DNA of 64,000 bases, taken from assembly GCF_021735935.1 (NCBI RefSeq), contig NZ_WMDZ01000001.1, forward strand, positions 2,914,001-2,978,000. The letters run 5' to 3'. This document shows, piece after piece, positions 1 to 64,000 of this stretch (position 1 is its first letter; each line of letters begins with the position of its first letter). The notes under the pieces were generated by a model, which did no database searches, was not told where the DNA came from, and saw nothing but the letters and a program-made list of their open reading frames with translations. The translations under genes and the position numbers were made by a program. Source of the DNA: Sulfitobacter sp. M39 (lineage in GTDB: Bacteria; Pseudomonadota; Alphaproteobacteria; Rhodobacterales; Rhodobacteraceae).

Positions 1-122
1 TCCAGCTTCATCGGCAGCGGCAGACGCAGCCAAAGCACGCCGGGCGCGACCTCTATCGCGGCATCATGGGCGGGTGGCGTCTCCCAGGGGAAACGCAAAC
101 CGGTGGGCGCGGTATCAGGCAT
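1..122 (-). CDS. MBL-fold metallo-hydrolase, N-terminal 40 residues only
   Basis: Only the 5' end lies in the window; the gene continues past base 1. The ATG (122-120) overlaps the TGA of the upstream acyl-CoA dehydrogenase by one base (TGATG), so the two are probably translated together. The visible start, MPDTAPTGLRFPWE followed by VAPGVLWLRLPLP, resembles the N-terminus of roseobacter metallo-beta-lactamase-fold hydrolases (glyoxalase II-like). The zinc motif HxHxDH would lie beyond the window, so the assignment rests on the N-terminus and position alone. Confidence 0.6.
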   Translation of the reverse strand, partial: MPDTAPTGLRFPWETPPAHDAAIEVAPGVLWLRLPLPMKL

Positions 123-1837
123 CAGGCGGCCAGTTCGTCAGCGGAAAGCGCGAAAAGATCAGCCTCGCCCGCTTGGGCATGGGCCAGCAGGCCAACGTGT
201 TCCGGCAACAGACGCAGGATGTAGAACCGCGCCAGCTTTTCGCGTGGCCCGCCCTTGTCGGCCAACGCCGCCTTGAGGTGCATATGCGCGCCAAGCACCC
301 GTGCAAAGGCCCGCAGGTACGGCACCGCCCCAGCAAAACGCGTGTCCATGTTCGATTGCTCGGTCAGCCAGTCGGTCGCCTCGCGCAGGGTTTCCGATGC
401 TTGCCACAGGGCATCCGTCATATTCGGAAAAACGTCGCGGGCGGCTTCGGCGTCTGCCTCGATCTCGTCCAGCAAACGGTTCGCGGCCTCGCCCCCGTCC
501 ATCATCTTGCGCGCGACCAGATCCATCGCCTGAATGCCATTGGTGCCTTCGTAAATGGCGGTCACCCGCACGTCACGGCTGTACTGCGCGGCTCCTGTTT
601 CTTCGATAAAGCCCATGCCACCGTGGACCTGAACGCCCATTTCAGCGACGGCCATGCCGGTGTCGGTGCCAAAGGCTTTGGCGATCGGGGTCAGGAAGGC
701 TGCGCGGGCTTTCCATTCGGCCTGTCCGGTCGCGTTCGTCATGTCGATGGCCTTGGCACAGCACAGCGCAATGGCGCGGGCGGCAAAGGTTTCGGCCTTC
801 ATCGTCATCAGCATGCGGCGGACATCGGCGTGGTCCACGATGGTGCCAGTGCCGTCGGGGCGCGATGTCTTGCCCTGTTTGCGGTCCAGCGCATAGGCCA
901 GCGCGTGCTGATAGGCCGCTTCGGCGATGCCGATGCCCTGCCCGCCAACGCCAAGCCGCGCGTTGTTCATCATCGTGAACATCGCCGCCATACCGCCTTG
1001 TTCGGCCCCGACCAGCCAGCCGGTCGCCTTGTCATATTGCATCACACATGTCGGAGACCCGTGAATCCCCAGCTTATGCTCAAGGCTCACCACCTTGAGG
1101 CTATTGGCATTGCCGAGGCTGCCGTCGTCATTGGGTAGATATTTCGGCACGAGGAACAGGCTGATGCCTTTGGTGCCCGCAGGCGCACCGGGCAGACGCG
1201 CTAGGACGAGGTGGCAGATGTTACCGCCAAAGTCGTTATCGCCCCAGGTGATATAGACCTTCTGACCCGAGATCGCATAGGTGCCGTCGCCATTGTCTTC
1301 GGCCTTGGTCGCCAGTGCCCCCACGTCCGACCCCGCTTGCGGTTCGGTCAGGTTCATCGTGCCGGTCCATTCGCCGCTGATCAGCTTGGGCAGGTACAGC
1401 TCCTTGATCGCGTCGCTGGCGTGATGCTCAAGCGCTTCGATCTGGCCCTGGCTCATCAAGGGGGCAAGTTGCAGGGACAGGCAGGCGCCGCTCATCATTT
1501 CGTTAACGGCGGTCGTCAGGGTCATGGGCAGGCCCATGCCGCCGAATTCGGGGTCGGCCGACATGCCGATCCAGCCGCCTTCGGCCACGGCCTTGAACCC
1601 GTCGGCAAAACCGGGCGAGGTGCGCACGACGCCGTTTTCAAGCTTGGCGGGGGTCTGGTCGCCGGCGCGTTGCAGCGGGGCCAGAACGTCATTGGTCATC
1701 TTGCCCGCCTCTTCGAGGATCGCGCGGGTGACGTCTTCGCTGGCGTCCTCGAAGCGTTCGGTCTGACGCACAGCGTCCAGCCCTACGACATGATCAAACA
1801 GAAAGGCAAAATCTTCGACAGGGGCGCGATAGGGCAT
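122..1837 (-). CDS. Acyl-CoA dehydrogenase (large, DmdC-type)
   Basis: 571 residues. FAD-dependent oxidation of an acyl-CoA to the enoyl-CoA. The central part carries family signatures (LTEPQAGSDVG near residue 165; VHGGMGFIEETGAAQYSRD), and the catalytic base is probably the Glu of YEGTNGIQ. Roughly 120 further residues form the C-terminal extension seen in the approximately 570-600 aa acyl-CoA dehydrogenases that include 3-methylmercaptopropionyl-CoA dehydrogenase (DmdC). The true substrate cannot be read from sequence: a fatty acyl-CoA or the DMSP-derived thioester are both possible. It is cotranscribed with the MBL-fold gene downstream. About 150 bp of divergent promoter space separates it from tsaC. 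Confidence 0.9.
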   Translation of the reverse strand: MPYRAPVEDFAFLFDHVVGLDAVRQTERFEDASEDVTRAILEEAGKMTNDVLAPLQRAGDQTPAKLENGVVRTSPGFADGFKAVAEGGWIGMSADPEFGGMGLPMTLTTAVNEMMSGACLSLQLAPLMSQGQIEALEHHASDAIKELYLPKLISGEWTGTMNLTEPQAGSDVGALATKAEDNGDGTYAISGQKVYITWGDNDFGGNICHLVLARLPGAPAGTKGISLFLVPKYLPNDDGSLGNANSLKVVSLEHKLGIHGSPTCVMQYDKATGWLVGAEQGGMAAMFTMMNNARLGVGGQGIGIAEAAYQHALAYALDRKQGKTSRPDGTGTIVDHADVRRMLMTMKAETFAARAIALCCAKAIDMTNATGQAEWKARAAFLTPIAKAFGTDTGMAVAEMGVQVHGGMGFIEETGAAQYSRDVRVTAIYEGTNGIQAMDLVARKMMDGGEAANRLLDEIEADAEAARDVFPNMTDALWQASETLREATDWLTEQSNMDTRFAGAVPYLRAFARVLGAHMHLKAALADKGGPREKLARFYILRLLPEHVGLLAHAQAGEADLFALSADELAA

Positions 1838-1989
1838 AGTTTTCCTCCATTAACGCGTTCGTCTGCTTGGCAAACCGAACAGCGACCTGATAAGCCCAAG
1901 GCGATACTCCGGGCTGTTGCGGCGAGAATGTCGCTCAAGCCTGCGCACCGCAACCCAAAACGCGGCGTCATCCCCCGTGAGAGAAGCCA

Positions 1990-2940
1990 ATGACCGAGAT
2001 TCTTCCAGCCGACCCTTCCGGCATTTCCCGCGCCGCCACCCTGCTGCAGCAAGGCGCATTGGTCGCGCTGCCGACTGAAACGGTCTATGGCTTGGGGGCG
2101 GATGCGCGTAACGGGACGGCAGTGGCGGGCATCTACGAGGCCAAGGGGCGGCCCAGCTTCAACCCGCTGATCATCCATGTCGCCGATGTGGACCAAGCGC
2201 GGCGCTACGGGCGCTGGTCCGACACCGCCGAGGTTTTGGCGAGCGCCTTCTGGCCCGGTCCGATGACTCTCGTGCTGCCTCTGGCCGACGGGCACGGGCA
2301 CGGGCTATCGTCGCTGGTGACGGCGGGGCTGGACAGCGTCGGCATCCGCGTGCCCGCGCACCCCACGGCCCGCGCCATTCTGCGTGCGCTTGGCGGTCCG
2401 GTGGCGGCACCCTCGGCCAACCCCTCGGGCAAGATCAGCGCCACGACGGCGCAACATGTCCTGTCTGGGCTGGAGGGTCGGATCGCCGCTGTGGTTGATG
2501 ACGGCCCCTGCACGGTGGGCCTGGAAAGCACCATTATCGGTCTGAACCAGCCCCGCCCCACGTTGCTGCGCGCAGGCGGGCTGCCGTCGGAGGCGATAGA
2601 GGCCGCTCTTGGCGCACCGCTGGATGTGGCCGACGGGGCAGAGATTATCGCCCCTGGTCAGCTCGCCTCTCACTACGCGCCCCATGCCAGCGTACGTCTG
2701 AACGCCCAAGCGGCGACGGATGGAGAGGTTTACCTTGGCTTTGGCGCGGCAAGCGGAAGCGGGCCGGATGACCTGACCTTATCGGCCAGTGGCGATCTGG
2801 TGGAAGCGGCGGCGCATCTGTTTGACCGGCTGCACGCGCTTGACCGGCTGCGCAAACCGATCGCGGTGGCCTCGATCCCTGAAACCGGTCTGGGCCGTGC
2901 CATCAATGACCGGTTGCGCCGTGCGGCGGCACCGCGTTAG
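1990..2940 (+). CDS. tsaC: L-threonylcarbamoyladenylate synthase (Sua5/YrdC/YwlC)
   Basis: 316 residues. Makes threonylcarbamoyl-AMP from threonine, bicarbonate and ATP for the t6A37 modification of ANN-decoding tRNAs. The YrdC fold occupies the first 200 residues with the hallmark PTETVYGLGADA near residue 28, KGRP around 52, and the SxN motif in APSANPSG. The extra C-terminal 100 residues make this the long Sua5 form rather than the short TsaC/YrdC form. The ATG is preceded by GAGAAG at suitable spacing. Monocistronic; divergent from the acyl-CoA dehydrogenase and convergent with yqgE, 27 bp away. Confidence 0.93.
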   Translation: MTEILPADPSGISRAATLLQQGALVALPTETVYGLGADARNGTAVAGIYEAKGRPSFNPLIIHVADVDQARRYGRWSDTAEVLASAFWPGPMTLVLPLADGHGHGLSSLVTAGLDSVGIRVPAHPTARAILRALGGPVAAPSANPSGKISATTAQHVLSGLEGRIAAVVDDGPCTVGLESTIIGLNQPRPTLLRAGGLPSEAIEAALGAPLDVADGAEIIAPGQLASHYAPHASVRLNAQAATDGEVYLGFGAASGSGPDDLTLSASGDLVEAAAHLFDRLHALDRLRKPIAVASIPETGLGRAINDRLRRAAAPR

Positions 2941-2967
2941 GGCTTTTGCCCCGCAAATCGTGGCAGT

Positions 2968-3528
2968 TCAGGCGCGCCCTGCTGTCGCGCTGAGCCCCAA
3001 AGGGTCCACCCCGATAGAGCTCAGCGCCGCTTCCCATTTGCGCGCATCGGGCAGGTCGAACAGGATAGCGCTATCGCCTTGGCAGGTCAGCCAGCCGTTC
3101 TGGGCGATCTCAGCCTCTAGCTGGCCGGCCGCCCAACCGGCATAACCCAGCATCAACATCGCCCGACGCGGCCCCTTGCCGCGGGCGATGTCTTCGAGGA
3201 TGTCCAGCGTCGCGGTCATCGCCACCCCATCCGCGATATCCGTCGTCTGCATCACGGACCGGTATTCGGCGCTGTGCAGGACAAAGCCGCGCTCTGTCTC
3301 GACGGGGCCGCCCACATGCACCCCCAGACCGGACACATCGTCCATGTCCACATCGCTGAGCCGATCAAGCACATCGCCAAGCTTCAGATCAGCGGCGGGC
3401 TTATTGACGATCAACCCCATCGCGCCGTCGTCATCATGCGAGCAGATAAAGATCACCGAATGATCGAACCGAGGATCCCCCATGCCGGGCATCGCCACCA
3501 AAAGCTGGCCGGTCAGATCCATTTTCAT
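2968..3528 (-). CDS. yqgE: YqgE/AlgH family protein
   Basis: 186 residues from the preferred ATG at 3528, which has AAGGA about 8 nt upstream; an in-frame ATG at 3549 would add seven residues. Family signatures: LTGQLLVAMPGMGDPRF at the start, then VIFICSHDDDGAMGLIVNKP, GGPVETERGFVLH and GYAGWAAGQLE. The biochemical role of the family is unsettled; in Pseudomonas AlgH has been linked to alginate regulation. It is divergent from the DsbD-domain gene across about 130 bp, which must hold both promoters. Confidence 0.9.
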   Translation of the reverse strand: MKMDLTGQLLVAMPGMGDPRFDHSVIFICSHDDDGAMGLIVNKPAADLKLGDVLDRLSDVDMDDVSGLGVHVGGPVETERGFVLHSAEYRSVMQTTDIADGVAMTATLDILEDIARGKGPRRAMLMLGYAGWAAGQLEAEIAQNGWLTCQGDSAILFDLPDARKWEAALSSIGVDPLGLSATAGRA

Positions 3529-3657
3529 GCTGTCGTCCTTATGCGTCATTACAATAGCATGGCCTGCGCCCCTGCGGCTTTCAACCCCTGCGACTGCAAC
3601 ACATCATAATGCAAACGTGACTTGGCAAATGGGGGGCAGATGGCCCATGAAAGCGCC

Positions 3658-4455
3658 ATGACCAGAAAACTTCTTGGCCTAATGGCCGCTGCCCTTATCG
3701 CCCCGCTGCCCGCTTCTGCGATGGACGTGATCCACGGGGAAATTCTGCAAGGCTGGGTGCTGCCCGATGGCAACCGCATGGCCGCGATCCGCATGACGGT
3801 GGAGCCGGGCTGGAAGACCTACTGGCGCGCGCCCGGTGATATGGGTATCCCGCCCAGCTTCGACTGGTCCGGCTCGCGTAACCTGTCGGCGGTGGCCGTG
3901 GAATGGCCCGCGCCCACGGTGTTCCGCGAACCCAACCTGACCACCATCGGATATAAGGATCAGGTCGTGTTGCCGCTGCGGATCAGCGTACCAGACAAAG
4001 GGGCCCCCGTCACGGTCCAGACCACCATTGATCTGGGCGTGTGCAGCGACATCTGTGTGCCCGCCTCGCTTGAGCTGAGCGGCGTGATCGACACCAGCAC
4101 AACCCGCGCCGATCCAGCGATTGCCGCCTCATTGGCGCAGCGCCCGTTTTCGGCGAAAGAGGCCCTCGTGAAAGACGTGACCTGCACCATCGGTATGGCA
4201 GGCGCGGACCTGACACTGGACGCCGCGATCACCCTACCCCCCGCGGGCGGGCAAGAGCTGGTGGTGATCGAAACCGGCAACCCAGATCTTTGGGTCAGCG
4301 AGGCAGATACCACCCGCAAAGGCAACGTCCTGCATGCGCGGGTGGACGTGGGTCACGTCAGCGGCGGCCCCGTGGCGCTGAACCGGTCGCATATCCGCAT
4401 GACGGTATTGGGCAGCAAGCAGGCCGTCGACATTGTGGGATGCAATGCGGGCTGA
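3658..4455 (+). CDS. Stand-alone DsbD N-terminal (periplasmic) domain protein
   Basis: 265 residues from ATG 3658 (upstream in-frame ATGs at 3622 and 3640 are possible). A signal peptide is clear: TRK, a hydrophobic stretch, then PASA cleavage before MDV. The mature part matches the DsbD alpha/ScsB-like domain, including the pair of cysteines in GVCSDICVPAS that in DsbD pass electrons to periplasmic partners. The CcdA-like membrane part and the thioredoxin-like C-terminal domain of full DsbD are absent, so it needs a partner encoded elsewhere. Its TGA (4453-4455) directly abuts the stop codon of the convergent RND gene. Confidence 0.8.
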   Translation: MTRKLLGLMAAALIAPLPASAMDVIHGEILQGWVLPDGNRMAAIRMTVEPGWKTYWRAPGDMGIPPSFDWSGSRNLSAVAVEWPAPTVFREPNLTTIGYKDQVVLPLRISVPDKGAPVTVQTTIDLGVCSDICVPASLELSGVIDTSTTRADPAIAASLAQRPFSAKEALVKDVTCTIGMAGADLTLDAAITLPPAGGQELVVIETGNPDLWVSEADTTRKGNVLHARVDVGHVSGGPVALNRSHIRMTVLGSKQAVDIVGCNAG

Positions 4456-7400
4456 TCACACGGCCCGTTTGCGACGCGACAGCAGCAACGCCACCGCCCC
4501 GACGATATAGCCCGAGAGCGCGATCAAAGTTGTCCCGGCCAGGAACAGCAGCAGCGCCGCGCTTCGCGGGGCCATCGCCCCCAGCTTAGGCAGCAGCTCG
4601 ACCAGTGCGGGATGTAAGTCGCCCGTCACCGCGACCCACCCCAGCGTGGACCCGCCCCACAGCACCACCAGCGTCCAAAGCGCCAGAATGCCGAGGCGCA
4701 GACCCCCTGCCCGTGCCCGCATGGCCCGACGCATCGCCCGAATCTGGCGACCGATATCATGCTGCGCCGCGACCAGCGCAGGCACGACCAGCAACACCAG
4801 AAGCATGCCAAAACCCAAACCATAGACCAGCGTGATCACCGTGGGCTTCAGGAACTGCGCCTGCTGGCTTTGCTCATAAAGCAGCGGAGCCATGCCTAGG
4901 ACCGTTGTCAGCGTGGTCAACATCACCGGCCGCAACCGGTCCGCCGCGCCATCGATGATCGACGGGATCACCCCGCGGGTGGCTCCGTATTCGTCAATCG
5001 TGCCCACCAGAACAATGGAATCGTTGATGATGATCCCTGTCATCCCCAACAGGCCCACGACCGTGAACATGCTAAGCGGGACCTCCCACAGGGCGTGCCC
5101 GTAGATTGTGCCGACCAGACCAAAGGGGATCACCGCCATTACCACCATGGGTCGGGTCCAACTGCCAAAAACCCAGGCGAGAACAAGGTAGATGCCCGTC
5201 AGCACAAGGATCAGTCCGGTCAGCGCATCCGACAGGAACGTGCCTTCCTGCTCGCTCAACCCGCCGATGCGGAAATCCACCTGCCGTTCAGAAGCGATGC
5301 GCGGCAGGATATCCTCGCGCAGGGCCGTCGTGATCTCGCTCGCGCGGGCGGGGTCATCCTCTGATATGTCGCCCGTGACTGAGATGAGCCGGATGCCATT
5401 CTCGCGCCGCACCGTGCTGAAACCGGTGCGCCGGTCCACGCTGACGATATCGGCCAGCGGCACATACTGCCCGTCCGGTGTGCGCATCTGCGTCCGTTCA
5501 AGGAAATCCGCGGTCAGCTCTCCCTCGGGCAGTTCAACCCGGATTGTCGCCGATCGTGGGCCGTCGGGATAGGTCGCCGCCTCGATCCCGCCCAGACGGT
5601 GGCGCAGCACCCGCCCCAATGTATCAATCGTGAACCCAAGCGCCTGTCCTTGCGGCGTCAGATCAAGAATCAGCTCTTCCTTGTCGTAGGCCAGATTGTC
5701 CTGCACCGCGCTGACTTCGGGATATTGCCGCAGCGCATCCTGCAAGTCCTGCGATGCGGCTTTCAACACCTGCGTGTCGGCCCCGTAGAACTGCACATCC
5801 AGCACGTCCCCCCCGGGACCCGACCGCCAGCCGCGAAAGCTGACGGTTTCGGCAAGGGGGTGATTGACCACCGCGTCTTGCAGTTCAGCGACAAAGGCGA
5901 AGCTGGAATAGGGGCGCAGATCGGCGTCGATCAGCTCAATCGAGATGCCGCCCAGCAGATCGACGTCCTTGGTGTCGGCCCCATCCAGCCCGCGCCCCGC
6001 ATTGCCCCCGATCTGCGCGATGACATAATCGATGGGGTTGGTGCCGTATTCCTCGGCGTATTGCGCGCCCAGCGCTTCTGTCGCGCGTTGCATTTCGCGC
6101 ATCATCGCCAGCGTATCGGCACGGGTGGCCCCTTCGGCCATGGCAAAATTCCCCGTCACCGACCCGCGTTCCGGCGCGTTGAAGAACCGCCATTGCACGT
6201 CACCCTGGATAAACAGCGCCACCTGCGAGGCAAGCACAGCGACCACACCGGCAAGCACCACATAGCGCGCGCGGATCACCCCCGCCATGAAGGGGCGGAA
6301 CAGCCGTTCGCGCACCCAAAGAAACCCGCGATTGACCACTCGGCTGGGCAGGTCATACCACCGTTGCTTGGCCCCAGCTGCCATCGCATGGGCCATATGG
6401 TTCGGCAGGATCAGAAAGCATTCAACCAGTGACGCGGCCAGCACAGCAATTACTGTCAGCGGGATATCCCCGATCAGACTGCCAAAGCGCCCCCCGACGG
6501 CAAGCAAACCGAAAAAAGCAATGATCGTTGTCATCGTTGCGGCAAAGACCGGCATCGCCATCCGCCGCGCGGCATTCTCTGCCGCCTGCATTGGGGGCTC
6601 GCCCAGCTCTTTGTGGCGATAGTCCGCGTGTTCGCCCACAACGATCGCATCATCAACCACGATGCCAAGCGTGATGATCAACCCGAACAAAGAGATCATA
6701 TTGATCGTGATCCCCCCCGCGTACATCAGCGCAATCGCCGCGGCCATCGACGCAGGTATGCCCGCGGCGACCCAGAAGGCCGTGCGCGCATTAAGAAAGA
6801 GGAACAGCAACCCCACCACCAGTGCGAGCCCCATCAGCCCGTTATCTATCAGCAGGTCCAACCGCCCGGTGATCGCCTCGGCCCGCGTGCGGATCAGCTC
6901 TATCGTTACGCCCTTGGGCAGCATCACAGCCATATCCGCCGCGACGCTTTCGACGCTTTGCTGGATACCGATGGCATCCCCCCCGTCAGAGCGGTCAATA
7001 CGTACAGAGATCGCGGGATCATCCCCGACGAAATACCCTACCTCGCGGTCGGAGCCCTGTTCGATCACCCGTGCCACGTCTGCGACCAGCAATGACGACC
7101 CGTCCGCATTGCTGCGCAACACGACGCGAGACAGGGCATCCGCGCTACGCTTCGCGGTGCCGGTTCGCACGCGCGCATTGGCACCTGTCACATCACCGGC
7201 GGGGTTGGCGTCCACCTCTGCCGCGATCACGGCGGCGATTTCGGCCATGGTGATGTCGTGGCGGATCAATCTGGTCGACGGCACCTCGATCAGGGTTTGC
7301 GGTGCCGCGACCCCCTGAATGGTGCTGCGCGTCACACCCGCCGCGAACAGCCGCGTGACGAATTCATCCGCGAAACGCCCTAGCTGTTCCGCGCTGATCG

Positions 7401-7857
7401 GGCCGGTGATCACCACATCGGTCACACGGTCGCGCCAGATACCACGCCGGACCACCGGATCCTCGGCATCTTCTGGCAGTGTGGTAACCGAATCCACCGC
7501 CGTTTGCACATCCGTCGCGGCGCGGGCCATGTCCCAATTGGGCTCGAACTCAAGCGAGACGGTCCCGCTCCCCTCGCGCGAGGCGGCGGTGGAGCTTTCG
7601 ACCCCTTCGACCGCCAGCAAGACCGGTTCAAGCACCTGCACGATGGCGCTGTCCACATCGTCGGCCCCCGCCCCCTCCCAAACGGTAGAGACCGACACGC
7701 TGTCGATGATCACATCGGGAAAGAACTGCGCCCGCATATTCGGCGCAGCGGCCGCCCCGCAGACCAGCAGCACCACAAGCAGCAGGTTGGCTGCCGTCCG
7801 GTGACGGGTGAAATACGACAGGATCCCCCCTGCACGACCGGACATGCTGCGTGCCAT
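4456..7857 (-). CDS. RND-family efflux pump inner-membrane permease (AcrB/AcrD/AcrF family)
   Basis: 1133 residues from ATG 7857, chosen because GGGAGG lies about 9 nt upstream; an ATG at 7884 would overlap the preceding gene by 23 nt. A proton-driven exporter that works with the membrane-fusion protein encoded just upstream and an outer-membrane channel not seen here. Signs: an N-terminal TM helix, two large periplasmic loops, and the proton-relay DD in GIVVDDAIVVGEHADY of TM4. After the usual last TM bundle there are about 80 extra residues with two more hydrophobic stretches (starting LRLGILALWTLVVLW and ending near RRKRAV). The substrate is not predictable. Confidence 0.9.
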   Translation of the reverse strand: MARSMSGRAGGILSYFTRHRTAANLLLVVLLVCGAAAAPNMRAQFFPDVIIDSVSVSTVWEGAGADDVDSAIVQVLEPVLLAVEGVESSTAASREGSGTVSLEFEPNWDMARAATDVQTAVDSVTTLPEDAEDPVVRRGIWRDRVTDVVITGPISAEQLGRFADEFVTRLFAAGVTRSTIQGVAAPQTLIEVPSTRLIRHDITMAEIAAVIAAEVDANPAGDVTGANARVRTGTAKRSADALSRVVLRSNADGSSLLVADVARVIEQGSDREVGYFVGDDPAISVRIDRSDGGDAIGIQQSVESVAADMAVMLPKGVTIELIRTRAEAITGRLDLLIDNGLMGLALVVGLLFLFLNARTAFWVAAGIPASMAAAIALMYAGGITINMISLFGLIITLGIVVDDAIVVGEHADYRHKELGEPPMQAAENAARRMAMPVFAATMTTIIAFFGLLAVGGRFGSLIGDIPLTVIAVLAASLVECFLILPNHMAHAMAAGAKQRWYDLPSRVVNRGFLWVRERLFRPFMAGVIRARYVVLAGVVAVLASQVALFIQGDVQWRFFNAPERGSVTGNFAMAEGATRADTLAMMREMQRATEALGAQYAEEYGTNPIDYVIAQIGGNAGRGLDGADTKDVDLLGGISIELIDADLRPYSSFAFVAELQDAVVNHPLAETVSFRGWRSGPGGDVLDVQFYGADTQVLKAASQDLQDALRQYPEVSAVQDNLAYDKEELILDLTPQGQALGFTIDTLGRVLRHRLGGIEAATYPDGPRSATIRVELPEGELTADFLERTQMRTPDGQYVPLADIVSVDRRTGFSTVRRENGIRLISVTGDISEDDPARASEITTALREDILPRIASERQVDFRIGGLSEQEGTFLSDALTGLILVLTGIYLVLAWVFGSWTRPMVVMAVIPFGLVGTIYGHALWEVPLSMFTVVGLLGMTGIIINDSIVLVGTIDEYGATRGVIPSIIDGAADRLRPVMLTTLTTVLGMAPLLYEQSQQAQFLKPTVITLVYGLGFGMLLVLLVVPALVAAQHDIGRQIRAMRRAMRARAGGLRLGILALWTLVVLWGGSTLGWVAVTGDLHPALVELLPKLGAMAPRSAALLLFLAGTTLIALSGYIVGAVALLLSRRKRAV

Positions 7858-7861
7858 CTCC

Positions 7862-9322
7862 CTAGCCTCCCATCCGGCTTTCAAGGCGTTCGATCATGCG
7901 CGCCGGCACCTGCGGCTCGGCCAGCTGCGCCAGCACGCGCGCCTTCGCCTCTTGGGGCATTCGGCTGTTCCCCTCGATAAAGGCCACAAGCTTTGCGCGA
8001 CGCTCCTCTGTCAGGGCGATCATGCTGGAGGCCTCTCCCTGCGCTGTCTCATCCGTCCCCGGACGCAACGGTTTTACCGCGATACCGGCCCCCAGCAGGG
8101 GCGACCGCGCCTCGACCACGTCGCGACCTTCGACCGGACCACGGACCAACACGTCGTCGCCCACGCGGCGCAAAACAGAGACCTGAATGCTTTGCAATCG
8201 GTTGTCCGGATCCAGCACCAAGACCGCCCCCGTGGCATCAAGGGCCGAGCTCGGCAGGCGGATCACATCGTCTAGGGCAGGTTCGCGCACATGCACCGTC
8301 GCGAAATCGCCCGGTTTGAACCCGGGGGCCTGCATCAGCGTGGCAAAGATCAACCGGCCGCTGGCCCCCTCGCCCGCGGCGGCCCCTGCTCGGGTGATCT
8401 GGCCGCGGGCCTCAAGGTCCACGCCCGCGACATCAAGGCGCGCGGTAACCTCTGCCTTGATCAACCGGCCCTGCGCATCCAGCAGCCGCGCGTATTGCGC
8501 GGTCGAGATACGAAAGGAAATCTCAAGATCATCCGGCGCGATCAGCTCTGCCAGCCTCTCGTTCGCAGAGACCAAGCGCCCCTCTACGACCGAAGTTTCG
8601 CTCAGCGCCCCATCGAACGGCGCGGTGATCGTGGTTTCCTTTAACGCACGCTGCGCATCCTCCAACGCAATTTGAGCGTTGGACAACAAGCGCACCGCGT
8701 TATCCACGCGCGCTTCTGTTTGGGTCACCACCTGTCGACGCGCAAGAACGGCCTGTCGCGCGCTTGAGGCAGCCAGCTCTGCCGTTTCTGTCGCCGTCGC
8801 GGTGCCGACACCGCGTTCGCCCAGATCACGCTGTCGGTCGAAAGCGCGGGTGCGCAGCGCGGCCTGCTCTTCGGCGGCGGCAAGCTCGTCCAGTCCCAAA
8901 GCCAACGCGCGGTCCGCATCGCGTCCCTCTGCCTCTGCATCGCGTACGGCACTTTGCGCCCGCGCGACCTCGGCCAAAGCGTCAGAACGGCCAAGGCGCA
9001 CCAGAACCTGTCCCGCCGTAACCTGCCCGCCCTCTTCGAACTCCGGTGCAAGCTCGACCACGCGCCCGCCATCGGCCGCACGCAGCTCTAGCGTGCGGCG
9101 GCTTTGCACCGCGCCAAAGCTTTGCAGCACCGGCACTTCGGTCCCAGACTGCGCACGCACCACATTGACCGAGAATACCCGCTCACGCGGGGCGCGCTCG
9201 GGCGGCGTGTCGGTCAGACGCTGCTGGACCGCCCCACCAATGAGGTCCGCCGCAAGCACCAGAAACCCCAATGTGGCGGCTGCCAGAAACAACCCGATCA
9301 TGCTTTGCCGTAGAAAACGCAT
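7862..9322 (-). CDS. RND efflux periplasmic adaptor (membrane-fusion protein, HlyD/AcrA type)
   Basis: 486 residues. One N-terminal membrane anchor (IGLFLAAATLGFLVLA, residues 9-24), then barrel-sandwich hybrid halves around a long alpha-helical hairpin rich in Ala/Glu/Arg (roughly residues 120-230), then beta-barrel regions. It bridges the RND permease to an outer-membrane channel. It is first in a two-gene operon; its TAG lies 5 nt before the preferred permease start. The C-terminus ends in a short helical tail (EPQVPARMIERLESRMGG) longer than in typical AcrA, function unknown. Confidence 0.9.
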   Translation of the reverse strand: MRFLRQSMIGLFLAAATLGFLVLAADLIGGAVQQRLTDTPPERAPRERVFSVNVVRAQSGTEVPVLQSFGAVQSRRTLELRAADGGRVVELAPEFEEGGQVTAGQVLVRLGRSDALAEVARAQSAVRDAEAEGRDADRALALGLDELAAAEEQAALRTRAFDRQRDLGERGVGTATATETAELAASSARQAVLARRQVVTQTEARVDNAVRLLSNAQIALEDAQRALKETTITAPFDGALSETSVVEGRLVSANERLAELIAPDDLEISFRISTAQYARLLDAQGRLIKAEVTARLDVAGVDLEARGQITRAGAAAGEGASGRLIFATLMQAPGFKPGDFATVHVREPALDDVIRLPSSALDATGAVLVLDPDNRLQSIQVSVLRRVGDDVLVRGPVEGRDVVEARSPLLGAGIAVKPLRPGTDETAQGEASSMIALTEERRAKLVAFIEGNSRMPQEAKARVLAQLAEPQVPARMIERLESRMGG

Positions 9323-9379
9323 CTTGCCCCGATCCTATTTCGTCAGTGCCAGCTTACCCCGCTGGCCTGCAGAACAAAA

Positions 9380-9391
9380 TCACAGTTGTGA
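9380..9391. promoter_or_regulatory. Possible operator: TCACA-GT-TGTGA palindrome upstream of the efflux operon
   Basis: TCACAGTTGTGA is a 5-2-5 inverted repeat 58 bp upstream of the membrane-fusion protein start, in the 142-bp gap between moaB and the efflux operon. Short symmetric sites at this position are typical of local repressors such as TetR-family proteins, but no such regulator gene is adjacent. Chance occurrence is quite possible. Confidence 0.25.
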
Positions 9392-9464
9392 CAGCCACGC
9401 ACGGCTTATCAGGCGCATCGCAAAGCAGCGCGGGAGAATTGGGTTAAATTCATCGCCGCAGCCG

Positions 9465-10007
9465 CTATTTCCGGCGCTGGTGTTCATCCAGACGCGGCAT
9501 GATCTCAACGAAGTTGCAGGGCTTGTGCCGGTAGTCGAGCTGCTTGATCAAAATCTCGTCCCATGCATCCTTGCACGCCCCCGGAGACCCGGGCAGCGCA
9601 AAGAGATACGTTCCCTGGGCAACGCCAGCGGTCGCCCGGCTTTGCACCGCCGAGGTGCCGATCTTTTGCATGGATACGATCGTGAACACGGTCCCGAAGG
9701 CGTCGATCTCTTTCTCGTAGACATCGCGATGTGCCTCGACCGTCACATCGCGCCCCGTCAGCCCTGTGCCCCCCGTGCTGATCACCACGTCAATCTCAGG
9801 GTCGGCACACCAGTCGCGCAACTGGTCGGCAATCTCGCCGCGCTCATCGCGGATAATGCTGCGTGCCGCGAGGAAATGCCCCGCTTCGGCGATGCGCGCG
9901 ACCAAGACATCGCCTGAACTGTCTTCGGCCAAGCCGCGGGTATCGGATACTGTCAGCACCGCGATGCGCACGGGGATAAAGTCTATCGTCTCGTCAATCC
10001 GGCTCAT
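9465..10007 (-). CDS. moaB: Molybdenum cofactor biosynthesis protein MoaB
   Basis: 180 residues. MoaB/MogA-fold protein proposed to adenylylate molybdopterin before molybdenum insertion. Signatures: VLTVSDTRGLAEDSSGD at the N-terminus, the STGGTGLTGRDVT loop (around residue 90), and FALPGSPGACKDAWDEIL near the C-terminus. Last gene of a three-gene overlapping operon with the uracil-DNA glycosylase and LysE genes; its ATG overlaps the lysE stop (ATGA). The molybdopterin synthase genes moaE and moaD lie 12 kb away. Confidence 0.93.
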   Translation of the reverse strand: MSRIDETIDFIPVRIAVLTVSDTRGLAEDSSGDVLVARIAEAGHFLAARSIIRDERGEIADQLRDWCADPEIDVVISTGGTGLTGRDVTVEAHRDVYEKEIDAFGTVFTIVSMQKIGTSAVQSRATAGVAQGTYLFALPGSPGACKDAWDEILIKQLDYRHKPCNFVEIMPRLDEHQRRK

Positions 10008-10612
10008 GTCCGCTCCAATACTGCAAGGCGTGCGGCGAGGGCCACGAAAATACCGCTGCTGATCCAGCGCAGCGCCTGCCCACCCCCGACCATCCGGCGG
10101 CCCAGGCCACCGGCAAACACACCGACCAAGGCGTTGATGATCAACCCGCCAAGCGACAGCACCGACCCCAGCATCAGAAACTGCAGCAAAACCGGCCCGG
10201 CGTCTGGCACGACGAACTGCGGGACAAAGGCCAGCACGAAAAGGATCACCTTGGGGTTCGTCAGGTTCACGATCAAACCGCTGCGAAACGCGGATTTCGG
10301 GGCGGGTACGGGAGTTGTAGCCACCCCGCTGCTACGCCAAGTCTGCACGGCCAGCCACAAAAGATAGGCAACCCCGATCCAGCGGATCACATCAAAGGCC
10401 CACGGCAGGGCCGCCACCACCGCACCAAGACCAAGCCCCGCCAAGGTCACATGCACCATACCGCCAAGGGCGACCCCCGCACTGGCCGCAACCGAGGCGC
10501 GCGGACCAAAGCGCATGCCCTGCCCCAGACAAAACATCATATCCGCGCCCGGTGTCAGGTTCAGCGCCAGGGCGGCGGGCACAAAGGCCAGCAATGTGAG
10601 GGGATCAACCAT
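10004..10612 (-). CDS. LysE/RhtB family amino-acid exporter
   Basis: 202 residues with about six hydrophobic segments. The family signature is at the start: LNLTPGADMMFCLGQGMRFG (residues 17-36). NLTNPKVILFVLAFVPQFV follows near residue 115. Members export amino acids or homoserine lactones; the substrate here is unknown. Its start lies inside the last eight bases of the uracil-DNA glycosylase gene and its end overlaps moaB, so all three are translationally coupled although functionally unrelated. Confidence 0.9.
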   Translation of the reverse strand: MVDPLTLLAFVPAALALNLTPGADMMFCLGQGMRFGPRASVAASAGVALGGMVHVTLAGLGLGAVVAALPWAFDVIRWIGVAYLLWLAVQTWRSSGVATTPVPAPKSAFRSGLIVNLTNPKVILFVLAFVPQFVVPDAGPVLLQFLMLGSVLSLGGLIINALVGVFAGGLGRRMVGGGQALRWISSGIFVALAARLAVLERT

Positions 10613-11378
10613 GCGTCAATTTTGCCTTCAGTGACAGTAAATCGGCCCAAGCCTCGCGTTTGAATTCGGGGCTGCGCAGCAGATAGGCGGGGTGGAACAT
10701 GGGCAATGCGGGCAACCCCTCGGCTTGCGTCCACTGACCGCGCAAGCGGGTGATGCCGCGTTTGCCCAGCAATGCCTGCGCGGACCAATTGCCAACGATG
10801 ACCAACACCTCGGGCTTGGCCAAAGCGATATGCCGCGCCAGAAACGGCTTCATCATCGCGATTTCATCCGGTTTCGGATCGCGGTTCTGCGGCGGCCGCC
10901 AGGGCAAGACATTGGTGATATAGACAGGCGACGTCTGGTGATGACGCCCCATGTCGATGGCCGCGAGCATCTTGTCCAGCAACACGCCAGCACGCCCGAC
11001 AAAGGGCCGGCCCTCGCGGTCTTCGTCCCGCCCTGGCGCCTCGCCCACGATCATCACCCGTGCCCCCGGCGTCCCGTCCGAGAACACCATTTTGCGCGCG
11101 CCGCGTTTTAGCTCGCAATGCTCGAAGGCGGCCATGGCGGCGCGCAATTCATCCAGCGTCGCAGCCCCTGCGGCGGCTTGCGTCGCCTCTGCCACCACGT
11201 CCGGCCCTTGGGAGGCCAAAGGCACCGGTCCGCTCTTGCCCTTTTGCGCCTTCGGCTTCTCGACCGCGGCGGGCACCTCGTAGCGGTTCACCGGCGCATC
11301 GCAAATCGCCTCGGTCGCGCCAAGTTCGATCTGCCAATGCAAAAGCGCAAGCGCCTGATGATAATCCACTGATTCCAT
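10605..11378 (-). CDS. Uracil-DNA glycosylase, family-4-like without the Fe-S cysteines
   Basis: 257 residues. Removes uracil from DNA as the first step of base excision repair. Motif A is GEAPGRDED (residues 112-120) and motif B is HPAYLL (His229). There is an N-terminal variable region of about 75 residues. Classical family-4 enzymes bind a 4Fe-4S cluster through four cysteines; this protein has only two cysteines in total (Cys26 and Cys88). Only Cys88 aligns with a cluster ligand, and the position of a third ligand is Trp160 in [10 protein letters not shown] cluster-free UDG class related to family 4 has been described in Bradyrhizobium (from memory), and this belongs with it. Confidence 0.88.
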
Positions 11379-11534
11379 GCGCCCAACTTACGCGCTGGTG
11401 TCGGCAATAAAAATGCCAACTTCCAAATGGTCTTAAATCCAACGCGGCCCCCACAGCCGGATGACCCCGCCCGACGACTTGCCCCGCCCCGCGCCGCCGC
11501 CTATAACGCCAAAAATAACGTGGGGTCCCCCGTC

Positions 11535-12482
11535 ATGAGTTTCGCACACCGCCATCTTCTGGGCATTGAACACCTGTCCCAGGATGACATCACCACCCTG
11601 CTTGATCTGGCCGACAGCTATGCCGATCTGAACCGCCAGCCCCATAAACACAGCGACGCGCTGAGCGGGCTGACACAGATCAATATGTTCTTCGAAAACT
11701 CCACCCGGACGCAGGCGAGCTTCGAGATCGCGGGCAAGCGGTTGGGTGCGGATGTGATGAATATGGCGATGCAGGCGTCCTCGATCAAAAAGGGCGAAAC
11801 CCTGATTGATACGGCGATGACGCTGAACGCCATGCACCCCGATCTGCTGGTGGTCCGCCATCCGCAATCCGGTGCCGTCGATCTGCTGGCGCAGAAGGTG
11901 AACTGCGCGGTGCTCAATGCGGGTGACGGGCGACATGAACACCCTACGCAAGCACTGCTGGACGCGCTGACGATCCGCCGCGCCAAGGGCCGCTTGCATC
12001 GCCTGTCCATCGCCATCTGCGGCGACATTGCCCATAGTCGCGTGGCACGGTCCAACATCATGCTGCTTGGCAAGATGGAGAACCGCATCCGCCTTATCGC
12101 GCCGCCGACGCTGATGCCAGCGCAAATCGGTGAATTCGGCGTCGAAGTCTTCGATGACATGGAAGAAGGACTGAAAGACGTTGATGTGGTGATGATGCTC
12201 CGCTTACAAAAAGAACGCATGGATGGCGGCTTTATCCCCAGCGAACGCGAGTATTATCACAGATATGGGCTGGACGCCGAAAAGCTGGCCCATGCCAAGC
12301 CTGATGCCATCGTGATGCACCCCGGCCCGATGAACCGCGGCGTAGAGATCGACGGAACGCTCGCCGATGACATCAACCGCAGCGTCATTCAGGATCAGGT
12401 AGAGATGGGCGTCGCAGTGCGCATGGCCGCGATGGACCTGCTGGCGCGCAACCTTGTCGACAGCCGCAAGGCCACCGCATGA
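11535..12482 (+). CDS. pyrB: Aspartate carbamoyltransferase catalytic chain
   Basis: 315 residues from ATG 11535 ([14 protein letters not shown]); an upstream in-frame start at 11427 would add a low-complexity Pro/Ala-rich stretch and is rejected. Catalyses carbamoyl phosphate + L-aspartate to carbamoyl aspartate. Carbamoyl-phosphate loop [12 protein letters not shown] (around residue 53), the KKGE loop, HPTQALLD and MHPGPMNRG are all present. No pyrI regulatory-chain gene follows. Instead it is coupled by ATGA to a chain of small membrane proteins and then to a defective dihydroorotase homologue, as in pyrBC'-type operons. Confidence 0.96.
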
Positions 12483-12919
12483 CCGCAGCCCCGCCCGAAG
12501 AACAGGACCTGCTGCACTGGCGTATCTCGCCGCGGGCGTTCTTTTGGCGGTGCGTGGCGCTGGCGGTGCTGACCATGTTGTTCACGCTGCCCTTGCTCAT
12601 CTGGCTGGACCCGTTCACGTGGCTGCTGGTCTCGGTTCTGATTGCGGTGTTCTACATGTGGGTGTTTGAGGAATTCCAGATCTGGTACAGCAACCGCAAT
12701 ACCGTCTGGCGGCTGACCAACCGTGCGCTTTACATCAACGCCCCCGATACGGCAGAGCCGCTGGTCCTGCCGTTGACCGACATCCGGTCGATCGGGAAAC
12801 TGTCCTTGTGGTCGATCAGTCTTGGCCTGCCTGACGGCCAGCGGATCACCTTGCCGCTGGTGCCGAACCGGGCAGAGACCAAGGCCCGCCTTGCCCAAGC
12901 GATAGAGGCTGCATCATGA
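12479..12919 (+). CDS. Unknown two-TM protein with PH-like C-terminal domain, in pyrB operon
   Basis: 146 residues, product not firmly recognised. Two predicted TM helices (roughly residues 18-38 and 43-62) are followed by a soluble stretch with the pattern [11 protein letters not shown] and a following IxxI segment, reminiscent of bacterial pleckstrin-homology-like (bPH) domains. The start overlaps the pyrB stop as ATGA, and its own stop overlaps the next gene, so it is made in step with PyrB. Function unknown; membrane attachment of the pyrimidine enzymes is one possibility. Confidence 0.75.
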
Positions 12920-13431
12920 GCGATCGTTTTTGGCAAGACCTGCTTGAACCCGAGGAAGAGCTGCTCTGGACAGGTCGCCCCCGCCCCAAGCTGTCGCTGC
13001 GCAATTTTCAGCTGTTCGGCCCCTTTGTCGGGGCCATTGGCACCGTGATCGCGGGGGCATTTGTGCTGCGGGGTAACACCCTGCCCGTGTCACAATCGGT
13101 CGTGGTGGCGGTGATCGTCGCACTGGTGGCGCTGTCGTTGCTGCGCGGGATGAAACGGCTGACCGACCTGCGCCGCACCCGCTATGCGCTGACCAACCAC
13201 CGCGCCCTGTTTTTCAAACTGACCCGCGACGGCACCCGTGCCAAAGCTTTCCCCCGCAGCGCCGAGACGAAACCCGATCTGCGCCCGACCAGCCCGCCGT
13301 CTGTCTTCTTTATCCGGCATGAACAGCCGGACAATCCGGCACGCGCCGCGCATCTAGGATTTGAATATGTCGAAGACAGCGACAGATTAAGTGCATTGAT
13401 GGTAACCCCGTACAAAGGTGCAACACGATGA
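12916..13431 (+). CDS. Unknown two-TM PH-like protein, in pyrB operon
   Basis: 171 residues. Opens with EEELLWTGRPRPKLSL, has two hydrophobic segments (about 36-55 and 62-78), then RRTRYALTNHRALFF, the common YxLTNxR pattern of bacterial PH-like proteins. After that comes a less ordered tail with FFIRHEQPDNPARAAHLGFEYV. Resembles its upstream neighbour in plan, so the pair may be ancient duplicates or hetero-partners. Overlaps both neighbours by 4 nt (ATGA). No enzymatic motif seen. Confidence 0.75.
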   Translation: MSDRFWQDLLEPEEELLWTGRPRPKLSLRNFQLFGPFVGAIGTVIAGAFVLRGNTLPVSQSVVVAVIVALVALSLLRGMKRLTDLRRTRYALTNHRALFFKLTRDGTRAKAFPRSAETKPDLRPTSPPSVFFIRHEQPDNPARAAHLGFEYVEDSDRLSALMVTPYKGATR

Positions 13432-13964
13432 CACAACTCAAAATCCCCAAGGGCGAGATCGGCCAGATCCGCCTGTTTGCCGTGAACCGCCCGATTGACG
13501 AATTGGCCCGCGACCTGCGCAACGACAGTAAAGAGGCGCTGATTGCTGATCTGCTGGGCCGCCCTATGCCCGAAGGCGCGGCCGAACTGTTCCCCGTGTC
13601 TGATCTGACTGGCGTAGGTCTCGCCTCCTATCTGGGTGATGGCTATGCGGTGCCGCGTGAACAGATCAGCCGCGACCGTGCGCGATTGGATGCGCTGGAC
13701 GGCTATGTATTGCTGCTGTTCTCCTCGGCCTTTGACGGGCAAGAAGCGACGCTGGACCTTGGCCCCGAACTGACGATGATCGGCACCTATGGCGAGGCGC
13801 AGCCCGATATGTCCGTCACCCCGCTTGAGGCTGAATCCGCACAACCCTACACCGGTGCCGCGGATATGACCCCGAAATCCCCGCCCAAGGGCGGTGCCGG
13901 CGGTATGATCCTGCTTTTGGCGGTGATCGTGCTGATCGGTCTTATTCTCTGGTGGCTGCTGTGA
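13428..13964 (+). CDS. Unknown tail-anchored protein, in pyrB operon
   Basis: 178 residues, mostly soluble with one very hydrophobic C-terminal helix (MILLLAVIVLIGLILWWLL, about 160-178), preceded by a Pro/Gly/Lys linker. That arrangement predicts a cytosolic domain anchored by its tail. The N-terminal 125 residues show no catalytic motif I recognise. Overlaps the upstream gene (ATGA), and its TGA overlaps the GTG of the 34-codon ORF that follows. Likely acts with the other small membrane proteins of this operon. Confidence 0.75.
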   Translation: MTQLKIPKGEIGQIRLFAVNRPIDELARDLRNDSKEALIADLLGRPMPEGAAELFPVSDLTGVGLASYLGDGYAVPREQISRDRARLDALDGYVLLLFSSAFDGQEATLDLGPELTMIGTYGEAQPDMSVTPLEAESAQPYTGAADMTPKSPPKGGAGGMILLLAVIVLIGLILWWLL

Positions 13965-14065
13965 AAGAACCCAAACCCGATCCCAAGATGTCCGGCCGTA
14001 TCGCCATGATTGCCCTGCTTGTCGCCTTTGGCGTGGCGGGCATGATGGTGTGGATCGGGTCCTGA
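13961..14065 (+). CDS. Small single-TM protein (34 aa), in pyrB operon
   Basis: GTG start at 13961 overlapping the previous stop (GTGA); TGA at 14063-14065. The product starts MKEPKPDPKMSGRIAM and continues into one TM helix ending MMVWIGS. The charged, proline-rich N-terminus and single helix resemble small membrane-complex subunits. It is supported by coupling, spacing and frame and by the lack of any other use for this stretch, but there is no homology evidence from the sequence alone. A 54-bp gap then leads to the dihydroorotase-like gene. Confidence 0.6.
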   Translation: MKEPKPDPKMSGRIAMIALLVAFGVAGMMVWIGS

Positions 14066-14119
14066 CCTTTCTGACCGCCCCCGCGGCACCCCTGTTTTCC
14101 TAACGACGAAGGCCCCTCC

Positions 14120-15400
14120 ATGACCCTGCATTTTATCAACGCGCAGCTGATCGACCCCGAAGCAGGCACCGTCACCCGCGGCACGCTTCGGGTCGAGGAT
14201 GGCAAGATCGCGGCGGTAATGGACGATACCGCACCGATCCCCGGGGATGCGCAGGTCGTGGATTGCCGAGGGAAATACCTGGCCCCCGGTATCGTCGATC
14301 TGGGCGTCAAAGTCTGTGAACCCGGCGAGCGGCACAAGGAAAGCTTCCGCTCTGCAGGGTTGGCAGCGGCTGCAGGTGGGGTCACGACAATGGTCACCCG
14401 CCCCGACACCGACCCCACCATCGACAGCCCCGAAGTGCTTGAATTCGTTACCCGCCGTGCGAACGAGGCCGCCCCGGTCAACGTCGTGCCCATGGCTGCG
14501 CTGACCAAGGGCCGCGAAGGCCGCGAGATGACGGAGATCGGGTTTCTCATGGATGCCGGTGCCGTGGGCTTTACCGATTGTGACCGCGTGGTGACGGATA
14601 CCAAAGTGTTCTCCCGCGCGCTGACCTATGCCCGTAGCATTGGCGCGCTTGTCATCGCTCACCCGCAGGAACCCATCCTGAGCAAGGGGGCGGCGGTGAC
14701 CTCTGGTAAATTCGCGTCGCTGCGCGGGCTGCCTGCCGTCTCGCCCATGGCTGAACGCATGGGGCTGGACCGCGACATCGCCCTGATCGAAATGACCGGT
14801 GCCCGCTATCACGCCGACCAGATCACAACCGCCCGCGCCCTGCCCGCGCTGGAGCGTGCAAAGAAGAACGGCCTGGATATCACCGCCGGGGTCGGCATCC
14901 ACCACCTGACGCTGAACGCGCTGGATGTGGCCGACTACCGCACCTTCTTCAAGCTCAAGCCCCCCCTGCGCGACGAAGAGGATCGCATCGCCGTGGTAGA
15001 GGCCGTGGCCTCTGGCCTGATCGATATCATCTGCTCCATGCACACCCCGCAGGACGAGGAATCCAAACGGCTCCCGTTCGAGGAAGCCGCATCGGGGGCC
15101 GTCGCATTGGAAACCCTGCTGCCCGCAGCCTTGCGACTGGTCCACTCCGAGATGATCGATATCGCCACGTTGTGGCGTGCGCTGTCGTTCAACCCTGCAA
15201 AACGTCTGGGGTTGCCCGGGGGGCGGATGTCCGTCGGTGCCCCCGCCGATCTGGTGCTGTTTGATGATGGCGCGCCTTTCGTGATGGACCGCGAGGTTTT
15301 GCGGTCGAAATCGCGCAACACCCCCTTTGACGGGATGCGCATGCAAGGTAAGGTCTTGGAAACTTACGTTTCCGGCACCTGCATCTATAAGGCCTCCTGA
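14120..15400 (+). CDS. pyrC: Dihydroorotase homologue with degenerate metal site (PyrC'/PyrX-type pseudo-DHOase)
   Basis: 426 residues, full-length class I dihydroorotase fold. The zinc-binding HxH of active enzymes is replaced by Gly62-Val-Lys64 in DLGVKVCEPG. The downstream ligand His in the QHxST-type motif is Gln (YHADQITTA, about residue 233), and the catalytic Asp of TDHAPH is gone (ICSMHTPQ, about residue 303). The rest of the fold is well kept (PGIVD, TNP-like TDPTID, NPPLR-like KPPLRDEEDR, SRNTP), so it is under selection but should not hydrolyse dihydroorotate. By analogy with Pseudomonas pyrBC', it probably supports aspartate carbamoyltransferase assembly, and an active DHOase must be encoded elsewhere. 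Confidence 0.88.
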   Translation: MTLHFINAQLIDPEAGTVTRGTLRVEDGKIAAVMDDTAPIPGDAQVVDCRGKYLAPGIVDLGVKVCEPGERHKESFRSAGLAAAAGGVTTMVTRPDTDPTIDSPEVLEFVTRRANEAAPVNVVPMAALTKGREGREMTEIGFLMDAGAVGFTDCDRVVTDTKVFSRALTYARSIGALVIAHPQEPILSKGAAVTSGKFASLRGLPAVSPMAERMGLDRDIALIEMTGARYHADQITTARALPALERAKKNGLDITAGVGIHHLTLNALDVADYRTFFKLKPPLRDEEDRIAVVEAVASGLIDIICSMHTPQDEESKRLPFEEAASGAVALETLLPAALRLVHSEMIDIATLWRALSFNPAKRLGLPGGRMSVGAPADLVLFDDGAPFVMDREVLRSKSRNTPFDGMRMQGKVLETYVSGTCIYKAS

Positions 15401-15402
15401 AT

Positions 15403-16014
15403 ATGCCCCTGATCGACTCTTCCCTATTCGTGCTCCTGTTCTGGGCCGTTGCGGCCTATCTGATCGGGTCGGTCCCCTTTGGCATGGTGCTGACGCGCGC
15501 AATGAATCTGGGCGATCTGCGCAGCATCGGGTCGGGCAATATCGGTGCCACCAATGTGCTGCGCACAGGTTCCAAAAAAGCGGCGGCGCTGACGTTGATC
15601 CTGGATGGGGGCAAAGGGGCCGTTGCGGTGCTGCTGGCACGGCTCTTCGCGGGCGAGGACGCCGCCCAAATTGCCGCATTGGCCGCGATGCTGGGCCATT
15701 GCTATCCGGTCTGGCTGGGGTTCAAGGGCGGCAAGGGTGTCGCGACATTCCTTGGTGTGTTGCTGGCCCTTGCATGGCCCGTCGGCCTGGCCTGCTGTCT
15801 GGCGTGGCTGATCGCCATGGCCGTCACCCGCACCTCGTCCATCGGGGGGCTGGCATCCGCCGCGGCATCGACCTTCTTTATGATCTTCCTGGGCTATGGC
15901 AGCGCCTTGTTTCTGGGCATCCTGCTGACCCTGCTGGTGTTCTGGCGCCACCGCGAGAACATCAAACGTATCCGCGCGGGTACAGAACCCAAAATTGGTG
16001 CCAAAAAAGACTGA
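15403..16014 (+). CDS. plsY: Glycerol-3-phosphate acyltransferase PlsY
   Basis: 203 residues, five or so TM helices. Transfers an acyl group from acyl-phosphate to glycerol-3-phosphate, the first step of phospholipid synthesis. Conserved loops are all visible: YLIGSVPFGMVL, GSGNIGATNVLRTG, LDGGKGAVAV and GFKGGKGVATFLG, with HREN near the C-terminus. It starts 2 nt after the pseudo-DHOase stop and is thus the last recognised enzyme of the pyrimidine operon, linking it to membrane lipid synthesis. Confidence 0.95.
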   Translation: MPLIDSSLFVLLFWAVAAYLIGSVPFGMVLTRAMNLGDLRSIGSGNIGATNVLRTGSKKAAALTLILDGGKGAVAVLLARLFAGEDAAQIAALAAMLGHCYPVWLGFKGGKGVATFLGVLLALAWPVGLACCLAWLIAMAVTRTSSIGGLASAAASTFFMIFLGYGSALFLGILLTLLVFWRHRENIKRIRAGTEPKIGAKKD

Positions 16015-16303
16015 CCCCCTGCCCGTGCCCGAAGGTCCTTCCGTCGACGCTGGCTTTCTGACGGCCTTCCACGCGCTGCCCGACGGCACCCATAAGGGCC
16101 GCTATGCCGGACGGCGTTATGTCTGGTCAAAAACCGCGTTCAGGAATGGCAAAAGCTGGAAATTGGTGGCCGATGAATTGGGCGGTACGGACTATATCAG
16201 CCTGAACCTCTACGCGCTGGCCAGCGGCGCACGTCTTTATCCCTGCGAAATGCCCGCGGCCAAGGTCATCGCCTTTGTCCGCGAGCTAGTGATCGATCAA
16301 TAG
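15998..16303 (+). CDS. Conserved hypothetical protein (about 100 aa)
   Basis: 101 residues from GTG 15998 (a TTG at 15995 is the alternative), overlapping the plsY end by 17 nt. Soluble, with no signal peptide or TM helix. Central part reads FHALPDGTHKGRYAGRRYVW, then SKTAFRNGKSWKLVADELGG and a helical C-terminus. No family recognised. It overlaps the end of convergent gshA by 7 nt, which leaves no room for a conventional terminator between them. Confidence 0.65.
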   Translation: MPKKTDPLPVPEGPSVDAGFLTAFHALPDGTHKGRYAGRRYVWSKTAFRNGKSWKLVADELGGTDYISLNLYALASGARLYPCEMPAAKVIAFVRELVIDQ

Positions 16304-17667
16304 GAATAGTCGGCGTAGATTCGGCTGAGGTTGCCGTTCCACTTACCGTTATAATCCTCCAGAAGCTCATCCGCAGGGACCTTGCCGGTCTCGATGCTTT
16401 CCTTCAGCGCGTTCAGGAAATGCGTCTCGTCCGGGACCATACCGCCCGCACCGCTGCGCGCCCTTGCTTTCAGCCCTTGTTCGGACAGGGCCACAGCCTC
16501 GCGCGCGATATCATGCATGCGCACGCCGCCCACCCTGGCCTGCAACCCATCGACAGAGCCCGCGACCCGCAGCGCCTCGCGCGTTTCGGCATCCCAGTCT
16601 TTCACCAGATCCCACGCACCATCCAGCGCCTGTTGGTCATAGGTCAACCCGACCCAAAACGCGGGCAAAGCACATAGACGACGCCAGGGTCCACCGTCGG
16701 CACCGCGCATTTCGATGAATTTCTTGATCCGCGCCTCGGGGAAGGCGGTGGTCAGGTGATCCGCCCAATCGCTCAGCGTCGGAATTTCCCCGGGCAGCCC
16801 AGGCAGCTTGCCTTTCAGGAAGTCGCGGAAAGACTGCCCCAGGGCATCGATATATATTCCATCGCGGTAGACAAAATACATCGGCACATCGAGCGCATAT
16901 TCCACCCAACGTTCAAAGCCCATGCCGTCTTCGAATACCCAAGGCAACATGCCCGTACGCGCCGCATCCAGATCACGCCACACCCGGCTGCGCCATGATT
17001 TGTGGCCGTTGGGTTTGCCTTCGAAAAAGGGCGAATTCGCAAACAGCGCAGTCGCGACAGGTTGCAAGGCCAGCGCCACGCGCAGCTTTTGCACCATGTC
17101 CGCCTCGGACCCGAAATCAAGGTTCACCTGCACCGTGCAGGTCCGGCGCATCATGACCCGGCCCATAGTGCCGACCTTGGTCATATATTCGTTCATCAGC
17201 TTGTACCGGCCCTTGGGCATCAGATCCATCTGGTCGTGGGACCATTCCGGTGCCGCACCCAAGCCAATGAACCCCGCGCCGATCCGGTCCGCCACATCGC
17301 GCACTTCGCGCAGGTGGGTGTTCACCTCGTCGCAAGTCTCGTGGATGGTTTCGACGGGCGCGCCTGATAGCTCCAACTGACCGCCCGGCTCGAGCGATAT
17401 ATTGGCCCCGTCCTTGACCAACCCGATCAGCTTGCCGCCCTCTTCTACAGAGGCCCAACCGTGGCCGTCGCGCAGCCCCTCCAACATCGCGCGGATCGAA
17501 CAGTCGCCCTCATAGGGCAAGGGCAGCAGCGTCTCTTTGTTGTAGCCGAATTTCTCGTGCTCGGTGCCGATGCGCCAATCTTCCTTGGGCTTGCACCCGT
17601 CCGCGAGGTAGTTGACCAGCTGGTCGTAACTTTCGATCGGGCCGCCGCCGGATTGAGGGATAGACAT
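16297..17667 (-). CDS. gshA: Glutamate-cysteine ligase (alphaproteobacterial/plant type)
   Basis: 456 residues from ATG 17667, which has GGAG about 8 nt upstream; an in-frame start at 17688 is less likely. ATP-dependent formation of gamma-glutamylcysteine, first step of glutathione synthesis. Family features: RIGTEHEKFGYN near residue 40, ISLEPGGQLELSGAP near 95, and RTCTVQVNLDFGSEADM near 160. Length and motifs match the plant/alphaproteobacterial class rather than the enterobacterial GshA. It is followed upstream on the same strand by an unknown membrane protein and rsmE. Confidence 0.95.
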   Translation of the reverse strand: MSIPQSGGGPIESYDQLVNYLADGCKPKEDWRIGTEHEKFGYNKETLLPLPYEGDCSIRAMLEGLRDGHGWASVEEGGKLIGLVKDGANISLEPGGQLELSGAPVETIHETCDEVNTHLREVRDVADRIGAGFIGLGAAPEWSHDQMDLMPKGRYKLMNEYMTKVGTMGRVMMRRTCTVQVNLDFGSEADMVQKLRVALALQPVATALFANSPFFEGKPNGHKSWRSRVWRDLDAARTGMLPWVFEDGMGFERWVEYALDVPMYFVYRDGIYIDALGQSFRDFLKGKLPGLPGEIPTLSDWADHLTTAFPEARIKKFIEMRGADGGPWRRLCALPAFWVGLTYDQQALDGAWDLVKDWDAETREALRVAGSVDGLQARVGGVRMHDIAREAVALSEQGLKARARSGAGGMVPDETHFLNALKESIETGKVPADELLEDYNGKWNGNLSRIYADYSY

Positions 17668-17727
17668 GTGGGGTGGCTCCGAGTTCAATTTCTGTGGTCT
17701 AAGGGATGGTGCGATTTGGGCGGGGTG

Positions 17728-18255
17728 TCAATGCAACAGGGTCGATGCCGGCCGCATCGAACGCCGCTCCCAAATCACGACGGACAGGGTCTTGTCATCC
17801 GCCAATTCGGCCAACATTCTTTCGGTACGTAGCCCCGGAAGTGCGGCAAAAGCGTCAAAAAGCGCGTCCGCCCCCGCGGCATCCACGGGGATCATCACGG
17901 GATTTTGTCCAGGCTGTTCCAGTTTCCAATGGGCCGGATAGGCCCCGCGCTCAAGGCTCAGACGCTCCATCTCGCGTAGGGCGATGACGCCGCCGGTCAG
18001 GGGACCGAAATAGGCGATCTGCCCCTCATCCACCTGCACCGCCCCCGCCCCGAGGCCGGTCTTGCGAAACCGCACCCGCTGTCCGCCGATCCAGACAAAG
18101 ATCACCCCCGCAAGGATCAGCGCATAGCCCGGTATCGCCAACAGCAACCCCGGCCCCGCCACCAGCCAAAGCCCGATCAAAGCGACCGCGATGCCGCCTA
18201 GAACCTCGCGCCAACGCCACAGTTCGGCCTTCGCCTCAGGTCGCAGAAAACTCAT
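17728..18255 (-). CDS. Conserved hypothetical membrane protein
   Basis: 175 residues. Two closely spaced hydrophobic helices near residues 19-55 (GGIAVALIGLWLVAGPGLLL, then ALILAGVIFVWIGG), then a soluble domain of about 115 residues containing VQVDEGQIAYFGPLTGGVIAL. It has no recognised catalytic motif. It lies between rsmE and gshA on the same strand, 60 bp before gshA, and is preceded by the short repeat at 18275-18300. Function unknown. Confidence 0.7.
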   Translation of the reverse strand: MSFLRPEAKAELWRWREVLGGIAVALIGLWLVAGPGLLLAIPGYALILAGVIFVWIGGQRVRFRKTGLGAGAVQVDEGQIAYFGPLTGGVIALREMERLSLERGAYPAHWKLEQPGQNPVMIPVDAAGADALFDAFAALPGLRTERMLAELADDKTLSVVIWERRSMRPASTLLH

Positions 18256-18274
18256 CGTGCTCTCCTACTGCCGG

Positions 18275-18300
18275 CTTCATTTTGCCAGATAAACTCCACG
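18275..18300. repeat. Interspersed intergenic motif, copy 1
   Basis: CTTCATTTTGC, then CAGATAAACTCC and ACG. A second copy lies at 23775-23800, sharing CTTCATTTTGC and ATAAACTCC. Both copies have the same orientation, lie about 50 bp past the stop of a leftward gene, and precede the next leftward gene. Here it follows rsmE and a perfect hairpin. Confidence 0.6.
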
Positions 18301-18305
18301 GGGGC

Positions 18306-18326
18306 GTGGGGGTGTGAAACCCCCAC
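18306..18326 (-). terminator. Hairpin downstream of rsmE (possible terminator)
   Basis: GTGGGGGT-GTGAA-ACCCCCAC is a perfect 8-bp stem with a 5-nt loop 27 bp beyond the rsmE stop. On the leftward strand it is followed by GCCCCC and then GTTTAT rather than a clean T-run, so it may be a weak terminator or a transcript-stabilising hairpin. Confidence 0.4.
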
Positions 18327-18352
18327 TCCGACGCGCGTGCCGGAAACCGCAC

Positions 18353-19075
18353 TCACGCCCAATCTCCCAACGTCTTTTGCCACAGGGTCATGGCCGCCAC
18401 TGCTGCCGTATCCGCCCGCAAGATGCGCGGCCCCAAGGCGACGGGGCGCGACCAGTCCAACCCGCGCAAACGTGTGCGTTCACTGTCCGAAAACCCGCCC
18501 TCTGGTCCAATCAGGATGGCCCAAGGACCGGGTCGCGCGGACGCGAGCCCCTCTTCCTCGCCCGCCAGCGCCTCGTCGCAGAACATCAAGGACCGCTCGG
18601 GCTCCCAACGATCGATCAGACGGTCCAGCCGGATCATATCGGCCACCTCCGGAACGAAAGTCCCGCCGCATTGCTCTGCAGCCTCGACCGCGTGGGCTTG
18701 CAGGCGATCGCGCTGCACGCGGCCGGCGTTGGTAAATTCACTTTGCACCGGCACAATGCGCCGCGCACCCATTTCGGCAGCTTTCTCGACAATGAAATCC
18801 GTGCGCGCCTTTTTGATCGGCGCGAAGATCAGCCACAGGTCGGGCGGCATGTGCAGCGGTTTCGTCGGCTCGGCACAGACCAGCACACCGCCGCGTTTGC
18901 CCGCCTCGGCGACCTCGGCGCGCCATTCGCCATCGATGCCATTAAACAACAGGACCGACGCGCCCACCGATTGACGCATCACGCCAAAGAGATAATGCGC
19001 CTGCGCCTTATCCAAAGGAACGGATTGCCCCTGCCCCAGTGGATGATCTACATAAAGTCTGATTTTCGCGTTCAT
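18353..19075 (-). CDS. rsmE: 16S rRNA (uracil(1498)-N(3))-methyltransferase RsmE
   Basis: 240 residues from ATG 19075 (MNAKIRLYVDHPLG); GTG codons upstream at 19081 and 19093 are possible. SPOUT-class methyltransferase modifying U1498 of 16S rRNA. Hallmarks: HYLFGVMR near residue 27, FAPIKKARTDFIVEKAAEMGARRI near 85-110, and the SAM knot ILIGPEGGFSDSE with LGPRILRADTA close to the C-terminus. Its start is only about 12 bp from the divergent ubiA start, so the two promoters must overlap or lie within the coding regions. Confidence 0.94.
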   Translation of the reverse strand: MNAKIRLYVDHPLGQGQSVPLDKAQAHYLFGVMRQSVGASVLLFNGIDGEWRAEVAEAGKRGGVLVCAEPTKPLHMPPDLWLIFAPIKKARTDFIVEKAAEMGARRIVPVQSEFTNAGRVQRDRLQAHAVEAAEQCGGTFVPEVADMIRLDRLIDRWEPERSLMFCDEALAGEEEGLASARPGPWAILIGPEGGFSDSERTRLRGLDWSRPVALGPRILRADTAAVAAMTLWQKTLGDWA

Positions 19076-19087
19076 GGGCACAGATAT

Positions 19088-20062
19088 ATGCACGACACCT
19101 CGCCGACACCAGATGGCAATGATGCGACACGTGTGGTCGATGCCCCTGCGGATAATTGGGTCGACCGTTCAGCCCCGCGTTTCACCCGCCCCTACCTGCG
19201 GCTCAGCCGCGCCGACCGCCCTATTGGCACTTGGCTTTTGCTGCTGCCCTGTTGGTGGGGGCTGACGCTTGCGATGTTGTTTGACCAGCAACCGCGCTGG
19301 TTTGACCTATGGATCTTCATCGGCTGCGGTGCTGGTGCCTGGCTGATGCGCGGCGCGGGTTGCACGTGGAACGACATCACCGACCGGCATATCGATGGCA
19401 AGGTCGCCCGCACACGGTCGCGGCCCATCCCCTCGGGTCAGGTCAGCGTCAAAGGTGCGCTGGCATGGATGATCGCACAGATGCTGATCGCGCTTGGCAT
19501 TTTGCTGACTTTCAACGGGGCCGCCATCGCCCTTGGGGTGCTGGCCCTGCTGCCCGTCGCCGTTTACCCTTTCGCCAAACGTTTCACGTGGTGGCCGCAG
19601 GTCTTCCTGGGCATCGCATTCAACTGGGGCGCGCTGCTGGCCTGGACCGCCCATACCGGCAGCCTCGGCGCGCCTGCGGTGGTGCTCTATGCCGCGGGCA
19701 TCGCGTGGACGCTTTTTTATGACACGATCTATGCCCATCAGGACAAGGAAGATGACGCCCTGATCGGGGTCAAATCCACAGCCCGCCTGTTCGGGGACAA
19801 CACCGCGCAATGGTTGCGCCGTTTCCTGATTGCCACCGTGGGCCTGATGGGGCTGGCGGTGATCTTTGCCCTGCGCGATTCCGCATCCTTTCTGGCGATG
19901 GTCATCGCCCTTGGCGGGCCTTGGGCAATGGGCTGGCATATGGCGTGGCAGTTGCGTGGCATTGACATCAACGACAACGACAAGCTTCTGCGTCTGTTTC
20001 GTGTGAACCGCGATACCGGCATGATCCCGCTGGTGTTTTTTGCCGCAGCCCTGCTGGCGTGA
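19088..20062 (+). CDS. ubiA: 4-hydroxybenzoate polyprenyltransferase UbiA
   Basis: 324 residues from ATG 19088. Membrane prenyltransferase attaching the polyprenyl tail to 4-hydroxybenzoate in ubiquinone synthesis. First Asp-rich motif NDITDRHIDGKV (about residue 97), second DTIYAHQDKEDD (about residue 215), and about eight TM helices. The N-terminal 30 residues before FTRPYLRLSRADRPIGTW are hydrophilic. The same frame is open upstream over rsmE, but that is antisense shadow. Confidence 0.94.
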   Translation: MHDTSPTPDGNDATRVVDAPADNWVDRSAPRFTRPYLRLSRADRPIGTWLLLLPCWWGLTLAMLFDQQPRWFDLWIFIGCGAGAWLMRGAGCTWNDITDRHIDGKVARTRSRPIPSGQVSVKGALAWMIAQMLIALGILLTFNGAAIALGVLALLPVAVYPFAKRFTWWPQVFLGIAFNWGALLAWTAHTGSLGAPAVVLYAAGIAWTLFYDTIYAHQDKEDDALIGVKSTARLFGDNTAQWLRRFLIATVGLMGLAVIFALRDSASFLAMVIALGGPWAMGWHMAWQLRGIDINDNDKLLRLFRVNRDTGMIPLVFFAAALLA

Positions 20063-20125
20063 TTGCACCCCTGTCCCCTCGGGCGTATCAAAGGCTCCAA
20101 CGTTAACGGTTTCAGAAACGAGCTT

Positions 20126-22024
20126 ATGCGCCTATCCGCACTCCTGATCATCGCGATGACCTTTACCGCCGCTGCGACCGTCTCATTGGTGGCTGCGAAT
20201 TTTTCGGTAACCCTGATCGAGGAAAACTCCGAGATCGGCGTGCGTGATGCGCTTGATGCAAAAGAGATGACATGGGCCGAAGTGCAGGCAGACGGGCTGC
20301 AGGTCACCCTGTCGGGCACTGCGCCAGACGAGGTCGCACGGTTCAATGCGCTGAGCACCGCAGGCACCATCGTCGATGCCGCCCGCGTGATTGACCAGAT
20401 GGATGTGACCGCGCAGGCCGCAATCGCCGCGCCGAAGTTCTCGGTCGAGATCTTGCGCAATGATTCCGGCGTTTCGATCATCGGGCTGATTCCCACGACC
20501 ACCGACCGCGATGCGGCCATCGACCGTTTCCAGTCCATCGCCGGTCAAGATCATGTCGCCGATCTATTGGAATCAGCGAATTACCCTGCCCCCGACGGAT
20601 GGGAAGACGCCTTTGGTTTCGCCATTTCCGCGATGGAGAGACTGCCCCGTGCCAAAGTTTCTGCCGAAGCGGGGCGTGTGGCGATCACCGCCATTTCCGA
20701 CAGCGCAGAAGCCAAGGCACGGCTGGAAAACCAGTTGAAACGTGCAGCCCCTCCCGGGCTGGTGGTGACACTAGAGATCGCCGCGCCGCGCCCGGTGATC
20801 ACGCCCTTTACCCTGCGCTTCCAGATCGAGGAAGACAGCACCGGCTTTGACGCCTGCAGCGCGGATACCGAACAGGCCAGCGCCCGAATCCTCAAGGCGG
20901 CCGTTGCGGCTGGCGCACCGGGGTCGGCACGCTGCACGGTGGGTCTTGGCGTGCCAAGCCCGCGGTGGTCGGAAGCCGTGGAGAAAGCCATCGGCGCGCT
21001 GTCCAAGATCGGTGGCGGCTCCGTCAGCTTTGCCGATGCCGATATCAGCCTGATCGCCGCCGAAGGCACAGAGCAAGAGGTATTCGACCGCGTTGTCGGT
21101 GAATTGGAAAACGCCCTGCCGGATGTTTTCGCGCTGAATGCGAGGCTACCCAAGACGGTAGACCCCGATGCCGGCCCGCCCGAATTTGTCGCCACGCTCT
21201 CGCCCGAAGGCCAGGTGCAGCTGCGCGGCCGTCTAACCGACGACGCGCTGCGCGAATTGGCCGACAGCTACGCCAAGGCGAGCTTTGGCTCGGACAAGGT
21301 CTATACCGCTGCACGCATTGTCGATGACCTGCCCGCCGATTGGCCAACCCGCGTGCTATCGGCGCTCGACGCGCTGTCCAAGCTGGCCAATGGCACCGTC
21401 ATCGTGACCCCCGATAGTGTCAGCGTCGCGGGTAACACTGGGAACCCCGACGCCAGCACGCAGATCGCAACCTTGCTGGCAGGCAAACTGGGCGAAGGCA
21501 AAGACTATGAGGTCAAAGTCGCCTATCAAGAAAAGCTCGACCCCGTTCTGGGCCTGCCCACCCCGCAGGAATGCGAAGCCGAGATCGGCAAAGTTGTGGC
21601 CAAGGGCAAGATCAACTTTGAACCCGGCAGCGCCACCATTGACGCCTCCGCGCTTGGCACGATGGACCAAATCGCCGAAATCCTGCAAGACTGCCGCGAC
21701 ATAGCACTTGAGGTACAGGGCTATACCGACAGTCAGGGCCGCGAGGAAATGAACCTCGCGCTCAGCCAGTCGCGGGCCCAATCGGTGCTGAACGAATTGC
21801 GCGCCCGCCGCGTGATCACCGGCTCTTTCGTCGCCAAGGGCTATGGCGAAGAATCGCCCGTTGCCTCCAACGACACCGAAGAAGGCCGCGAGGCGAACCG
21901 CCGGATCGAATTTAAGCTGATCGAAGAAGAGACAGCGGAAGATTCTGACGAAACAGCGCTGGAAAATGGCGCGGATACAGGCGATACAGACACACCATCC
22001 GACCAGACCCAAGAAGGCAACTAA
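20126..22024 (+). CDS. OmpA-family outer-membrane/peptidoglycan-associated protein
   Basis: 632 residues from ATG 20126 (a TTG at 20063 opens the frame but gives no better start). N-terminal signal or anchor helix LSALLIIAMTFTAAATVSLV, then about 430 residues containing BON-like repeats (VTLSGTAP, VSIIGLIP and VQLRGRLTD at spaced intervals). The C-terminal OmpA domain (about 500-610) contains INFEPGSATID, VQGYTDSQG and GREANRRIEFKLIEE, which bind peptidoglycan. An acidic tail closes it. The gene after it starts 1 nt past the stop, suggesting a two-gene envelope operon. Confidence 0.88.
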   Translation: MRLSALLIIAMTFTAAATVSLVAANFSVTLIEENSEIGVRDALDAKEMTWAEVQADGLQVTLSGTAPDEVARFNALSTAGTIVDAARVIDQMDVTAQAAIAAPKFSVEILRNDSGVSIIGLIPTTTDRDAAIDRFQSIAGQDHVADLLESANYPAPDGWEDAFGFAISAMERLPRAKVSAEAGRVAITAISDSAEAKARLENQLKRAAPPGLVVTLEIAAPRPVITPFTLRFQIEEDSTGFDACSADTEQASARILKAAVAAGAPGSARCTVGLGVPSPRWSEAVEKAIGALSKIGGGSVSFADADISLIAAEGTEQEVFDRVVGELENALPDVFALNARLPKTVDPDAGPPEFVATLSPEGQVQLRGRLTDDALRELADSYAKASFGSDKVYTAARIVDDLPADWPTRVLSALDALSKLANGTVIVTPDSVSVAGNTGNPDASTQIATLLAGKLGEGKDYEVKVAYQEKLDPVLGLPTPQECEAEIGKVVAKGKINFEPGSATIDASALGTMDQIAEILQDCRDIALEVQGYTDSQGREEMNLALSQSRAQSVLNELRARRVITGSFVAKGYGEESPVASNDTEEGREANRRIEFKLIEEETAEDSDETALENGADTGDTDTPSDQTQEGN

Positions 22025-22025
22025 C

Positions 22026-22352
22026 ATGAGCAGAACCGAATTTGTCATCGCGACAGCGATTATCCTATTCGTCGCCTTCTGCCTTGGATGGTTTGCCAAC
22101 TGGCTGCTGCACCGATTTACCCGCGTGGCAGCCGACGATGTCGCCCAACTTGACCGGATGAGCCAGGAATTGCACGAAGCGGAAGAAACCCGCGATCAGG
22201 CGATCACCTATCTGCAACAGCGCGAGGCAGAGCTGACGAACCAGCTCAACCAGACCGAGGCAGAGCTGCGCGCAGCGATGGACGGGTTGCGCGATGCACG
22301 CCATGAAGCGGAAGAAATGCGCGCCTACATCGATCGTCAACAGGCCAGCTAA
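22026..22352 (+). CDS. Unknown membrane-anchored coiled-coil protein
   Basis: 108 residues from ATG 22026. One TM helix (about residues 6-26, IATAIILFVAFCLGWFANWLL) followed by a continuous charged helix rich in Glu, Gln, Arg and Leu heptads (about 40-105), i.e. a coiled coil. It starts 1 nt after the OmpA-family gene and probably works with it at the envelope. No family recognised. Confidence 0.75.
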   Translation: MSRTEFVIATAIILFVAFCLGWFANWLLHRFTRVAADDVAQLDRMSQELHEAEETRDQAITYLQQREAELTNQLNQTEAELRAAMDGLRDARHEAEEMRAYIDRQQAS

Positions 22353-22368
22353 AGGGCCGACGTGCCGC

Positions 22369-22812
22369 TTACCACCGGGCCAGCGCGTCTTCGTCTTCTG
22401 CCTTTGATGCAACCCAATCCGCCCCTTTGGCAGTGATCTCGCGCTTCCAGAAGGGCGCGCGCGACTTCAGGTAATCCATAAGGAATTCAGCCGCTTCAAA
22501 CGCATCCTTGCGGTGGCGCGCGGCGGTGGCGACCATCATGATCATCTCGCCCGGCAGCAGTCGGCCGAAGCGGTGAATGACCAGAGCATCCCCCAGTGAA
22601 AACCGCGCCATCGCGGTTTCGGCCATCTCGGTCAGGGCAGATTCGGTCATGCCGGGGTAGTGTTCAATCTCCATCGCCTGCAACGGATCATCGGGCAGAT
22701 CGCGCACGATGCCGGTGAAGGTCACGATGGCGCCCATATCCCGATGACCGGCAGCAAAATCCTGGCTTTCCTGCCCCAGATCAAAACCCGCTTCCTGAAC
22801 CGAGATCTTCAT
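22369..22812 (-). CDS. moaE: Molybdopterin synthase catalytic subunit MoaE
   Basis: 147 residues. Large subunit that transfers sulfur from thiocarboxylated MoaD to precursor Z (cPMP). Signatures: FTGIVRD near residue 31, MEIEHYPGMTE near 48, VIHRFGRLLPGE near 78, AARHRKDAFEAAEFLMDYLK near 97, and FWKREI with the catalytic Lys. Translated just after moaD (1-nt gap) in the uvrC-pgsA-moaD-moaE run. Confidence 0.95.
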   Translation of the reverse strand: MKISVQEAGFDLGQESQDFAAGHRDMGAIVTFTGIVRDLPDDPLQAMEIEHYPGMTESALTEMAETAMARFSLGDALVIHRFGRLLPGEMIMMVATAARHRKDAFEAAEFLMDYLKSRAPFWKREITAKGADWVASKAEDEDALARW

Positions 22813-22813
22813 C

Positions 22814-23059
22814 TCAACCCCCTGTCATCGGCGGGAAAAACGCCACTTCGCGCACCCCTTCCAACGAGGCATCGAAATCGGCAAGTTCCTGATCCACGGC
22901 GACACGCAGGCCGGACAGATCGGAAAAGGCGACAGCATAGCGCTCTTCGCGCCCGCGCAATTCCTCTACAAGGTCCAGGACAGTGCGGGCGGACGTATCG
23001 ACCTTCTCACGAGGCAGCCCGATACGTTCGCGAACCCATGCAAAATACAGGATATTCAT
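22814..23059 (-). CDS. moaD: Molybdopterin synthase sulfur-carrier subunit MoaD
   Basis: 81 residues, ubiquitin-like fold ending in the required Gly-Gly (FFPPMTGG), whose C-terminus becomes the thiocarboxylate sulfur donor. N-terminus MNILYFAWVRERIGL is typical. The start overlaps the pgsA stop by one base, and moaE follows at once. Confidence 0.94.
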   Translation of the reverse strand: MNILYFAWVRERIGLPREKVDTSARTVLDLVEELRGREERYAVAFSDLSGLRVAVDQELADFDASLEGVREVAFFPPMTGG

Positions 23060-23724
23060 CAGCGTGGCTCCACCAGATGGGGCATGGATTTGCGCAGATA
23101 ATCATAGCCGGTGATCGCCGTCAGCGCCGCCGCAATCCAAAGCAGCACCAACCCGATCCGGCCGGCCCAGATCATCCCGTGGAACTTCCAGGTAAGCCCC
23201 AGAACGTCCTCTTCCTCACCAGACAGAATGGCACCGACCAAGGCGTTATCCATGCCGAAAATCGACATGCCAAAGTAATGTTCAAACAGCCCCTGCCCGA
23301 ACAGCACGGCAATCGCGACCATCTGCGCGGTTGTCTTCCACTTGGCCAGCGCCGTGACCTTCAAGGTGCCGGACACATCTCCCAGAAACTCCCGCAGGCC
23401 TGAAACAAAGACTTCGCGAAACAGGATCACGGTGGCAGGAAGCACCAGCCACGGCGACCAGCTTGAAAACGCGACGATCACCATCAGCGCAATCACCACC
23501 ATCGCCTTGTCGGCAATCGGGTCCAGCATGGTCCCCAGCTTGGTTTCCTGCCCCCACGCGCGCGCAAGATAGCCGTCAAACCAATCGGTGACCGCTGCGG
23601 CGATGAACAGGAACATCGCCAAAGCGTCCGCATAGGGACGCGTAAAATACAAGAACATCACAGCCACACCCGGGGCCGCGACAAGACGCAGGAGCGTCAG
23701 GATATTGGGGATATTCCACTTCAT
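23059..23724 (-). CDS. pgsA: CDP-diacylglycerol-glycerol-3-phosphate 3-phosphatidyltransferase
   Basis: 221 residues, four to six TM helices. Makes phosphatidylglycerol phosphate from CDP-DAG and glycerol-3-phosphate. The CDP-alcohol phosphotransferase motif DG-x2-AR-x8-G-x3-D-x3-D is read as DGYLARAWGQETKLGTMLDP with IADK following (about residues 49-72). Upstream gene uvrC ends 122 bp away; that gap holds copy 2 of the interspersed motif. Confidence 0.95.
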   Translation of the reverse strand: MKWNIPNILTLLRLVAAPGVAVMFLYFTRPYADALAMFLFIAAAVTDWFDGYLARAWGQETKLGTMLDPIADKAMVVIALMVIVAFSSWSPWLVLPATVILFREVFVSGLREFLGDVSGTLKVTALAKWKTTAQMVAIAVLFGQGLFEHYFGMSIFGMDNALVGAILSGEEEDVLGLTWKFHGMIWAGRIGLVLLWIAAALTAITGYDYLRKSMPHLVEPR

Positions 23725-23774
23725 AGCGTCACCCTACAGTGGCAAGACGACAGGGGAAAGTGCCAAGACATCGC

Positions 23775-23800
23775 CTTCATTTTGCAAAATAAACTCCCCG
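23775..23800. repeat. Interspersed intergenic motif, copy 2
   Basis: CTTCATTTTGC, then AAAATAAACTCC and CCG. Matches copy 1 at 18275-18300 apart from a few central bases, with the same strand relation: past the uvrC stop and before pgsA. No strong hairpin precedes this copy. Confidence 0.6.
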
Positions 23801-23846
23801 CGGAGCGTCCTGCCCCGACCACGTGCCCAAAGGCTGAAATTTTGGG

Positions 23847-25712
23847 CTATCCGCGTTCATGGAAAAATGCATAAATCCGTTCGGCCAAAGCAACCGACAC
23901 CCCGTCGACCGCCTTCAAGTCGCTCAAGTTCGCGCGACCAACGGCCTTGGCTGACCCGAAATGGGCCAGCAGCGCGCGTTTGCGGGCGGCACCGACGCCG
24001 GGCACGTCATCAAGGGGCGTCGCCCCCACGGCCTTGGCACGTTTGGCGCGGTGGGTGCCGATGGCGAAACGGTGGGCTTCGTCGCGCAAACGCTGGATGA
24101 AATACAAAACCGGATCATTATGCCGCAAGGCCATCGGGCGCTTGCCGACGCGGTAAAATTCCTCTTTGCCCGCATCACGATCCACACCTTTGGCCACGCC
24201 GACCATCGGAATACCCTCAACCCCGTATTCGCGCATGATGGACGCCACAGCACTCACCTGCCCTGCACCACCGTCGATCAACAGCAGGTCAGGCCACATG
24301 CCAAGCTTGCGGTCCGGATCTTCCTTGAGCAACCGTTTGAAACGGCGGGTCAGCACCTCTTTCATCATGCCAAAGTCATCCCCCGGCGTCAGGTCATCGC
24401 CGCGAATGTTGAACTTACGGTACTGGTTTTTCATCATTCCTTCGGGGCCGGCGACAATCATACCGCCAACCGCGTTCGTCCCTTGGATGTGGGAGTTATC
24501 GTAGACCTCGATCCGTTGCGGCGGCGCAGGCAGATCAAAGGCGTCAGCGATACCTTTAAGAAGGTTCGTCTGGGTCGCTGTCTCTGCCAGTTTACGCGCC
24601 AGAGATTCGCGTGCATTGCGCAGCGCCCCATCGACCAGCTCTGCTTTTTCGCCACGTTTGGGGACCACAATATCAACTTTGCGCCCCAGCTTGCCTGACA
24701 GCGCCTCAACCATCAGATCGGGGCTTTCGATGTCGTTCGACAGGATCAACTGGCGCGGTGGTTCGCGGGTGTCATAGAACTGACCGATAAAGGCCTCCAG
24801 CACCTCGGCGGCATCCACATCGGGGCCCACACGGGGGTAGTAGTCGCGGTTCCCCCAGTTCTGATTGGCGCGGATAAAGAAGACCTGCACGCAAGCCTGA
24901 CCCTGATCCATGTGCAGCGCGATAATATCCGCTTCGGCAACGCCTTGCGGGTTGATCCCCTGTGCCGTTTGCACCTGCGTCAGCGCCTTGATCCGGTCGC
25001 GCAGGGCGGCGGCGCGTTCAAACTCCATCGCCTCTGACGCCTCGGCCATCTCGGTCGCCAGCCTGCCCTGAATATCGGTGGACTTACCGTTGAGGAATTT
25101 CTCCGCGTCCTGCACCGTCTTGCGATATTCTTCGGGTGAGATCTTACCCACACAGGGGGCAGAGCAGCGCTTGATCTGATGCTGCAAACAGGGGCGCGAG
25201 CGGCTTTCGAACATCGCGTCAGAGCAATCGCGCAGCAGGAACACCCGTTGCAGTTGGTTCAGCGTGCGGTTCACCGCACCGGCGCTAGCGAAGGGCCCAT
25301 AGTAATTGCCCTTTTCCTTTTTGGCCCCACGGTGCTTTTTGATCTGCGGATAATCATGCGTCGCCGTTACCAGAATATTGGGAAAGCTCTTGTCATCGCG
25401 CAGCAGCACGTTGAATTTCGGCTTGAGCTGTTTGATCAGGTTCTGTTCAAGCAGCAGCGCCTCGGTCTCTGTCTTCGTGGTCAGAAACATCATCGACGCG
25501 GTGTTTGATATCATTCGCGCGATCCGGCCCGAATGACCCGACGGCCGCGCGTAGTTGCTCACCCGCGCCCGCAGATTCCGCGCCTTGCCCACGTACAGGA
25601 CACGGCTTTCCGAATCGAGCATCCGGTACACACCAGGAGAGCCATCAATCGTTTTCAGGTACGATTGAATCACCTCATGGCCAGTTTTCGGTTTTTCGTT
25701 AGCGTCTGACAT
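23847..25712 (-). CDS. uvrC: Excinuclease ABC subunit C
   Basis: 621 residues. Makes the dual incisions in nucleotide excision repair. Domains in order: GIY-YIG nuclease ([22 protein letters not shown], residues 28-50), a Cys-containing segment, a UVR domain (about 205-240), the RNase-H-like endonuclease region ([19 protein letters not shown], about 400), and two C-terminal helix-hairpin-helix motifs ([19 protein letters not shown]). First gene of the leftward uvrC-pgsA-moaDE group. Its promoter should lie in the AT-rich gap at 25713-25996. Confidence 0.96.
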
Positions 25713-25996
25713 TGATTCGAGCGTTCGGACCTTTTGGCTGCAACAGTGTTAGCGGCAGGACAAGATTAAACATACCCACGACTCTTGTGGATAACCTTGC
25801 AGATAACTTTCAAACAGCGAGGATTTTCCCATGTATTAATGGGGTTTCCGGTGTTTGCCTATTTTTTAGGCAGTTACTCAAGGCACTGATTTTAAATAGT
25901 ATTTTTATTAACTCTTTCCAACCCACTGATAACACGCTCCTTTTTGTAACGGTTTTGTTACCGATGTGCTCACAGTGCACAACTTGCGTGGAAACC
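25713..25996. other. AT-rich intergenic region
   Basis: 284 bp between the starts of uvrC (leftward) and the end of the SDR gene (also leftward). It is visibly richer in A/T than anything nearby, with runs such as TTTTAAATAGTATTTTTATT. It holds one perfect and one weaker DnaA-box-like sequence (see 25786-25794), small inverted repeats GTAAC-GGTTTT-GTTAC (25946-25961) and GTGC-TCACAGT-GCAC (25966-25980), and presumably the uvrC promoter. A 97-codon ORF runs across it but shows no sign of coding. Confidence 0.6.
25786..25794 (-). promoter_or_regulatory. DnaA-box-like sequence
   Basis: TGTGGATAA here is an exact complement of the 9-mer TTATCCACA. A weaker match, TGCAGATAA (two mismatches), begins 12 bp further on at 25798. 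One perfect box is not enough for an origin, but it lies in the most AT-rich non-coding stretch of the window, so it is recorded. Confidence 0.4.
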
Positions 25997-26776
25997 CTAT
26001 TCTAGCCCTTGCGCGTCGGGGGTTTTCCAGCCTAGGTGCTGCCCCCCGTCAGTGCAGATCAACTGCCCTGTGACCGACGGCGCATCAAGGAAATAGCCCA
26101 ATGCAGCGGTAATATCGCTGGGATTCGCACCGCGTTCGAGAATCACCTTGGACCGCTGCCGCGCAAAGTGTTCGTCGGTCTGCTTGGCCCCCTTCAACGT
26201 CGGACCCGGACCGATTGCATTGACCCGTATCGCCGGTGCCAACGCTTGGGAAGATGTCTGCGTCAGCGCCCACAACCCCATTTTGCCGATGGTATATGTC
26301 ATGAACTCGGGCGTAAGCTTGCGCACCCGTTGGTCTAGCATATTGATGATCAGCCCCACGGCAACGGGTTCGCCCTGTTCGTCCGTGTCAGGCTCCAACT
26401 CTTGCGCGGCCATTGCCTGCGTCAGAATGAAGGGCGCGCGCAGATTGCTGCCAATATGGCGGTTCCAGCTTTCCTCGGTTGCGGTAGAGATATTGTCGTA
26501 TTCAAAGATCGACGCGTTGTTTACAAGGCAGGTGATCGGCCCGCCAAGCGCCTCTGCCGCACGCGACAGCAGGTCATGCGTCGCGGTCTCGTCCAGCAGA
26601 TCGGCTTGCAGGGCGACAGCCTGCCGCCCCTTTGCCTTCAACTCGGACACAACCTCGTCGGCACCGTCGGACGAGCTGTTGTAATGCACCGCAACGTCAT
26701 ACCCGCGATCCCCGAGATACAGCGCCATCGCACGCCCCAAGCGGGCTCCGGCTCCGGTTACCAACGCGTGTTTCAT
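25997..26776 (-). CDS. SDR-family oxidoreductase, pteridine-reductase/FolM-like
   Basis: 259 residues, Rossmann fold. The cofactor motif is TGAGARLG (residues 7-14): the arginine before LG is the TGxxxRxG variant typical of pteridine reductases (PTR1) and dihydromonapterin reductase FolM rather than the usual TGxxxGxG. NNAS follows near residue 88, and catalytic Tyr and Lys in YTIGK near 160. C-terminal GQLICTDGGQHLGW is also FolM-like. Probably an NADPH-dependent reduction of a pterin; this may matter for tetrahydrofolate or molybdopterin supply, but the substrate is inferred. Confidence 0.8.
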   Translation of the reverse strand: MKHALVTGAGARLGRAMALYLGDRGYDVAVHYNSSSDGADEVVSELKAKGRQAVALQADLLDETATHDLLSRAAEALGGPITCLVNNASIFEYDNISTATEESWNRHIGSNLRAPFILTQAMAAQELEPDTDEQGEPVAVGLIINMLDQRVRKLTPEFMTYTIGKMGLWALTQTSSQALAPAIRVNAIGPGPTLKGAKQTDEHFARQRSKVILERGANPSDITAALGYFLDAPSVTGQLICTDGGQHLGWKTPDAQGLE

Positions 26777-26788
26777 ACCGCACCTCTC

Positions 26789-27748
26789 TTAGATCAGAAC
26801 AGCCGCCATATAGCCCGCATAGATGGCGCACAGCAGGATGCCCCAGATGCGGTTGATATCGCGCCCCAGATACACAAAGGGGATCAACAGCAGCGACGCC
26901 CCCAGCATGACCCACAGATCGAACCGCAGGAATTCTGGATCGACAGTGATCGGCCCGACAAGGCTCGCGATACCGATAATGCCCAGCAAGTTGAACAGGT
27001 TGGACCCGATCACGTTACCCAAGGCGACATCTGCCTGACGACGCAGCGCCGCCATAACAGTTGTGGCAAGTTCGGGCATCGAGGTCCCGATCGCCACCAG
27101 CGTCAGCCCGATGACAGTGTCGCTTACCCCATAGGCGCGCGCGATCATGGACGCATTATCCACCAGCAGCCCCGCCCCAAGGGGCAAACCCACCAGCCCG
27201 AGGACAAGGAATACCGCGATGCGCCAGCCCGGCATATCGGGATCGGCCCCTTCGGGCTCTTCCAGATCAGCGGCGGCAGCGTCTTTACATTCGCGGCGAT
27301 GCTCTTTGCTGTCGCGATACATGTCGTACAGCACATAGGCCAAGGCCCCCAACAACACGAAACCCGCCCAGAAATCGAAAACACCACGATACGCCAGCCC
27401 GATGAACAGCACCGAGGCGGCGATCATCATGTTGAACGTCTTGCGCGTGCTACACTCTGACGTGTGCATCGTCGCCAGTAAGGCAGGCACCCCGAGCACC
27501 AGCAGGATGTTCGCGGTGTTCGACCCCACGACATTGCCCAATGCGATCCCCGGTGAATCGTCCAACACCGCTTTGATCGACACCAGCAATTCCGGCGCAG
27601 ACGTCCCGAACGCCACAATCGTCAGGCTGACGATCAAAGCGGGCACGCCGAGGCGCAGGGACAGGTTAACCGCCCCCTTAACCAACGCATCCCCGGCCAG
27701 CAACAAAATCACCAGCCCCAAAACACTTAGAACCCAAGGCATAATCAT
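26789..27748 (-). CDS. Calcium/sodium antiporter (CaCA family, YrbG-like)
   Basis: 319 residues, about ten TM helices in two inverted repeats. The ion-binding alpha repeats are clear: FGTSAPELLVS with GNVVGSNTANILLVLG in the first half, and IGTSMPELATTV with GNVIGSNLFNLLGIIG in the second. An acidic cytoplasmic loop rich in Asp and Glu (about residues 135-160) separates the halves. The start overlaps the stop of the 55-aa zinc-ribbon gene (ATGA), so the two are translationally coupled. Confidence 0.92.
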   Translation of the reverse strand: MIMPWVLSVLGLVILLLAGDALVKGAVNLSLRLGVPALIVSLTIVAFGTSAPELLVSIKAVLDDSPGIALGNVVGSNTANILLVLGVPALLATMHTSECSTRKTFNMMIAASVLFIGLAYRGVFDFWAGFVLLGALAYVLYDMYRDSKEHRRECKDAAAADLEEPEGADPDMPGWRIAVFLVLGLVGLPLGAGLLVDNASMIARAYGVSDTVIGLTLVAIGTSMPELATTVMAALRRQADVALGNVIGSNLFNLLGIIGIASLVGPITVDPEFLRFDLWVMLGASLLLIPFVYLGRDINRIWGILLCAIYAGYMAAVLI

Positions 27749-27912
27749 CCGCGTTTACCCCCGCATCCGCAGGGAGATTTCCCAATGCGATAGCGTCCAC
27801 AATTATTACATTTCTTCTGGCTCAGGCGCTTACCGCCCAACCAGTGCATCTTTCCAAACCATGCGAGCGTGCCCATGGCGACCAGAAACAATAAGACAAT
27901 CTTAAAGACCAT
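27745..27912 (-). CDS. Small membrane protein with C-terminal zinc-ribbon-like cysteines (55 aa)
   Basis: ATG 27912 to TGA 27745. Residues 1-20 form a TM helix (FKIVLLFLVAMGTLAWFG). The C-terminal part carries Cys35-x2-Cys38 and Cys48-x-Cys50 within CNNCGRYRIG and CGCGGKRG, a compact rubredoxin- or zinc-ribbon-like knuckle facing the cytosol. It begins 4 nt after the S49 peptidase stop and overlaps the antiporter start (ATGA), so it is part of a sppA-like/small protein/antiporter operon. Similar small proteins are, as far as I recall, conserved in Rhodobacteraceae. Role unknown. Confidence 0.75.
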   Translation of the reverse strand: MVFKIVLLFLVAMGTLAWFGKMHWLGGKRLSQKKCNNCGRYRIGKSPCGCGGKRG

Positions 27913-27915
27913 GCG

Positions 27916-28713
27916 TCAGAGCCCGAACCGCGCATAGGCCGCGCGCTCTTCAATACTGTCGACCGCGTCGCCGATGATCTGCGCACCAAAACGGGACAGC
28001 AGCCCTTTTTTGGTGCCGTAGCGGTTGAACTTCACCTTGTCGCCAAAGCGTTGCTTGATCATCGGGCGCAGGTGGCCGATGCCGTCGATCAGCCCCAGCT
28101 CGGTGGCGCGTTTCGCCAGCCAGACCTCTCCGGTGAACAGGTCAGTATCAGAGGATAGCTTGCTCCCGCGGCGTGATGTGACGTGATCGATAAAGTTCCC
28201 GTGGATATCCTCCAGCAGTTGCTTCAACCGCGCGACATCTTCGGGCTTTTCAGGGCGGAACGGGTCGAGCATGGATTTGGACTGGCCCGCAGTATAAACC
28301 CGCCGCTCTACCCCGTGGCGTTGGATAAATTCATCCGCACCAAAAGACGCCGAAATCACACCGATGGACCCCAGAACGGAACTGGGATCGGCATAGATTT
28401 CATCCGCAGCCGCGGCCAGCCAATATCCGCCAGAGGCCGCGACATCTTCGACAAAGGCGATGACGCGGATGTTCTTTTCCTCGGCCAGACGCCGGATGCG
28501 CGCGCCGATCAACGACGATTGCACCGGGCTACCGCCGGGGCTGCTGATTTCCAGAACCACAGCCGCAGGTTTGCCGCGGTTGAATGCTTTGTCGATGGCG
28601 GGGCCAATGCCGCTGTCGTTCAGGCCGCCACGCGTACGGCCCCCGATCACGCCGGACAGTCGAACCACGGAAACCGTCGGACGGGAGGCCAAAAAGGGAA
28701 GGTATTTTCTCAT
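27916..28713 (-). CDS. S49 family peptidase (SppA/SohB-like signal peptide peptidase)
   Basis: 265 residues from ATG 28713 (MRKYLPFLASRP); in-frame GTG 28758 and ATG 28737 would lengthen it. Short SppA form with one protease domain. Signatures: VVRLSGVIGG near residue 14, VVLEISSPGGSPVQS near 55, and the nucleophile Ser in DVAASGGYWLAAAADEI. LGSIGVI follows. No clear N-terminal TM helix is visible, so it may be a cytosolic or peripherally attached protein. It is followed by the 55-aa zinc-ribbon protein and the antiporter. The long overlapping rightward ORF at 28460 is a shadow. Confidence 0.88.
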   Translation of the reverse strand: MRKYLPFLASRPTVSVVRLSGVIGGRTRGGLNDSGIGPAIDKAFNRGKPAAVVLEISSPGGSPVQSSLIGARIRRLAEEKNIRVIAFVEDVAASGGYWLAAAADEIYADPSSVLGSIGVISASFGADEFIQRHGVERRVYTAGQSKSMLDPFRPEKPEDVARLKQLLEDIHGNFIDHVTSRRGSKLSSDTDLFTGEVWLAKRATELGLIDGIGHLRPMIKQRFGDKVKFNRYGTKKGLLSRFGAQIIGDAVDSIEERAAYARFGL

Positions 28714-28765
28714 ACCTTCCCATGTAGAGTGCGCCATACCTGCAAACAAGGAGGGCACCCGATAC

Positions 28766-29527
28766 TTACTGCCTAATCCGCCAGCCGGTACGGAAAATCC
28801 AACCGATCACCGCAAGACACAGCGCCGTAAAGCCCGCGATGGCCAAAAGGCTTGTCACAATCGGCACATCCGCCGATCCGAAGAAGGCCCAGCGGAAGCC
28901 CGAGATCAGATACACCACCGGGTTAAAGTGAGAGATCACCTGCCACACCGGCGGCAGCATAGAGATCGAATAGAACGATCCCCCAAGGAAGACCAAGGGT
29001 GTCACAATCAACAGCGGAACAAGCTGCAACTGTTCAAAGTTGCCCGCCCAAATCCCGATGATGAAGCCCATCAGCGAAAAGCTGATGCAGGTCAGCACCA
29101 GAAAGGCCACCATCCAGATCGGATGCTGAATGGTGATGTCCACAAAGAAGAACGCCGTGAGCAGGATGATCACCCCGATAAACAGTGCCTTGGTCGCCGC
29201 AGCCCCGACATAGCCGCAGACAATTTCGATAAAGTTAACCGGCGCGGATAAGAGTTCGAACACGGTGCCGATGAACTTGGGGAAATAGATGCCAAAGGAC
29301 GCGTTCGAGATCGATTGCGTGATCACGCTAAGCATGATCAGCCCCGGTACAATGAACGCGCCATAACTGATACCTTCGACCTCTTGGATGCGGCTGCCGA
29401 TGGCCGCGCCGAACACCACGAAATACAGCGACGTGGACAACACCGGAGAGATCAGACTTTGCGTGATGGTGCGAAAGAAGCGCGCCATTTCAAAAGTGTA
29501 GATAGATTTGACAGCGATCCAGTTCAT
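28766..29527 (-). CDS. ABC-2 type transporter permease (YadH-like)
   Basis: 253 residues, six TM helices, ABC-2 membrane domain with [12 protein letters not shown] near residue 40, [12 protein letters not shown] near 65 and [17 protein letters not shown] near 200. Pairs with the ATPase encoded immediately upstream (ATGA overlap) as an exporter resembling E. coli YadGH. The transported substrate is unknown. Confidence 0.92.
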
Positions 29528-30453
29528 GCCGCGTCCTCCTTGACCAGATCGACAAAAATATCCTCAAGACTGCTTTGCGACGTCTCAAGATCAGACAGCA
29601 CAAGCCCCGCAGCCGCGACATCGGACAACAGCTTGGTGATGCCTGTCCGGTCGGCCCGCGTGTCATAGGTATAGATCAGCGCGTGCCCGTCGTCGGACAG
29701 GGTCAGCGCGTCAGAGGCAAGACTATCGGGGATCGCGTCAATCGGCTGGGTCAGTTGCACCACCAATTGCTTTTTCCCCATGCGTGACATCAACGTGTCT
29801 TTATCCTCGACCAGCAGCAGCTCGCCGTGGGCGATCACACCGATCCGATCGGCGATCGCCTCGGCTTCCTCGATATAGTGGGTGGTGAGGATGATGGTCA
29901 CGCCGCTGGCCTTCAGGTCCGCGACGATGTTCCACATATCGCGGCGCAGCTCTACGTCGACGCCGGCGGTGGGTTCGTCCAAGAACAGGACGCGGGGCTC
30001 ATGCGCCAATGCCTTGGCGATCAAGACACGACGTTTCATCCCGCCCGACAAGGCGCGGATCTGGCTGTCTTTCTTGTCCCACAGCGATAGCTGGCGCAGG
30101 ATCTTTTCAACTGCCGCATCATCCTTGGGTTTCCCAAACAACCCGCGCGAGAAACGCACAGTGCTGATGACTTTTTCAAAGGGTTCAAGGTTGATCTCTT
30201 GCGGTACCAGCCCGATCATCGACCGCGCACCACGGTAGTCGTTTACCGTGTCGAAACCGCCCACAGTGACGCTGCCGCCTGTGCCGGTCGTGATCCCGCA
30301 AATAGTTGAAATAAGTGTTGTTTTCCCTGCGCCATTGGGGCCAAGCAGGGCAAGGATTTCGCCCTCTCGGATGTTCAGCGAGACGCCTTTCAGCGCCTCG
30401 AACCCATCTGCATAGGCCTTGCGCAGGTCGGTGATCTTTACGATGTCAGGCAT
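29524..30453 (-). CDS. ABC transporter ATP-binding protein (YadG-like)
   Basis: 309 residues from ATG 30453, preceded by GGAG at 7 nt; the frame is open to 30498 but without a better start. Walker [11 protein letters not shown]-loop LVPQEINL, signature LSGGMKRR, Walker [13 protein letters not shown], and the switch His in [11 protein letters not shown]. The C-terminal 90 residues are the regulatory extension typical of ABC-2 export ATPases. Drives the adjacent permease. Confidence 0.93.
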
Positions 30454-30518
30454 GGGCGTCTCCGGTGTTGTTGGCCGGAAACTAGACTGATTATCCAAAA
30501 GTGAACAGGCCCTACCCG

Positions 30519-31043
30519 TCAGCTTTTGCTGCGGCCGAACCAGCCCTTTTTCTCGGCCGGTGCATCCGTTGCCTCTGCCGCTTCCGCCTGAGCATCCTCG
30601 GCTGGCCCCTCAAGCGTTTCTTGGAGGTTATTAAAGAACTGGTCCGCCATCTTTTTGGCAAACCCGTCAATGATCCGGCTGCCAAGCTGTGCCAGCTTGC
30701 CGCCGACCTTGGCCTCGACATCATAGGAAAGCTCGGTCCCGCCATCGACAGCAGCTAGCGTCACGTCCGCCTCGCCCTTGGCAAAACCCGCAGCACCGCC
30801 TTTCCCTTCGCCGCTGATCTTGATTGACTGGTCGGGCACCATATCGGTCATGGTGACCTGTCCCTTGAACGTGGCTTTGACGGGGCCGACCTTCTGCACC
30901 ACCGTCGCCTCGAACCCGTCTTCCGGCGAACCGGTCACCTCGGTTGCGCCGGGGACGCATTTGATCAGCATGTCAGGGTCCAGCAGCGCGGCATATACCT
31001 CTGCCGGGCTGGCGGCGATCTGGCGGGTCTCTGACATTTTCAT
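30519..31043 (-). CDS. CoxG-like SRPBCC-domain protein (carbon monoxide dehydrogenase subunit G family)
   Basis: 174 residues. The CoxG/SRPBCC fold covers the first 145: [25 protein letters not shown] is its hallmark start, followed by PG in PGATEV and a later [17 protein letters not shown] stretch. Ends in an acidic Ala/Glu/Asp linker and a short basic tail WFGRSKS. In CO dehydrogenase clusters CoxG anchors the enzyme to the membrane, but no coxLMS genes are nearby, so this is an orphan paralogue. Preceded by GGAGAG. Confidence 0.85.
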
Positions 31044-31183
31044 GGGGGGCTCTCCGTTGATGGCTTTGCGACAACCTAGCGCACATCAATTGGCAACGCC
31101 AAGGTCAAACGCGCGGGTCCGGCTATGGCGATATGGCCGCTCAGGATCTCAACAGTCGCCAAATCTCCAATAAAACGCAGACA

Positions 31184-32146
31184 TTAACTGACCCGTACGA
31201 TGACCTTGCCCGTCGCCTTGCGCGTGCGCAGCAGTTCCAGTGCGTCATTCGCCTGATCCAACGGTAGGACGTGGCTCACATGGGGTTTCAGCTTGCCCGC
31301 GCTATACCAGTCGATCAGCACCTTGAAGCTGTCTGTCAGCACCTGCGGTTTGAAATTCTTGTACCCGCCCCAGAAAAAACCCAGCACGTCTATGTTCTTG
31401 ACCAGCAGGATATTGGCAGGGATTTGCGGCACCTCGCCCGAGGCAAACCCAAGCGGCAGGATGCGGGCCTCGGGGTTGCAGGCGCGCAGTGCCGCCTTGA
31501 ACTGGTCGCCGCCGATCGGGTCATAGACCACATCCGCCCCGCCCAAGGATTTCACCACTTCGCGGATGTCATCGGTTTCGGAATCGATCAGATGGTCGGC
31601 CCCGGCAGCGCGGCAGATCTCGAGCTTGGCCGCGCCACGGGCGCAGGCGATGACCTCTGCCCCCATGAGCTTGCCCAGCTCCACGGCTGTCAACCCGACC
31701 CCGCCCGAGGCCCCAAGGACCAGCAGACGTTCCCCCGGTTGCAGCCGCGCCTTGTAGTCCAGCGCCACATGGCTAGTGCCATAAGCCACAAGAAACGCCG
31801 CGGCATCCTCGGCCGGCATATCGTCGGGGATCGGCACGCAGACATTGGCGGGAATGGCGGCATATTCGGCCAGCCCCAGCAGGCCGCTATAAGCTGCAAT
31901 ACGTTGACCGACGGCCAGATCGGTCACGCCCTCCCCCACGGCGGCGACGCTGCCCGAAAGCTCCATCCCCAGCGTGAAGGGCAGATCCGGCTTTTGCTGA
32001 TAGGTCCCCTTGATCATCAGCAGGTCACCAAAGTTCAACCCGCAGGCATCGACCTTGATCAACACTTCGCCAGCGGCGGGGACGGGCATTTCCAGCTCTT
32101 GCTCGGACAGGGGCTGGTCATAGGCGGTGACTTGCATGGCGCGCAT
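31184..32146 (-). CDS. NADPH:quinone oxidoreductase family protein (zinc-free MDR)
   Basis: 320 residues, medium-chain dehydrogenase/reductase fold. GroES-like N-terminal half with ACGLNFGDLLMIKGTYQ in place of the zinc ligands, and the NADPH-binding motif LGASGGVGLTAVELGK around residue 150. No structural-zinc cysteines are seen, consistent with the quinone-reductase branch (Qor/crotonyl-CoA-reductase-like). Acceptor unknown. Leftward and about 120 bp past the cyd operon, separated by the inverted repeat at 32164-32228. Confidence 0.88.
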   Translation of the reverse strand: MRAMQVTAYDQPLSEQELEMPVPAAGEVLIKVDACGLNFGDLLMIKGTYQQKPDLPFTLGMELSGSVAAVGEGVTDLAVGQRIAAYSGLLGLAEYAAIPANVCVPIPDDMPAEDAAAFLVAYGTSHVALDYKARLQPGERLLVLGASGGVGLTAVELGKLMGAEVIACARGAAKLEICRAAGADHLIDSETDDIREVVKSLGGADVVYDPIGGDQFKAALRACNPEARILPLGFASGEVPQIPANILLVKNIDVLGFFWGGYKNFKPQVLTDSFKVLIDWYSAGKLKPHVSHVLPLDQANDALELLRTRKATGKVIVRVS

Positions 32147-32163
32147 CGGGGGATCCTCTTGCT

Positions 32164-32228
32164 ATTTCACGCAAAAGGGCCAGAGCATTGGCGGCTTTGC
32201 AACCCCCTTGCCCCGGCCCTTGTGAAAT
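32164..32228. repeat. Two-block inverted repeat between the cyd operon and the quinone oxidoreductase gene
   Basis: ATTTCAC (32164-32170) and AAGGGCC (32175-32181) pair with GGCCCTT (32215-32221) and GTGAAAT (32222-32228). That gives 14 paired bases interrupted by a 4-nt bulge, around a 33-nt loop rich in C and G. It lies 18 bp upstream of the quinone oxidoreductase start and about 37 bp beyond the last cyd-operon ORF. It could be an RNA structure that ends cyd transcription, a leader of the next gene, or a protein-binding site. Confidence 0.5.
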
Positions 32229-32264
32229 TACCCAACGGCAGATGCCCGACCCCGCCATGCCCCC

Positions 32265-32375
32265 TTAGGGCATGATCATCAGCCGGATCCCATAAGCCAC
32301 CAGCCCAAGCGCTGCGACGCTCAGCACCCAGATCAGGACAAACCATCCCGTGCGTGTCATCCAGTTGCGTCGCAT
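32265..32375 (-). CDS. Small bd-oxidase-associated protein, DUF2474/CydX-like (36 aa)
   Basis: ATG 32375 overlaps the cydB stop by one base (TGATG); TAA at 32267-32265. The product starts MRRNWMTRTGWFVLIW and is one TM helix, ending IRLMIMP. Position, length and Arg-Arg-plus-helix plan match the DUF2474 family found after cyanide-insensitive bd-oxidase (cioAB) genes and are analogous to the CydX subunit. Probably a third subunit or assembly peptide of the oxidase. Confidence 0.8.
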   Translation of the reverse strand: MRRNWMTRTGWFVLIWVLSVAALGLVAYGIRLMIMP

Positions 32376-33382
32376 CAGTGGTAACCCTCTTCGGGGTCGA
32401 TCTTCCCTCGGAACACCCAGTAGGTATAGATCGTGTAGGACAGGATCATCGGCAGCAGCACCAAGGTGCCGACCAAGGCGAACTTGAGGCTGCTGTCAGG
32501 TGCCGCGGCCTCGACGATGGTGAGCGACGAGGGCACGATATAGGGGTAGAAGCTGATCCCGATCCCGATAAAGCCCAGCACGAACAGCGCCAGCGCGCAG
32601 AGGAACGGCGTCACATCCCAGTGGCGTTGCAGCCCGTGGAACAGCCCATAGACGGCCGCGGCCACCAATGCAGGCACCAGAAAGCTGAAAATCGCGGTCG
32701 GAAAGGCGAACCAACGGCCAAAGAAGGCGTCATTCAGGAAGGGCGTCCAAAGGCTGACGAGCCCCATGAACACCAGTGTCGCAATGGCAAAGGGCCAGGC
32801 CAGTCGCCGCATATGCGCCTGAATACGGCCCTCGAGCTTCATGTTCAGCCAGGTCGCGCCCAGCATCGCATAGCCGACGGTCACCGCAAAACCGGTCAGG
32901 AGAGAGAAGGGCGTCAGCCAGTCCCACCAGCCGCCGGCATAGGCGCGGTTCTCGATCTCGATCCCTTGCACCAGCGCGCCAAGCGCGATCCCCTGACACA
33001 TGGACGCCACCAGCGACCCCCCGAAGAACGAGATATCCCACAGCTGTTTGCCCCGCACCGTCCGCCAGCGGTATTCAAAGGCGACGCCGCGAAAGACCAA
33101 CCCCAGCAGCATCAGGATGATCGGCATGTAAAGTGCGGGCATCACCGTGGCATAGGCCAGCGGGAAGACGGCGAACAGACCGCCCCCGCCTAGAACCAGC
33201 CAAGTTTCATTCCCGTCCCAGATCGGCGCGACAGAGTTCATCATCACGTCACGTTCGCCTTCGTCCTTGGACAGCGGGAACAGCAGCCCGACCCCAAGGT
33301 CGAAGCCGTCGAGGATGACATAGATCAGCACCGCAAGCGCGATGATGCCGGCCCAGATAAACGAAAGCTCTAATCCAAACAT
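32375..33382 (-). CDS. cydB: Cytochrome bd-type ubiquinol oxidase subunit II
   Basis: 335 residues, eight or so TM helices. The structural subunit partnering CydA in quinol:oxygen reduction. The signature DGFDLGVGLLFPL near residue 26, NEVWL-type GNETWLVLGGG near 55, and SICQG-type SMCQG near 128 are present. 10 bp downstream of cydA and overlapping the 36-aa small ORF. With cydA of the short-loop type it should be a cyanide-insensitive (CIO-type) oxidase. Confidence 0.94.
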   Translation of the reverse strand: MFGLELSFIWAGIIALAVLIYVILDGFDLGVGLLFPLSKDEGERDVMMNSVAPIWDGNETWLVLGGGGLFAVFPLAYATVMPALYMPIILMLLGLVFRGVAFEYRWRTVRGKQLWDISFFGGSLVASMCQGIALGALVQGIEIENRAYAGGWWDWLTPFSLLTGFAVTVGYAMLGATWLNMKLEGRIQAHMRRLAWPFAIATLVFMGLVSLWTPFLNDAFFGRWFAFPTAIFSFLVPALVAAAVYGLFHGLQRHWDVTPFLCALALFVLGFIGIGISFYPYIVPSSLTIVEAAAPDSSLKFALVGTLVLLPMILSYTIYTYWVFRGKIDPEEGYH

Positions 33383-33392
33383 CTGCTGTCTC

Positions 33393-34808
33393 CTACTCTG
33401 ACGCTGCTATGTCTTGGGTCTTGTCCTGCGCCACCGGAGTCGTCCCAGCCGCCCGCACGGGCCCGTCGGTGATCTCTCCTTGCGCGCCCACATGGGGACG
33501 TTTGCGCATCAGCCCGAGGATATAGAACACCCCCGCCCCGAAGACGAAGAAATAGACCACGATGAAAGAGATCAGCGATGCACCAACCGCAGGCGCGCTG
33601 ACCGGCGCAAGGCTGTCACTGGTGCGCAGCAGCCCGTAGACGGTAAAGGGCTGACGCCCGACTTCGGTCGTGATCCACCCGGCCAGCACCGCGACAAAGC
33701 CCATCGGCCCCATGACAATCGCCGCCCGATGCAGCCAGCGCGAGCTGTGCAGCGTCCCGCGCCAGCGCGCGATCCCGCCCCAAAGGCCAAAACCCAGCAT
33801 GGCAAAACCAAGCCCCACCATCACACGGAACGAGAAAAAGACGATGGCAACCGGCGGCTCGTCCTCGTCAGGGATCGTGTCCAGCCCGTCCAGCGGCGCG
33901 TTCAGGTCATGCTTGAGGATCAGCGACGACAGTTTCGGCACCTCAATGGCGTAATCGACCCGTTTTTCTGCCTGATTGGGAATACCGAACAGGATCAGCG
34001 GCGCGCCGTCGGGGTGGCTGTCGAAATGCCCCTCCATCGCCATGACCTTGGCGGGCTGATGCTCTAGCGTGTTGATGCCGTGGAAATCCCCTGCCGCGAT
34101 CTGCAAGGGGGTGACCAGCAGCAGCATCCACATCGCCATTGAGAACATGCGCCGCGACGCAGGCCCCTGATTGTCCTTCAGCAGATGCCACGCACCCACA
34201 GCGCCCACAACCAGCGCCGTCGTCAGATAGGCCGCCAGCACCATATGCAGCAAACGGTAGGGGAAGGACGGGTTGAAGACGATCTTCCACCAATCCAGCG
34301 GAATGAACTGCCCCACATCGTTAAAGCCATAGCCCGCCGGGGTCTGCATCCAGCTGTTCACCGACAGGATCCAAGTGGCGGAAAGCAACGTGCCAAAGGC
34401 CACCATCGCTGTGGCAAACATGTGCAGCCCCGGCCCGACCCGTTTCAAACCAAACAGCATGATGCCCAGAAAACCGGCCTCGAGGAAGAAGGCTGACAGC
34501 ACCTCATAGGCCATCAGCGGCCCGACCACCGGCCCCGCCTTGTCAGAGAAGACCGACCAGTTGGTGCCGAATTGATATGACATTACAATGCCCGACACGA
34601 CGCCCATGCCAAAAGCCACGGCAAAGATCTTTTTCCAGTAGTCGAAGAGCACCCTGTAGGTTTCGTCCTTGGTCCAAAGCCAAAGCGCGTTCACCACCGC
34701 CAGAAAGCTGGCCAACCCGATCGAGAACGCCGGAAAAATAATGTGAAACGAAACGGTAAAGGCGAATTGGACCCGTGCCAGAACCTCGGCGGAAAACCCA
34801 TCAAGCAT
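33393..34808 (-). CDS. cydA: Cytochrome bd-type ubiquinol oxidase subunit I
   Basis: 471 residues, about nine TM helices. Carries the heme b558/b595/d centres; quinol oxidation pumps no protons but tolerates low oxygen and inhibitors. N-terminal ARVQFAFTVSFHIIFPAFSIG holds the heme-ligand His, GTNWSVFSDKAG is typical, and the C-terminal region has GWITTEVGRQPFTVYGLLRT. The short Q-loop (whole protein about 50 residues shorter than E. coli CydA) indicates the CioA class. First gene of cydA-cydB-small ORF. The 111-bp gap upstream must contain the promoter; no clear FNR/Anr box was found. Confidence 0.94.
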   Translation of the reverse strand: MLDGFSAEVLARVQFAFTVSFHIIFPAFSIGLASFLAVVNALWLWTKDETYRVLFDYWKKIFAVAFGMGVVSGIVMSYQFGTNWSVFSDKAGPVVGPLMAYEVLSAFFLEAGFLGIMLFGLKRVGPGLHMFATAMVAFGTLLSATWILSVNSWMQTPAGYGFNDVGQFIPLDWWKIVFNPSFPYRLLHMVLAAYLTTALVVGAVGAWHLLKDNQGPASRRMFSMAMWMLLLVTPLQIAAGDFHGINTLEHQPAKVMAMEGHFDSHPDGAPLILFGIPNQAEKRVDYAIEVPKLSSLILKHDLNAPLDGLDTIPDEDEPPVAIVFFSFRVMVGLGFAMLGFGLWGGIARWRGTLHSSRWLHRAAIVMGPMGFVAVLAGWITTEVGRQPFTVYGLLRTSDSLAPVSAPAVGASLISFIVVYFFVFGAGVFYILGLMRKRPHVGAQGEITDGPVRAAGTTPVAQDKTQDIAASE

Positions 34809-34919
34809 GTCGTACCTCGTAGTGAATGGCCAAAAACAACGGGTTTCGGCCCTTACACCCTAGATAGCGCTGCCCCCCTGATAAGTCACATGCTCAAATC
34901 GCCGCAGAAGACGCGCGTG

Positions 34920-36263
34920 CTATAGGGTGATGCGCACAAGGAGCCCCGGCGCGCTGTCCAGCAGCGCGATCTGCCCGCCGTGCAGCTTTACCACGCACTC
35001 TACAAGGCTGAGCCCCAGACCGTTGCCCGGCGTGTGGCGGCTGGCATCCAATCGGTACAAGCGGCGCAGCACTTTGTCGCGTGCGTATTCCGGGATGCCG
35101 GGGCCATTGTCGGCCACCTCGATCACAGGCCGCCCGTCCGCACGCGAAAGCGTCAGGGTGATCTCGCTGCCCTCGGGCGTGTGGCGCATGGCGTTCTCCA
35201 GCAGGTTCGACACCATCTGCCCCAACAGGTTCTTATCGCCCGAGACGGTGATTTGCGCGTCGGGCACGACACTGTGCAACCGCTGCTGCTTGGCCGCGGC
35301 GGCGGGCTCGTACACTTCGCTGAGGGTCTCGCAAAGCTGGTTCAAGTCGACAGGCGCGAAATGCGTCTTGGGCGACCCTGCCTCGACCGAAGCGATCTGT
35401 AGCAGCGATTGAAAGACCGATGCGATGCCCGCGACCTCCTCCTGCGCCTTGGCCAGCAAGATGCCTTCGTCCGTGTCTTCGGGCAGGCTGCGCGCCAGAT
35501 CGTCCAGATGCACCGCGACGCGCTGGATCGGTGTCTTGAGGTCATGGGCAATGTCCGACGATACCTGCCGCAGCATCTGGGTCTGCGCCTCTTGTGCGCC
35601 TGCCATCTGGTTCACCTTGCTGCCGATCCGTTGCAGATCATCCGCCCACCCCGGCGACACGGTCACCCGCGCGGCAAGATCGCCGGTCGTCAGGTCATCA
35701 AGCGTGCGACCGATGACATCCACATGCCGCTTGCTGCGCCGCGCCAGATAAAGCCCGCCCGACAAGGCGACCAGCACCGTGGGCAGCAGGCTGATCAGCA
35801 GGATATTCAGGAACACCGTGCGCAACCCTTCGATCTGTGCGCGGCTGCGGGCGACGGTCAACTGCCCGCCATACAGCGGCGTTGTCAGCGACAGGTAGAC
35901 CCCGTCATATTCGGCCCGTCCCTCGGCCAGCGACACGATATGATAGCCTTCGTCATCCCGCGCGATGGCCCCGTTGCCATAGATGCGCCCCGACGGGGTG
36001 ATGTAGCTGAGCACAACGCGGCTGGGATCGGCGTCGCGCGATTCAGCGTCCACCAGCAGGGCCACGGCGCGGGCGTTGGGGGCCGCGCGAAAGCCCGCGA
36101 TATCCTGTTCAAGATCCGCACGGATCGCGGTTTCAAACGAATTCTGCGTCACCGCATAGCTGGCCGCCAACCCCATCAGACTGACGGTCGAGAAGAGCAA
36201 GACCAGCAGCAGCGCCAACCGCACCGGCATGGACCGCCAAAGCTGCGCCAGACGCGCGGTCAT
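34920..36263 (-). CDS. Two-component sensor histidine kinase
   Basis: 447 residues. TM helix at residues 16-36, periplasmic domain of about 115 residues, second TM near 155-170, and HAMP (about 172-230). Dimerisation helix with phospho-acceptor His in IAHDLKTP, N-box LLENAMRHTP, G1 DNGPGIPE, G2 GNGLGLSLVE. The start overlaps the response-regulator stop (ATGA). The divergent Do-type protease beside the pair suggests an envelope-stress signal, but the stimulus is not visible. Confidence 0.92.
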   Translation of the reverse strand: MTARLAQLWRSMPVRLALLLVLLFSTVSLMGLAASYAVTQNSFETAIRADLEQDIAGFRAAPNARAVALLVDAESRDADPSRVVLSYITPSGRIYGNGAIARDDEGYHIVSLAEGRAEYDGVYLSLTTPLYGGQLTVARSRAQIEGLRTVFLNILLISLLPTVLVALSGGLYLARRSKRHVDVIGRTLDDLTTGDLAARVTVSPGWADDLQRIGSKVNQMAGAQEAQTQMLRQVSSDIAHDLKTPIQRVAVHLDDLARSLPEDTDEGILLAKAQEEVAGIASVFQSLLQIASVEAGSPKTHFAPVDLNQLCETLSEVYEPAAAAKQQRLHSVVPDAQITVSGDKNLLGQMVSNLLENAMRHTPEGSEITLTLSRADGRPVIEVADNGPGIPEYARDKVLRRLYRLDASRHTPGNGLGLSLVECVVKLHGGQIALLDSAPGLLVRITL

Positions 36264-36931
36264 CCGTCGATCCGGTAGCCGGCACCGCGCACGGTCTGGA
36301 TCAGCTCGCGGTCAAAGGGCTTGTCCACTTTGGCCCGCAAACGGCTGATGTGGGTTTCGACAACGTTGGTCATCGGGTCAAAGCTGATGTCCCAGACCGC
36401 TTCAAGCAACATGGTCCGGGTCTGCACCCTGCCCTTGCGGCGCATCAGATGTTCAAGCAGTGCGAATTCACGAGGCAGCAGGTCGATCTCCTGTCCGGCG
36501 CGGGTCACCTTGCGGGTGATCAGTTGCATTTCAAGATCGCCTGCACGCAGCACGGTTTCCTGCTCCATCGCCTGCGGACGGCGCGCAAGAGCGGTGACAC
36601 GGGCAGAAAGCTCGCCAAAGGCAAAGGGCTTGACCAGATAATCGTCGCCGCCTGCATTCAGCCCACTGATACGGTCATCGACGCTGCCCATGGCAGTCAG
36701 AAACAACACCGGTGTCAGGTTCCCCGCACCGCGCAAGGTCTTGACCAGGGTCAGCCCGTCGATCTCGGGCAGCATCCGGTCGACGATCAGCACGTCGTAG
36801 GCACCCGAGGTCGCCTGTATCAGCCCCTCGCGCCCTTCGGCGACAAGATCAACGGTATGCCCTTCTTCGCGCAAGCCCCGCGCGATATAGGTTCCGGTGG
36901 TGGCATCATCTTCGACGACAAGCAGTTTCAT
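36260..36931 (-). CDS. OmpR-family response regulator
   Basis: 223 residues from ATG 36931 (MKLLVVEDD); the longer open frame to 37165 overlaps the divergent protease gene and is rejected. Receiver domain residues 1-115 with acidic pocket EDD (7-9), phospho-acceptor Asp51 in IVDRMLPEID, and Lys in VKPF. The C-terminal winged-helix DNA-binding domain ends FDRELIQTVRGAGYRIDG. The upstream gap of about 157 bp is shared with the protease gene on the other strand. Confidence 0.93.
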   Translation of the reverse strand: MKLLVVEDDATTGTYIARGLREEGHTVDLVAEGREGLIQATSGAYDVLIVDRMLPEIDGLTLVKTLRGAGNLTPVLFLTAMGSVDDRISGLNAGGDDYLVKPFAFGELSARVTALARRPQAMEQETVLRAGDLEMQLITRKVTRAGQEIDLLPREFALLEHLMRRKGRVQTRTMLLEAVWDISFDPMTNVVETHISRLRAKVDKPFDRELIQTVRGAGYRIDG

Positions 36932-37088
36932 ATAGAATGGTCCATTGCGGCTTTCATCCTTGGATACCTGATATAGGGCGCGCTGCCACCTGCGAGAGCC
37001 AAGTTTACACATTTGTATAGCCCGCAAAAACCCGCTGTTAGAATGGGCTGCCATTTGGGTGTCATCCCTGAAGACGAAGGAACCACGC

Positions 37089-38207
37089 ATGACATCTCTT
37101 TTCTCCTCTCCCCGCCGCGCCGCACCCTTTGTGCTCGCAGCGGCCCTTGCCTCTACCTCGGCCATGACGCTTGCCCCAACGGCGGCTCTGGCGGTGCCGG
37201 CAGGCGGCTATGCCGATCTGGTCGAACAAATCTCACCCGCTGTTGTTTTCATCGAGGTGACCGGCACGGCAAAGCAAGCCAGCGCGCAGGTGCAACTGCC
37301 CGAAGGCATGCCAGAGGAACTGCGCAAACGTTTTGAACAACTGATGCCACAAGGACCGGCTGGCGCACAGCCGATGCACGGGCTTGGATCGGGCTTTATC
37401 GTGTCCAAGGACGGATCGATCGTGACGAACAACCACGTGGTTGCGGGTGCCGACACGGTCAAGGTCAAGCTGGCCGATGGCCGCAGCTTTGACGCCAAGG
37501 TGGTCGGCAGCGATGTGCTGACAGATATTGCCGTGCTCAAGGTTGAAGCGGATGTGGACCTTCCGGCGGTGAAATTCGGGTCTTCCGATGATATGCGCGT
37601 CGGCGACGAGGTGGTCGCTATGGGCAACCCCTTCGGTCTGGGTGGCACGGTCACCACCGGCATCATCTCGGCCAAGTCGCGCAATATCAACGCGGGCCCC
37701 TATGATGACTTTATCCAGACCGATGCGGCGATTAACCGTGGCAACTCTGGCGGGCCGCTGTTCAATAACGCGGGCGAAGTGATTGGCGTGAACACGGCGA
37801 TCCTGTCGCCTGATGGCGGCTCTGTCGGGATCGGTTTTTCCGTACCATCCGATCTGGTGCAGGACATCGTGGCCGACCTGTCCGACGACGGGGAAATCAC
37901 CCGCGGCTGGCTTGGCGTTCAAATCCGCCCGATGACGGCCGAGGTCGCGCAGGTGCTGGGGCTGGACGCGCCGAAAGGGGCGGTGATCGAAGCCATCGGC
38001 GATGACAGCCCCGCCAAGAAAGCGGGTCTTGAGAAAGGCGATATCATCCTGTCGTTCAACGACACAGAGATCAAGGAACTGCGCGATCTGACCCGCGCTG
38101 TGGCTGAAACCGACCCGGAAGCGAAAGCCGAGGTCATGGTCCTGCACAAGGGCAAAGAGGTCACGCGGACGGTCACCATCGGCACATTGGCCGACCAAAA
38201 AGCGTAA
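37089..38207 (+). CDS. Periplasmic Do-type serine endoprotease with one PDZ domain (DegQ/DegS-like)
   Basis: 372 residues from ATG 37089, with AAGGA 8 nt upstream. The signal peptide ends near AALA-VPAGG (residue 37). Trypsin-like domain with the triad His116 (TNNHVV), Asp146 (VLTDIAVL) and Ser220 (NRGNSGGPL). A single C-terminal PDZ domain (about 285-360) instead of the two of DegP. Degrades misfolded periplasmic proteins. Read divergently from the two-component system and closed by a strong terminator at 38304-38342. Confidence 0.93.
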   Translation: MTSLFSSPRRAAPFVLAAALASTSAMTLAPTAALAVPAGGYADLVEQISPAVVFIEVTGTAKQASAQVQLPEGMPEELRKRFEQLMPQGPAGAQPMHGLGSGFIVSKDGSIVTNNHVVAGADTVKVKLADGRSFDAKVVGSDVLTDIAVLKVEADVDLPAVKFGSSDDMRVGDEVVAMGNPFGLGGTVTTGIISAKSRNINAGPYDDFIQTDAAINRGNSGGPLFNNAGEVIGVNTAILSPDGGSVGIGFSVPSDLVQDIVADLSDDGEITRGWLGVQIRPMTAEVAQVLGLDAPKGAVIEAIGDDSPAKKAGLEKGDIILSFNDTEIKELRDLTRAVAETDPEAKAEVMVLHKGKEVTRTVTIGTLADQKA

Positions 38208-38303
38208 GCGTCTTCCAGCGGGCTTACCTCGTTCCCTGCTGGATTTGCCCGACCGCGTTCCCCAACGCGGCGGGCCCCACCGCCCGTCCCCCCGGTGCGG
38301 CAG

Positions 38304-38342
38304 ACCACCTCCGACGCAGACCGTCGGGGGTGGTTTTCTTTT
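38304..38342 (+). terminator. Rho-independent terminator after the Do-type protease
   Basis: Stem ACCACCTCCGAC (38304-38315) with GTCGGGGGTGGT (38323-38334): 12 bp with one T-G wobble, loop GCAGACC, then TTTCTTTT. Orientation and T-run point rightward, i.e. for the protease gene. The leftward operon ending at 38360 has no T-run here. Confidence 0.9.
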
Positions 38343-38359
38343 GGGCCTTCTACGGAGGT

Positions 38360-39505
38360 TTAGATTGTCGCCACGAACAGCTTGCGCAGGTTTTCCGTGG
38401 TCAATGTCACAGGGTTGCCACCGCAAGACGGGTCTTCAAGCGCCATCGCGACCAGATCGTCGATCCGGTCTGCGCTCACGCCCATTTCCGACAGTTTGCG
38501 CGGGATGCCAAAGCTGTCGTTGAACTCCTGCACGAAGGCGCGGAAGCCGTCATAGCCGCCGTCGATCCCCAGATACCCTGCCGCGCGGTCAAAGCGTTCG
38601 CGGATTTCAGGCGCGTTCAGGTCCAGCACTGCGGGCATGCAGACCGCGTTGGTGGTCCCGTGGTGCGTGTTGAACACTGCGCCGATCGGGTGGCTCATGG
38701 CGTGGATCGCGCCCAGTCCCTTCTGGAACGCCGTCGCCCCCATCGCCGCCGCCGACATCAGCTGCGCGCGCGCTTCGATGTCTGTCCCATCCGCATAGGC
38801 ACGCGGCAGATAGTCGATGACCAGCCGCATGCCCTCTAGCGCGATACCCTGCGACATGGGGTGGTAATGCGGGCTGCTGAACGCCTCGACGCAATGGGCA
38901 AAGGCATCAAGGCCGGTGCCTGCGGTGATATGCTTGGGCATCCCCACCGTCAGCTCTGGGTCGCAGATCACGATGCTGGGCAGCACTTTGGGGTGGAAGA
39001 TGATCTTTTTCACATGGGTTTCAGAGTTGGTCAGCACCGACGCACGCCCCACTTCGGACCCGGTGCCGGCGGTTGTGGGCACGGCGATGATCGGCGCGAT
39101 GGCGTCGGCATCGGCGCGGGTCCACCAATCGCCCACATCTTCGTAATCCCACACAGGCCGCGACTGCCCCGCCATGAAGGCGACCATCTTGCCCAGATCA
39201 AGGCCAGAGCCACCGCCAAAGGCGATCACACCATCATGCCCGCCCTCGCGGTAGACCTTGAGCCCCGCCTCGAGGTTCAGTTCGGTCGGGTTCGCGTCCA
39301 CTTCCGAGAACATCGCGCGGCCAAAGCCTGCGCCGTCCAGCAGGTCCAGCGTGCGGGTCGTGATCTCCATCGAGGCAAGGCCCTTATCCGTCACCAGCAA
39401 GGGGTTTTTCATCCCCGTGGCCACGCAGGCCTCTCCGATTTCGGAAATACGGCCCGCACCAAAGCGGATGGCGGTGGGGTAGGACCAGTTGTTTTGCAGT
39501 GCCAT
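38360..39505 (-). CDS. Iron-containing alcohol dehydrogenase
   Basis: 381 residues from ATG 39505 (MALQNNWSYPTAIRFGAG); the frame opens earlier but over the neighbour's end. Group III ADH with GGGSGLDLGKMV near residue 95 (NAD site), and metal-site histidines in the region GLDAFAHCVEAFSS (about 205) and AMSHPIGAVFNTHHGT (about 265-280). Last gene of the leftward amine/amino-alcohol operon, 5 bp after the aldehyde dehydrogenase. Likely oxidises the alcohol intermediate to an aldehyde for the next enzyme. Confidence 0.92.
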   Translation of the reverse strand: MALQNNWSYPTAIRFGAGRISEIGEACVATGMKNPLLVTDKGLASMEITTRTLDLLDGAGFGRAMFSEVDANPTELNLEAGLKVYREGGHDGVIAFGGGSGLDLGKMVAFMAGQSRPVWDYEDVGDWWTRADADAIAPIIAVPTTAGTGSEVGRASVLTNSETHVKKIIFHPKVLPSIVICDPELTVGMPKHITAGTGLDAFAHCVEAFSSPHYHPMSQGIALEGMRLVIDYLPRAYADGTDIEARAQLMSAAAMGATAFQKGLGAIHAMSHPIGAVFNTHHGTTNAVCMPAVLDLNAPEIRERFDRAAGYLGIDGGYDGFRAFVQEFNDSFGIPRKLSEMGVSADRIDDLVAMALEDPSCGGNPVTLTTENLRKLFVATI

Positions 39506-39510
39506 AAGGA

Positions 39511-40887
39511 TCAAGCCTTTTTCAGGTGGTAAGATTTGGGACGCGTGAGCGCCTGATAGCCAAGCTCGGACAGGCCCGCGCCCTGCCCTGTATCCTTGCA
39601 GCCGGTCCAGCACAGGGCCGGATCAAGGTAATCGCAGCGGTTCATGAACACGGTGCCGGTTTCCAGCTGCGCGCCGATGGTATCGGCGGCATCGGCATCC
39701 TTGGTAAAGATCGCGGCGGTCAGGCCGAACTGGCAGTCGTTCATCAGCGCAATCGCTTCCGCGTCGTCCTTGACGGGCATGATGCCGACGACGGGGCCAA
39801 AGCTTTCGTCGCGCATCACGCGCATGTCGTGGGTGACGTTGGTCAGGATCTGCGGCGTGAGATACGCGCCGCCGTCATCCGCCTTAAAGGTATCGATCAG
39901 CGCGGTCGCACCGGCGGCGACGGCCTCAGAAATCTGGGCGCGCACCTCGGCGGCGAAACGGACGTTCGCCATAGGACCGATATCGGTATCCGTCTCAAGC
40001 GGGTTGCCAAGCTTAAGCGCATTGACCCAAGCCACAGCCTTTTCGACAAATGCATCATACAGGCTTTCGTGCACATAAATCCGTTCGATCCCGCAGCAGC
40101 ACTGCCCCGCGTTGAACATCGCCCCATCCATCAGCCCGTCAACGGCGGCGTCGACATCCGCGTCGGCGCGCACATAGCCGGGGTCTTTGCCCCCCAGTTC
40201 GGTCGCGACGGGGGTGAAGGTGCCCGCGGCGGCTACCTCCATCGCCTTGCCGCCCCCGACCGAGCCGGTGAAGTTCACGAAGCCGAACTGCCGTTCAGCG
40301 ATCAGCGCCGAGGTGGTGTCGTGATCAAGAAAGACGTTCTGGAAGACATCGTCGGGGATGCCTGCGGCGTGGAAAGCTTCGGCCAGACGTTCACCCACTT
40401 GCAGGGTTTGGGTGGCGTGTTTCAGCACCACGGAATTCCCCGCGATCAGCGCTGGCGCGACCGTGTTGATCGCCGTCATATAGGGGTAGTTCCACGGGGC
40501 CACGACCAGCACAACGCCGCGCGCCTCGCGGGTGATCTTGCGGGTGGCCTTGTCGCTGTCTTCGACAATCGTCGGGGCCAGCGCCTTTTCGGCGATATCT
40601 GCCATATAGTTGCCGCGCTCGGCAAAGCCGCCAAACTCGCCGCCATAGCGCACGGGACGGCCCATCTGATGTGCCAGTTCCTGCGCCATACGATCGGTCG
40701 TTTTGCCCACCTCGGCAATGGCATCGCGCACCAGTTGGACACGTTCGGACAAGGGGCGCGCGGCCCATGCGCCTTGTGCTGCCTTGGCGCGGGCGCAGAC
40801 ATCGCGCGCTGCCTCCAGCGACAGGACAGGGCGTTCAAGGTAAACCGATCCGTCAATCGGTGAGATACATTTCAAAGTGTTTGTCAT
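39511..40887 (-). CDS. NAD(P)-dependent aldehyde dehydrogenase
   Basis: 458 residues, ALDH superfamily. Active-site Glu in TELGGKDPGYV and nucleophile Cys in NAGQCCCGIERIYV (around residues 225-270). VVLVVAPWNYPY and NFTGSVGGGKAMEVA form the cofactor site. PVVGIMPVKDDAEAI near 355 is typical. Lies 3 bp after the GS-like ligase and before the iron alcohol dehydrogenase, so it probably oxidises the gamma-glutamylated or free amino-aldehyde made by its neighbours. Confidence 0.94.
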   Translation of the reverse strand: MTNTLKCISPIDGSVYLERPVLSLEAARDVCARAKAAQGAWAARPLSERVQLVRDAIAEVGKTTDRMAQELAHQMGRPVRYGGEFGGFAERGNYMADIAEKALAPTIVEDSDKATRKITREARGVVLVVAPWNYPYMTAINTVAPALIAGNSVVLKHATQTLQVGERLAEAFHAAGIPDDVFQNVFLDHDTTSALIAERQFGFVNFTGSVGGGKAMEVAAAGTFTPVATELGGKDPGYVRADADVDAAVDGLMDGAMFNAGQCCCGIERIYVHESLYDAFVEKAVAWVNALKLGNPLETDTDIGPMANVRFAAEVRAQISEAVAAGATALIDTFKADDGGAYLTPQILTNVTHDMRVMRDESFGPVVGIMPVKDDAEAIALMNDCQFGLTAAIFTKDADAADTIGAQLETGTVFMNRCDYLDPALCWTGCKDTGQGAGLSELGYQALTRPKSYHLKKA

Positions 40888-40890
40888 GGT

Positions 40891-42252
40891 TTATGCTCGC
40901 TCAAATCCGCGGTTGATTTCCCAGTCGGTCACGACCTTGTCGTATTCCTCCTGCTCCCATTCGGCTGCGCGGGTGTAGTGGTCAACCACGTCGTCGCCAA
41001 GGGCCTCGCGCAGCATGGCAGAGTTGCGCAAAGTTTGGGTCGCGGCGCGCAGGGTACGGGGGATTTCGGTGACGTTGGCGTCTTCGTAGACATCGCCCAT
41101 CGTCGGCTCTTGCAGGGGCAGCTTTTCCTCGATCCCCTTCAGCCCTGCCGCCAGCAACACAGCCTGCGCCAGATAGGGGTTCAGGTCAGACCCGCCAATG
41201 CGACATTCAACACGAATCCCCTTGGTGCCATCGCCACACAGCCGGAAGCCCGCGGTGCGGTTATCGACAGACCAGACGGTTTTCGTGGGCGCGAAGGTGC
41301 CTTTGGCAAAGCGTTTGTAGCTGTTGATATAGGGCGCGAAGAAATAGGTGATATCAGGGGCATAGGCGATCAGACCGGCCATGAAATGCTGCATCATCTG
41401 CGACATGCCCAGTTTGGCGTCCTTGTCATAGAATGCGGGCGTGTCGTCTTTCCACAGCGACATATGCACGTGGCTGGACGACCCCACCTTATCCGCCGAC
41501 CATTTGGGCAGGAAGGACGCAGAGAAACCCTGCTGATATGCGATCTCTTTCACCGCCTGTTTAGAGATCGTGTGATGATCGGCGCAGGCCAGCGCGTCGG
41601 CATAGCGGATGTTAAGCTCTTGCTGGCCGACTTCGGCCTCGCCCTTTGTGCATTCGACCGGAATCCCCGCCCCTACCAGATGGTTCCGCAGCGGCTGGAG
41701 GAAGCTCTCCTCTTTCGTGGTTTGGAACAGGCAGTAGTCTTCGTTGTGGCCGTTCAGGGGCACGAGGTTGGCGTATTTCTCTTTCTGCAAGCTGCGGTAA
41801 TCGCCTTCGAACAAAAAGAACTCAAGCTCGGTTGCCATCATCGCGTCAAAGCCAAGCGCATCCAGACGGGCGATCTGCTTTTTCAGCATGGCGCGCGGCG
41901 AATGGGAGACAGGTTCGTGGGTGTGGTGATCCAGCACATCGCCAAGCACCAACACGGTTTTATCCAGCCACGGCATATGGCGCATGGTCGACAGATCGGG
42001 GCGCAGCACATAGTCGCCATAGCCGGTTTCCCAGCTGGTCGAGGCAAAGCCCTCGGGCGTGGACATCACCAGATCGGTTGCCAGCAGATAATTGCAGCAA
42101 TGGGTTTCCGCGTGGGAATGATCGATGAAATTCGTAACGTGAAAACGCTTGCCCATCAGGCGGCCCTGCATGTCCACCAGTGCCACCAGCACCGTGTCCA
42201 CCTCGCCTTTGGCGGCCAGGTCCTTGAGCGTGTCGAAAGTAAGGTTGCCCAT
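40891..42252 (-). CDS. Glutamine-synthetase-family ligase (gamma-glutamyl amide/polyamine synthetase-like)
   Basis: 453 residues from ATG 42252 with AGGGA 9 nt upstream; the frame also opens at TTG 42258. GS fold: ATELEFFLFEG (metal Glu), EAEVGQQELNIRYADALACAD, GSSSHVHMSLW, and NSYKRFAKGTFAPTKTVWSVDNR near residue 330, the last resembling PuuA/GlnA3 relatives. Clustering with alcohol and aldehyde dehydrogenases and a TRAP transporter, rather than with glnB, argues for gamma-glutamylation of an amine instead of ammonium assimilation. Substrate unproven. Confidence 0.88.
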   Translation of the reverse strand: MGNLTFDTLKDLAAKGEVDTVLVALVDMQGRLMGKRFHVTNFIDHSHAETHCCNYLLATDLVMSTPEGFASTSWETGYGDYVLRPDLSTMRHMPWLDKTVLVLGDVLDHHTHEPVSHSPRAMLKKQIARLDALGFDAMMATELEFFLFEGDYRSLQKEKYANLVPLNGHNEDYCLFQTTKEESFLQPLRNHLVGAGIPVECTKGEAEVGQQELNIRYADALACADHHTISKQAVKEIAYQQGFSASFLPKWSADKVGSSSHVHMSLWKDDTPAFYDKDAKLGMSQMMQHFMAGLIAYAPDITYFFAPYINSYKRFAKGTFAPTKTVWSVDNRTAGFRLCGDGTKGIRVECRIGGSDLNPYLAQAVLLAAGLKGIEEKLPLQEPTMGDVYEDANVTEIPRTLRAATQTLRNSAMLREALGDDVVDHYTRAAEWEQEEYDKVVTDWEINRGFERA

Positions 42253-42325
42253 CTGCAAACGTCCCTTTTGATGTGAGGGGGCGGCACAGATGCGCCGCCC
42301 CGATGGTCATGATGTCAAAGCCGGA

Positions 42326-43363
42326 TCAGCCGAAAGTATAGGGCGGGCCCGCTTTCGAGATGACGTTGTTATAGTCGCGGAAAATCTGCACGATCTTGGC
42401 GGCGGTTTCGCCTTCTTCCGCCATCTCGTCCCAGAATTTCACCGCCGCTTCCTCGACCACTTTCCATTCATCCTGCGGTACGGATGTCAGCTCCAGCTTC
42501 TCGCCCGATGCACGCAGGCGCGCCTCGCCGCCCCAGTACCATTGGTTGCGGTAGGTGTGGCTTGCCTCGATCGCGGAGTTCACGATCTGCTTGAGGTGAT
42601 CCGGCAGCTCTGCCCATTTCTCGGCGTTGACGAAGAACGACCCGATCCACGCCCCCGAGATGTTGTTGGTGCAGAAGTAGTTGGTCACATCGGCCCAGCC
42701 GACGGTGTAGTCTTCGGTGATGCCCGACCACGCCATACCGTCCAACTCGCCCGTCTGCACCGCGACTTCGGCGTCCTCATAGGGGATGTTGACCGGCACG
42801 ACGCCGAATTGCGACAGGAAGCGCCCCGCCGTCGGGAAGGTATAAAGCTTGAGCCCGTCCATGTCGGCCAGCGATTTGATCGGCTTGACGGTGTTGAAGT
42901 TACATGGGTCTTGCCCCGCCGCAGACAGCCAATGCACGCCAACCTTGGCGTATTCCTCGCGCCAGATGTCGGCCAGCCCGTATTGGTTGAACAGCACTGG
43001 CACGTCGAGCGCGTGTTTCGTCGCCAGCGGGAAATACCCGCCGAAAGACCGTACAGGCGTGGGCGACGCCATAGAGTCATCATCCGAGTGCACGCCGTCG
43101 ATGGTACCGCGCTGCAGCGCTTGAAAAAGCTCGCCCGTGGGGACGATCTGGTCGGCATAGAACAGCTCGATTTCCAGCTCACCTTGGGCAGCGGCGTTGA
43201 TCGCGTCGATGGCGGGTTTCGTCACCTCTTCGCCCAGTGCAGACCCCGCATAGGTCTGGAAACGCCAGCGGATCGGCTCTTGGGCGTGCAGGATCGATGG
43301 TGCGGCAAGGGTTGCCGGACCGGCAACGGCGGCACCTTTCAGGAACTTACGTCTTGTTGTCAT
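42326..43363 (-). CDS. TRAP transporter solute-binding protein (DctP family)
   Basis: 345 residues. Twin-arginine-type leader TTRRKFLKGAAVAGPA with cleavage after ILHAQ, so probably exported folded by Tat. Mature DctP fold begins EPIRWRFQTYAG. It binds a small solute in the periplasm for the DctQ/DctM permease encoded upstream in the same operon. DctP proteins usually bind carboxylates through an arginine; the solute here is unknown. Confidence 0.92.
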   Translation of the reverse strand: MTTRRKFLKGAAVAGPATLAAPSILHAQEPIRWRFQTYAGSALGEEVTKPAIDAINAAAQGELEIELFYADQIVPTGELFQALQRGTIDGVHSDDDSMASPTPVRSFGGYFPLATKHALDVPVLFNQYGLADIWREEYAKVGVHWLSAAGQDPCNFNTVKPIKSLADMDGLKLYTFPTAGRFLSQFGVVPVNIPYEDAEVAVQTGELDGMAWSGITEDYTVGWADVTNYFCTNNISGAWIGSFFVNAEKWAELPDHLKQIVNSAIEASHTYRNQWYWGGEARLRASGEKLELTSVPQDEWKVVEEAAVKFWDEMAEEGETAAKIVQIFRDYNNVISKAGPPYTFG

Positions 43364-43430
43364 GTCTCATACTCCTTGTTGGGGTTGGGATGAAAAGGGC
43401 CAGTTGCTCTGACCGCTTGGTTGTTAATGC

Positions 43431-44756
43431 TTATTTTCCATAGACATAGTCCGGCAGCCAAAGCGCGATCTGCGGGAAGATCATGACGACTGCGAGCGCC
43501 AGCACCATGACCCCGACAAAGGGGATGATCGACCGGTAGATATCGCGGATCGTGATCTCTGGCGGGGCCATGGCGCGCATCAGGAACAGGTTATAACCAA
43601 AGGGCGGCGTCATATAAGCGATCTGGCAGGTAATCGTATAAAGCACACCATACCACACCAGATCGAACCCGAGCGCACCCACCAGCGGCACGTACAGCGG
43701 GGCCACGATGACCAACATCGCCGTGTCGTCCAGAAACGTCCCCATGACCAGAAACGACAGCTGCATCAGGATCAGGATCACCCAAGGGTTCAGACCCCAT
43801 TGTTCGGTAAACAGGTTTTCAATCGCCTTGACCGCCCCAAGCCCGTCGAACACCGCACCAAAGGCCAGCGCGGCGAGGATGATCCACATGAACATACAGG
43901 TGATCGCAAGGGTCTGGCGCACAGAGTTTTCAAAAACGGTGCGCGTCATCCGCCCTTTCAGCACAGCCGCTACAAAGGCGGCGATAGCCCCAATGGCCGA
44001 GCTTTCGACAAGCGAGGTCCAGCCGTTCACAAAGGGCACCATCATCACGGCAAAGATCACAACCGGCAGCAGGCCCGCGCGCAGCAAGCGCAGCTTTTCG
44101 GGCCAGCCCACGTCGCGCTCTTCGGCGGACAGGGTCGGGCCCAGATCGGGATTCATGCGGCAGCGGATGGCGATATAGATGATGAACATCGTGGCCATCA
44201 TCAGCCCCGGGATCGCGCCCGCCAGCCACAATTGCCCCACAGGTTGCCGCGCGATCATCGCATAGAGCACTAACACGACCGAAGGCGGCACAAGGATGCC
44301 AAGGCTGGACCCCGCCTGAATGACCCCCGTCACCATCAGCTTGTCATAGTTGCGTTTCAAGAGCTCGGGCAGCGCAATCGTGGCCCCAATCGCCATGCCC
44401 GCTACCGACAGTCCGTTCATAGCAGAGATCAGCACCATCAGCCCGATCGTCCCGATGGCCAGACCGCCGCGCAAACCGCCCATCCACACGTGAAACATTT
44501 TATACAGATCGTCGGCAATTTTACTTTCCGACAGCACGTACCCCATGAAGATGAACATCGGCAGGGTCAGCAGCGGGTACCAACGCATCAGCTTGATCGC
44601 GGCAGAGAACCCGATGTCATAGCCGCCGCGATCCCCCCAAAGAAACAGCGCCGCAATCACCGCGACAAAGCCGATGGCCCCGAACACGCGCTGTCCGGTC
44701 AGCAGCATCAGCATCATGGTCGAAAACATCAGGATGGCGATCAACTCATAGGGCAT
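43431..44756 (-). CDS. TRAP transporter large permease (DctM family)
   Basis: 441 residues, 11-12 TM helices, DctM fold with LMVLISAMNGLSVAGMAIGA near residue 120 and GSSLGILVPPSVVLVLYAMI near 155. The ion-coupled channel-forming subunit. It overlaps the small permease gene by 11 nt, and the binding-protein gene follows after 67 bp. Confidence 0.94.
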   Translation of the reverse strand: MPYELIAILMFSTMMLMLLTGQRVFGAIGFVAVIAALFLWGDRGGYDIGFSAAIKLMRWYPLLTLPMFIFMGYVLSESKIADDLYKMFHVWMGGLRGGLAIGTIGLMVLISAMNGLSVAGMAIGATIALPELLKRNYDKLMVTGVIQAGSSLGILVPPSVVLVLYAMIARQPVGQLWLAGAIPGLMMATMFIIYIAIRCRMNPDLGPTLSAEERDVGWPEKLRLLRAGLLPVVIFAVMMVPFVNGWTSLVESSAIGAIAAFVAAVLKGRMTRTVFENSVRQTLAITCMFMWIILAALAFGAVFDGLGAVKAIENLFTEQWGLNPWVILILMQLSFLVMGTFLDDTAMLVIVAPLYVPLVGALGFDLVWYGVLYTITCQIAYMTPPFGYNLFLMRAMAPPEITIRDIYRSIIPFVGVMVLALAVVMIFPQIALWLPDYVYGK

Positions 44757-45267
44757 CGCGGGTCTCCTCTGCCGATTTGAGGAAAAGGATGTCCTTGAAC
44801 AGTTCAGAGACAGCTTGAAGCAGCATCAGGGTGATGCCGATGCACATGGTCACTTTGACCGGCCACATATAGGGGCGCCACGCGGTCGGGCTGCGCTCCC
44901 CCCCGTACTTGAACGAATACATCGTGGATTCGATGCCGCCCCATAGCAGGATCACCAGATAGATCAGCAGGAAAAAGACGGTGATACAGTCCGTCCAGGC
45001 CTTCTTGCGCCGAGTCAATTCGGCATAGAACAGGTCCATCCGCACGTTCGCGCCCATCTGCAAAGCATAGGGCCCGCCAAGGATATAATAGCCCACCATC
45101 ACGAACTGCGCCATTTCAAGCGTCCAGATCTGGGGCGAGGCGAATGTCTTGTTATAGGACGACCACAGCAGGATCCCCATGAGCACGAAAATCCCGTACA
45201 TCATGATCCGGCCAAGGCCATAATTAAAACCGTCGACCACCCGGATATATCTGCGCATCGCGTTCAT
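44746..45267 (-). CDS. TRAP transporter small permease (DctQ family)
   Basis: 173 residues, four TM helices, DctQ-type start (VVDGFNYGLGRIMMYGIFVLM) and a conserved central YILGGPYALQMGANVRMDLFY. Helps anchor and couple the large permease. The ATG overlaps the N-formylglutamate amidohydrolase-like stop (ATGA) and its end overlaps dctM, so this is one tight operon. Confidence 0.93.
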   Translation of the reverse strand: MNAMRRYIRVVDGFNYGLGRIMMYGIFVLMGILLWSSYNKTFASPQIWTLEMAQFVMVGYYILGGPYALQMGANVRMDLFYAELTRRKKAWTDCITVFFLLIYLVILLWGGIESTMYSFKYGGERSPTAWRPYMWPVKVTMCIGITLMLLQAVSELFKDILFLKSAEETRDAL

Positions 45268-46031
45268 TCTGCGGCCTCGCTGTCGGCGATGGGAAAGGCT
45301 TGGGTCAGGCTTTCGGCCAGATGCCGCGCCATGGCCTGCGCTTTTTCGGGTGTATCGATCAGATCATTGCGAATCTCGATCATCACGGCGGGCAGCGCTT
45401 GCGCCTCGCCATGTTTTTCAAGCGTATAGGTCACACCGTCCGTCGCGGCATATGGTTCGTTTAGCGCCGAAACATAGCGCCCCCGCGCCTGTTCAACCGC
45501 CAGCAATGCCTGCGCGGCGGCGGGCTGCGCGTGGTAGAGAAAGCCGAGTTCAACCGCGCGGGTCGCCCCGTTATAGATAGGCGTAAAGCTGTGGATCGTG
45601 ACCAGCACCGGTGCGGCTTGGGCGGGCTGCCAGCTTTCGCGAACACAGGCGACAGCATCATGAAATGGCGTATGCACCTGATCAAAACGCTGCTGCCGTC
45701 CGGCATCGTCCAAAGCGGCATTTCCGGGGATGTCATAGATCTCGCTGCGCGCCGGAATACAGTCCGGGGCCGCAAGCGGGCGGTTGCAATCATAGACCAG
45801 ACGGGAGATGTCACCGGCCACCAAAGGCGCGTCCAGAGCATCTGACAGTACGTGCGCCACATCCAGCGCGCCGATGTCCCACGCGGCGTGCGAACAGCTT
45901 GCCGCAGGGGACAACCCCAACCCGTCCAACGCATCGGGTATCCGGCGCGAGGCGTGTTCACACACCAACAGCCAGCCCCCCTGCCCCTGCGGGTTCACGA
46001 TGTTTACGGCATTCCAGTCGGTATTGGTCAC
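45264..46031 (-). CDS. N-formylglutamate amidohydrolase family protein
   Basis: 255 residues from GTG 46031 (MTNTDWNAVNIVNPQG); GTG codons at 46058 and 46064 are alternatives. Zn-dependent amidohydrolase fold: LLVCEHASRRIP near residue 22, AWDIGALDVA near 50, LVYDCNRPL near 78, VTIHSFTPIY near 138, MIEIRNDLID near 210. Hydrolyses N-formyl or related N-acyl glutamates. No hut genes are nearby. In this operon it may cleave a glutamyl amide or formyl-amino acid and release glutamate. First gene of the seven-gene leftward operon. Confidence 0.88.
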   Translation of the reverse strand: MTNTDWNAVNIVNPQGQGGWLLVCEHASRRIPDALDGLGLSPAASCSHAAWDIGALDVAHVLSDALDAPLVAGDISRLVYDCNRPLAAPDCIPARSEIYDIPGNAALDDAGRQQRFDQVHTPFHDAVACVRESWQPAQAAPVLVTIHSFTPIYNGATRAVELGFLYHAQPAAAQALLAVEQARGRYVSALNEPYAATDGVTYTLEKHGEAQALPAVMIEIRNDLIDTPEKAQAMARHLAESLTQAFPIADSEAAE

Positions 46032-46064
46032 GGTGCCCCTATCGTCTTGTTGCCTCACAATCAC

Positions 46065-46145
46065 TACAGAATTTTCTAGCCTGTCAAGATTTTTTCTGTA
46101 ATCTTTGCTTCACAGTAATCTGCGCTGTACCGAAAGGAACATGAG
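46065..46145. promoter_or_regulatory. Divergent regulatory region with nested inverted and direct repeats
   Basis: AT-rich spacer between the amidohydrolase-led operon and the RpiR gene. Inverted repeat AAGATT (46086-46091) / AATCTT (46100-46105) with 8-nt spacer; outer inverted repeat TACAGAA (46065-46071) / TTCTGTA (46094-46100); direct repeat GTAATCT at 46098 and 46115. Such symmetry beside a MurR/RpiR regulator suggests its own operator, controlling both sides. Confidence 0.5.
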
Positions 46146-47006
46146 TTGCACAAAAAAGCACTGGTCCGCGATCTGCTGAAAGAAAAGCAGACCGAGCTAA
46201 CGGCGGCAGAGCGTAAACTGTCGGCTGTTCTGCTGGACGACCAGCTGCTCACGGGGTTGCAATCTATCACACGGCTGGCCGAGCTGGCCGAGGTGTCATC
46301 GCCCACCATCGTAAGGCTAGCGCGCAAGCTGGGGTTCGATGGCTTCTCGGATATGCAGGACGCCATCCGCGACGAAATCGGCGCACGGATGAAAAAGCCG
46401 CTGGCCAAGCTCGACACCCCCGGTGACAGCAGCGATCACGTGGTATCGCGCTTTATTCAGGCGGTATCGGGCAATGTGAACCGCACGCTTGAACGGCTTG
46501 ATCTGGCTGAATTCGACGAGGTTGCGGCGCTGCTTTCCGATCCGTCGCACAGGCTCTATCTGCTGGGCGGGCGGATCACGCGATCCAACGCGCATTACTT
46601 TTTCAACCACCTGCAGATCATCCGGCCGCAGGTCACCCTGCTCGATTCCTCCCCCAGTGCATGGCCGCAATCCTTGTTGGATATGGACGCGGGCGCGGTG
46701 CTGATCGTGTTTGACATCCGCCGCTACGAAAAAGAGCTGGAAAAGCTCGCCGATCTTGCGGTCAAGCAAGGCGCGACCATCGTGCTGTTCACCGATGCTT
46801 GGGGGTCGCCCATCGAAAAACACGCCCGCCACTGTTTCCGCGCCATGGTAGAGGTGCCGTCGAGCTGGGATTCAACGCTGGCTATTAACTTTCTGATCGA
46901 AGCACTGGTCGCTGACGTGCAATCGCGCAGCTCCGACCAGAGTGCCGAGAGGATCGCGGCGCTGGAACAGATGATCGGCGAGTCGCGCATTTTCCGCAGC
47001 AACTAA
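46146..47006 (+). CDS. MurR/RpiR-family transcriptional regulator
   Basis: 286 residues with a TTG start at 46146, supported by AAAGGAAC a few nucleotides upstream; the nearby ATG at 46141 is out of frame and stops within 12 codons. N-terminal helix-turn-helix (LAELAEVSSPTIVRLARKLG, about residues 42-61), C-terminal SIS domain (about 120-260) that senses a phosphorylated or small ligand. Divergent from the seven-gene operon and upstream of the polyamine genes, so it is the obvious local regulator of the cluster. Confidence 0.9.
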   Translation: MHKKALVRDLLKEKQTELTAAERKLSAVLLDDQLLTGLQSITRLAELAEVSSPTIVRLARKLGFDGFSDMQDAIRDEIGARMKKPLAKLDTPGDSSDHVVSRFIQAVSGNVNRTLERLDLAEFDEVAALLSDPSHRLYLLGGRITRSNAHYFFNHLQIIRPQVTLLDSSPSAWPQSLLDMDAGAVLIVFDIRRYEKELEKLADLAVKQGATIVLFTDAWGSPIEKHARHCFRAMVEVPSSWDSTLAINFLIEALVADVQSRSSDQSAERIAALEQMIGESRIFRSN

Positions 47007-47133
47007 GCGCCAGTCGCCCCCCGCACGCCGCCACGGCGTCATGCATTCGTGACACATCAGAGTTTGCGTTGAACGGCAACATCCCCTAATCGGAACGCGC
47101 ACCGCGTCTGCGTCGTTTTGTGAAGGATCTGCC

Positions 47134-48228
47134 ATGAAGACCCCATATTATCTGATCGACAAATCCCGCCTTCAGGCCAACATGGAAAAGATCGCCTGGC
47201 TGCGCGAGGCATCCGGCGCGAAATCCTTGCTGGCGTTGAAATGCTTTGCCACGTGGTCGGTTTTTGACTTCATGGCGCAGTATATGGATGGGTCCACGTC
47301 CTCCTCGCTCTATGAGGTCAAACTGGGGTACGAGAAATTCGGCGGCGAAACCCACGCCTATTCAGTGGCCTACGACGATGACGAGATCGCCGAGGTGTTG
47401 GCCAACAGCGACAAAATTATCTTCAATTCCATCGGGCAGCTGGACCGTTTCGATGCGGCATCAGCAGGGCATACGCGCGGGCTGCGGGTGAACCCCGGTG
47501 TATCGACATCGGAATTCGATCTGGCCGATCCCGCCCGCCCCTTCAGCCGTTTGGGCGAACATGATCCGGCGCAGATCGCCGCCGTGGCCGACCGCATCAC
47601 CGGGCTGATGTTCCACAACAACTGCGAGAATGACGATTTTGACCGTTTCGCTGACATGCTGACGTTGATCGAGGACCGCTTTGGCGACACGATCCACCGG
47701 ATGGACTGGATCAGCCTTGGCGGTGGCATCCATTTCACCGGCGAAGGCTACCCGCTGGACCGTCTGGCCGCGCGGTTGAAAACCCTGTCGGATACCTATG
47801 GCGTGCAGGTCTACCTCGAACCGGGCGAAGCCGCGATTACCGGTGCCGCCACGCTAGAGACGACCGTGCTCGACACACTGCACAACGGCAAGAACCTTGC
47901 CATCGTCGACAGCTCCATCGAGGCGCATATGCTTGATCTGCTGATCTACCGCGAGCCCGCCAAAATGGCCCCAAACACCGGCGACCACGACTGGATGATC
48001 TGCGGTAAATCCTGCCTTGCGGGCGACATCTTTGGCGAGTTCAAGTTCGACGCCCCGCTTAAACCCGGCGACCGCATTTCGTTTCAGGACGCTGCGGGCT
48101 ATACTATGGTCAAGAAGAACTGGTTCAACGGCGTCAAGATGCCCGGCATCGCCATTCGTGAACTTGATGGAACGATCACATCGGTCCGGTCATTCGACTA
48201 CGAGGATTTCAAATCCGCCCTCTCCTAA
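47134..48228 (+). CDS. nspC: Carboxynorspermidine/carboxyspermidine decarboxylase
   Basis: 364 residues, fold-III (alanine racemase-like) PLP enzyme. Opens TPYYLIDKSRLQANMEKI; the PLP lysine is in LALKCFATWSVFDF (about residue 36), and the C-terminal active-site region includes CGKSCLAGDIFGEF. Decarboxylates carboxy(nor)spermidine, made by the next gene, to the free polyamine. The two genes are 30 bp apart and form the alternative spermidine pathway that uses aspartate semialdehyde. Confidence 0.92.
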   Translation: MKTPYYLIDKSRLQANMEKIAWLREASGAKSLLALKCFATWSVFDFMAQYMDGSTSSSLYEVKLGYEKFGGETHAYSVAYDDDEIAEVLANSDKIIFNSIGQLDRFDAASAGHTRGLRVNPGVSTSEFDLADPARPFSRLGEHDPAQIAAVADRITGLMFHNNCENDDFDRFADMLTLIEDRFGDTIHRMDWISLGGGIHFTGEGYPLDRLAARLKTLSDTYGVQVYLEPGEAAITGAATLETTVLDTLHNGKNLAIVDSSIEAHMLDLLIYREPAKMAPNTGDHDWMICGKSCLAGDIFGEFKFDAPLKPGDRISFQDAAGYTMVKKNWFNGVKMPGIAIRELDGTITSVRSFDYEDFKSALS

Positions 48229-48258
48229 CCCTTCCCTTACAAGAGGTGTACTGAATAC

Positions 48259-49506
48259 ATGAAACGTAACGTTCTTATCATCGGCGCCGGTGGCGTGGCT
48301 CAGGTCGTGGCGCATAAATGCGCGCAAAATAATGACGTGTTGGGCGATCTGCATATCGCCAGCCGCACCGTGTCAAAATGCGAAGCGATCATTGAAAGCG
48401 TGCATGCCAAAGGCGCGATGAAACAGGACGGCGTATTCAAGGCCCATGCGGTCGACGGGATGGACAGCGACGCGGTAGAGGCGCTGATCAACGACCTAGG
48501 TGTGCAGATCGTGATCAATGTCGGCTCTCCCTTCGTGAACATGACCGTGCTCGAAGCCTGCATCCGCACCGGAGTCGCCTATATCGACACGGCCATTCAC
48601 GAAGACCCGACCAAAATCTGCGAAACACCCCCGTGGTACGGCAACTACGAATGGAAACGCCGCGAGGATTGCGCCAAGGCCAACACCACCGCCATTCTGG
48701 GGGCAGGCTTTGATCCCGGTATGGTTAACGCCTTCGCCCGTTTCGCCGTGGACGAATTCATGGACGAGGTGAAGTCAATCGACATCGTCGATATCAACGC
48801 GGGCAATCACGGCAAGTATTTCTCGACCAACTTCGACCCCGAGATCAACTTCCGCGAATTCACCGGCACGGTCTACAGCTGGCAGGAAGGCGCGTGGCAA
48901 GAGAACAAGATGTTCGAGGTCGGCCGCGAATGGGATCTGCCCGTGGTCGGCAAACAGAAAGCCTATATGTCCGGCCATGACGAGGTGCACTCGCTCGCCG
49001 CGAACTATCCGGAGGCCGACGTGCGCTTCTGGATGGGCTTTGGTGATCACTACATCAATGTCTTCACCGTGCTGCAGAACCTTGGCCTGCTGTCTGAACA
49101 GCCCGTTGTGACCGCCGAAGGGCTCGAGGTCGTGCCGCTGAAGGTGGTCAAAGCCGTGCTACCCGACCCATCGACCCTTGCCCCGAACTATACTGGCAAG
49201 ACCTGCATTGGCGATCTGGTCAAAGGCACCAAGGACGGCAAGGATGTAGAGGTGTTTGTCTACAACGTCGCCGACCACAAGGACGCCTATAACGAGGTCG
49301 GCAGCCAGGGCATTTCCTATACCGCTGGCGTGCCCCCCGTGGCGATGGCGATGCTGATTGCCGATGGCACCTATGACACCGGCACGATGGTGAACGTCGA
49401 AGAGCTGGACCCAAAGCCGCTGTTCGCCCTGCTCGACACCATCGGTCTGCCGACCCGTGTCAAACTGGCGGATCAGGACACCGGCTGGGACGAGGCCATC
49501 GCCTAA
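48259..49506 (+). CDS. Carboxynorspermidine synthase (saccharopine-dehydrogenase-like)
   Basis: 415 residues. Rossmann start NVLIIGAGGVAQVVAHKCAQ, saccharopine dehydrogenase family. Reductively condenses L-aspartate semialdehyde with putrescine or 1,3-diaminopropane to carboxy(nor)spermidine. Follows the decarboxylase in the same operon, which fixes the assignment among saccharopine-dehydrogenase homologues. No clear NADPH-preference residue was judged. A GC-rich hairpin 29 bp past the stop probably closes the operon. Confidence 0.9.
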   Translation: MKRNVLIIGAGGVAQVVAHKCAQNNDVLGDLHIASRTVSKCEAIIESVHAKGAMKQDGVFKAHAVDGMDSDAVEALINDLGVQIVINVGSPFVNMTVLEACIRTGVAYIDTAIHEDPTKICETPPWYGNYEWKRREDCAKANTTAILGAGFDPGMVNAFARFAVDEFMDEVKSIDIVDINAGNHGKYFSTNFDPEINFREFTGTVYSWQEGAWQENKMFEVGREWDLPVVGKQKAYMSGHDEVHSLAANYPEADVRFWMGFGDHYINVFTVLQNLGLLSEQPVVTAEGLEVVPLKVVKAVLPDPSTLAPNYTGKTCIGDLVKGTKDGKDVEVFVYNVADHKDAYNEVGSQGISYTAGVPPVAMAMLIADGTYDTGTMVNVEELDPKPLFALLDTIGLPTRVKLADQDTGWDEAIA

Positions 49507-49534
49507 GCCTGCCGCCTGAGGCACCCACACCAAC

Positions 49535-49564
49535 AACCCGCGCGCCCTTGCACCCGCGCGGGTT
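49535..49564 (+). terminator. Hairpin past the polyamine-synthesis genes
   Basis: Perfect 10-bp stem AACCCGCGCG / CGCGCGGGTT around a 10-nt loop, 29 bp after the synthase stop. No T-run follows, so it may act as a Rho-assisted or processing hairpin rather than a classical intrinsic terminator. Confidence 0.6.
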
Positions 49565-49661
49565 ACCTCGCCCCGAGGGGCTACACCCCCATAAAATCAA
49601 ACGATTAAACACAAACAGCCCAGCGCGCGATCATGCGTGCAGGGTGATCAATTACATTATG

Positions 49662-49684
49662 AAAAATGCGGACGATTGTGCCGC
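49662..49684 (-). terminator. Possible terminator of tRNA-Arg
   Basis: On the leftward strand, 30 bp past the tRNA 3' end: GCGG-CACAATCGT-CCGC followed by ATTTTT. The stem is only 4 bp but GC-only and followed by a T-run in the right orientation. Confidence 0.45.
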
Positions 49685-49713
49685 CAAGTTCAAAATCTAA
49701 CGATGTTTGAAAG

Positions 49714-49790
49714 TGGCGGACCGAGGAGGATTCGAACCCCCGACCCCCTGATTCGTAGTCAGGTACTCTATCCAGCTGAGCTATCGGTCC
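49714..49790 (-). tRNA. tRNA-Arg (anticodon ACG)
   Basis: 77 nt including encoded CCA. Acceptor arm GGACCGA pairs with TCGGTCC; D-arm GCTCAGCTGGATAGAGT; anticodon stem CCTGA/TCAGG with loop CTACGAA (anticodon ACG, arginine CGU); T-arm with GGTTCGAATCC. Discriminator G then CCA. All arms fold canonically. No integrase or attachment-site duplication is seen beside it. Confidence 0.96.
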
Positions 49791-49867
49791 GTTAAGGCGG
49801 GGTTTAGTTCTGGGCGCGGGGAGTTGCAACCCCTTCTTTTGCCTAACGTGAATTTTCTTCAAACAAA

Positions 49868-51253
49868 TTAGAAAGACCCGTCGCCCTTGGGCAGTGACAC
49901 GATGAAAACTGTGCCCGACGCGCTTGTCTCTGACAGTTTGAGCGTCCCACCGTGACCGCGCACCAGCTCTGCCGCGATGGCAAGGCCCAGACCGGAGCCC
50001 CCCTTGCGCGCACCGCCCTTGAACGCAGTAAACAGATGCTCCTGCGCCTTGGGGGGAAGGCCGGGGCCGTTGTCGCTGACGCGGACCACCCAGTCGCCGG
50101 CCTGTTCACTGGCAGCAACGATGATTTCGCCGGATTTACCCGTCGCAATGATGGCCTGTCGGGCGTTGCGCACAAGATTCGCCAAGACCCTGAACAAATG
50201 CTCCGGATCGGCGCGCACGTGCAAATCTTGCGGTACGTCGCAGGTGAACGTCAGGTCCGCCCCGTTGATCGCCAGCCGCTCGCTATCAACGACGTCATCG
50301 ACGATGCGCAAAAGTGGCGTGACCGTCAGCGTCGGGCTTGGCTCTTCCGCGCGGCCAAACGCGAGTGTGGATTCGCACAGGTGCACGGCGCGGGTGATTG
50401 AGCTGACCAGCTTGGGAGCCATGCGTTTGACCGTCGGATCCTCGGACATTTCGATCCGGTCGGTAAACAGCTGTGCCGATGTCAGTATGTTGCGCAGATC
50501 GTGGCTGATCTTGCTCACCGCCTGCCCCAGTTGCGCCAGACGCTCTTTCTGGCGCAGGGCTTGGGTCAGTTCGGTTTCAAGCTTCATCAAAGCTTCCTCG
50601 GCCTCGCGCACCTCTGTCACACCAGCAGAAGGCGAAATGATTCGTCGCGCATCCTCGGGGGCAAGAGCGTAGTTCTGCATATGCCCGACCACGCCCTTGA
50701 TCGGTTTCAGCAAAAACGCCCGCATGGTCAGAAACAGCAAAAACGCTGTGATCATCGAGATGGCGGCAGAGAGCACCAGAATGCGAATACCATAGTCAAC
50801 CATGGCCGTTCGAAGGGAGCCCCCCTCCATCGTGATTTCGATCAGCAAGCCCGCATCCTGCACCGGGGCACCGATCACGCGGATCACCCCCGGCTCTGTT
50901 TCGGCCAGCTGATGGAACGCATCGCGAATCAACACCCATGCGGAGGCATCGCGCAGATCGTATGTCTCTTTGATGGTCTGCGACATCGGGGACGACAGTG
51001 CCAATTGCCGTATACGGTCCCGCCGCAGAACCACATTAAATACCTGCGCCGTGCGCAACAGCTCTGCCTCAAGCTCGGGGTCGATCATATCGCTAGCGAG
51101 CAGGGTCAGCGACGCGATTTGCGCCCTCTCTAGCCGGTTCATCATGTATTCTTCGCGAAACCGGGCGATAGAGGGCACAAAGATCAACACTTCTGCCAGC
51201 ATCACAAAGATGGTGGTCAGAATAAGAAGCCTGCCGGAGAGGGATTTGAGCAT
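49868..51253 (-). CDS. Orphan sensor histidine kinase
   Basis: 461 residues. TM1 residues 7-27, a periplasmic segment of about 120 residues, TM2 near 150-172, HAMP-like region, then a coiled coil and phospho-acceptor His in KISHDLRNILTSAQLF. ATPase motifs NLVRNARQAI, DNGPGLPPKA and GSGLGLAIAAELV. No response-regulator gene is adjacent. It starts 11 bp after the mercuric-reductase-like gene on the same strand and is probably cotranscribed with it. Confidence 0.9.
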   Translation of the reverse strand: MLKSLSGRLLILTTIFVMLAEVLIFVPSIARFREEYMMNRLERAQIASLTLLASDMIDPELEAELLRTAQVFNVVLRRDRIRQLALSSPMSQTIKETYDLRDASAWVLIRDAFHQLAETEPGVIRVIGAPVQDAGLLIEITMEGGSLRTAMVDYGIRILVLSAAISMITAFLLFLTMRAFLLKPIKGVVGHMQNYALAPEDARRIISPSAGVTEVREAEEALMKLETELTQALRQKERLAQLGQAVSKISHDLRNILTSAQLFTDRIEMSEDPTVKRMAPKLVSSITRAVHLCESTLAFGRAEEPSPTLTVTPLLRIVDDVVDSERLAINGADLTFTCDVPQDLHVRADPEHLFRVLANLVRNARQAIIATGKSGEIIVAASEQAGDWVVRVSDNGPGLPPKAQEHLFTAFKGGARKGGSGLGLAIAAELVRGHGGTLKLSETSASGTVFIVSLPKGDGSF

Positions 51254-51264
51254 CGGCGCGCGCT

Positions 51265-52683
51265 TTATGGGATGAACCGCTGCACCAGTCGAACGACAGT
51301 CTTGACCAAATCGCTTTCGAACAGACGCGGGCTGAAATACGCCCCCGCCGCACGTTTGTTGATTTCGCCGATGGTAGGATAAGGTGCAACCATAGACGCA
51401 ATCTGGCTCATTTTCATGTTATTTGCCAGCGCCAAAGCCCACAGGTTGATCAACTCTCCTGCTTGGTAACCGACGATGCTTGCGCCCACGGGGCGCCCCT
51501 TGACCACCATGACCTTGATCAAACCTTTGGTTTTACGCTCCGCGATGGCGCGATCATTGTGGTTATAGTGAAAGCGCACGACCTCCAGCTTGTCACCGTG
51601 TTTCTCTTTGGCTTGCGCCTCGGTTAGGCCGACTTGCGACAGTTCTGGGTCGGTGTAGGTGGCCCACGGGATATGCGCCGTCTTCGCCTTGGCAGGCAGC
51701 GCGAACATCAGCGACCGGATCACGACGCCGCCATGATAGCCCGCAACGTGGGTAAATTGCATCCCGCCTGCAACGTCGCCAATGGCATAGACCTTGCGGT
51801 TGGTGGTGCGCAGGGAATCGTCAACCTTGATCCCGTTCTTGATCGGTTCGATCCCCGCCTTTTCCAGATCCAGACGATCCGTGTTTGCCTTGCGGCCGAC
51901 GGCCACCAGAAGATGAGAGCCTTTGAATAGGCGCCCGTCTTTTGCCTCGACCTCTATCGCGCCGACATCCCCACGGATTTCAGCGGCTTGCGCACCCTCT
52001 GCAATCTCGATGCCTTCGTCCTTGAGCGTTTGCAAAACGATGGTGGCAAGTTCGGGGTCGTCCTTTGAAAGCGCTTTATCCCCCTCGATCACGGTAACTT
52101 TGCACCCCATGCGTATATGGGCCTGCGCCATTTCCATCCCGATCGGCCCGCCACCGATGATCAGCAAATGCTCGGGCTTCTCGCGCAGATTGAACAACGT
52201 CTCGTTCGTCTCGTACGGCGTTGTATCCAGACCTGTAATCGGGGGCACCAGCGGCGATGATCCCGTCGCGATGACGATGCGCCGCGCCTTGATCACCGCA
52301 TCCCCGGCCTGCACTTCGTCTTCAGAGATGAAGCGCCCGTACTCCCGGATCACGTTAACCCCGAAACCTTCGAAGCGTTCCTGGCTGTCGACGGGCGCGA
52401 TCTGCGCAATCACATCCGCCACATGATCTTTTGCGGCGGCGTAATCCACCTCGCCCGCCGCATTGGCCACGCCATATTCCGCGCTGTGCCGCTGCCCATA
52501 GGCCGCCTTGCCCGTAGCAATCAGCGCCTTCGACGGCACGCAGCCAAAGTTCAGGCAGTCACCGCCCATCTTGTGCCCTTCAAGCAGCACGACGTCAGCA
52601 CCCATCTGCGACGCCCCCGCCGCGACGGATAGCCCGCCGGAGCCTGCGCCAATGATCAACAGGTCGGTTTTGATGCGGTTCAT
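51265..52683 (-). CDS. Dihydrolipoamide-dehydrogenase/mercuric-reductase-like flavoprotein
   Basis: 472 residues from ATG 52683 (MNRIKTDLLIIGAGSGG), which overlaps the upstream TVP38 stop (ATGA). Class I pyridine-nucleotide disulfide oxidoreductase: FAD motif GAGSGGLSVA, redox disulfide Cys43/Cys48 in GGDCLNFGCVPSKAL, NAD(P) motif IGGGPIGMEMA, and C-terminal dimerisation domain. Not linked to 2-oxoacid dehydrogenase genes and lacks a MerA N-terminal HMA domain and C-terminal CysCys pair, so neither Lpd nor MerA function is assured. Pairing with TVP38 proteins is recurrent in bacteria. Confidence 0.88.
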   Translation of the reverse strand: MNRIKTDLLIIGAGSGGLSVAAGASQMGADVVLLEGHKMGGDCLNFGCVPSKALIATGKAAYGQRHSAEYGVANAAGEVDYAAAKDHVADVIAQIAPVDSQERFEGFGVNVIREYGRFISEDEVQAGDAVIKARRIVIATGSSPLVPPITGLDTTPYETNETLFNLREKPEHLLIIGGGPIGMEMAQAHIRMGCKVTVIEGDKALSKDDPELATIVLQTLKDEGIEIAEGAQAAEIRGDVGAIEVEAKDGRLFKGSHLLVAVGRKANTDRLDLEKAGIEPIKNGIKVDDSLRTTNRKVYAIGDVAGGMQFTHVAGYHGGVVIRSLMFALPAKAKTAHIPWATYTDPELSQVGLTEAQAKEKHGDKLEVVRFHYNHNDRAIAERKTKGLIKVMVVKGRPVGASIVGYQAGELINLWALALANNMKMSQIASMVAPYPTIGEINKRAAGAYFSPRLFESDLVKTVVRLVQRFIP

Positions 52684-53414
52684 TTCAAAAGTTCCTTTTT
52701 GCCGGTGACAGCTTTCAACACGACGGGCAGCACCGACAAAGCGCAAAGCCCCAAAATGGGAAGCAGAATGTGAGGTTCAAAGATAATGCCGAAGTCTGGC
52801 GTTTCACCCCGTGCAAAGACGGAGCCCAGCCCAGCACCGATTGAGGTGAACACAAGCGACCCGGGAATAATCCCTAGGAAGGTAGAGATCACAAAACGAT
52901 AGAGAGGCACACCCAGAAAGGCAGGAATAAGATTCGCCACAAAGAAGGGCACCACGGGCACCAATCGTATGAAGAAAAGCATCGACCACTGGTTTTCGTC
53001 GATGCCCGCTTTGACCTTCCGCACAAGCCCCTCCGACGCGTCCATGCGCGCCTTTAACGTCTCTCCGAGGCCCATACGCGCGGCAAGAAAGATCACAACC
53101 GCCCCCAGTGTCGCGCCGGTGACGTTTGCCAGAACGCCGAACACTGTCCCGAATAGAAAACCGCCAGTGATTGTTGCCACGCTCGCCCCTGGAAGGGAAA
53201 ACCCCACAATCATGATATAAATGCCCAGAAAAACGAGGATCGTCAGCGCATAGTGCTGGTCACGAAAAGCGATCAGCGCCTCGCGGTTGTCGCGCAGCGT
53301 CTCGAAGGTAAGGTAATCGCGCAGGGCGAAATAGCCGATCACCGCGACCGCCAAGATGACCACAAAGGGCAAGTAGCGAAACCACGAAGGTTTTTCAGAG
53401 GCTTGTGCGGACAT
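52680..53414 (-). CDS. TVP38/TMEM64 family membrane protein
   Basis: 244 residues, about six hydrophobic segments, SNARE-associated/DedA-related (VTT) domain. Signature stretches: FSLPGASVATITGGFLFG near residue 77 and the later FFIRLVPVVPFFVANLIPAFLGV. First gene of the TVP38-flavoprotein-kinase operon. Family members are linked to membrane lipid scrambling; the link to the flavoprotein is unexplained. Confidence 0.9.
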   Translation of the reverse strand: MSAQASEKPSWFRYLPFVVILAVAVIGYFALRDYLTFETLRDNREALIAFRDQHYALTILVFLGIYIMIVGFSLPGASVATITGGFLFGTVFGVLANVTGATLGAVVIFLAARMGLGETLKARMDASEGLVRKVKAGIDENQWSMLFFIRLVPVVPFFVANLIPAFLGVPLYRFVISTFLGIIPGSLVFTSIGAGLGSVFARGETPDFGIIFEPHILLPILGLCALSVLPVVLKAVTGKKELLK

Positions 53415-53712
53415 ATTGTCGGGTCACTTTCAAAACTTTATAAGTTGCTCTTTATTAGATGGGTCAAATATCGCCAGTCAGATAGGGTGCTCACGTGTGG
53501 TTGATGTGACGGCGGCTTTTATGACGATGTCACCGCAATTCCCAAGAAAACTGTAACAATGCGCAGATAAGCTGGCTTAATTTGTTGCAAAGGCCGAAAT
53601 AACGGTACCAAGGGTTTGACTTGCCCGTGCTGCAGCTTTAGGAGCAGGGCTTGAAATGACAGTGACGCACCGAATCTGGTCGCGTGCTAAAGTATAAAGT
53701 GGAGTCGGAGCG
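53415..53712. other. Divergent intergenic region between TVP38 and rpmH
   Basis: 298 bp. A good -35-like TTGACT lies at 53616-53621, but the -10 partner (around 53638) is weak; the transcript for rpmH-rnpA-yidD probably starts near 53650. The AT-rich left part should carry the TVP38 operon promoter. A GGAGTCGGAGCG Shine-Dalgarno-like stretch precedes rpmH. No RNA gene or repeat was recognised. Confidence 0.45.
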
Positions 53713-53847
53713 ATGAAACGCACCTATCAACCTTCAAACCTTGTGCGCAAACGGCGCCATGGTTTCCGCGCACGCATGGCAACCAAAGCGGGTCGCAAGA
53801 TCATCAACGCGCGCCGTGCACAAGGCCGGAAGGAACTGAGCGCGTAA
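53713..53847 (+). CDS. rpmH: 50S ribosomal protein L34
   Basis: 44 residues: begins [20 protein letters not shown] and ends RKELSA, a canonical L34. Highly basic, at the exit region of the large ribosomal subunit. First of rpmH-rnpA-yidD; 25 bp before rnpA. A clean full-length match to a universal ribosomal protein. Confidence 0.98.
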
Positions 53848-53872
53848 TACGCGACCTCGGTTTCAAAAAGAT

Positions 53873-54304
53873 ATGACACCGTCGGAGGCACCTATGGATG
53901 GCAGCATCGCCACACCAGAGGAAACGCTTCCGGCGGTTTCTTTACGTGTGCAAACGCTCAAAAATCGCCCCGACTTTCAACGGGCATCCCGTGCCCCTCG
54001 GGTCGCCATGCCCGGTTTCATCCTGCAGATGCGTAAACGCGCAGCGGGCGAAGCCGATGGCATACGGGTTGGGTTCACCTGCTCTAAAAAAGTGGGCAAC
54101 GCCGTCGCGCGCAATCGGGCCAAACGACGTCTACGCGAAGTCGCACGCCTGACGCTCCCTCACGAGGGACGCGACGGTATGGATTATGTCCTCGTAGGTC
54201 GCAGCGATGCCACGGCATCCCTCCCCTTTGACAAACTGCAGTCGGATTTCACCAAGGCCTTGGGGATCCTGCACGGTAAGCAACGCTCTGGTTCAAAAAA
54301 GTGA
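53873..54304 (+). CDS. rnpA: Ribonuclease P protein component
   Basis: 143 residues from ATG 53873 (ATG 53894 is an alternative, which would trim seven residues). Protein subunit that helps RNase P RNA mature tRNA 5' ends. Family cues: LKNRPDFQRASRA, then VGFTCSKKVGNAVARNRAKRRLREV, the RNR signature. Between rpmH and yidD, whose GTG overlaps its stop. Confidence 0.95.
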   Translation: MTPSEAPMDGSIATPEETLPAVSLRVQTLKNRPDFQRASRAPRVAMPGFILQMRKRAAGEADGIRVGFTCSKKVGNAVARNRAKRRLREVARLTLPHEGRDGMDYVLVGRSDATASLPFDKLQSDFTKALGILHGKQRSGSKK

Positions 54305-54522
54305 CCCCTTTGGCGCGCGTTTTGGCACTGCCTGTGAAAGGGTATCGCCTCGTCTTCAGCCCCTGGGTTGGCCACAACTGCCGATACCACCCGACATGCA
54401 GCGCATATGCACTGGAAGCACTTGCTAAACATGGCGGCATCAAGGGCGGCTGGCTCACCCTGCGGCGCATCGCTCGCTGCCACCCTTGGGGCGATAGCGG
54501 CATCGACAACGTACCTGACTAG
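54301..54522 (+). CDS. yidD: Membrane protein insertion efficiency factor YidD
   Basis: 73 residues with a GTG start overlapping the rnpA stop (GTGA). Family pattern: GYRLVFSPWVGHNCRYHPTC, SAYALEALAKHG and RCHPWG. Aids YidC/Sec membrane insertion. Conserved Cys-rich PTCS present. Confidence 0.95.
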   Translation: MTPLARVLALPVKGYRLVFSPWVGHNCRYHPTCSAYALEALAKHGGIKGGWLTLRRIARCHPWGDSGIDNVPD

Positions 54523-54617
54523 CCCTTCCGCTTCCCTCCTTTCTCTACATCACCAATCGCCACCATACACATGCACTGGCGCTTGATCGGCAAACCCAGT
54601 TGCACTAAGCCAAGCCC

Positions 54618-55445
54618 ATGCTTGATCAACCCGAAGATATTCACCCGCTCTTCAACGGTGCCCCCCAAAGCACCGAGTTTCGCAAACTGCGCAAACGTCT
54701 TGTGCGACAAACGCGCGAGGCGATTGAGCAATACGGGATGATCGAACCCGGCGGCAAATGGCTGGTTTGCATGTCCGGGGGCAAAGATAGCTACACCCTG
54801 CTGGCCATCTTGCACGAGCTCCAATGGCGCGGTCTTCTGCCCGTCGAACTGGTCGCCTGCAACCTCGATCAAGGTCAGCCCAATTTCCCCGCCACGGTCT
54901 TGCCCGCGTTTCTTGAAAAGATGGGTGTCAAACACCGCATCGAATACCAAGATACCTATTCCATCGTCATGGATAAAATACCCGCGGGCCGCACATTCTG
55001 TGCTCTGTGCAGTAGGCTTCGTCGGGGGCACCTCTATCGCATCGCACGCGAAGAAGGCTGTACCGCTGTTGTCCTAGGCCACCACCGTGATGATATCCTA
55101 GAGACGTTTTTCATGAACCTGTTTCATGGCGGGCGCCTGGCAACCATGCCGCCAAAACTTGTTAACGAAGAAGGTGATCTACTCCTATACCGCCCCCTCG
55201 CCCATGTTGCGGAGGTCGATTGCGAAAAATTCTCTACTGCCATGAATTATCCGATCATTCCGTGTGATTTGTGCGGCTCGCAAGAGGGATTGCAGCGCCA
55301 GCAGGTGAAAGCAATTTTGGACGGCTGGGAGGCAAATAGCCCCGGACGCCGTCAGGTGATGTTCCGAGCGCTGATGAACGCACGCCCTTCGCATCTTTTG
55401 GATCCGAACCTGTTTGATTTTGGGGCTCTGGCACGAACGAAGTAA
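54618..55445 (+). CDS. ttcA: tRNA 2-thiocytidine(32) synthetase TtcA
   Basis: 275 residues. ATP-activating PP-loop SGGKDS (about residues 53-58), and two CxxC pairs for the Fe-S cluster: [11 protein letters not shown] (about 131) and PCDLCGSQ (about 216). Thiolates C32 of selected tRNAs. Located in the rpmH-rnpA-yidD run, 95 bp after yidD, with its own small leader. Confidence 0.95.
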
Positions 55446-55563
55446 ACCCTAGAGATAACTAGAGTTTGGCTTAAATTATTCAGATCAAAAGCAGAACATT
55501 AACTTTTTGCTTACGGGTGGGCGGCTATCGCTATGGCGGTAACACCGACATTCGAGGCCTCTA

Positions 55564-56604
55564 TTGCAACACGATCTAAAACGCAGTTCACATACATTGT
55601 TTCGGCGCGCCACGAGCCGCCGTTTTTCAGCTGCGAGCCTCGCATTCGCACTAGCATTCGTGCTGTCCCTTCTGTGGTTTGGATGGCGGGGGTTTGTCTT
55701 TGTTGGCGTCGTAGTGCCGCCCCTTATTTATTTATCGTTGCACAGGTGGTGCACCGCAATCCCGATGCGCCCCAAAGCGCCCGACGCGAATGCGCCAGTT
55801 ACTACGCCCCCAATCACGAGTTCTGACCCCATAACGCCGCCGCCACCTCAGTATGCACGAACGCTGTTCCAACCTCAGATATCGACCCACTCCGGCGCAA
55901 TCAGTGGCATTTCAGTAGTCCCTCGCTTTCATATCGACACGCAATTCAGTTCAGGCATGTCGGACTTGGAAAAAGGCAGTGCCTCTCATTGCAAAGTTGA
56001 TATTCTCACCGACACGCTGCGCGCCTTAAGAATTTTTTACAAAAGCAGTCCGACTCCAGTTGTGATCAACTACAAGCTTTCTACGGCGGAACTTGAGGAT
56101 CCACGATTTGCTGCCAAGCTCGAATGGGAGCTTGAACGCTTTGACCTACATCCAAGCAGCTTGCGCTTAGTCTTGCCATCACAGCACTGCAAACACCCCC
56201 CGCAGCAAACAACGGTCTCAGTCTCGAACGATCTGAAGGCTATGGGTTGTTCCCTTGCCATTAATGGGTTTGCCAGCGGACCACATTGCGTTGAGATAGT
56301 TGAAAAATGCGGTGTTGAGCTTGCGATAATCGAACCGACGCTAACAATGGGAGTGGACAGAAACACGAACCGTCGTCGTATTTTCTCAACAGTTATCGCG
56401 ATGGCTCAGGATCTGGATATCGAAACCCTGGCCTGCAATGTGAGAACCGCCGGAGAACATACCTTGCTGTCTCAACTTGGGTGCGACCATGTCCAAGGCG
56501 ACGGAATCGTGTCGCCTATGCCGCTCGATGAAACCGCAGCGTGGGTGCGTATACACCTTGAAAAACTGGCGCATCTTCACAGTGTCGGTAGCGGCATTTA
56601 TTGA
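55564..56604 (+). CDS. Membrane protein with degenerate EAL domain
   Basis: 346 residues from TTG 55564, with GAGG six nt upstream. Two TM helices (about 24-42 and 44-58), a Pro/Thr-rich linker (about 68-96), then an EAL-type domain (about 100-340). The catalytic signatures are lost: EAL reads Ile-Ser-Val at 116-118 (GISVVPRF), DDFG reads INGF at 233-236, the KID Lys-Ile-Asp reads IIE, and AEGVET is ACNVRT (290-295). Only Asn169 and QG (311-312) match. It should not hydrolyse c-di-GMP; it may sense it or act as a scaffold. Sits between ttcA and yidC. Confidence 0.8.
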   Translation: MQHDLKRSSHTLFRRATSRRFSAASLAFALAFVLSLLWFGWRGFVFVGVVVPPLIYLSLHRWCTAIPMRPKAPDANAPVTTPPITSSDPITPPPPQYARTLFQPQISTHSGAISGISVVPRFHIDTQFSSGMSDLEKGSASHCKVDILTDTLRALRIFYKSSPTPVVINYKLSTAELEDPRFAAKLEWELERFDLHPSSLRLVLPSQHCKHPPQQTTVSVSNDLKAMGCSLAINGFASGPHCVEIVEKCGVELAIIEPTLTMGVDRNTNRRRIFSTVIAMAQDLDIETLACNVRTAGEHTLLSQLGCDHVQGDGIVSPMPLDETAAWVRIHLEKLAHLHSVGSGIY

Positions 56605-56719
56605 CGCTACCCCTCAACGGATCATCATAGCTCAAAGGGGAAAAGGCGAATCTGCTTGACCTTTGGTGCCTTACTCTGTTGAACCCACGCTGATATTACA
56701 GGCATCAGGTGACGGTCAA

Positions 56720-58534
56720 ATGGACGATCAAAACAAGAATCTCATTTTCGCGACGGTTCTAAGTTTCATAGTCATCCTAGGGTGGTTTGTGTTGTTTCCG
56801 CCTCCGGAAACCGAAACGGTATCAGACACGCCCCCAACAGAGCAGCTCACCGACGCTGCGCCAAGCGAAGCGGTTGTACCTTCCAGCGCAGGCGCAGGCG
56901 CGAATGTCACCGACACCCCCGTCCCAACAGATGATGCTCTTGACGATGCACCGCGCATTCCCGTTGAAACCGCGCGTCTTTCCGGATCAATTTCCCTTCT
57001 CGGTGGTCGGGTAGATGATCTTCACCTGAAAGACTACAACACGACCATAGAAGAAGACGCGCCGATCGTAAGTCTTCTGTCTCCCGCTGGCACCGCCGAT
57101 GCATATTACGCCCTATACGGCTGGGCCCCCGGCGCAGGAATTTCCGCAGAGCAAGTGCCTGGTCCTAACACACTGTGGACCTTAAGCGCGGGCGAGACCC
57201 TTTCTGTTGGTGCGCCTGTAACCCTCACCTGGGACAACGGGGCGGGGCAAATTTTCTCGCGCACGATCTCGGTCGATGAAAATTATATGTTCAAGATTGA
57301 CCAAGCCGTTGAAAATACGTCGGAATCCTCTGTCTCTCTTGCACCCTACGGTCTGATCGCACGCCACGGCATTCCAAGTGATGCGCAGAACTTCTTTATT
57401 CTGCACGAAGGCTTGGTCGCGATGAACAATGGCGAACTCCAAGAGACGGATTGGGATGATATTCCAGAGCTTGATGCAACCAACGGTGTGCCATCGCAGC
57501 GGATCGAAGGCGTAACAAACGGTTGGATTGGTTTCACGGGCCACTACTTCATGACAAATTTGATTCCGGATCCTAATCAGCCAACGCGACTGACCGTTAA
57601 ATACCTTCCGCGGACCGAAATCTTCCAAACTGAATCGGTTATGCCGACCCAAACGGTTGCCGCCGGCCAGTCTGCATCAGTATCGACACAGCTTTTTGCT
57701 GGCGCGAAAGAATGGGAAATCCTGCGCGCATATGAGGCGCAAGGCGTGTACAAGTTTATCGACTCCATCGACTGGGGTTGGTTCTTCTTCTTGACCAAGC
57801 CGATCTTTTGGGTACTGCACCATCTAAACCTGCTGATCGGCAATATGGGCGTCGCGATCATCGGCCTGACGTTGCTGATCAAGGCTCTGCTCTTCCCACT
57901 GGCGTATAAATCCTACGTTTCGATGGCGAAGATGAAAGAGCTTCAGCCACAGATGGAGAAGCTGAAAAAGGATGCAGGCGACGACCGCCAAAAGCTTCAG
58001 CAGGGTATGATGGAGCTATATAAGCGCGAGAAAGTGAACCCCGCCGCCGGCTGTCTGCCCATTTTGATGCAGATCCCGATTTTCTTCTCGCTTTACAAGG
58101 TGATCTTCGTCACGCTTGAGCTTCGCCATGCGCCTTTCTTCGGTCCATTTCAGGATCTGAGCGCGCCAGACCCAACATCGATTTTTAACTTCTACGGACT
58201 ACTTCCATGGGGTTCGCCAGAGGCAGGTTCCGTACTCGCGCTGGTATTCATCGGCATTCTGCCGCTGTTGCTCGGCATTTCTATGTTCCTACAGCAAAAG
58301 CTAAACCCGGCACCGACCGACCCGACGCAGCAGATGATCTTTGCCTGGATGCCATGGGTCTTCATGTTCATGCTCGGCGGGTTTGCTTCCGGCCTTGTTG
58401 TATACTGGATCGCAAACAACACGATCACCTTTACGCAGCAGTACCTGATCATGCGCAGCCAGGGTTATAAGCCTGATATCCTAGGGAATATTAAAGGCAG
58501 CATGACCTTCGGTAGGAAGGGTGATCCGAAATAA
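56720..58534 (+). CDS. yidC: Membrane protein insertase YidC
   Basis: 604 residues from ATG 56720 (MDDQNKNLIFATVLSFIVILGW). Signal-anchor helix, an acidic/Pro linker, then the large periplasmic domain (about 70-355). The C-terminal conserved insertase core starts near IDWGWFFFLTKPIFW, with SYVSMAKMKELQPQMEKLKK and QIPIFFSLYKVIFV. Inserts membrane proteins alone or with SecYEG. Its TAA overlaps the start of the decayed MOSC gene by one base. Confidence 0.95.
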   Translation: MDDQNKNLIFATVLSFIVILGWFVLFPPPETETVSDTPPTEQLTDAAPSEAVVPSSAGAGANVTDTPVPTDDALDDAPRIPVETARLSGSISLLGGRVDDLHLKDYNTTIEEDAPIVSLLSPAGTADAYYALYGWAPGAGISAEQVPGPNTLWTLSAGETLSVGAPVTLTWDNGAGQIFSRTISVDENYMFKIDQAVENTSESSVSLAPYGLIARHGIPSDAQNFFILHEGLVAMNNGELQETDWDDIPELDATNGVPSQRIEGVTNGWIGFTGHYFMTNLIPDPNQPTRLTVKYLPRTEIFQTESVMPTQTVAAGQSASVSTQLFAGAKEWEILRAYEAQGVYKFIDSIDWGWFFFLTKPIFWVLHHLNLLIGNMGVAIIGLTLLIKALLFPLAYKSYVSMAKMKELQPQMEKLKKDAGDDRQKLQQGMMELYKREKVNPAAGCLPILMQIPIFFSLYKVIFVTLELRHAPFFGPFQDLSAPDPTSIFNFYGLLPWGSPEAGSVLALVFIGILPLLLGISMFLQQKLNPAPTDPTQQMIFAWMPWVFMFMLGGFASGLVVYWIANNTITFTQQYLIMRSQGYKPDILGNIKGSMTFGRKGDPK

Positions 58535-58979
58535 TGTTAATGGTGACCCAGCTCTATCGCCACCCGCTTAAAAGCCATGGTCGCGAAGAGCTGGATCATA
58601 CAGCGCCCTCCGCGGGGCAGTCGATGCCGTGGAACCAGACCTGGGCGGTGGCGCATGGCGCGGCGCGTCTAGATGGGACTGAATGGGCCAATTGTGCAAA
58701 TTTCAGCAACCGGTCAAAAGCACCATTTGGTTTGATACCTCAACACCATGGAGCGAGCTTGATTGGGTCGGGAACGACGTGTCAGTTGGCTAAACTGTCC
58801 TACGCGTACGGGAACGCACCAAGCGGCGCCAAGCTACCACCGCGAATCCACACGATGGCAAGCGTGACATTGATATGTTGCCCGTATTGAACACTTGGGG
58901 TCACCAAGATTTCCGCGTATACGCTGAGGTCATTCAAACGGGGCCCGTCGCAGTTAGCGATAAGGTAAAGGTACTTTAA
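58534..58979 (+). pseudogene. Decayed MOSC-domain protein gene
   Basis: Begins as a good MOSC N-terminus (MVTQLYRHPLKSHGREELDH, then GQSMPWNQTWAVAHGAA, up to about 58720). The frame then breaks. The C-terminal half is legible in a different frame, from about 58722: TPWSELDWVGNDVSVG, a TAA stop at 58791 where homologues have a codon, then LRVRERTKRRQATTANPHDG and NTWGHQDFRVYAEV, to TAA at 58979. About 120 residues between the halves are missing compared with the roughly 240-aa family, so the lesions are an internal deletion with frameshift plus a nonsense change. Family members sit at this place in related genomes. Confidence 0.85.
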
Positions 58980-58982
58980 CTC

Positions 58983-59633
58983 ATGCAAGTCCAATTTAGC
59001 ATCGCCGAAGAGCCTGATGCCTATGCAACTGAAAAAGGCCGCATGCTATTTGCAGGCGAAACGCTGTTTGTGAAAGGCGTTGTCGCGATGGACGGCCTGC
59101 CACCCGCCGACCGGATGGAGGTTTGTTTTGCAGGGCGATCAAATGTCGGTAAATCGACTTTGATCAATGCCTTAACAGGCACAAAAGCGCTGGCGAGAGC
59201 GTCCAACACGCCGGGGCGTACTCAAGAGATCAACTATTTTACCGCGGCCGACGATCACTACCTCGTCGATTTGCCCGGGTATGGCTATGCAAACGCCCCT
59301 CTCCCCGTCGTCGAAAAATGGCAACGGTTGCTGAAACAGTACCTTTCAGGTCGCCAAACGCTCCGCCGGGCGTTTGTGCTGATCGACGCGCGGCATGGTG
59401 TGAAGAAAGTCGACGACGAAATCATGTCCTTGCTGGATAGCTCAGCCGTGACTTTTCAATGTGTCCTCACGAAAGCCGACAAGGTTAAAGAAGTTGAGCG
59501 TCAGAAGGTTCTGGATCAGGTTCGCGGTGCGCTGGCCAAGCACCCAGCCGCCTACCCCGAAATCGTGGTTACGTCTTCTGAAAAGGGCTGGGGGATCCCT
59601 ACGCTCCGTGCCATTATCGCGACGTTGGAGTGA
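58983..59633 (+). CDS. engB: Ribosome biogenesis GTPase EngB (YihA/YsxC)
   Basis: 216 residues. Circularly ordinary TRAFAC GTPase: G1 GRSNVGKST (about residue 49), G2 [10 protein letters not shown]3 DLPGYG, G4 TKAD, G5 SSEKGWG. Helps assemble the large ribosomal subunit. Its start lies 3 bp after the MOSC remnant, so it still probably shares transcription with yidC. Confidence 0.95.
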
Positions 59634-59662
59634 TAGCACTTCAGCGTTTACCGAGGCAGAGA

Positions 59663-60526
59663 ATGAGAAAACAAGACATGAATCGCGACTGGATCGCCAC
59701 CGCACGCACCCTGAGCCAAGCGCTCCCCTACTTGCAGCGTTACGCTGACGCGACCGTTGTTATCAAGCTGGGCGGTCACGCCATGGGCAGCGACGACGCG
59801 ATGGAAGAGTTCGCGCGCGACGTAGCACTTATGCGCCAAGTCGGCGTGAACCCCGTCATCATTCACGGCGGCGGCCCGATGATCAATGACATGCTTGGCC
59901 GCCTGAACATCAAGTCCGAATTCGTAAACGGCAAACGAGTGACCGACGCTGCCACGATGGAAATCGTTGAAATGGTTCTGTCCGGTCTTGTGAACGCCCG
60001 CATCGTGCAAGCGATCACGGCACAGGGTGGGCGTTGCGTCGGTGTATCTGGCAAAGACAGCGGCCTTATCATCTGCGACCAAGAAGACCCAGAACTGGGG
60101 TTGGTTGGCGCACCGACCGAGGTAAACCCCCGTTTGCTGCGAGACCTCGCCGACAAAGGGATTATCCCCGTAATTGCGCCCCTTGGCATGGGCCGCAACG
60201 GCGAAACATTTAACATCAACGGGGATACTGCGGCGGGCGCGATTGCAGCTGCGCTGAAGGCAGACCGATTGCTGCTGCTTACTGACGTCGCAGGCGTGAA
60301 GAATGCTGAAGGCGATGTGCTGACGGAGCTAACAGCGAGCCAGATACGCGAGATGGTGGCCGACGGGACGATTGCCGGCGGTATGATACCCAAAACGCAA
60401 ACTGCGCTTGATGCGATCGACGGGGGCGTGCGCGCAGCGGTGATTCTGGACGGAAGAGCCCCTAACGCCTGCTTGTTGGAGCTTTTCACCGAACATGGTG
60501 CAGGGAGCATTATCCGCGGCCAGTAA
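59663..60526 (+). CDS. argB: Acetylglutamate kinase
   Basis: 287 residues from ATG 59663 ([15 protein letters not shown]), supported by GAGG 8 nt upstream; ATG 59678 is the alternative. Phosphorylates N-acetylglutamate, second step of arginine synthesis. Motifs: [12 protein letters not shown] near residue 34, [12 protein letters not shown] near 66, the substrate motif around [19 protein letters not shown], and [14 protein letters not shown] near 210. Follows engB by 29 bp. Confidence 0.95.
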
Positions 60527-60620
60527 CAACGACGTCTTTGATTATTGCATATTGCCCCCTCCCCTGTTTCCGGCTGTTTGAGCTTCTTGTTTATGCGGCC
60601 GATACATTAAGGAAACGTTG

Positions 60621-61118
60621 ATGAGACGCCTTATTTTGATGCGCCATGCAAAAGCAGGTTGGCCGGCGGGGGTCGCGACGGACTTTGACCGGCCTTTGGA
60701 TGACAAAGGTCGGCAAGACGCACATGCAATCGGGCGATGGCTCGACGCCGAAGACTACAGACCTGAACTTGTGCTATGCTCTGCATCTCGGCGAACCTCG
60801 GAAACGCTCGAACTTTTGGAAATTCCCTCCGCTGTTAAACGAATCTTCACAGACCGCCTTTATCTAGCAGATACAGAACGACTGATGGCGGCCATACAGG
60901 GCGCTGAAGGGTCCACAGTATTACTTCTGGCGCACAACCCCGGCGTGGCGGAGATGGCGCACCTCCTGCCCCGAGTGGGTGCCACTGCGCATCTCGCAGC
61001 GGGAAGCCCACCGGGTGCGACAATGGTGATGTCATTCGATGTGGACGACTGGCGGGATGTGCGCTGGCACAGCGGCGACGTACAGGCGTACATGACGCCA
61101 CGGATGCTTGCCCCATAG
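60621..61118 (+). CDS. Histidine phosphatase family protein (SixA-like)
   Basis: 165 residues from ATG 60621, with AAGGAAAC upstream. The RHG-type catalytic motif is LMRHAKAGW (phospho-accepting His9 in RHA), and the second His is in LLLAHNPGVAEM (about residue 101). Length and motif match SixA, a phosphohistidine phosphatase that tones down phosphorelay proteins. Divided from the aap operon by a bidirectional hairpin. Natural partner phosphorelay unknown. Confidence 0.9.
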   Translation: MRRLILMRHAKAGWPAGVATDFDRPLDDKGRQDAHAIGRWLDAEDYRPELVLCSASRRTSETLELLEIPSAVKRIFTDRLYLADTERLMAAIQGAEGSTVLLLAHNPGVAEMAHLLPRVGATAHLAAGSPPGATMVMSFDVDDWRDVRWHSGDVQAYMTPRMLAP

Positions 61119-61120
61119 AA

Positions 61121-61144
61121 AAGGGCGGGGAAATCCCCGCCCTT
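61121..61144 (-). terminator. Bidirectional terminator between sixA-like gene and aap operon
   Basis: AAGGGCGGGG-AAAT-CCCCGCCCTT is a perfect 10-bp stem. On the leftward strand (aap operon, stop at 61150) it is followed by TTCTAT. Two nt after the sixA-like stop on the other side. Fits a shared intrinsic terminator. Confidence 0.85.
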
Positions 61145-61149
61145 GAAAC

Positions 61150-61920
61150 TTAGTGGCCCAGAATCTGGCTGAGGAAGAGCTTGGTCCTCGGGCTTTGGGG
61201 GTTGTTGAAGAACTCTTCAGGTTCGTTCTGTTCGACGATCTGACCTTCATCCATAAAGATGACGCGGTTGGCCACCTGACGGGCAAAGCCCATCTCGTGC
61301 GTCACGCAGAGCATCGTCATGCCCTCCTCGGCCAGTTCGACCATCGTGTCCAGAACCTCTTTGATCATCTCCGGGTCCAGGGCTGAGGTTGGTTCATCAA
61401 ACAGCATGATACGCGGACGCATACACAGGCTACGCGCGATCGCCACGCGTTGTTGCTGACCACCGGAAAGTTGACCTGGGTACTTGTCCGCCTGATCCGG
61501 GATCTTAACCTTCTCAAGGAAATGCATCGCGATTTCTTCGGCTTCCTTCTTAGGTGTTTTTCGCACCCAGATCGGCGCAAGTGTGCAGTTTTCGAGGATC
61601 GTCAAATGTGGGAAAAGGTTGAAGTGTTGGAAACACATCCCGACTTCGGACCGGATCTTGTCAATGTTCTTGACGTCCGAAGACAGCACAGTACCGTCAA
61701 CTTCGATCCGGCCTTTCTGATGCTCTTCCAGGGCGTTGATACAACGGATCAACGTCGACTTCCCCGAGCCCGACGGCCCAGCGATAACGATGCGTTCACC
61801 ACGGTAAACGGTCAGGTCAATATCCCGCAGCACGTGAAACGTGCCATACCATTTGTTCATGTTCTCGATGCTGATCGCGACCTCGTTCGAGACTTTCAGC
61901 GCTTGTGCTTGTTCAGCCAT
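61150..61920 (-). CDS. aapP: General amino-acid ABC transporter ATP-binding protein
   Basis: 256 residues. Walker [11 protein letters not shown]-loop [10 protein letters not shown], signature [15 protein letters not shown], Walker [14 protein letters not shown]-loop VTHEMGFAR. Polar amino-acid importer ATPase, last gene of the aapJQMP-type operon (aapJ lies outside the window). 15 bp after aapM. Confidence 0.92.
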
Positions 61921-61935
61921 GATTACAGCCTTTCC

Positions 61936-63231
61936 TTAATGGTGGTCGGTCTGGAGTTGACGTTCCAGCCATTGTGAATATTGCGAGATGCCGTAGCAGA
62001 CGACGAAGAAGAGCAAGGCGGCAAAGCCCCAAAGTTCCCAGTAGACGCCGTTCCAGTCCGTCGACGCTAGGATCGGCCCGCGGATCATCCCAACCAGGTC
62101 GAACATCGAAATAATCGACACCAGCGTGGTATCCTTGAACAGCCCGACGGCCACGTTAACGATCCCTGGGATCGAGATTTTCAAGGCTTGGGGCAAAATA
62201 ATCAGGCGCATGGCCTGCGCATAATCTAGGCCCAAGCTGTCTGCAGCCTCGTATTGACCACGTGGCAAGGCTGCCAACCCGCCCCGGATCACCTCGGCGA
62301 TATAGGCCGAAGCGAACATCGTGATCATGATGATAACACGCAGGATCAGATCGAAGTTTGTGCCCGGTGGCAGGAAGTAAGCCAGGACCACGTTGGCAAC
62401 AAAAAGCAACGTAATCAGAGGCACCCCTCGGATAAACTCAATGAAAACAACGCAGATCAGTTTGATGATCGGCAAGCTCGATTGACGACCCAGCGCAAGC
62501 AGAATGCCCATCGGCAGGGACAAAGACACGCAGATCACGCCCAAGATCATGTTGAGCATAAAGCCCCCCATGTTTCGCGAGGCGACCGGTTCCAGCGCGA
62601 GTACGCCGGATAGGCTTGGCGTAATGAAGCCGCAGATAAACCACGTCACGATGCCTGCGATGAGACCCGCAAAAAGTCCGCCTGCAAAGCTTGTCTTAAC
62701 GATTCTGCTGTAGACCACATAGCCGACCACTACGGCCAGCAACGCCGACAATGGCACCAAAAGGGAACCGCCCCAGACCAACCAAAAGGCGATGAAAGGA
62801 TAGATGACGGTAAAAAGGATGAGCCCACGTGGCAGATTGCTAAACAGCACCGGTGACACAGCGACGAACAGGAGCACGAATGCCAATGTCGGGCGCCAGT
62901 AGCCGTCCTGCGGATAGGCGATTCCAAACAACAGTTGGTTCCAGCGTTCTGTCAGCACCGAGAAACAGCCGGCTTGGACGCCGTCCAATACTTCGCGACA
63001 CTCGCGAATGTTGGATGTCGTCCAAACCCCGCCCAGCAACCAAGGAAGGAAGCCGGAAAGGATCAGGTAGATAACGTAAAGCGCTGCGAGCGTGAGAATG
63101 GTGTAAGGGATCGACGAAAACAGGCTTTCGCGGACCCATTTTACGGGCCCCTGCGCGGTTGGCGGGGGCGCGTGCTGTGGCAACATGGTGTCCCGCACAT
63201 AAGGGACGGAGGCGGCGTGTGTATCTGACAT
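61936..63231 (-). CDS. aapM: General amino-acid ABC transporter permease (AapM type)
   Basis: 431 residues, about eight to nine TM helices, with a long N-terminal extension and periplasmic loop typical of AapM. Standard HisM/GlnP permease part at the C-terminus: EFIRGVPLITLLFVANVVL, AEVIRGGLAALPRGQYEAADSLGL with the EAA loop, and ILPQALKISIPGIVN. Transports polar amino acids with AapQ. Starts 1 nt after the aapQ stop (its neighbour upstream). Confidence 0.92.
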   Translation of the reverse strand: MSDTHAASVPYVRDTMLPQHAPPPTAQGPVKWVRESLFSSIPYTILTLAALYVIYLILSGFLPWLLGGVWTTSNIRECREVLDGVQAGCFSVLTERWNQLLFGIAYPQDGYWRPTLAFVLLFVAVSPVLFSNLPRGLILFTVIYPFIAFWLVWGGSLLVPLSALLAVVVGYVVYSRIVKTSFAGGLFAGLIAGIVTWFICGFITPSLSGVLALEPVASRNMGGFMLNMILGVICVSLSLPMGILLALGRQSSLPIIKLICVVFIEFIRGVPLITLLFVANVVLAYFLPPGTNFDLILRVIIMITMFASAYIAEVIRGGLAALPRGQYEAADSLGLDYAQAMRLIILPQALKISIPGIVNVAVGLFKDTTLVSIISMFDLVGMIRGPILASTDWNGVYWELWGFAALLFFVVCYGISQYSQWLERQLQTDHH

Positions 63232-63232
63232 C

Positions 63233-64000
63233 TTACCGCTCCTTCAAGCTGACAGAGTTGTTGTAAACGTTCATGATCGCAGAGATCGACAGCGATATCG
63301 TGAGATAGAACAGCATCAGCAAAAGCACGCATTCGATCGCGCGGCCGGTCTGGTTCAGGGTGATCCCCCCCAGTGTCGCAGTGATATCGGCATACCCGAC
63401 GGCAATCGCGAGAGACGAGTTCTTGGTGATGTTGAGGTACTGCGAAATCAGCGGCGGGATGATCACGCGCAACGCCTGCGGCAGAACCACAAGGTTCATA
63501 ACCCGCTTCGGGCGCAAGCCAAGCGACGATGCGGCTTCGGTTTGCCCCTTTGAGATCGCCTGAATACCTGCGCGTACGTTTTCGGCGATGAAGGCACCGG
63601 TGTATACGGACAAAGCCAACCACAATGCGATCAGCGGCGCGCCAATTTGCAGACCACCACGGAAGTTAAAGCCCTTAAGCTCGGGGTAATCCAAAGCAAT
63701 GGGGCTACCCATAACGAAGAACATCAAAATCGCTGGCACTAGCAGGATCGCGGCAGTGGGCCATCCCATAGGCAGCAACTTGCCCGTACGGAACAGAAGG
63801 CTAACTGCATACCGGCGATAGATAATCGCGGCGATAATCGACAGCACAAAGGTCGCGACCACGATCATTGACCCCGGGCCCCAAACCGGTGCCGGAATAT
63901 AGATGCCGCGGTTGGTGAAGGCGAAGGCGTCAAACAGCATGCTCGACGTGGCGTTGTCACCGCGGAACTTGTTGGGCGCGGGTAATACGGCCGTCATCAA
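63233..64000 (-). CDS. aapQ: General amino-acid ABC transporter permease (AapQ type), C-terminal part
   Basis: At least 255 residues; the gene runs off the right edge, so the true start is missing. The apparent start near 64000 is internal, because AapQ proteins are about 400 residues. DAFAFTNRGIYIPAPV is the periplasmic stretch typical of AapQ. NVRAGIQAISKGQTEAASSLGL with LPQALRVIIPPLISQYLN is the EAA loop. Partner of AapM/AapP. Confidence 0.88.
   Translation of the reverse strand: MMTAVLPAPNKFRGDNATSSMLFDAFAFTNRGIYIPAPVWGPGSMIVVATFVLSIIAAIIYRRYAVSLLFRTGKLLPMGWPTAAILLVPAILMFFVMGSPIALDYPELKGFNFRGGLQIGAPLIALWLALSVYTGAFIAENVRAGIQAISKGQTEAASSLGLRPKRVMNLVVLPQALRVIIPPLISQYLNITKNSSLAIAVGYADITATLGGITLNQTGRAIECVLLLMLFYLTISLSISAIMNVYNNSVSLKER

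Follow-up and report, generated by a model that had tools for sequence, protein, structure and literature searches.

Within the window, the 64,000-nucleotide stretch of Sulfitobacter sp. M39 DNA that we analysed, there is an open reading frame at 14120..15400 of the forward strand, which begins with ATG and encodes 426 residues without internal stops. The protein is matched by TIGR00857 over residues 18–425 with 335 bits (cut-off 279), and its closest solved relatives by sequence, the Aquifex dihydroorotase (DHOase) chains, align with residues 6–424 (E 1.2e-76), making it a full-length class I DHOase homologue and bearing out the assignment of the earlier note on this DNA. NF006558 (PRK09059), the best-scoring NCBIfam dihydroorotase equivalog, gives 513.7 bits, below its cut-off of 645. 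As five of the six metal-site residues are lost, we name the gene pyrC′ (pyrX) and its product a putative pseudo-dihydroorotase. The expectation that databases would label it dihydroorotase holds for its close relatives in public records, but one 99% identical record is named only 'amidohydrolase family protein'.

Upstream on the same strand lies pyrB (11535..12482), encoding the 315-residue catalytic chain of aspartate carbamoyltransferase (NF002032, 413 bits, cut-off 263); its start codon was picked by homology, the longest ORF beginning at 11427. PyrB contains STRT, HPTQ, RVARS and LRLQ, which we take to be aspartate carbamoyltransferase motifs. The ~1.64 kb between pyrB and pyrC′ hold three small ORFs joined by ATGA overlaps and a possible fourth, all on the forward strand. 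Specifically, ORF A (12479..12919, 146 aa) overlaps the pyrB stop and looks membrane-bound by eye, ORF B (12916..13431, 171 aa) follows, and ORF C (13428..13964, 178 aa) has a hydrophobic C-terminus by eye, while a possible hydrophobic ORF of 34 codons (13961..14065) has a GTG start overlapping the ORF C stop. The earlier note placed pyrC′ in step with pyrB, which is correct as to same-strand linkage, but the two genes do not abut. Directly 3′ of pyrC′ is plsY (15403..16014, forward strand; TIGR00023, 181 bits, cut-off 137), encoding glycerol-3-phosphate acyltransferase.

The small ORFs seem characteristic of the family to which the Sulfitobacter protein belongs. Counting a homologue anywhere in the locus at E 1e-4, the 69 family loci with long flanks contain a match to pyrB in 68, plsY in 69, ORF C in 58, ORF B in 15 and ORF A in 11; the ORF C homologues are 33–66% identical among the matches listed, and a motif scan gives a reading similar to the 34-codon ORF in 20 of the 69. 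Across the class Alphaproteobacteria, plsY is matched in 71 of 80 loci and ORF C in only 3. The gap to pyrB is mostly under ~110 bases in linked loci class-wide and 980 to 1707 bases in the three family members among 79 of these loci, so that both the distribution of ORF C and the gap lengths make the small ORFs look family-specific. Their Pfam matches are at chance level only (E 0.2–0.34). One scan of the DNA gave no promoter-like sites and 7 terminator-like sites, the latter being common by chance (mean 3.7 in shuffles), and one of these, at 13925–13941 of the forward strand, falls near the 3′ end of ORF C and so before pyrC′.

We compared active-site residues by alignment with the Aquifex DHOase, using the numbering of PMC3880350. 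The part of that report available to us describes a single catalytic zinc (the alpha site) held by H61, H63 and D153, with D305 next nearest, and assigns H180 and H232 to a beta site, where alanine substitution costs no significant activity. In the Sulfitobacter protein, the six positions H61, H63, D153, H180, H232 and D305 read G, K, C, H, Q and M, leaving one of the six ligands and none of the three alpha-site ligands. In particular, Gly62-Val63-Lys64 (14303..14311) replaces His61-x-His63, Cys154 (14579..14581) replaces Asp153, Gln234 (14819..14821) replaces His232 within YHADQITTA, and Met307 (15038..15040) replaces Asp305 within ICSMHTPQ, where Aquifex has TDHAP; His181 (14660..14662), the counterpart of the beta-site His180, is the sole ligand kept (all on the forward strand). 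Four further pocket residues, presumably at substrate positions, are also replaced (R65 by C66, N95 by D96, N278 by K280 and H309 by Q311). The first reading of the DNA had quoted its three motifs exactly and had rightly listed the losses at H61, H63, H232 and D305; it overlooked D153, R65, N95, N278 and H309, and its statement that the metal-binding residues are lacking applies to five of the six, H180 being kept. Because the beta-site histidines are dispensable in Aquifex, as far as the accessible text of PMC3880350 goes, the alpha site is the telling one: the His-to-Gln change that had been pointed out is present as Gln234 but alone would not be diagnostic, and what is decisive is that every alpha-site ligand has gone along with Asp305. 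With G62, K64 and C154 at the alpha site, the protein does not have the residues of, and would probably not act as, an active class I dihydroorotase.

The replacements are shared by the whole family. From 139 sequences of at least 65% identity, we kept 85 with <90% mutual identity, the M39 protein included. None of the 85 retains H61, H63, D153, H232 or D305 and every one retains H180, so the losses are no lone sequencing error. The substitutes are nearly fixed: glycine at position 62 in 85, lysine at 64 in 84 (glutamine in one), cysteine at 154 in 79 (glycine in 5, alanine in 1, aspartate in none), glutamine at 234 in 84 (asparagine in 1) and methionine at 307 in 82 (phenylalanine in 3, aspartate in none). 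The gene is under purifying selection, with dN/dS of 0.057 against one relative (L016) and of 0.057–0.174 against seven, dS exceeding 1 in six of the seven pairs, and all 36 genomes sampled from the genus contain a match to PyrC′.

Among the 85 family sequences, conservation at the ten pocket sites does not significantly exceed that at other sites (p 0.088), and 71 degenerate copies from elsewhere in the class show no excess conservation of these sites (p 0.44). In 53 unlinked DHOases of active type, the pocket sites are the most conserved sites (p 1.2e-6), although these controls were chosen from 60 by ligand string, so that six of the ten sites were fixed by choice; the four remaining sites (R65, N95, N278 and H309) show the same residue in all 53. 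Release from catalytic constraint should leave just such a pattern in the sequences.

According to the earlier note, the absence of any other pyrC from the genome would have spoken against its reading, and that is not what we find. A class II PyrC of 347 residues is encoded elsewhere in the genome (C1:2405309-2406325; TIGR00856, 421 bits, cut-off 293), with intact-looking HLHLRD and GTDSAPH motifs. The only other class I match above 30 bits in the genome (L010) was considered as a second DHOase and rejected, since by eye it reads as a dihydropyrimidinase or hydantoinase beside a carbamoylase-like gene. A PyrI regulatory chain, as expected of a class B aspartate transcarbamoylase (ATCase; PyrB-PyrI), was not found: PF01948 has 0 matches in this genome and was positive in 7 of 14 control genomes.

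A survey of the class extends these observations. A match at 1e-60 is present in 202 of 289 class genomes, of which we examined 80, mainly one per family. The linked copy is degenerate in 75 and intact, with at least 5 of 6 positions kept, in 5; among the degenerate copies, 60 keep no alpha-site ligand and 15 keep one. In the 79 genomes other than that of M39, 77 of 79 linked loci have a same-strand pyrB upstream, the two others being one at a contig end (L192) and one with no pyrB within 3 kb upstream (L233). Another DHOase is found in 73 of the 75 genomes with a degenerate linked copy versus 1 of the 5 with an intact copy (Fisher p 4.6e-5, a test that overstates independence because the tree shows the five intact copies to be closely related). 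It was counted by class II PyrC score in 22 of the 73 (21 over the cut-off and one, G301, under it) and by an unlinked class I copy in 51, the latter carrying Q/HxH, H, H and D together with the pocket Arg and Asn. The two genomes with a degenerate copy and no counted second DHOase are G152 and G153.

To place the degenerate copies, we built a careful tree from 57 chosen rows with the eight pocket columns removed, including 36 degenerate alphaproteobacterial rows and 10 of the 22 degenerate rows from outside the class. Degenerate copies of the class make up a single clade (84/93), next to which stand its five intact copies (90/69), while the Pseudomonas-type degenerate copies form a separate clade (100/100). 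Between the two degenerate clades lie intact enzymes of non-alphaproteobacterial origin, which join the alphaproteobacterial side (99/94). This topology favours two separate losses rather than one; holding all degenerate rows together gives p-AU 0.178, so that a single origin is not rejected, and we do not claim a single loss shared with Pseudomonas, from which the careful tree separates the alphaproteobacterial clade. In a quick tree of 121 rows, the five intact copies of the class had fallen within the degenerate group (98*), an arrangement that would call for several losses or a regain; that placement is not reproduced in the careful tree, and neither scenario is claimed. The Pseudomonas-type clade includes L370, which shares up to 90% identity with proteins named Pseudomonas and 38% with the Sulfitobacter PyrC′.

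The PyrC′/pDHO of the Pseudomonas class A2 aspartate transcarbamoylase was reportedly described by Schurr in 1995. The portions of the later literature available to us treat it as established that Pseudomonas has a class A2 ATCase containing a DHOase chain that is inactive (PMC7053772; also PMC4581275), and state that the P. aeruginosa pDHO is inactive and required for ATCase activity (PMC7053772). The Sulfitobacter protein resembles it, on that partial account, in being a class I DHOase chain without zinc ligands and, as we infer here, a partner of PyrB. Specifically, L370 and the Sulfitobacter protein share a retained His180 and a Gln in place of His232, whereas the lost positions differ (NAGHQH in L370 versus GKCHQM) and the two lie in separate clades of the tree. 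In S. meliloti, smc01361 is annotated as a dihydroorotase and adjoins pyrB, its disruption leads to pyrimidine auxotrophy, an essential pyrC lies elsewhere in Sinorhizobium, and the name PyrX was proposed, as described in the accessible part of PMC5929573. This likeness, which rests on the published description rather than on an alignment, comprises an alphaproteobacterial host, the dihydroorotase annotation, linkage to pyrB and a separate PyrC; unlike smc01361 as described there, the Sulfitobacter family has small ORFs between pyrB and pyrC′ and a class II enzyme as the other DHOase. No alphaproteobacterial case besides smc01361 was noticed in the literature searched, outside which subscription papers mostly fall. 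With class A2 published for Pseudomonas and a homologue in Sinorhizobium, to the extent that these sources are accessible, the Sulfitobacter protein would join an already known kind.

Two more distant systems provide further comparisons. The DHOase–ATCase of Aquifex aeolicus (class A1; 3d6n, PMC3880350) shares full-length homology with the Sulfitobacter chain and supplies, with its DHOase/ATCase dodecamer, a model for the complex; unlike the Sulfitobacter protein, the Aquifex DHOase keeps all six positions and is described in the available text as active in the complex (PMC3880350). The pseudo-DHOase domain of fungal Ura2 likewise has no zinc ligands and has ATCase in the same protein, according to the part of PMC7053772 at hand, but it is a domain of a fused multifunctional protein, and the two are set side by side by description only.

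Taken together, the gene very probably encodes a pseudo-DHOase of PyrC′/PyrX type through which PyrB is built into an aspartate transcarbamoylase of class A2. The earlier proposal of a Pseudomonas-like pyrB-pyrC′ arrangement gains support from the class II PyrC, from the failure to find PyrI and from the 38% identity to L370. The class I DHOase chain has been kept at full length while its zinc and substrate sites were lost, and with these sites gone, interconversion of carbamoyl aspartate and dihydroorotate should not be expected. In the proposed mechanism, the PyrC′ chains would bridge PyrB trimers into the dodecamer of a class A2 enzyme and would activate or stabilise PyrB, while the unlinked class II PyrC would probably carry out the DHOase step. 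Inactivity, binding to PyrB and the stoichiometry of the complex are proposals, and the scaffold mechanism is suggested by homology, by gene context and by the published relatives. Points that weigh against this reading are the separation of pyrC′ from pyrB, the terminator-like site between them, the reportedly active paralogue of PMC2770081 and three genomes of another family in which a degenerate copy is the only DHOase seen.

The near fixation of the substitutes G, K, C, Q and M is compatible with uses of the pocket other than simple abandonment. Residual DHOase activity, or another cyclic amidohydrolase activity, at an altered or metal-free site appears very unlikely to us: it would agree with the retention of His180 in 85 of 85 sequences and with a third PyrC paralogue without zinc residues, which is stated to have DHOase activity in the part of PMC2770081 available to us, meaning that absent ligands are no proof of inactivity; against it, the protein has lost every alpha-site ligand together with Asp305 and four more pocket residues, conservation of the pocket does not significantly exceed that of the remaining protein, and a class II PyrC of intact appearance is encoded in the genome. 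The dead pocket might instead have been rebuilt as a regulatory or ligand site, for instance for nucleotides, that controls PyrB. This is compatible with a scaffold role, and PyrI, which could regulate, was not found in the genome; yet we regard such rebuilding as highly improbable, because the pocket is no better conserved than the rest of the chain to a significant degree and because in P. aeruginosa the nucleotide effect is ascribed to instability of the complex, not to allostery (PMC7053772, as far as its text was accessible). A repurposed pocket is not claimed, since the ten-site comparison among the family sequences is not significant. That PyrC′ is merely what remains of a former PyrC, now decaying and serving no present function, fits the loss of catalytic residues and the presence of an unlinked PyrC, but hardly merits belief given the low dN/dS against seven relatives (0.057–0.174, with dS >1 in six pairs), the absence of stops, its retention near pyrB in 77 of 79 class loci, its presence throughout the sampled genomes of the genus and the auxotrophic phenotype in Sinorhizobium described in the available part of PMC5929573.

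The reading of residual catalysis has its basis in three genomes of another alphaproteobacterial family (f117), namely G153, which belongs to the 80 counted genomes, and G236 and G307, which lie outside them, where a degenerate pyrB-type copy is the only DHOase copy seen. PF01979 at E 1e-5 gives 9 matches in G153, 5 in G236 and 6 in G307; 18 of these 20 were read by eye and included no other DHOase, and the remaining two (L382 and L411, E ~1e-81) are taken for urease by score. The TIGR00856 search in this family covered G153. It is conceivable, though rather unlikely, that loss of the alpha site is not always fatal, that the copy in these genomes works and that the Sulfitobacter protein stands at the far end of a graded decay; if so, the copy in this family would perhaps work on the beta site or on another centre. 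These linked copies have no His-x-His, but unlike the Sulfitobacter protein they keep H180, H232 and D305, which weighs against carrying residual activity over to PyrC′ of Sulfitobacter.

Under the preferred reading of PyrC′ as a probable scaffold for PyrB, the database label probably gives the wrong activity, the 'dihydroorotase' more likely being a structural partner of PyrB. With degenerate linked copies in 75 of the 80 sampled genomes, automated pathway reconstruction can take the wrong gene for PyrC. Together, copies in the intact, half-degenerate and fully degenerate state constitute a natural series for the change from enzyme to scaffold. Among the 60 unlinked class I copies (L217, L267–L326), the ligand string is QHGHHD in 51, with Gln for the first His, and HHGHHD in 2. 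The unlinked DHOase of G152 (L326), from a 1.4 Mb genome, has an internal gap extending across HxH to the substrate-Arg region.
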